The notes below the pieces were generated by a model. That model had not been told where the DNA came from. It worked only from the letters and a program-made list of their open reading frames with translations, and ran no database searches. From the IMG/VR virus record IMGVR_UViG_3300020204_000418, positions 1 to 22,217 of that record: a stretch of 22,217 nt of DNA. One strand, written 5' to 3'. Positions within the stretch are counted from its first letter, which is position 1. Each line of letters opens with the position of its first letter. The position numbers and the translations under genes were made by a program. This document shows, piece after piece, positions 1 through 22,217 of this stretch. This DNA is from a virus.

Positions 1-129
1 ATAAAGGGGAGTTTGCACTCGCATGGATATTTGGATTTTGATTCAAAATGGAAGTCAATAATGTGGATCCAGATCTGGGAAGTCCAGAAAGAAAATAAAA
101 TGTTTTCATACTCTATCAAAAAAAAATCA

Positions 130-2439
130 CTAAAATTTATTTGTAAACGCGGTATTTTTTCTTATTGGTGTTGGAAGATTATAACCTGGGATAGAAACAG
201 TTGTATTTGAAAAATTGAGACGATGGATCACTGAAGATGGAGCTCCAGAATTAATATATGCATAATTAGTTTTATCACCAATTGAACCATTTCTATGTAT
301 GTTTTGCGAAAATATGTTTGGAAAACTTTGGTTTGTTTCTGTAGAAAATTGAAACCGATCTAAAGATCTTAAATCACCACCAAAAAAATATCCATAAAAT
401 TTATCTTCTATCGCATTCATTGAGGATCTTCCCAATAGAGTAGTTGAGCTAAGAACAGTCACTGATTCTGTAGACAAATCAATTCTTTCAATTCTAGAAT
501 CTTTTATTGTATTAGAGGGACTTGATCCACCTCCAATGTATGCATAATTATTATCACTACCGGAATTTATTCCATCTATGTTACCCCGTTCAATCGCCAT
601 TTTACTAATAGATTGACTTGAAGTAAATGATGCGAAGTCCAAACGATTTATAATACTAAATTTTGATCCAAAAATTACTCCACCAATCCAAAATCCATAA
701 TTAGAATTTTTTACACATGCTTTTACACTATCGTCATAAGCCTGAGTAACTTCAGCGTTCAAAGTGTTTACAACTTCCACATCATGCCTAAACCGTTGTA
801 TTTTAGGTGTGTTTCCACTATATATTCCGCCAGAAAGATCTTGCCTAACACCACCACCGATAAAAGAAAAATCACTTGTAGACACTGAATTCGCACCAAT
901 CATAGTTGATGTATTATTAGTAGTAGAAATAACCTCAGTTGAAAATGTTAACCTATGTATCAATGATGAAGAAGAAAATCCAGATGGAGATGAATCTGCT
1001 TTTTCTCCACTATAAAAATATCCCTTGGTTTCTAAAGGAGCGGGAACAGGATTTTCCTCCTTATTCAAAGTAGCCATAGAAAAATTATATATAGTAGTTG
1101 GTGAAAATAGAAAGGAAGTTGTTCCAGTTTCCAAACTAAATGCGGTCCATCCATTTGATAACTGATAATATTCATTAATAATCGATAATCCACCAATAAA
1201 GGATCCCTGTGAATATCCTCTGTTGTTGCTCGATCTTCTGGGCCCATTAGGTGCGGATGACACGAACGATGTAGTATTTGTTCTAAAATCTAATCTACGA
1301 ATGCTGCCCGGAGTAGATCCACGTACAACTCGTGCAGATCCAGGAGTTCTAGAAAAACTTGATGCAGGTGGTAGAAAAAAAGCATTCGCGCCACCATAAA
1401 AATAACCATAACCTTGAGTATCATCAGTTATACTAGCACCATCCATTAGGGAATCAATGTTATTTGATAATACATCGGTTACATTTGTCTGCAAATCAAA
1501 TCTCAATATGGAACCAACAATTATATTGGTATATACCTGATTTATTTGACCCAAGATTGTTGGACCTGAGGCTCCACCAGCAACGTATCCATATTGATTC
1601 GTATCATCACAAACACTACTAGATCCAGACCTGGATATATTTAATCCACCACCACTTGAAAAACTAAGTGAGGTATCCCAACCACCACTACTGAAGTCAA
1701 ATCTAGCTATGTCGGGTCGGTGAAATTCTGCAAATGGTGAACCAGATGCCCAATCTCTACTAATACCTGGCGATAAAAAACCTGTTCCAACAATATCACT
1801 TCTTGACCCACCACAAAAAAAGGCATAATTTACAGATCTTGACGTAAAAACTGCAGATCCTCCCATCGCCACGGAACCTCCTCTTCTGAAAATAGAATCT
1901 AGTGAAGAATCATTAGAAGATGTCTCGTTAGAAAATTGAAATTTAGTCCCTATCCCAAACACCAATGAAGCAGATGTAAGTGTGTCCTTGCCTGGACGAG
2001 TTCCATAAAAAATTCCACCCAAAAAATATCCATTTGTATAATCTGATATACCATGATGATCAGCCATTCCCGAACTCAATGGTAAAGGTTTAGTGGATGG
2101 ATTCTGTCCAGATACAAAAGCAGCAGGTGCTGATGAAGTATTAACTAGGTTTGATGGAATTCTTGATAAAGTTGTTGAAGATGTATCAACTCTATAAATT
2201 GAACTTATAATTTTATTTCCACTTTCAAATGATGATTGAGTAGCTGATGATCCTTGATATCCTCCAGAGGTATATGAAATATCTGAATATTTTTTTGGTA
2301 TTTGAGCTCTTACAAAGGCATTTTGATATTCACTATCAGTAGTTCTTCTGTAAACTTTTTTAAGACTAAAAACTCCACCAAAAATTCTAGCCTTGTTGTT
2401 TGAGGGGGATGTGCTAGAAATAGCAGGTATGATAGCCAT
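130..2439 (-). CDS. Kelch-like repeat tail fibre / adhesin
   Basis: A 769-aa protein, probably a distal receptor-binding fibre or adhesin. About a dozen degenerate repeats are visible, each with a Tyr/Phe-rich strand ending in Gly-Gly (for example YGYVAGG near 283, YGYFYGG near 344, YGFWIGG near 581, YGYFFGG near 682), followed 20-60 residues later by a strand of the type I-x-R-L-D-F-x-T-x-T. That alternation resembles kelch or galactose-oxidase-type beta-propeller blades. There is no signal peptide and no membrane segment. The first ~50 residues lack the repeat and may be the attachment part. It is the last gene of the minus operon, 6 bp after the glycosyltransferase, and the ATG is preceded by AAAGGA at a usable distance. 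The propeller fold and receptor-binding role are inferred from repeats and location; no specific ligand can be named. Confidence 0.7.
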   Translation of the reverse strand: MAIIPAISSTSPSNNKARIFGGVFSLKKVYRRTTDSEYQNAFVRAQIPKKYSDISYTSGGYQGSSATQSSFESGNKIISSIYRVDTSSTTLSRIPSNLVNTSSAPAAFVSGQNPSTKPLPLSSGMADHHGISDYTNGYFLGGIFYGTRPGKDTLTSASLVFGIGTKFQFSNETSSNDSSLDSIFRRGGSVAMGGSAVFTSRSVNYAFFCGGSRSDIVGTGFLSPGISRDWASGSPFAEFHRPDIARFDFSSGGWDTSLSFSSGGGLNISRSGSSSVCDDTNQYGYVAGGASGPTILGQINQVYTNIIVGSILRFDLQTNVTDVLSNNIDSLMDGASITDDTQGYGYFYGGANAFFLPPASSFSRTPGSARVVRGSTPGSIRRLDFRTNTTSFVSSAPNGPRRSSNNRGYSQGSFIGGLSIINEYYQLSNGWTAFSLETGTTSFLFSPTTIYNFSMATLNKEENPVPAPLETKGYFYSGEKADSSPSGFSSSSLIHRLTFSTEVISTTNNTSTMIGANSVSTSDFSFIGGGVRQDLSGGIYSGNTPKIQRFRHDVEVVNTLNAEVTQAYDDSVKACVKNSNYGFWIGGVIFGSKFSIINRLDFASFTSSQSISKMAIERGNIDGINSGSDNNYAYIGGGSSPSNTIKDSRIERIDLSTESVTVLSSTTLLGRSSMNAIEDKFYGYFFGGDLRSLDRFQFSTETNQSFPNIFSQNIHRNGSIGDKTNYAYINSGAPSSVIHRLNFSNTTVSIPGYNLPTPIRKNTAFTNKF

Positions 2440-2445
2440 TTAGAT

Positions 2446-3108
2446 TTATTCCTTTTGATACACGTGAGATCCAACATGGCACAACTGAATGGTTGGATCT
2501 AGCCAAGATTTATGTCCAACATTTGTTGCTCTTTCAAAAAAAGAAAAATCTTCTGGCAGAAAACACATATCTTTTTTTAATTCCAAAAAATAGTGATATG
2601 AATTATGATATTCTTTTTCTGATGGTGGACGAGTTGAATTATTTAGTGGTGGATAGTATTTTAATTCTTCACCATAAACTTTTTGTATATCTACAAACAC
2701 TTGCCTTTTAATACAACAAAATCCAAATCCAATACTTGCAATTTGAATTAAACCATCTTCAGTAACTGGAGGTTCTATAATATTATAATTGTATCTTAAT
2801 GGCAGTCCTTTCATTGGATATGCGCCACATGTGATATTTTTATCAGAGAGAATAAGTTTTAAAGCATCTTCCTCAAAAAATCCTATGTCGGAGTCTATGA
2901 ATAAAATTTTTTCATATTCCGTACTATTAATAAAAAAGTTTGATATACGTGATCTTGCTTTAGTAACCAAAGATTCATTAGCAATGGTCAAAAATCCATG
3001 ATCTATACCATTTTTCAGTAGTTCTTTCCCAAGTTTAAATACACCTTGAACTGTTTTGTCACTAACAATTCCACCATAACAAGGTATAGCAATTAGAACC
3101 GAGGTCAT
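2446..3108 (-). CDS. GT-A type glycosyltransferase in the tail fibre cassette
   Basis: A 220-aa protein resembling small GT-A fold glycosyltransferases. The N-terminus is a beta strand of the type VLIAIPCYGG. The hallmark acidic motif is in LFIDSDIGF (DSD at 72-74), which in this fold binds the metal and sugar nucleotide. Later come a Cys/Gly strand (near 129-135), an acidic LPEDFSF motif (184-190, D187 a candidate catalytic or acceptor-site residue) and a C-terminal W-x-D...L-x-H-x-G segment (202-213). No membrane segment is seen, so it is probably cytoplasmic. It lies between the collagen-like fibre (46-bp gap) and the adhesin (6-bp gap), so the most economical guess is that it glycosylates a fibre protein. 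It could instead modify a host glycan or phage DNA bases. The fold call is fairly secure; the substrate is inference. Confidence 0.72.
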   Translation of the reverse strand: MTSVLIAIPCYGGIVSDKTVQGVFKLGKELLKNGIDHGFLTIANESLVTKARSRISNFFINSTEYEKILFIDSDIGFFEEDALKLILSDKNITCGAYPMKGLPLRYNYNIIEPPVTEDGLIQIASIGFGFCCIKRQVFVDIQKVYGEELKYYPPLNNSTRPPSEKEYHNSYHYFLELKKDMCFLPEDFSFFERATNVGHKSWLDPTIQLCHVGSHVYQKE

Positions 3109-3133
3109 ATTTCTGTGAAATCATACATAACTA

Positions 3134-3139
3134 ATTATA
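3134..3139 (-). promoter_or_regulatory. Possible -10 element upstream of glycosyltransferase
   Basis: The 46-bp gap between the large fibre gene and the glycosyltransferase holds TATAAT on the minus strand, 25 nt before the glycosyltransferase ATG. It is a perfect sigma-70-type -10 box but has no convincing -35 element, and it does not match the NATAAATA late motif. In DNA this AT-rich a chance match is likely. It is recorded because this is one of the few gaps in the minus operon large enough for a promoter. Confidence 0.25.
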
Positions 3140-3154
3140 ACACATATGGATTGA

Positions 3155-6100
3155 CTAAGTTACTGTTTTTCCGGAAACTGTTATGGCTAAAGAGGAAGAT
3201 GTTGAAGATTGAGCTAGTAAGGTATCGCCATGATTTAAATGTTTTGGCCTTTGGATAAGTTCTACAGTGCTATTTTTAGGTATTGTTAGTTTATATGCAA
3301 GATATCCAACCCTAATCCCAGTAGTAATAATACTTCCTATTGTTCCACCTCTAAAAACTGATAGCGATAGATCGACATCAGACGTATTGCTATAGTTTGT
3401 AACATATATCGATTGTATTATCGCTGGATAAGATGAGGATGTATATACTTCTGTTCCATTTGCGGCGGAAGTGATTAGTTTTCCAACTCCAAAAAAGTCA
3501 GTATCATCTTTAGAGGCAATTGCTATAAATGCATCAATTCCACCATCATGTCCAGTCGCATTAGATGATGAAGAAGACAAAGCTTGCAATCTGATTATGT
3601 CTCGTGGATTAGCAATATGAGGTTGTTCCAAAAGTTCTATCGAAGACTCATATGGAACTAAAATTCTATTTGCAATTGGAACATTCGATCCACCATTGAA
3701 ATCATGTCTACCAGAAATGTACAAATCTCCCTGAGATTTATTTGTTACATGAATAGATTCGATTATGTATCTGTATCCAGAAGTACTTGGGAATGAATGT
3801 CCTATTCCAGGACCGGTAGAATCAGTAACAACAATAGATCCATTTCCACCAGTTACGGGAATATACTTAGAAGTATTAATTCCAACGTTAAATGTACCAT
3901 ATCCATTGTCGTCTGGAGGTGATGTAAAAGCTGGTCCTTGAATTCCTTGAATTCCCTGAGAACCATTAACTCCAGTAATTCCTTGAATTCCTTGAGCTCC
4001 ATTTTCAGTAAATGAAACTAAAACATTTGTATTTGAAAATGTGTTTACACTCGCTACAATATTTGTAATAACTATATTATACCAAGTTCCATTATCAGAA
4101 CTTAGCGAATCAATACTAAACAGAGCGTAATTACTTGGATTATCTAGATTTGAAATTCTAACATAACCTTTTGGTATATTATTAACATTAAGTATGTTTG
4201 AAAAAATTGAATCTAAATTAGTAGCAGTATCATCTTGATCAGAAATATAAAGACGATTTGCATTTCCTATTATAGTAGCATTAAATCTTAGATTACCTGC
4301 ACCAGGATCTGTTGCTGTAATACTACTGTCAAAAGTGTAATCAAAGGTTATGCCTCCCCAATTTCCAGCAGATCCTTGAATACCTTGGGTTCCTTGAGAT
4401 CCTGTGGTTCCTTGAGTTCCCGTTGTACCTTGAGAACCTTGAGAAGCATACGCACCATCAAGACCTTGAATACCTTGAAATCCAAGTCCTTGAATTCCTT
4501 GAATTCCCTGAATTCCCTGTGATCCTTGAGTCCCTTGAGAAGCGTAAGCGCCATCAAGACCTTGAATACCTTGAGATCCCGATCCTTGAATACCCTGTAT
4601 TCCTTGAATCCCTTGAGTTCCTTGAACACCCTGTGACCCTTGGATTCCTTGAATTCCTTGTACTCCTAGATTTCCTTGAATTCCCTGTGCTCCTTGAATT
4701 CCTTGAGAAGCATAAGCACCATCAAGACCTTGAGTACCTTGAATTCCCTGAATTCCTAGAATACCTTGAGAACCTTGAGTACCAGTGGTTCCTTGAGTTC
4801 CAATAGTGCCTTGAATACCCTGAATTCCTTGGATTCCTTGAGATCCTGTGGTTCCTTGGACACCTTGAATACCTTGAGATCCAGTGGTTCCCTGAATTCC
4901 TTGTCTACCTTGAATACCTTGTGATGCATATGCACCATTAAGACCCTGAATGCCTTGAATTCCTTGAGTACCTTGTCCACCAAAAACACCATTTAGTCCT
5001 TGACCACCTTGAATTCCTTGAGCACCTTGAATACCTACTTCACCAGAAACCCCAAATGTCACATTTTTCAATGTAGCACCAGGATTATAGAAAGAACTAT
5101 CAAAGTGTAGTGCATTTCCTATAGATCTTGATGTTGTTCTTACTCCAACATCATTTAAGTAATAAACAATATCAACCCCATCATAGATTATAGCAAATCT
5201 GGCGTTTGTGGTATAAGAACCAACAGCAGAAATCAATGATCCGTTTTCGTATATTTCTAAACTTCCAGCATTTAATGAAAATGCATAGTCTATTGTAGAT
5301 TCATTAACAGATGTAGATGGATTTTCGTTCAATCCAAAGTACAATATTGAACTTTCATCATTAGCTTGAGCACTAGTATATACAGATCTTGTAAATCCTT
5401 CAGCAGAATAAACTTGTGCGGTAAATCCCGTGACTGCAGAAGTTTTTACAAAATTTCTTCCGTCCGTCAATGCAATTCCGGAAAATACTGGCGTCCAAGC
5501 AGAAGAACCATAGGTTCCCTGAATTCCTTGTCTACCTTGAATACCTTGTGATGCATATGCACCATTAAGACCCTGAATGCCTTGAATTCCTTGTATTCCT
5601 TGAAGTCCTTGAATACCTTGAGCACCCTGGGTTCCAGCTCCTGTGGTTCCTTGTACTCCTAGATTTCCTTGAATACCTTGAGATCCTTGAGATGCGTATG
5701 CACCATCAGCACCCTGAGATCCAGCTCCTGGAGAACCTTGGATACCTTGAGTTCCTTGTGGTCCAGCAGAAGTGAATGAAATAAAATCTAATTTTGCATT
5801 AAGGGGAGCACCTTCATTTAAAGTAACTGATGTTCCGTCAGTGGCGGTAAATTCGCTAGAAGATAATTTAATTCCATTCAAAAATACTTCAAGATATCCA
5901 ATAGTATAACTTACATTAAATACCGTTTGACCATTAGTTGCATCAATTGTAGTTACTGTTCTACTAAAAGAAGTTCCTTGAGGTCCAGAAGTTCCTTGAG
6001 ATCCGAATCCAGGAAGACCTTGAATTCCCTGTAATCCTTGAGAACCAGTATTTCCAACACCTTGAGTTCCTTGAGTGCCTTGAATTCCCTGAAGTCCTTG

Positions 6101-8521
6101 AGCGCCTTGAGCGCCTTGAATACCTTGAGTGCCTGTGCTTCCAATTCCAGTAGTTCCTTGAGCACCTTGAGCACCATCAACCCCAACAAATCCAGAAGAA
6201 CCTTGAGTTCCCTGAGACCCACTGACTCCCTGAGAAGCATATGCACCATCCGTACCTTGAGATCCTTGAACACCCAGTCCAGCAATTCCTTGTGCTCCCT
6301 GACTTCCTACAGATGCATATGCACCATCGGTTCCTTGAGTACCTTGAGTACCTTGAGATCCCTGAGATGCAAAAGCACCTGCAATTCCTTGTGCTCCTAT
6401 TAAAGATGTTGCGGTTAGATCATAGATTACAAATGCCTCTCCATAATTTGCAGCGCTTTCAGAGTAAAAATATAAGATTGATGGTGCATCATATGGAATT
6501 CTGAATAGTGCTTCTCCTGTAGATCCTGCAGTGCCCGTATAAGTCCATCCAGTTGTATACGCAACACCACTATTATGAATTCCATCATTAGTTGTAGATA
6601 TTGCAATCTTATCACCAGCGTTTGAAGCATCAGTTTGATCAAAAACATATTCTTGACCTCTGAATAATGAAAGACTGTAATCAGCAACGTTGTCTATGTA
6701 AAATACGTTATTTCCATTAAGGTCTGCAACGGTTACTGTGAAATTTTTTGCTTCTGGATTAGATCCTTGAATACCTTGAGTACCCTGCGTTCCAAAAATA
6801 CCTTGAGAACCTTGGGAAGCATAAGCACCATCAAGACCTTGAATACCTTGAATACCTTGTCTACCTTGAGTACCTTGAATACCCTGAATACCTTGAAAAC
6901 CTTGAGATGCATATGCACCATCAAGACCTTGAATACCCTGAGTTCCTTGAAGTCCTTGAATACCTTGAGGTCCAGTGTTTCCAATACTAGCATATGCTCC
7001 ATCAAGTCCCTGCGTACCCTGTATTCCTTGAATACCTTGTCTACCTTGAATGCCTTGAAAACCACGGAGTCCTTGCGTCCCTTGAACACCTTGGATGCCT
7101 TGTGTTCCCTGAATACCTTGAACGCCTTGAATACCTTGAGAACCTTGAGAAGCATACGCACCATCAAGACCTTGAATACCTTGCGGTCCAGTGCTTCCTA
7201 TACCAACAATTCCTTGAGAACCTTGAGAAGCATATGCACCAGCAATCCCCTGAGCTCCAGTTATTCCAATTCCCTGAACACCTTGAATTCCTTGAATTCC
7301 TTGAAATCCTGTTGTACCTTTTTCTCCTGCAACTCCCTGCGGACCCTGAATACCTTGAATTCCTTGAGCACCTGTACTACCAATACTAGCATATGCACCA
7401 TCAAGACCTTGAATACCCTGAGTTCCTTGAAGTCCTTGAATACCTTGAGAACCAGTGCTACCAACACCTACAACACCCTGAGCTCCTGTGCCTTGTGGTC
7501 CAATTGGACCTTGAATACCCTGAATACCAAAATCGCCTTGAATACCTTGAGATCCCTGAGAAGCATATGCACCATCAGTTCCTTGAATCCCTTGAATGCC
7601 TTGAAGTCCTTGAATACCCTGAGGTCCAGTGCTACCAACACCTACAACACCCTGAGCTCCTGTACCTTGTGGTCCAATTGGACCTTGAATACCCTGAGAT
7701 CCCGATCCTTGAATACCCTGTATTCCTTGAATCCCTTGAGTTCCTTGGACACCCTGCGGTCCAGTACTACCAATACCTACAACACCCTGAGCTCCTGTAC
7801 CTTGTGGTCCAATTGGACCTTGAATACCTTGAGATCCCTGAGAAGCATAAGCACCATCAAGTCCTTGCGTACCCTGTATTCCTTGAATACCTTGTCCACC
7901 TTGAATACCTTGAATTCCTTGAATTCCTTGAATTCCTTGAACACCTTGTGGTCCAGTGCTACCAACACCTACAACACCTTGTGCTCCTATACCCTGTAGT
8001 CCTTGAATACCTTGAATACCCTGAATACCTTGAGAAGCATACGCGCCATCAAGACCTTGAATACCTTGAATACCCTGGCGACCTTGAGTGCCCTGTATTC
8101 CTTGAAACCCCTGAAGTCCTTGAGCTGGACCTTGAATACCCTGAGTTCCTTGAGATCCTTGAGATGCATACGCACCATCAGTTCCTTGAATCCCTTGAAT
8201 GCCTTGAGTTCCTTGAATTCCTTGAAATCCTATCGATGCATATGCACCATCAAGACCTTGAATTCCCTGCGGGCCCTGAATACCTTGAGAAGCATATGCA
8301 CCATCAAGACCTTGAATACCTTGAATACCCTGGCGACCTTGAGCACCTTGAACACCTTGAATACCACTTGCATATGGTAAAGAATTCCAATTGGTAACAC
8401 CATTACCAACTTTGAATTTTAAAGTATCTATTTCTACACCAAGTTCACCATCGGCAAGTACGGGGTTAGCTACAAACCATTCATCTGACGATCCTCTTCT
8501 AAGTTGAATCTGACTTGCCAT
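3155..8521 (-). CDS. Giant collagen-like tail fibre with interspersed globular domains
   Basis: A 1788-aa structural fibre. Residues 1-52 form an Mtd-type N-terminal module (IQLRRG, NPVLADGELG, FKVGNG, WNSLP) like the start of the 312-aa fibre next door. Collagen-like Gly-X-Y tracts follow in five blocks at about 53-586, 709-850, 919-1003, 1162-1384 and 1508-1528. Most triplets are G-I-Q or G-T-Q and proline is rare. Globular inserts separate them: a cupredoxin-like beta domain (~587-708), a short module containing YLEVFLNGIKL (~851-918), a concanavalin-like segment with ENGS and YLNDVGV (~1004-1161) and an unrecognised domain (~1385-1507). The C-terminus (~1529-1788) holds two related copies of one beta-rich module. 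About 21 copies of GAYAS/GAFAS interrupt the triplets. A strong AAGGAG stands 8 nt before the ATG. It is probably a long tail fibre or whisker; its exact place on the virion is unknown. Confidence 0.85.
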   Translation of the reverse strand: MASQIQLRRGSSDEWFVANPVLADGELGVEIDTLKFKVGNGVTNWNSLPYASGIQGVQGAQGRQGIQGIQGLDGAYASQGIQGPQGIQGLDGAYASIGFQGIQGTQGIQGIQGTDGAYASQGSQGTQGIQGPAQGLQGFQGIQGTQGRQGIQGIQGLDGAYASQGIQGIQGIQGLQGIGAQGVVGVGSTGPQGVQGIQGIQGIQGIQGGQGIQGIQGTQGLDGAYASQGSQGIQGPIGPQGTGAQGVVGIGSTGPQGVQGTQGIQGIQGIQGSGSQGIQGPIGPQGTGAQGVVGVGSTGPQGIQGLQGIQGIQGTDGAYASQGSQGIQGDFGIQGIQGPIGPQGTGAQGVVGVGSTGSQGIQGLQGTQGIQGLDGAYASIGSTGAQGIQGIQGPQGVAGEKGTTGFQGIQGIQGVQGIGITGAQGIAGAYASQGSQGIVGIGSTGPQGIQGLDGAYASQGSQGIQGVQGIQGTQGIQGVQGTQGLRGFQGIQGRQGIQGIQGTQGLDGAYASIGNTGPQGIQGLQGTQGIQGLDGAYASQGFQGIQGIQGTQGRQGIQGIQGLDGAYASQGSQGIFGTQGTQGIQGSNPEAKNFTVTVADLNGNNVFYIDNVADYSLSLFRGQEYVFDQTDASNAGDKIAISTTNDGIHNSGVAYTTGWTYTGTAGSTGEALFRIPYDAPSILYFYSESAANYGEAFVIYDLTATSLIGAQGIAGAFASQGSQGTQGTQGTDGAYASVGSQGAQGIAGLGVQGSQGTDGAYASQGVSGSQGTQGSSGFVGVDGAQGAQGTTGIGSTGTQGIQGAQGAQGLQGIQGTQGTQGVGNTGSQGLQGIQGLPGFGSQGTSGPQGTSFSRTVTTIDATNGQTVFNVSYTIGYLEVFLNGIKLSSSEFTATDGTSVTLNEGAPLNAKLDFISFTSAGPQGTQGIQGSPGAGSQGADGAYASQGSQGIQGNLGVQGTTGAGTQGAQGIQGLQGIQGIQGIQGLNGAYASQGIQGRQGIQGTYGSSAWTPVFSGIALTDGRNFVKTSAVTGFTAQVYSAEGFTRSVYTSAQANDESSILYFGLNENPSTSVNESTIDYAFSLNAGSLEIYENGSLISAVGSYTTNARFAIIYDGVDIVYYLNDVGVRTTSRSIGNALHFDSSFYNPGATLKNVTFGVSGEVGIQGAQGIQGGQGLNGVFGGQGTQGIQGIQGLNGAYASQGIQGRQGIQGTTGSQGIQGVQGTTGSQGIQGIQGIQGTIGTQGTTGTQGSQGILGIQGIQGTQGLDGAYASQGIQGAQGIQGNLGVQGIQGIQGSQGVQGTQGIQGIQGIQGSGSQGIQGLDGAYASQGTQGSQGIQGIQGIQGLGFQGIQGLDGAYASQGSQGTTGTQGTTGSQGTQGIQGSAGNWGGITFDYTFDSSITATDPGAGNLRFNATIIGNANRLYISDQDDTATNLDSIFSNILNVNNIPKGYVRISNLDNPSNYALFSIDSLSSDNGTWYNIVITNIVASVNTFSNTNVLVSFTENGAQGIQGITGVNGSQGIQGIQGPAFTSPPDDNGYGTFNVGINTSKYIPVTGGNGSIVVTDSTGPGIGHSFPSTSGYRYIIESIHVTNKSQGDLYISGRHDFNGGSNVPIANRILVPYESSIELLEQPHIANPRDIIRLQALSSSSSNATGHDGGIDAFIAIASKDDTDFFGVGKLITSAANGTEVYTSSSYPAIIQSIYVTNYSNTSDVDLSLSVFRGGTIGSIITTGIRVGYLAYKLTIPKNSTVELIQRPKHLNHGDTLLAQSSTSSSLAITVSGKTVT
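3937..8364 (-). repeat. Degenerate 9-bp tandem repeats coding for Gly-X-Gln triplets
   Basis: On the plus strand this region is dominated by degenerate copies of CCTTGAATA and CCTTGAATT, the complement of codons for G-I-Q. They lie in five blocks, at about 3937-4000, 4368-5037, 5510-5767, 5972-6396 and 6763-8364, separated by non-repetitive globular domain coding. Larger units are also repeated, for example the stretch coding G-A-Q-G-V-V-G-(V/I)-G-S-T-G, seen four times between about 7430 and 7985. The structure invites slippage and unequal recombination, so copy number may vary between related phages. It also opens long spurious reading frames on the opposite strand. Confidence 0.9.
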
Positions 8522-8533
8522 ATCTTTACTCCT

Positions 8534-9472
8534 TTATATCAATTGCGTTCCTAGAGTTCCAGAATTACTAACAAAGAGTCGGTATTGAGACCCATTAGGT
8601 GATGTTAATACTACACCTCCAGATGTATCTATCCCAACATAAGCATCACCAGATGTATAAATCCTTGACCACTTCATAGATGAGGATCCTAAATCAAATG
8701 TACTATTTAATCTAGGTAAATGAGATCCAGCGGTGATTGTTCCACCTAGAGTTAAATCATTTGTATTAGGATTAAAAGTAAAAGCAGTTGCCGTTGTTCT
8801 GACGCTTGCTGTTTGATTTGATCCGGCGGAAGCAACAAAAACTGGATAAAAAGTAGAATTGGTTGTAACTGCAGTAGCGTTTATTTGACTTGATGGTCCA
8901 GATATGCCTTGAACGCCTTGAATACCTTGAAATCCTTGAGCAGCATATGCACCATCAGTTCCCTGAAGTCCTTGGATGCCTTGAATACCTTGAATGCCTT
9001 GAGATCCTTGAGATGCATAAGCACCATCAGTTCCCTGAAGTCCTTGAATTCCCTGAGATCCAGTGATTCCCTGGACACCCTGTGTTCCCTGAAGACCTTG
9101 AGCTGGACCTTGAATTCCTTGAATTCCTTGAAATCCTTGAGCAGCGTATGCACCATCAATCCCTTGGATACCCTGGATTCCCTGAATTCCTTGAATACCT
9201 TGAGTTCCTTGAGATCCAGTTGTACCTTGAGATCCTTGAGAAGCATAAGCACCATCAGTTCCCTGAAGTCCTTGAATTCCCTGAGATCCAGTAGTTCCCT
9301 GAACTCCTTGTGGACCAACAACATAGGTTAATGAATTCCAAGGAGTAACACCATCACCAATTTTAAATTTTTTAGTATCTAATTCAGCACCAATTTCACC
9401 CTCAGCAAGAACTGGGTTTAATAAAGTCCATCTTTCGGATATTCCTCTTCTAACCTGAATTTGTGTCGTCAT
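8534..9472 (-). CDS. Short collagen-like tail fibre
   Basis: A 312-aa fibre protein, a small relative of the 1788-aa fibre downstream. Residues 1-52 form the same Mtd-type N-terminal module (IQVRRG, NPVLAEGEIGAELDT, FKIGDG, WNSL). Residues ~53-193 are Gly-X-Gln triplets with four DGAYAS or DGAYAA interruptions. The C-terminus (~194-312) is a beta-rich head containing a LNSTFDLGSSSMKWSRIY stretch, a pattern familiar from tips of phage fibres and from proteins carrying intramolecular chaperone regions. It starts 4 bp after the upstream structural gene, whose end supplies a GGTGGAG that can act as a ribosome binding site. The shared N-terminus suggests that both fibres dock on the same partner, or that one arose by duplication. 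A fibre role is well supported; its location on the baseplate is not. Confidence 0.82.
   Translation of the reverse strand: MTTQIQVRRGISERWTLLNPVLAEGEIGAELDTKKFKIGDGVTPWNSLTYVVGPQGVQGTTGSQGIQGLQGTDGAYASQGSQGTTGSQGTQGIQGIQGIQGIQGIDGAYAAQGFQGIQGIQGPAQGLQGTQGVQGITGSQGIQGLQGTDGAYASQGSQGIQGIQGIQGLQGTDGAYAAQGFQGIQGVQGISGPSSQINATAVTTNSTFYPVFVASAGSNQTASVRTTATAFTFNPNTNDLTLGGTITAGSHLPRLNSTFDLGSSSMKWSRIYTSGDAYVGIDTSGGVVLTSPNGSQYRLFVSNSGTLGTQLI
8894..9315 (-). repeat. Collagen-like triplet repeat tract in the short fibre
   Basis: Degenerate 9-bp units coding Gly-X-Gln, closely related in sequence to those of the large fibre gene. Four GAYAS/GAYAA-coding units are spaced through it. The nucleotide likeness to the tracts at 3937-8364 makes recombination between the two genes plausible. 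Confidence 0.85.
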
Positions 9473-9476
9473 TTAC

Positions 9477-9782
9477 TTAAATATCTCCACCATCCAACGA
9501 TTCAACTCCACCATAAACAGAATCTGGTCTTCCACCGTCAATATTAGTAGTCATCTCAACACGAACAGTAGCCGTGTTTGTATTTTCCAAAATAACAGAC
9601 GATACCGCGTTTCCAGTAAAGTTCAAAGATCTAACGTTATTTGCAATACTTACAGCGTCTTTTTCAACATTAGACACTCCAACACCTTCAGAGTCACCAT
9701 AAACTACAACTCCTTTATAGAAGGTTGCTTTCTCGTTGAAAAAAGATTCTTGTCCAAAAGACGTGAGATTTTCCGAAGACAT
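9477..9782 (-). CDS. Small putative virion structural protein
   Basis: A 101-aa protein of no recognised function. It is predicted to be mostly beta strand, with an alternating hydrophobic pattern in residues ~50-78 (VRSLNFTGNAVSSV followed by a Thr-rich TATVRVEM strand). That pattern is often seen as a short repeated module in marine phage fibre and structural proteins. It ends in a Gly/Asp-rich tail. It sits between the beta-helix spike candidate (3-bp gap) and the short collagen fibre (4-bp gap), so a role as a fibre connector or baseplate accessory is a reasonable guess. No signal peptide or membrane segment is present. It is likely a real gene because of the tight spacing on both sides. 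Confidence 0.6.
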   Translation of the reverse strand: MSSENLTSFGQESFFNEKATFYKGVVVYGDSEGVGVSNVEKDAVSIANNVRSLNFTGNAVSSVILENTNTATVRVEMTTNIDGGRPDSVYGGVESLDGGDI

Positions 9783-9785
9783 TTA

Positions 9786-10340
9786 CTATCCTCCTATAAA
9801 TGGAACTGCTGCTTTAAACGCAGTCTCAAGAAATTCAGATCCAACAAAACTATTTTTAAATACTTTCATAGCAAAAGTATCTTTGATTGCGTTTCCTGTT
9901 AATGCATTTTGATCTATCTTGTTACCATCCATTAAAATTCTTCCAGACCCGCTTTTAAGAGTTAAGTTTCTCCCTGCTTTCAAATCAATGTCTTCGGCAG
10001 ATTCAATTTGAATATTTTTCGCTTTTATTCTAACTCTACCATTTCTAGCAGCGGTGATACAAACATCGCCATTTAATCCTGCAATATTAATATCAATTGA
10101 TCCATCTTCATCACTTTTTGATCCACCAATTATTTCAATATATCTATCGTTGTAAATTCTATAGGTTCCACCCTCAGTAAATCCCACTAGATTTACATCC
10201 TTATTATCATTCCAACTATAGAAATTATACAAGTCAGGTCCATCAAATCCCATTTGGGGATTTTTAACGTCAATCCTAAAATTAGGACCACGAGAATCTA
10301 TTTGCCTTGCTACCCAATTTTGGTTTGGTCTATCTGCCAT
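9786..10340 (-). CDS. Beta-helix baseplate spike candidate (gp5 C-terminal-like)
   Basis: A 184-aa protein. Residues ~82-140 show short alternating strands with Gly/Asn turns (DINIAG, DVCITAARNGRVRIKAKNIQIES, then NLTLKSGSGRILMDG). This looks like the triple-stranded beta-helix of T4 gp5 C-terminal domain and VgrG-type spikes. The N-terminus (~1-70) has the form of a small beta domain with PNQNWVARQIDSRGPNFRIDV. The C-terminus ends in a hydrophobic helix and FIGG. The ATG lies 1 bp after the stop of the gp5-like gene, so the two are probably translated together and act in one complex. In T4 the needle is part of gp5; here it appears to be a separate polypeptide. An alternative is a general structural protein. 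The beta-helix reading is by eye, not a computed fold. Confidence 0.62.
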   Translation of the reverse strand: MADRPNQNWVARQIDSRGPNFRIDVKNPQMGFDGPDLYNFYSWNDNKDVNLVGFTEGGTYRIYNDRYIEIIGGSKSDEDGSIDINIAGLNGDVCITAARNGRVRIKAKNIQIESAEDIDLKAGRNLTLKSGSGRILMDGNKIDQNALTGNAIKDTFAMKVFKNSFVGSEFLETAFKAAVPFIGG

Positions 10341-10341
10341 T

Positions 10342-12471
10342 TTATGTTATACAATCAATGACTTGTTGTACTTCTGTTTGTGGATCTTGGGGGAATACTC
10401 CAAGAACTGGTCTTAATAATGCACCATCACCAGTGTCGGATATTACACTAATTACAGGAACATCATCTATAACTTGACTATTTATTGGTTTAGCAGAAAT
10501 GATTCTTCCAGAATCTACGATTAATTCATATTCTGTTCCAAAACTATCAACTGCAGTATCAGTTGGTAAATATCCATTTCCAGGGTCAGAAATAACAACG
10601 GATGAAACTCCATACGGATCGGAATCTTCTACCGGATAATTTTCCCCAGGAGAGACAATATAAATTGATGCTACTTGCCCATTCTCATCAATCAATGCTC
10701 TAGCAATTGCACCATATCCTTGACCACACTCATCAACTAGTTCAACAAATGGTGGGAATTTATATCCAGAACCAGGATTATCAATTTGAACACCAATGAC
10801 ACTAGCTGTTTTTTGGGCAGCATTAACTACATTTCCAAGACCATCAACGTTGTTTACAAAAGATCCCAATAGTGCTTTTCCAACAGCACCACTACCTCCA
10901 CCACCAAAAATTTTAACTTGCGGACCACCATTATTGGAACAAGGTCCACTGTAACATCCACCAGTTAAAGATTGACTTGTTCCTGATACTTTTGTTCCAT
11001 CACCGAAAATATCCCATTTTCCATACTGCCTTTCAAAATCAGATGCTAAATTTCCTATTGCCTTTGATGCATTCATATTTTCTAATATTTTATCAAAGGA
11101 GTCTTTTTCATTATCAGATTTTTTTGGACCTTTTCCTACTACTATTTCTTTTACCTCTGGACACTTTCCTTTACCTTGATCACAATCAAAAAGACCTCCC
11201 AGTGCTTTCAATACATCAACTCCACTACGTAAAAATTCTGCTACTTTAAACGCCGGAGATAAAATTTTAGAAAGTCCACTAATAGCAGATGATAAACCAG
11301 ATACCATATCATCTATAATTTTATTTAAAAATGCTCCTACAAATTGATTTCCAACACATGTAACAAAATTTGTTATATTTTTTACGATTTCTTTTAGTAA
11401 ATCTTTTACTATAGATTTCAGTCCCTCTACAACTTTGGAGGAAATACAAGCGATTGCATCTTCAAATATTTTAACAGGGCTCATCATTGCTTTTTGAGCA
11501 GCAACTGCACCTAAATGTGCTGTTACGGTATTACCCCCTGAGGAAGTTAATATTGAACCAAAGGTTGTTTTATATAATAATTCAAGTCCCTCAGAAAGTA
11601 ACTTTTCAAATTTATTATATAATTTATTCATCATTTGACCAACAAATCCATTTGCGAGAGATGAAATAACTTCAACAGACTTATTCAATTCATTATCAAT
11701 ATTTAAAAATACTGTCGCAGCATTTTGAATTTTGTTCAAAAGATTATTAACTTCTGCAGAAATTCCTTTTACTAATGTATCTTCACAAGTGTCTGCTAAT
11801 ACAATGGTAGTTCCTATTGCTGAAGATGATGATATTTCTTTAGGTTCTGTAGGTGTAGATATGGGACTTACAGTTGTGGAAGTTGTGGAAGTTGTGGTTG
11901 CAGTAGATGTAGAAGTAGATGTAGATGTGGATGATCCTGACGAAGTATTAAGTCTTGAAGCTGTTTTTTGATCAACACTTCTTGGAGTTTTTGAAGATTT
12001 TGTATTAGAACTAACAGATTCACTCCAACTAGAAGAATCTAATAATCCATTTGGTTTTTTTATTTTATCTGTATAACCTGTAAAAGGTTCAAAAGGTGCT
12101 TTGTATGGTTTTGGGATTATATCTCCAGTTCTACCAAAAGTTCCCATGATCATGGGAATTTGACCATCATCTCCATCTAAGAAAAAACCAACAACAACAT
12201 CTCCAGGTGCTAATTTTGAATTAACACCAAGATTTGCTCCGCCACTTCCAGTTGTTGTGGGCATTAAAACTCCAGCCCATGGAAGATCTTCATTTTTTAA
12301 ATCAGTCTCGTTATCTGGGTGGTATCCCATGATACGGACTTTGTATCTACTTCCCCATCCACCACCATTTGCCTGGGATTCCCATGATTCTATTGGGGCA
12401 ATTTGTCCTACCCACCAGCGAAATCCATCTCTTCCTACAAAATTAGTTTTAAATAAAGACTCTTCTATCAT
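10342..12471 (-). CDS. 5: gp5-like baseplate hub protein without lysozyme domain
   Basis: A 709-aa protein. Residues ~1-125 match the OB-fold N-terminal domain of T4 gp5: WWVGQIAPIE, YKVRIMGYHPDN, then LAPGDVVVGFFLDGDDGQIPMIMGTFGR at ~88-114. A Ser/Thr-rich linker fills ~176-206. A long, largely helical, moderately hydrophobic region (~225-450) follows, and the C-terminus (~560-709) carries repeats of the type G-x-G-Y-x-x-P-P and G-x-G-A-x-A found in other marine T4-like proteins. T4 gp5 (575 aa) has a lysozyme in its middle; nothing here resembles it. The gene overlaps the gp27-like gene by 4 bp (ATGA), fitting the gp27-gp5 hub complex. The N-terminal assignment is firm; the function of the rest is unknown. 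Confidence 0.78.
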   Translation of the reverse strand: MIEESLFKTNFVGRDGFRWWVGQIAPIESWESQANGGGWGSRYKVRIMGYHPDNETDLKNEDLPWAGVLMPTTTGSGGANLGVNSKLAPGDVVVGFFLDGDDGQIPMIMGTFGRTGDIIPKPYKAPFEPFTGYTDKIKKPNGLLDSSSWSESVSSNTKSSKTPRSVDQKTASRLNTSSGSSTSTSTSTSTATTTSTTSTTVSPISTPTEPKEISSSSAIGTTIVLADTCEDTLVKGISAEVNNLLNKIQNAATVFLNIDNELNKSVEVISSLANGFVGQMMNKLYNKFEKLLSEGLELLYKTTFGSILTSSGGNTVTAHLGAVAAQKAMMSPVKIFEDAIACISSKVVEGLKSIVKDLLKEIVKNITNFVTCVGNQFVGAFLNKIIDDMVSGLSSAISGLSKILSPAFKVAEFLRSGVDVLKALGGLFDCDQGKGKCPEVKEIVVGKGPKKSDNEKDSFDKILENMNASKAIGNLASDFERQYGKWDIFGDGTKVSGTSQSLTGGCYSGPCSNNGGPQVKIFGGGGSGAVGKALLGSFVNNVDGLGNVVNAAQKTASVIGVQIDNPGSGYKFPPFVELVDECGQGYGAIARALIDENGQVASIYIVSPGENYPVEDSDPYGVSSVVISDPGNGYLPTDTAVDSFGTEYELIVDSGRIISAKPINSQVIDDVPVISVISDTGDGALLRPVLGVFPQDPQTEVQQVIDCIT

Positions 12472-13814
12472 GATGGTTTATGTATACCAAAAGTATCTCT
12501 TACTAACTGCATTGATGTGAATGAACGATTAGGTTCAAAATGATGGCACAGTTCCTTAATCATATATAGTCCACTTTGATCGGAGTCAATTTCTTCAGAA
12601 TCACTTCTTGAGATTTTTGGAAACTCACACTTAATTACATCTCCAGCCCTTAAATCAGTGTTACATGGAACAACCATACTTACAGTTTGTGTAAACAAAA
12701 CATTATACCGCATAATTGCTTGTGCCTGATAATCTGCTGGATCTGCATTATAATTTTTAGAAACTCCTTTTTCCAAAGTTCCCACATCTAAAACTGAACA
12801 TAAAATTCTGGTGGGAATTTCGCCAAGATTTTTATTTGATGAATTAGATAATTTTGGAAGATCTAACTTTTTACCACCTAAATTATTGATCGCTTTTTCA
12901 TAATTTGGGAGTGAAAATGTTTTTCCATAAAAATTAAAAGTCAATGGATCAAAATAAACTCTGGCGCTAGCATAAGTCCCCAATCTTAATTTTTCAATTA
13001 AATTTTGATTTTTATCAGTAATATAATTTAAGATATTAAAATCATTATTCTTTTCATTATTTGACTCTGCAACATCACTATAACGATATGTTGCTTTTGG
13101 TTTTTGTTTAGTCAACATATCAACAGATCTAAACTGAAATCCATCCTGCGTTTGATAAAAAAGAAATCCGGCAGTTGAATCTTTTGAAACTTCAGGAACA
13201 GCTTTAGATGCTAACCAAACAAGTACACTAAATGGTTTTTTCATATTACCAATAAATCCATACTTATTAATTGCCTTATCTGGATTTTTAACCTGATCCG
13301 TCTTTAAAACATCTTTCAAAATTAAATTCACTGATTGATCGATTGATAAATCAGTTGAATATTTTTTTACAACCCTAGTGGTTTCGTTTGTAATCGCCTC
13401 TCTTGAAACAAGATGTAACGTAAAACTTTCTCTTTGAGATTCTGAAATTACATCAGAGATACTTGATACATACAAATATTTTTTTATTGTGGATGAGAAA
13501 TCAATTCCTTTTTTTGTTTGATTTTCACCGTTTACTCCTTGATCTTGAATTTTAAGTGATAATCTTTCCCCACCCCTTAAAGGTAAACCATTATAAATTG
13601 ATTGTTTATTTCCATCTGGATTTCCATCAGAATCTGGTGGAGCAATCGTATCTCCAGTGTTTACTACTCTGATTTTTGCTGTAATTGTCGGTGAAAAAAT
13701 ATCCTCATAATAATCTACAGAAATAGTTCCAAACTTAATGTCTACTGTTCTCTTTTGATCATTTGATTCTAAAATTAATTCTTCATATATTGAAGATTCT
13801 GTTGCAGATGCCAT
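12468..13814 (-). CDS. 27: gp27-like baseplate hub protein
   Basis: A 448-aa protein that fits the baseplate hub ring protein gp27 of T4 (391 aa) by content and position. The N-terminal part is beta-rich with VDIKFGTISVDYYEDIFSPTITAKIRVVNTG, a form typical of hub tudor-like domains. The middle has SREAITNETTRVVKKYSTDLSIDQSVNLILKDVL, resembling the segment in this family that packs against the central axis. The C-terminus closes with a beta domain (RAGDVIKCEFPKI and GLYMIKELCHHFEPN). It overlaps the gp5-like gene by 4 bp and directly follows the hydrolase protein (TAAATG junction). In T4, trimers of gp27 bind gp5 and connect tail tube to spike. The assignment rests on motif style and order; sequence identity to T4 is probably low. 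Confidence 0.7.
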   Translation of the reverse strand: MASATESSIYEELILESNDQKRTVDIKFGTISVDYYEDIFSPTITAKIRVVNTGDTIAPPDSDGNPDGNKQSIYNGLPLRGGERLSLKIQDQGVNGENQTKKGIDFSSTIKKYLYVSSISDVISESQRESFTLHLVSREAITNETTRVVKKYSTDLSIDQSVNLILKDVLKTDQVKNPDKAINKYGFIGNMKKPFSVLVWLASKAVPEVSKDSTAGFLFYQTQDGFQFRSVDMLTKQKPKATYRYSDVAESNNEKNNDFNILNYITDKNQNLIEKLRLGTYASARVYFDPLTFNFYGKTFSLPNYEKAINNLGGKKLDLPKLSNSSNKNLGEIPTRILCSVLDVGTLEKGVSKNYNADPADYQAQAIMRYNVLFTQTVSMVVPCNTDLRAGDVIKCEFPKISRSDSEEIDSDQSGLYMIKELCHHFEPNRSFTSMQLVRDTFGIHKPS

Positions 13815-15512
13815 TTAAGTATATGCTAATTCTAATAAGAGTTTTTTTCTCATAAATCTATTTAACGAATCTCCACTCATAATTACAGCGCCACCACCAG
13901 AATCTGCTGGAATCACTGTAGTTTCTTGACTCTCTTCATCTATAATAATTATTTGTTGTTGCTGCTGTTGACCCTGTAACATGGGTATATCAGCAACTGG
14001 TCTAGATATTCCCTCTCCACCAGAAAAAGAGACATGTAAATGATCATAGTGTCCACTTGTTTTCCATAATATTTCAGCAATTCCTAGTTTTGCTTTATTT
14101 TGTCTGAAAAATGCAGCAAGATTATCTAATTGTGCTTCGCTATTATGTGAGAGTGGATAATCTAATGCCTCACCATAATTATGATAAGATCTATATCCTC
14201 TCATCATAACACGTTCTCTACCAGACCCCGTGTATCCAGAATACAAATTAAAGTCTGGATGCTGCCATGGTTTATATCCTTTATCTAACAAAGATCTACC
14301 CACAGTAACAGCTTGATTATATGCTGACGATTTATTTGCACCTCTAGATTTTCTACCGTCTCCAGCACCTTTAGGTTTTTTTGCCTCTTTTAAATTTTGA
14401 TTATAAACCTCAAGAGATTGACTTGAAGTTCTATCTGTTTGACCATGAAATGTACCCAAACCTGCCCATATTTTACTCGCTTTATACATTTGAGAATCAG
14501 TCATCTTCTCAATATCTACTCCACCATTTCGCGCCAAAGCAAGAATCATTTTATTTTGTGTCTCTGGACTAAAAGTATCATCCCATTTAAACTGTCCTCT
14601 CTCCACTAGTCCCCTTAACGTTTCCGGCATAATTTGCAACGCACCAGATGCACTGGAATTATATCGATCTTTTTTAAATGGTATAATTCCACCACCTAAT
14701 CTATCTGGTAGTCTATCCGTTCCACCAAGTTTAATTGCATCATACAATTCACCAAGAGACATTTGAGATAATTTTGGGACAACCGCGCCACCATAAACTG
14801 TATTATATCCACCAGATCCACCAGTTCCTTCTAATTCTCTAACTGTGGCTATGAATGCCTTTTCTTCAGGAGTATCAGCTATTACATCAGCAGCGTTTAA
14901 ACTTCCACCACCCGCTGCGGAGACTTCTCCCATATCACCACCAACAGCAGTTTTTGCATCTTCAAACGCCTTTTCAATTCCTTTTACAGCATCCTCCATC
15001 TCTTTCATTGCTGCTTTTATTTTTCCAGATTGATCTGTAAAGTCAAAATTTCTCCAGTTCTCAAGAGTTCCAGTAACAAGTCCAAAAATTCCTTTAAACC
15101 ACTTTGTAATATTTTCTATAAAATTTTTTAAACCTTGAAATAACAAGTTGATTCTAGATATCAAATTTTCAACCATTTTAATAATATTTGGTAAATTATT
15201 AACTGCCCACCCTATCAATAAAATTCCAAGAAAATCTAAAATACTTTCTAAAAAGTTTTTAGCTGTAGAAGAAACTTTACTAAGTGGACCTTGCGTTTCA
15301 ACCTTTGATTTATTTTCCAATAAATCTTCTTTTTCTTCTCTTTTTTTTCTTTCCGCTTTTTTTACATCAAAAAGTTTTGATCTAGCAATTTTTTCTTTTT
15401 TTACTTTTGTTCGTTTTAAAATCGCTTTTTTCAAAATATTAGAGGAACTCCCAATAGCACTCTTAGTTACATTAAAAAAAGAAGTTTTTATGTTAATTGA
15501 TGATTTTATCAT
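13815..15512 (-). CDS. Tail protein with muramidase-like and M15-peptidase-like domains
   Basis: A 565-aa protein. The N-terminus is strongly basic and charged (30-70), followed by hydrophobic helices (~88-150, including FLGILLIGWAV). Residues ~217-378 resemble a GH104/lambda-type muramidase: E226/E228 in RELEGTG, SASGALQIMPETL (287-299), FSPETQ (314-319) and KIWAGLGTFHGQ (347-358). Residues ~395-497 carry an M15-type peptidase signature: SYHNYGEALD (442-451; H444, D451) and DHLH (490-493; H491, H493), the zinc-binding pattern. A Gln run (514-520) and a disordered tail follow. Both catalytic signatures look intact. It lies between the tape-measure-like and hub genes, 1 bp after the former, so it is probably carried in the tail tip for local wall digestion at infection. 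It could also be classed as a second tape measure or hub protein. Confidence 0.75.
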   Translation of the reverse strand: MIKSSINIKTSFFNVTKSAIGSSSNILKKAILKRTKVKKEKIARSKLFDVKKAERKKREEKEDLLENKSKVETQGPLSKVSSTAKNFLESILDFLGILLIGWAVNNLPNIIKMVENLISRINLLFQGLKNFIENITKWFKGIFGLVTGTLENWRNFDFTDQSGKIKAAMKEMEDAVKGIEKAFEDAKTAVGGDMGEVSAAGGGSLNAADVIADTPEEKAFIATVRELEGTGGSGGYNTVYGGAVVPKLSQMSLGELYDAIKLGGTDRLPDRLGGGIIPFKKDRYNSSASGALQIMPETLRGLVERGQFKWDDTFSPETQNKMILALARNGGVDIEKMTDSQMYKASKIWAGLGTFHGQTDRTSSQSLEVYNQNLKEAKKPKGAGDGRKSRGANKSSAYNQAVTVGRSLLDKGYKPWQHPDFNLYSGYTGSGRERVMMRGYRSYHNYGEALDYPLSHNSEAQLDNLAAFFRQNKAKLGIAEILWKTSGHYDHLHVSFSGGEGISRPVADIPMLQGQQQQQQIIIIDEESQETTVIPADSGGGAVIMSGDSLNRFMRKKLLLELAYT

Positions 15513-15513
15513 T

Positions 15514-17520
15514 TTACATCACCACATTATAATTTACTTGAGAATATAATGTATAAAAATTATCAGGATTAGAAGAGGAGATAAATGGAACTTCTGTTGC
15601 TGATCCAGATTCTAACTGATCCCCTTGCCCACCTTGTCCAGATTTAATTCTTCTATAAATAATTTGAGGTGGAGCAGCCGAACTTTGAGATGGAATAAAC
15701 GACGAATCTGAAAGTGGTGATATTTGTGGCATTGGTGCTAACGCCGATGATGGTGCTGCTGGTGATTGTGACCCAATGGGTGTAGGACTACTTCTTTCGA
15801 TTTCTGGATTTTCAGATCCTGTTCCAGATGTTTCAGATGCTTTTGGTTGTTCTGGTTTTTTACCACCATTGACCATTTTTGCAATTTCACCTATATTCGG
15901 AAGTTTTGATCCGATTTTATTAGCCATTCCCATTATTCCAGATAATCCAAGAGACTTAAGTAACGACTCTTCTCCTTGCTTAATAGATGGAATAAAGTCT
16001 CTTGCGAATAAAAATGCATCAAGTCCTAAAGAAATTCCTGGCCCCGGAGCAAATCCAACTAACGCAGACAAATCCAGTAATCCAGATAACGCCTCCAATC
16101 CAGCTCCAACAGTATCTCCATTCGCCAATCTATCATATGCAAAAGCAAGATTTATCAGTCCACCAATAACTGGAATACCCTTTGCTCCAACTTTTTTTGC
16201 TATTCCAGCAGCATCTCCAAGACCTTTTATTCCTTGTTTTTTTAAAAATGCGGAGACTTGTTTAAATCCAGGTAGTTTTTCTAATGTTCCAAAAACTTTC
16301 CCCGATATTGATTTTATTGAATTCAACATTGGTTCAAGCAATGGCTTAATTTTATTACCAAGAAATTCTAAAATTTTATTTTTTGCAGAATCTCCTATAC
16401 CTTTTATTTTATCAACTGCACCTTGAGTCAGATTTCCAACTCCTTGAAACATTCTTTGGAAAATATTTGGTTTTTGAAGTAATTTTTTAGCTTCAGTTGC
16501 ATCCACTGAAATGTATTTTCCACCAATCATTGCACCTTTTGCCTTTAATCCTTTATCAACTACTTCTTGAGCTAATTTAAGTTTAGCAGCTTGTTGACCT
16601 TTTGATAATCCACTTGTAGCGGCACTCGCTCCACCAGCTGCAGCAGCAGCCGCACCACCACCTGCACCGGCAGCCGCACCACCACCTCCTGCAGGAGGGG
16701 GAGTAGGCGCAGGAGGAGTAGGGGGTCTGAATAATTTACCAAACGTTTGTCTCCACGCGAATTTCAATATACGCTTAGTCAATGATTTTAAAATTCCAAG
16801 AACAACGAATATTCCACCATTCAATGCTAGAAATATACCACCAACTACTGCTAGATTTTTAAGGACAGTATTCTTTAAATCTTCTAATGCCTGTATATTT
16901 CCTTCTGAATTTAACTTTATTGCTGAAAGTCCCTTATCAGTCAACCAACCAGCAAACAGTATAGTAAAAAATTCCACCAAGGTAGATAGAATTCCTTGAG
17001 TCTTTTTCGCTACTGATTCAACTGGAGATAAAAGAAGATTGGATATTTTTTTTCCTAATCCAGATGATTTAGAAGATCTCCGTCTTTTTTCCTCCTCTCT
17101 TTCTTCTCTCTTAATTCTATCCTTATCTTGTTTATTTTCCTCTTCACTTTCTTTAGAAATTAAATTTGATAATGTTGATACCTGTTTTTCTAAAATAATG
17201 ATTCTTTTTAATAAAGATGCAATATCGATTACAGATGGGGAAATACCTTGCTGTTTTGCATAAGAAACAATATTAGACTTTTCTGATGTCTCAGGACTAC
17301 CAACAGGTGCTATTGATGATGGTGTTAGTTTAACAATAGCACCAGGTTTCCCAAAAACTTTTTCAGAACTAACAGTTCTTTTTCTAAAAAGTGCCTTTCT
17401 TTGTTGAGAGGAAAGATATTCACCAGTGACAGGATTTACACCACTCTGAGCAACATCTCCAAGAGTGGATCCTTTTTTATTTAAAATACTTGGAGCTCTG
17501 TAAATTTTACTAGATACCAC
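15514..17520 (-). CDS. Putative tape measure / tail lumen protein
   Basis: A 668-aa protein with features of a tail tape measure. A coiled-coil-like charged stretch at ~98-148 ends in a run of Arg, Glu and Lys. Two strongly hydrophobic segments follow (~177-195 and ~223-248), then a low-complexity Pro/Gly/Ala linker (266-305) and further helical and hydrophobic regions. The C-terminus is Pro/Ser/Gln-rich. The start is GTG, overlapping the end of the small -1 frame ORF by 11 bp. Tape measure genes usually follow the tail assembly chaperone pair directly, as here. T4's equivalent is gp29, but no clear sequence likeness to it can be claimed. The FxxxLFAGW segment resembles one in the next protein, hinting at a shared module. 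Alternative: a baseplate hub component. Confidence 0.58.
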   Translation of the reverse strand: MVSSKIYRAPSILNKKGSTLGDVAQSGVNPVTGEYLSSQQRKALFRKRTVSSEKVFGKPGAIVKLTPSSIAPVGSPETSEKSNIVSYAKQQGISPSVIDIASLLKRIIILEKQVSTLSNLISKESEEENKQDKDRIKREEREEEKRRRSSKSSGLGKKISNLLLSPVESVAKKTQGILSTLVEFFTILFAGWLTDKGLSAIKLNSEGNIQALEDLKNTVLKNLAVVGGIFLALNGGIFVVLGILKSLTKRILKFAWRQTFGKLFRPPTPPAPTPPPAGGGGAAAGAGGGAAAAAAGGASAATSGLSKGQQAAKLKLAQEVVDKGLKAKGAMIGGKYISVDATEAKKLLQKPNIFQRMFQGVGNLTQGAVDKIKGIGDSAKNKILEFLGNKIKPLLEPMLNSIKSISGKVFGTLEKLPGFKQVSAFLKKQGIKGLGDAAGIAKKVGAKGIPVIGGLINLAFAYDRLANGDTVGAGLEALSGLLDLSALVGFAPGPGISLGLDAFLFARDFIPSIKQGEESLLKSLGLSGIMGMANKIGSKLPNIGEIAKMVNGGKKPEQPKASETSGTGSENPEIERSSPTPIGSQSPAAPSSALAPMPQISPLSDSSFIPSQSSAAPPQIIYRRIKSGQGGQGDQLESGSATEVPFISSSNPDNFYTLYSQVNYNVVM

Positions 17521-17689
17521 TATTTTGCTGATGCTTTAGATTTTCCTCTTCCAGATGCTGTTGTAAAAGTGTAAGATAAATTTCCTTTTCCCAAGGAATC
17601 ATATTTTCAAGCTCTGTCAAACTATATTTATGGTGTTGTATGAGGGCGAAATTAATTTTATAATGTGACGCAAGATCAGTATGCGCCAT
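17510..17689 (-). CDS. Small -1 frame ORF after gp26-like gene (frameshift extension)
   Basis: A 59-codon ORF starting MAHTDLASHYKINFALI and containing SLTELENMIPWEKEIYLTLL, then Glu-rich and Gln-rich residues. The P-W-E-x-E-I-Y-x-x-L-L pattern resembles the second ORF of tail assembly chaperone pairs in lambda-, P2- and actinophage-type phages. The ATG lies 2 nt after the gp26-like TAG. That TAG is in a different frame, and the -1 frame is open from the slippery site through CGG ATA GGA into this ATG. The nearest AGGA is too close to the ATG for good initiation. The main product is therefore probably a 300-aa fusion (238 + 3 + 59), although independent re-initiation after the nearby stop is also possible. 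It ends inside the start of the tape-measure-like gene. The ORF is certain; frameshift use is inference. Confidence 0.75.
   Translation of the reverse strand: MAHTDLASHYKINFALIQHHKYSLTELENMIPWEKEIYLTLLQQHLEEENLKHQQNSGI
17666..17688 (-). promoter_or_regulatory. Candidate frameshift-stimulating hairpin
   Basis: Nine nucleotides after the slippery heptamer the minus strand reads TGGCGCA (17688-17682), a 9-nt loop, then TGCGTCA (17672-17666). The arms pair over 7 positions with one G-U. The spacer length is in the range typical of stimulatory structures. A second small stem just upstream of the heptamer (CTGGA at 17721-17717 with TCCAG at 17709-17705) is also possible, but it would hide the GGAGGG. 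Confidence 0.6.
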
Positions 17690-17691
17690 TC

Positions 17692-18411
17692 CTATCCGAA
17701 AAAACTGGATAATCCCTCCAGCACTACCTCACTTTCAACACCAGTGTTTGGATTCTTTACTTTAATTGTATGTGATAATTTAGGCATGGTCTCAAAAAAT
17801 GCCTCAACTTCTTTAAATTGTTTAGAACTTAATTGCTCAATGAATTCATTTAGTTCTTTTTTGCTGCAATCAGATGCAGACCAAGATTCTTCCTCATTGT
17901 AAATTGTATCAATACAGGATGAAATTAAATTGAAAGATTCATCAACTCCAATATTACCATCAATTGTAAAGTTAGATTTAATAAACTCTGAGAGAGATGG
18001 GTATCTCATCCTCATTGTTAAACTGTCTCCCAAAACAATGTCTCTTTTATGATCTGGATTTGCACAAACTTTAATCTCATCCAAATTTATTGAAACAGGA
18101 ACTTGAGTTTCATTGTCATCTGGACAAGTTACTAAAACTTCAACATCCTCACCGACAGATTTTCCACGAATATTTAAAAACAAATATTCAATATCAAAAG
18201 TAGAAAGATCATCTACTTTAATTCCTTTAGATAAAATACAGTTTCCAATTACTGTTTTAATTGCATTAGTAATCTGTTTTTCATCCTCAGACTCCATTGC
18301 AATGATAAGAATTTTTTCTTCTTTAACTAAAAAAGGTCTATATCTAATTGCTTTTTTAGTCGATGGTAATTCCAATTCATAAATTGGAGTATTAATCTTT
18401 GGTAAAGGCAT
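17692..18411 (-). CDS. 26: gp26-like baseplate hub / tail assembly chaperone protein
   Basis: A 239-aa protein of the T4 gp26 baseplate-hub family (T4 gp26 is 208 aa). The N-terminal signature is PLPKINTPIYELELPS, then a KAIRYRPFLVKEEKILIIAMES motif (19-40), a Cys-containing mid-region (VTCPDDNETQVPVS) and an MRMRYPSL-SEF segment near 132-142. The rest is helical and ends in LSSFFG. T4 gp26 is counted among hub assembly factors. Here the gene sits between the tube protein and the tape-measure-like gene and ends in a slippery sequence with a -1 ORF. This is where tail assembly chaperones lie in other tailed phages, so a chaperone role is proposed. A NATAAATA late promoter stands 27 nt before its ATG. 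The family call is good; the chaperone function is inferred. Confidence 0.78.
   Translation of the reverse strand: MPLPKINTPIYELELPSTKKAIRYRPFLVKEEKILIIAMESEDEKQITNAIKTVIGNCILSKGIKVDDLSTFDIEYLFLNIRGKSVGEDVEVLVTCPDDNETQVPVSINLDEIKVCANPDHKRDIVLGDSLTMRMRYPSLSEFIKSNFTIDGNIGVDESFNLISSCIDTIYNEEESWSASDCSKKELNEFIEQLSSKQFKEVEAFFETMPKLSHTIKVKNPNTGVESEVVLEGLSSFFG
17698..17704 (-). promoter_or_regulatory. Candidate -1 frameshift slippery heptamer TTTTTTC
   Basis: Read on the minus strand, the gp26-like gene ends AGT TTT TTC GGA TAG. The heptamer T TTT TTC therefore sits in the X XXY YYZ phase needed for simultaneous -1 slippage. GGAGGG (17714-17719) lies 9 nt upstream, as in the dnaX-type Shine-Dalgarno stimulator. 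The slipped frame has no stop before the 59-codon ORF. Confidence 0.75.
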
Positions 18412-18438
18412 AATAACCCATAAAACTTCAGTTGTGAT

Positions 18439-18446
18439 TATTTATT
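18439..18446 (-). promoter_or_regulatory. T4-type late promoter for gp26-like operon
   Basis: AATAAATA on the minus strand exactly matches the NATAAATA late promoter consensus described for T4-like cyanophages (TATAAATA in T4). It ends 27 nt before the gp26-like ATG and lies at the stop codon of the preceding gene. It would allow transcription of the long minus block from gp26 through the fibres. Confidence 0.65.
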
Positions 18447-19266
18447 ATGACAAACCTCGATTAATATCAATTCCGGGAGTAATGGGATTTCTAAAATTTG
18501 CCCCTGTCGATCTTACAAGTTTAGTTGGATCAAACGTCGCTGCGCCAACTTCATTTATCAATTTGTCGGTTGTTGAACTTAAATAATCTGGTGGTGATGA
18601 TGATTTTGCTTGTTTCTGAAGTGTAGTTAAATCAGAACCTTTATTATTATCTACATTTTGTATAATGGATCTACTGGATGATTGTCCAACAATATATCTT
18701 TCAAAATTAAAGGATGCGTTAACCTTTAAAATTTGAGAAGAATCGTATGAAACTGGAGTTGAAGAAAGATTAATCGGAAACATACCAATAAAAGAATATT
18801 CAAGTTCTCTAGCGTAGTCTTTATCGAATTTTATAATTTTAGTTTGATTGCATTTATATTGTTCTGGATACCTCATGCGAAAATAGTATCCTTCAGATCT
18901 AGTATTTTCTGGCGATCCTCCCGCAGCATATTCCATCCAATGCTCAATAAATTTTAAAGTTTTATAGTCCGAGTCAACATAAAATTCCAAATCAAGTTGT
19001 GTATAAATTCTGGTGTGAGCCATTTTTTCCATCACACCTATAAAATTTCCATTAATATCAGCAGTAGCTAAACTACTCCCAGGTAAAGACGCTGATGAGC
19101 ATAAAAGACCAACTTCATTAGATACAAATGTGGAGTTAACTCCCCTAGTGTTCAAATATTTTATTAAGTTTGGAGAAAGACCACCAAAAATTACCTGATA
19201 ATGAGAAGTTTGTGCAAGATTAGTAACTAATGGTTTAAAGTCAGATATTTTTTTGGGACTAACCAC
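18445..19266 (-). CDS. Tail tube fold protein, gp54/gp19-like
   Basis: A 273-aa protein of the tail tube / tube initiator group. Residues ~15-30 read NLAQTSHYQVIFGGLSP. A LCSSASLPGSSLATADINGN segment (50-69) and the following TRIYTQLDLEFYVDSDYKTLKFIEHWMEYAAGG (81-113) are typical strands and helix of the gp19/gp54 fold. FRMRYPEQYKC and a beta strand pair with SFIGMFPINLSS follow. T4 gp19 (163 aa) is shorter and gp54 (320 aa) longer, so the longer C-terminal tail (~200-273) favours a gp54-like tube initiator at the baseplate, but the major tube protein cannot be excluded. The start is GTG with only a weak AGG upstream. It is the first gene of the minus block and is divergent from gp4. Confidence 0.7.
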   Translation of the reverse strand: MVSPKKISDFKPLVTNLAQTSHYQVIFGGLSPNLIKYLNTRGVNSTFVSNEVGLLCSSASLPGSSLATADINGNFIGVMEKMAHTRIYTQLDLEFYVDSDYKTLKFIEHWMEYAAGGSPENTRSEGYYFRMRYPEQYKCNQTKIIKFDKDYARELEYSFIGMFPINLSSTPVSYDSSQILKVNASFNFERYIVGQSSSRSIIQNVDNNKGSDLTTLQKQAKSSSPPDYLSSTTDKLINEVGAATFDPTKLVRSTGANFRNPITPGIDINRGLS

Positions 19267-19274
19267 TCTAAATA
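19267..19274 (+). promoter_or_regulatory. Late promoter for gp4 operon
   Basis: TCTAAATA differs from T4 TATAAATA by one base. It ends 32 nt before the gp4 ATG, a spacing close to that of the other late promoters in the window. An identical 8-mer lies on the other strand at 19300-19307. Confidence 0.5.
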
Positions 19275-19299
19275 CCTAATATGAGTATTTTAATATCAC

Positions 19300-19307
19300 T
19301 ATTTAGA
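19300..19307 (-). promoter_or_regulatory. Late promoter for tube protein gene
   Basis: TCTAAATA on the minus strand, identical to the plus-strand copy at 19267-19274. It ends 33 nt before the GTG start of the tube protein gene. Its first base is the A of the gp4 start codon, so promoter and opposite gene interlock. Confidence 0.5.
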
Positions 19308-19744
19308 TGTCATATAAGGGAAAATATCAACCATCATACCCATCAAAATATAAAGGAGACCCAACAAATATAATTTATAGGTCATTGTGGGAGCGTAAAT
19401 TTATGGTCTATTGTGATTTAAATGAAAATGTTCTTGAATGGGGAAGTGAAGAACTAGCACTTCCATATAGGTCACCAATAGACAATAAAATACATAGATA
19501 TTTTCCAGACTTTTATATCAAAGTAAAAGAATCGAGCGGTCAAATTAAAAAATACATTATTGAAATTAAACCAAAAAAGCAAACGGTCGAACCAAAAGTT
19601 CAAAAAAGAAGAACAAAAGGTTATATTTACGAAGTTTATGAATATGCAAAAAACCAAGCAAAGTGGAAGGCAGCAAAAGATTTTTGTAAGGACCGTCTTT
19701 GGGAATTTAAAATCATAACAGAGGATGATTTAGGTATTCGATAA
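19307..19744 (+). CDS. 4: Head completion protein gp4
   Basis: A 145-aa protein close in length and pattern to T4 gp4 (also called gp50; ~150 aa), which finishes the packaged head before tail joining. Conserved stretches include YKGDPTNIIYRSLWERKFM (15-33), EWGSEELALPYRSPIDN (44-60), HRYFPDFYIK (63-72) and IIEIKPKKQT (84-93). E29, D68 and the pair E86/K88 form the D...E-x-K arrangement of PD-(D/E)XK nuclease folds, a resemblance known for the family. The Trp/Lys-rich C-terminus (AKWKAAKDFCKDRLWEFKIITEDDL) also matches. It is the first gene of the plus operon and its stop overlaps the next ATG by 1 bp (TAATG). Whether it cuts DNA in this phage cannot be told from sequence. Confidence 0.92.
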   Translation: MSYKGKYQPSYPSKYKGDPTNIIYRSLWERKFMVYCDLNENVLEWGSEELALPYRSPIDNKIHRYFPDFYIKVKESSGQIKKYIIEIKPKKQTVEPKVQKRRTKGYIYEVYEYAKNQAKWKAAKDFCKDRLWEFKIITEDDLGIR

Positions 19745-20154
19745 TGCCAAGAAAAACTCTAAAAGAAAGAAAACAGGAAAATACAGATACTAATGATAAT
19801 ATTAATCGTATAAGAGAAGTATCTGATAATTTAATTGGAAAAGAAGATCCCGATGATTTAATGATAGAAATTCTAAAAAATATAGAAGAAAGCGGAAAAG
19901 TTCCGAAAATTGGAAAATATTATGTTTTTGTATATAACCCAAAAACTTCAAATATTCAATACGATCAAAATCCTTTAGTTGCGATTACTGAAGTCTTTTC
20001 GTGGGGATTTCGTGGAATAAATTTTCACTGGAGGGGAGGAAAAATCAGACAATATACATGGGATGAAGTTCCAGGACAACTGTACGAAGTCTATAAATCA
20101 GAGTTAAAAGATTTATATCAGATACCTTTTGCAAAAATACGGATAAATAATTAA
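19744..20154 (+). CDS. Conserved hypothetical protein between gp4 and gp48
   Basis: A 136-aa protein of unknown function. The N-terminus (1-60) is charged and probably helical or disordered. The C-terminal ~75 residues form a compact, aromatic-rich domain with KIGKYYVFVYNPKT, YDQNPLVAITEVFSWGFRGINFHW and RQYTWDEVPGQLYEVY, which may be a small SH3-like beta barrel. Translation is coupled to gp4 through TAATG and it precedes the gp48 late promoter by a few bases. From context it is likely a virion or assembly factor linked to head completion or the baseplate. I do not recognise a T4 counterpart. Confidence 0.7.
   Translation: MPRKTLKERKQENTDTNDNINRIREVSDNLIGKEDPDDLMIEILKNIEESGKVPKIGKYYVFVYNPKTSNIQYDQNPLVAITEVFSWGFRGINFHWRGGKIRQYTWDEVPGQLYEVYKSELKDLYQIPFAKIRINN
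20142..20149 (+). promoter_or_regulatory. T4-type late promoter for gp48-gp53
   Basis: GATAAATA is an exact match to NATAAATA and ends 30 nt before the gp48 ATG. It overlaps the last codons of the preceding gene. It gives gp48 and gp53 their own late start. Confidence 0.65.
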
Positions 20155-20179
20155 AAACATACACCTCAGCTGAATAGGC

Positions 20180-21310
20180 ATGGCCGTATCTTCAGATCCA
20201 ATCTACCAACAACATTTAGAAGCCATACGTGCCGACAGAGGGTTTACAGGTAGCAATGCCCAGCTTCAATCATTATTGAATAAAGAAGCAGCGGCCGCGC
20301 AGAGAGAGTCGGCAGAACAAATACGAGCTGGTCGAGAGTGGATTGCTCAAGGAAATTCTTCCCAACCCTCAGTTGGTCCAAGTCCAGAAAAACCAAGTGA
20401 TCAAGCAAATACAAATACATCAAGAGCAAAACCACAATTAAATGAAAAAAGTTTAAGGTATCCACTTAAACAAATTGAAAAAACAACTGATTTTTTAGAA
20501 ATTCAAATAAAAAAATATCAAGCTCCAGGAATTAAAAGTCAGTCTATTACAGCTCAACCATCGTCAACAGAAGTAATAAACAAACAACAAATTCTAAAAA
20601 CTATATTTTTACCAATACCTCAAAACATTCAAGATAATAATTCTGTTGGATGGGGAGATGATAGTTTAAATAGTTTAGCTGCATATGCTGTTGGGGCATC
20701 AAAATCTGTAATAGATAGTCCAGATTATATAAAAGGAATTTTATCAACGTTTAAATCTGCAGCTGGAGAAGCCTCTAAATTTATTGATGCTGGAGGGCAA
20801 GATTTAGCATCATCATTTTTTGCATCCAAAGCAGTAAATCTATTAGGAGCAAATACATCTTTAGAAGGAATTTTGGCCAGATCTTCTGGTCAAATTTTAA
20901 ATCCAAATATGGAACTCTTATTCCAAAGTGTAAAGTTAAGATCATTTAATTTTGAATTCGATCTTGCACCAAGAAGTGCTGATGAAAGTATGATTATCAA
21001 AAAAATAATTAGAGAACTAAAAATAAATATGGCAGCGAGATCATCCGAAGGTAGGGGAAAAGGAATATTTTTAAGATCACCGAATGTTTTTCAATTAGTG
21101 TATAGGAAAGGTTCGGGAGATCATCCATTTTTAAATAAATTTAAACCCATGGCTCTTCAAAATATGGTAGTAAATTATACTGGATCTGGAACTTATTCAA
21201 CATATGATGATGCAACGCCAGTTCACATGAAATTATCTCTTTCTTTCCAAGAACTAAACCCAATTTATGCAGAAGATTATGGGGATTCAGATGTTGGAGT
21301 TGGTTACTGA
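20180..21310 (+). CDS. 48: Baseplate tail tube cap gp48
   Basis: A 376-aa protein (T4 gp48 is 364 aa), the ring that caps the baseplate and starts the tail tube. The N-terminus (1-120) is polar and helical with Ala/Gln/Glu-rich residues and a disordered Ser/Pro part. A central LKTIFLPIPQNI strand follows, then a helical glycine and alanine-rich region. The C-terminal third carries the diagnostic tube-like domain: NPNMELLFQSVKLRSFNFEFDLAPRSADES (~239-268), RELKINMAARS and a FLRSPNVFQLVYRKG strand, ending with HMKLSLSFQELNPIYAED. That part is shared with gp54 and gp19. A late promoter lies 30 nt upstream and the stop overlaps the gp53 ATG by 1 bp (TGATG). The assignment is firm. Confidence 0.88.
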   Translation: MAVSSDPIYQQHLEAIRADRGFTGSNAQLQSLLNKEAAAAQRESAEQIRAGREWIAQGNSSQPSVGPSPEKPSDQANTNTSRAKPQLNEKSLRYPLKQIEKTTDFLEIQIKKYQAPGIKSQSITAQPSSTEVINKQQILKTIFLPIPQNIQDNNSVGWGDDSLNSLAAYAVGASKSVIDSPDYIKGILSTFKSAAGEASKFIDAGGQDLASSFFASKAVNLLGANTSLEGILARSSGQILNPNMELLFQSVKLRSFNFEFDLAPRSADESMIIKKIIRELKINMAARSSEGRGKGIFLRSPNVFQLVYRKGSGDHPFLNKFKPMALQNMVVNYTGSGTYSTYDDATPVHMKLSLSFQELNPIYAEDYGDSDVGVGY

Positions 21311-21957
21311 TGGGATACTTTAGAGAATTACCAGATTTAGAATATCAATCACCATTAAGTAGTCGGGTTTCCTCCGATGAATATATTCGTGTTAAAAATT
21401 TATTTCGTAGAATAAAATTGCGTGATGATTTGCAAAATGTATTTACTCTGTTTAACAAATATCAAATTCCAGAAAATTTTAGACCAGAGTTAGTGGCAGA
21501 GGCACTTTATGGTAAAGCAGACCTTGACTGGGTTGTACTTATAACTGCAGGAATTGTAAATGTAAGAGATCAATGGCCACTTTCAAACTATCACTTGTAT
21601 AGATATGCGGAAGAAAAATACGGAACATCTCTAAACAATATTCATCACTATGAAACAAAAGAAGTAAAAGATTCTTCTGAAAAAATTATTCTACCAGCTG
21701 GTAAGGTTGTTGATAGTAATTTTATTATTCCAGATCCAAATAATCCATCATTAACAATTAATCCAGTGATTGGGGTTACTAACTACGAATACGAAACTAT
21801 AAAAAATGATAAGAAAAGATCAATTTATGTTTTGAAAAAAGAATATTTACAACAGTTTTTAAATGACTTTAGATCTATCATGACTTACGATAAGTCATCA
21901 CAATATAGAGATAACAAACTAATTAAAACTGAAAATACACGTAATACCTTACCATAA
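21310..21957 (+). CDS. 53: Baseplate wedge protein gp53
   Basis: A 215-aa protein matching the T4 gp53 wedge family (T4 196 aa), which joins wedges to the hub in the baseplate. The start YFRELPDLEYQSP is typical, followed by NLFRRIKLRDDLQNVFTLFNKYQI and the strongly conserved PELVAEALYGKADLDWVVLITAGIVNVRDQWPLS (~58-91). A LysM-like fold is known for part of this family and the ITAGIVN segment fits it. The C-terminus (YVLKKEYLQQFLNDF) is also in pattern. It is coupled to gp48 by TGATG. Its last 9 bases overlap the convergent Mom-like gene on the other strand, with no terminator between. Confidence 0.92.
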   Translation: MGYFRELPDLEYQSPLSSRVSSDEYIRVKNLFRRIKLRDDLQNVFTLFNKYQIPENFRPELVAEALYGKADLDWVVLITAGIVNVRDQWPLSNYHLYRYAEEKYGTSLNNIHHYETKEVKDSSEKIILPAGKVVDSNFIIPDPNNPSLTINPVIGVTNYEYETIKNDKKRSIYVLKKEYLQQFLNDFRSIMTYDKSSQYRDNKLIKTENTRNTLP

Positions 21958-22217
21958 TAGTTCCAAATTTTTATCAAATATCATCACATAACGGTGCTTG
22001 CGGGATCGGTCTTTCCATTCTCCCTCAGCACCTTTTACTTTGCCTCTAGAATGTTTAGTTCCGTCTGCATAGTAGAAATCTTTCTTTGGGTCTGAAAGTC
22101 CGCAATATTTAAAGTTACAAGCCCGATAGATTGTACCATTATGGAAATCACTATCAGCGTAAGAGATGATTGCTTTAACTTCAGTATCCTTCCGTAACTG
22201 TCTAATCGCTCTTGAAA
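21949..22217 (-). CDS. Mom-like DNA modification protein, C-terminal part
   Basis: The last 88 codons of a gene that enters from beyond the right edge on the minus strand; the start lies outside the window. The motif IISYADSDFHNGTIYRACNFKYCG (residues 16-39 of the fragment) and the later KHRYVMIFDK (73-82) match the pattern of Mom-like proteins, a GNAT-type family whose phage Mu member changes adenine to a carbamoylmethyl form that resists restriction. The fragment ends DKNLELLW. The gene is convergent with gp53 and overlaps it by 9 bp. If active, it would help the phage escape host restriction. The family match is by motif; whether it modifies adenine here is inference. Confidence 0.65.
   Translation of the reverse strand, partial: SRAIRQLRKDTEVKAIISYADSDFHNGTIYRACNFKYCGLSDPKKDFYYADGTKHSRGKVKGAEGEWKDRSRKHRYVMIFDKNLELLW

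Follow-up and report, generated by a model that had tools for sequence, protein, structure and literature searches.

The gp26-like gene in a 22,217-nucleotide stretch of DNA from a marine T4-like virus, a cyanophage (IMG/VR record IMGVR_UViG_3300020204_000418, positions 1 to 22,217; hereafter, the window), very probably encodes a tail assembly chaperone whose long form arises by programmed -1 ribosomal frameshifting, a reading to which we assign a probability of roughly 0.93 on the basis of comparative sequence analysis. Under the mechanism we propose, most ribosomes would stop at the TAG codon of the gene and yield a short form of 239 aa, and a presumed fraction of them would slip at the heptamer T TTT TTC, yielding a long form of 300 aa whose C-terminal 62 residues would constitute a gp51 domain. 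The short form would thus resemble T4 gp26 and the long form T4 gp51. The lambda gpG/gpGT pair suggests possible roles: the short form may coat the tape measure protein, and recruitment of the tail tube or the hub may fall to the extension.

The anatomy of the site can be read directly on the minus strand of the window. The gp26-like gene, designated here as the short TAC-N form (17692..18411; supported by the ORF list, PF12322 and phrog_150), encodes a 0-frame product of 239 aa from the coding sequence 18411..17692 and ends in AGT TTT TTC GGA TAG. The heptamer T TTT TTC (17698..17704), conserved in relatives, lies in the phase required for -1 slippage, and the -1 frame beyond it reads CGG ATA GGA ATG before continuing through a 59-codon ORF (17689..17510). 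The -1 frame extension therefore comprises the residues RIG and 59 codons (17510..17698), the putative gp51-like, C-terminal (TAC-C) domain of the long product, for a predicted fusion of 238+3+59 = 300 aa. A GGAGGG sequence (17714..17719), putatively acting as an internal Shine-Dalgarno-like element, has its end 9 nt before the heptamer; a 7-bp stem is predicted to begin 9 nt past it. An earlier note on this DNA had described the gene end, heptamer, slip phase, -1 reading, fusion length and flanking elements, and its account of them holds throughout. The arrangement is that of G/GT-type genes, with a slippery site in phase ahead of the 0-frame stop and a C-terminal extension added by an open -1 frame. 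The sequence TTTTTTY is frequent in the window (49 occurrences observed, 44.6 expected), and for this reason the single heptamer was set aside as evidence and its conservation was used instead.

The conservation of this anatomy is likewise a matter of direct observation. Among 190 single-gene relatives, picked by gp26 similarity and not by the heptamer, 169 have T TTT TTY in frame close to the stop. Two of the searches kept the best 80 of 595 and the best 80 of 598 confirmed stretches, which biases the sample to close relatives; the count includes L001, with a gp26 identical to that of the window, and omits the window itself (L081), L156 (match from residue 3 on) and the T4-type loci (L083, L084, L089, L174-L182 and L204). 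In dereplicated genes (representatives at 80% identity) all 50 terminal Phe-Phe pairs carry the heptamer, as against 0 of 58 internal pairs. The preceding codon in these representatives may be AGT, TCT, GCT, GAT or AAT, with a final T in 50/50, and on a quick tree of 94 representatives (90% identity) it undergoes at least 23 changes in which the final T is always kept. Naive probabilities for the 80% representatives (log10 P of -12.3 and -9.5) ignore relatedness, and the change counts on the tree are a fairer measure; chance falls far short of accounting for how well the heptamer is conserved. A contig end cuts the extension in L067, L070, L113 and L131; in each of the other 165 loci the -1 frame runs without a stop for 56-68 codons beyond the heptamer, and the +1 frame is open for a median of 6 and a maximum of 28 codons (169 loci). 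Two of the comparisons across relatives that the earlier note had suggested, of heptamer phase and of an open -1 frame, hence come out strongly in favour of its proposal.

Profile searches place both parts of the predicted fusion in known families. The gp26-like protein matches PF12322 (T4_baseplate / gp26 family) over residues 9-238 with an E-value of 5.6e-77 and a score of 258.7 bits, against a gathering score of 24.5, and is accordingly a member of that family; it also matches phrog_150, annotated as baseplate hub (E 8.3e-84). The small ORF is observably homologous to gp51, matching positions 60-116 of the 121 in phrog_634 (gp51 family, baseplate hub assembly catalyst) with an E-value of 1.6e-26. 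This gp51 family match is absent from the earlier note. Directly upstream of the gp26-like gene lies a clear tail tube-like gene (18445..19266, minus strand; PF23849 Phage_TTP_2, E 1.3e-20; phrog_45 tail tube, E 8e-42). Directly downstream, a 668-aa ORF with a GTG start (15514..17520, minus strand) probably encodes the tape measure protein, judging from its position; its match to phrog_991 (tail length tape measure protein) is weak (E 4.3e-4), and phrog_35997 and phrog_790 match it better.

In the T4-type loci, gp26 and gp51 are separate genes (13/13 loci, with one gp26 cut by a contig end), and the gp51 protein itself carries both domains: in RB33, PF12322 spans residues 1-201 of gp51 and phrog_634 residues 147-246. 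In a MAFFT alignment, the extension is placed directly after the residues FF, against the C-terminus of gp51. By these matches, T4-type gp51 reads as a gp26 paralog with the extension fused in frame, and one gene with a frameshift as the counterpart of the T4 gene pair 26/51. This correspondence would explain why cyanophage gp51 looks truncated by approximately 200 residues, its "missing 200 residues" (PMC3037559). A phylogenetic tree, from which L175-L177 were omitted as near-copies, separates ten T4-type gp26/gp51 pairs from 30 single-gene rows (support 95/94). An origin of the pair by duplication within the T4 lineage would fit this topology and is favoured but not proven, because the tree is midpoint-rooted and contains long branches (2.28 for the gp51 stem and 2.16 for the gp26 of L089). 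The link between gp26 and the chaperone family drawn in the earlier note also gains functional support, since the frameshift product would correspond to gp51, and a review counts both T4 gp26 and gp51 among the hub-assembly chaperones, with gp51 absent from the particle (PMC3004832). Genetic studies cited in the same review place T4 gp26 in the hub (PMC3004832), which would make it a poor fit for a pure chaperone.

The upstream GGAGGG and a downstream hairpin possibly help slippage. Of 50 representatives, 49 have a Shine-Dalgarno-like 4-mer in the 20 nt before the heptamer, a count made without a control set, and the Glu codon at this site is GAG in 28/42 cases as against 414/1203 Glu codons in the genes. 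The possible stimulatory hairpin (17666..17688, minus strand) has 7 predicted base pairs in the window and up to 11 in close relatives. The 60 nt downstream of the heptamer fold at -8.9 kcal/mol in the window, against a mean of -8.0 for upstream segments of the same gene, an unremarkable difference when taken by itself; averaged over the representatives, the fold past the heptamer lies 1.0 SD below that of upstream segments of their own genes. Within the clade of the window (A4, 35 sequences), 88.1% of alignment cells are paired, as against 25-49% when the helix is slid along the alignment, and the covariation score exceeds 500 of 500 shuffles; most of this signal comes from one pair (17 G-C, 15 U-A), in sequence that also codes. 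The numbers of pairs changed on both sides (reached by 133/500 shuffles) and of further pair types (474/500) are not outstanding. When the same positions were compared across 91 loci, two of them too short, 5 of 11 pairs formed in no more than 2 of 15 further loci bearing the ATG found in the -1 frame of the window, and 8 of 11 formed in fewer than half of the 39 loci lacking it. The stem conservation raised in the earlier note therefore stands for the window's own clade and fails outside it, where the helix is broken at those positions, and a universal stimulatory stem was rejected on these grounds. Other predicted hairpins are present in some loci outside clade A4.

Two alternatives to a ribosomal frameshift have to be weighed, and the start codon of the small ORF bears most directly on one of them. 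By translational coupling, ribosomes would stop at the end of gp26 and re-initiate at an ATG located 2 nt further on, producing a separate small gp51-like protein. The window does read TAG GA ATG; an ATG occupies stop+5 in 52 of 94 representatives (90% identity), an in-frame ATG within 8 codons of the heptamer would permit a separate small protein in 31 of 50 representatives, the window included, and a separate small ORF is annotated in 8 of 11 records examined of heptamer-bearing phages. We nevertheless consider coupling improbable, because 19 of the 50 representatives have no ATG in the first 8 codons (18 of these have no GTG or TTG either), phage S-MbCM100 lacks the ATG, 38 of the 94 carry a Leu codon at stop+5, and the presence of the ATG requires at least 11 changes on the tree while the extension persists. 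Coupling would, moreover, conserve neither an in-phase heptamer nor the final T of the preceding codon, and the T4 homolog, gp51, is itself a fusion.

Less probable still, to the point of being very unlikely, is transcriptional slippage on the run of six T, which would generate a mixed mRNA population and the same fusion without any slippage of the ribosome. The run is long enough for this mechanism to be considered and the protein product would be similar, but a C closes the run one codon ahead of the stop in 160 of the 169 loci that bear the heptamer, and the Shine-Dalgarno-like sequence and the clade-specific hairpin can be argued to fit ribosomal better than transcriptional slippage.

A programmed ribosomal frameshift may extend, more tentatively, to loci without a canonical heptamer. 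In a clade of 21 loci (Vi01, 18 relatives and two Vibrio phages) the gp51 extension is present in the -1 frame and T TTT TTY is replaced by (A/C)TT TTY, at which full re-pairing is available only to the A-site Phe tRNA, a departure that counts against the main reading. An ATG overlaps the gp26 stop in three of the 19 Vi01-type loci, and the remaining 16 carry ATT in its place; a Vi01-type site reads GAR ATT TTC ATY TAA. It is conceivable, if rather doubtful, that Vi01 (Ackermannviridae), its relatives and the Vibrio group shift at a degenerate site like that of T7 gene 10, in which the remainder of the heptamer is UUUC. There, a -1 shift takes place at an imperfect heptamer with G_GU as X_XX, according to PMC5009743. 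T7 gene 10 is a capsid gene; its relevance is confined to the Vi01 clade and its non-canonical sites. We found no description of a degenerate shift site for the gp26 family, the work of Vladimirov et al. (2022) being known to us via citing papers.

Structure models were obtained for a T4-type gp51 (L174; pLDDT 94), a natural fusion with a helical C-terminal extension, and for the window gp26 (pLDDT 86), which together stood in for the 300-aa fusion. The gp51 model had no PDB match at E<=0.001 among the matches listed (50 of 151), none of 992 chains reached Z>=5 on realignment, and no tail assembly chaperone appeared among the fold matches listed. In BFVD, the matches were gp51 and gp26 relatives. 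A weak BFVD match (E 2.7e-3), to a protein of Citrobacter phage Moon, bears the name "tape measure chaperone". In the Moon record, gp27 and gp28 are joined in a GT-like fusion of that length, and gp26 and gp51 are separate; we did not adopt this assignment.

The study of Vladimirov et al. reportedly describes a frameshift conserved in several T4-like groups, with T4 using genes 26 and 51 instead, and we take its T4-like chaperone genes to be 26 and 51. Vladimirov, Gautam and Davidson (Virology 2022) are credited with identifying the T4-like chaperone genes, comprising in some T4-like phages one short and one long, fused gene (PMC10885494), and poly-T slippery signals in the TAC-N genes of T4-like phages are attributed to them in a 2025 paper (PMC12846349). 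The frameshift idea for T4-like chaperones is already in print, and the earlier note's impression that it was not established for the gp26 group is mistaken. What the present analysis adds is comparative evidence that is broad and strong. A tblastn search of a phage collection with the extension returned 584 records at E <= 0.1, many of them near-copies and a few T4-type; many phage annotations may be correctable, and the frameshift would explain why the small ORF of cyanophages often lacks a start codon or annotation.

Among known systems, the lambda gpG/gpGT pair and a conserved frameshift in dsDNA phages are said to have been described by Xu et al. in 2004. PMC5009743 states that neither lambda protein is in the virion and names T4 as the exception to the conserved frameshift. 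The likeness of the window gene to lambda G/GT, as traced here, is one of arrangement; the P-W-E-x-E-I-Y motif of the extension, which the earlier note compared with the second ORF of lambda G/GT and P2 E/E', may be a further resemblance. In the TAC locus of phage Adele (Vandenendeviridae/Andersonviridae), a -1 frameshift takes place at a poly-T run at the end of TAC-N, and in Vandenendeviridae the -1 frame is open in every allele compared, as described in PMC12846349; the Adele-type motif is GTTTTT and belongs to a different phage lineage from the window (PMC12846349). The T4-like system of Vladimirov et al. involves the same families as the window, PF12322 and the gp51 extension. T4-type phages use two genes, whereas the window has one gene with a predicted frameshift, so that one function would be served within T4-like phages by two genetic designs, a single recoded gene or two paralogs.

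In the window, a 22,217-base IMG/VR virus record, the minus strand carries a gp26-like gene (18411..17692) whose last codons read AGT TTT TTC GGA TAG; the small ORF (17689..17510) follows it in the -1 frame, as described in the earlier note. The predicted 300-aa fusion, the GGAGGG 9 nt upstream of the T TTT TTC heptamer and the 7-bp stem starting 9 nt downstream of it were likewise confirmed from the sequence, all anatomical details proving correct. The nearest relative of this gp26 among the phage records listed is that of Synechococcus phage S-SKS1 (82% identity). For the small ORF, profile matches include phrog_634 (gp51, 'baseplate hub assembly catalyst') over positions 60-116 of 121 (E 1.6e-26) and the gp26 family phrog_150 over positions 239-281 of 282 (E 1.6e-6). 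Since T4-type gp51 proteins match phrog_150 almost full length, this profile covers both parts in a single chain. Elsewhere on the minus strand, the window encodes two highly repetitive proteins of 1788 and 312 aa (3155-8521 and 8534-9472), with collagen-like repeats (GIQGIQG, DGAYASQG) and many overlapping long ORFs in other frames, and a 565-aa protein (13815-15512) that resembles endolysin families (phrog_90, E 5.7e-34) and has a weak match, close to the C-terminus, to the base spike family phrog_8240.

Conservation of the slip site was analyzed in 190 loci of the single-gene type (gp26 plus -1 extension) from IMG/VR, named phages and annotated records. Two of the source searches kept the best 80 of 595 and the best 80 of 598 confirmed stretches, and the set leaves out L156, the window itself (L081) and the T4-type loci (L083, L084, L089, L174-L182, L204). 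An in-frame T TTT TTY lies within the last gp26 codons in 169 of these 190 loci. Dereplication at 80% identity yields 50 heptamer-bearing representatives, in which the heptamer occurs at the terminal Phe-Phe in 50/50 genes versus 0/58 internal Phe-Phe pairs. The preceding codon is AGT (24), TCT (12), GAT (7), GCT (6) or AAT (1), always with a final T, and a quick tree of the 94 representatives at 90% requires at least 23 changes in it. The phages sharing the heptamer are very divergent, encompassing Kyanoviridae, Mylasvirus, Aeromonas Ceceduovirus and Angelvirus, Pootjesviridae, Emdodecavirus, Menderavirus and Xanthomonas phage X1.

Downstream of the heptamer, 56-68 codons can be read without a stop in the -1 frame in every locus whose extension is complete on its contig (165/169); in the +1 frame the open stretch has a median of 6 and a maximum of 28 codons. 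The first 8 codons contain no ATG in 19/50 representatives, 18 of which also lack GTG and TTG, and the stop+5 codon is ATG in 52/94 representatives and Leu in 38/94. Given these ATG-less representatives and the Leu codons at stop+5, the ATG of the small ORF is dispensable. Among 11 annotated records of heptamer-bearing phages, eight annotate a separate small ORF and three (S-MbCM100, AS-yj and Atu_ph04) leave the extension unannotated; in no record is it fused to gp26.

The remaining 21 loci carry, as judged by eye, a gp51-like -1 extension and no canonical heptamer; the five representatives placed in the tree fall into a single clade (100/99). In Vi01 (Ackermannviridae) and 18 IMG/VR relatives (L085, L183-L200) gp26 ends GAR ATT TTC ATY TAA, and the triplet overlapping the stop is ATT in 16/19 loci and ATG in 3/19; in two Vibrio phages (L170, L171) gp26 ends with CTT TTY, and both have the ATG. 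The extension was found by tblastn in Vi01 at E <= 1; in the two Vibrio phages, tblastn at E <= 10 gave no match. T7 gene 10 shows that a slippery motif can tolerate an imperfect P-site portion (PMC5009743). The Vi01-type site may be comparable, but the base before the ATT of ATT TTC varies between A and G.

T4-type phages (13 collected loci) encode gp26 and gp51 in two distinct genes that are transcribed divergently. In RB33 gp51, a PF12322 match (E 4.2e-55) covers residues 1-201 and the extension comes after it, and in a MAFFT alignment the single-gene extensions align to the gp51 C-terminus immediately after Phe-Phe. A 50-row tree separates the T4-type gp26 and gp51 sequences from all single-gene forms (95/94). 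Sullivan et al. 2010 (PMC3037559) describe cyanophage gp51 as only ~20% of full length, without the first ~200 residues, which is explained if gp26 supplies these residues through the frameshift. The same paper calls gp51 missing in Aeh1; two other Aeromonas phages, AS-yj and PX29, possess the -1 extension, with no ATG near the junction. T4-type gp26 (L083, 2516-3142) has a weak match (E 9.4e-4) to phrog_1140, which bears the name used for gp28, 'baseplate hub distal subunit', and a Citrobacter phage Moon protein sized like the gp27-gp28 fusion (L205, 8607-10245) weakly matches the gp51 model (E 2.7e-3); on these two matches, gp28 may be a further paralog. The Moon record annotates gp27 and gp28 as a joined 'GT-like fusion protein', at odds with gp26/gp51 as the chaperone pair.

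Most likely, the majority of ribosomes terminate at TAG and some slip at T TTT TTC to produce the long form; slippage, its efficiency and binding are what we infer. In 49/50 representatives the 20 nt preceding the heptamer contain an SD-like 4-mer (a count without control), and the conserved Glu at this place is encoded by GAG in 28/42 cases versus 414/1203 over all Glu codons of the same genes. Sequence comparison supports the hairpin within the window's clade, where 88.1% of cells are paired and one pair switches from G-C to U-A; outside this clade it is not conserved at the same positions, and in the window it is barely stronger than other stretches of the gp26 gene.

PMC12846349 reports poly-T slippery sequences in T4-like genes for the short-form tail assembly chaperone (TAC-N), and PMC10885494 that some T4-like phages have a short chaperone gene and a long, fused one in place of frameshifting. 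Because both statements trace to Vladimirov, Gautam and Davidson 2022, the core claim is already known as a bioinformatic proposal, of which the window is one further instance. PMC3004832 names T4 gp26 and T4 gp51 among the chaperones of hub assembly, with gp51 absent from the particle, though it also refers to genetic evidence placing gp26 in the hub. If the analogy with lambda G/GT, as outlined in PMC5009743, holds, coating of the tape measure protein would fall to the short form, and recruitment of the tail tube or hub to the long form.
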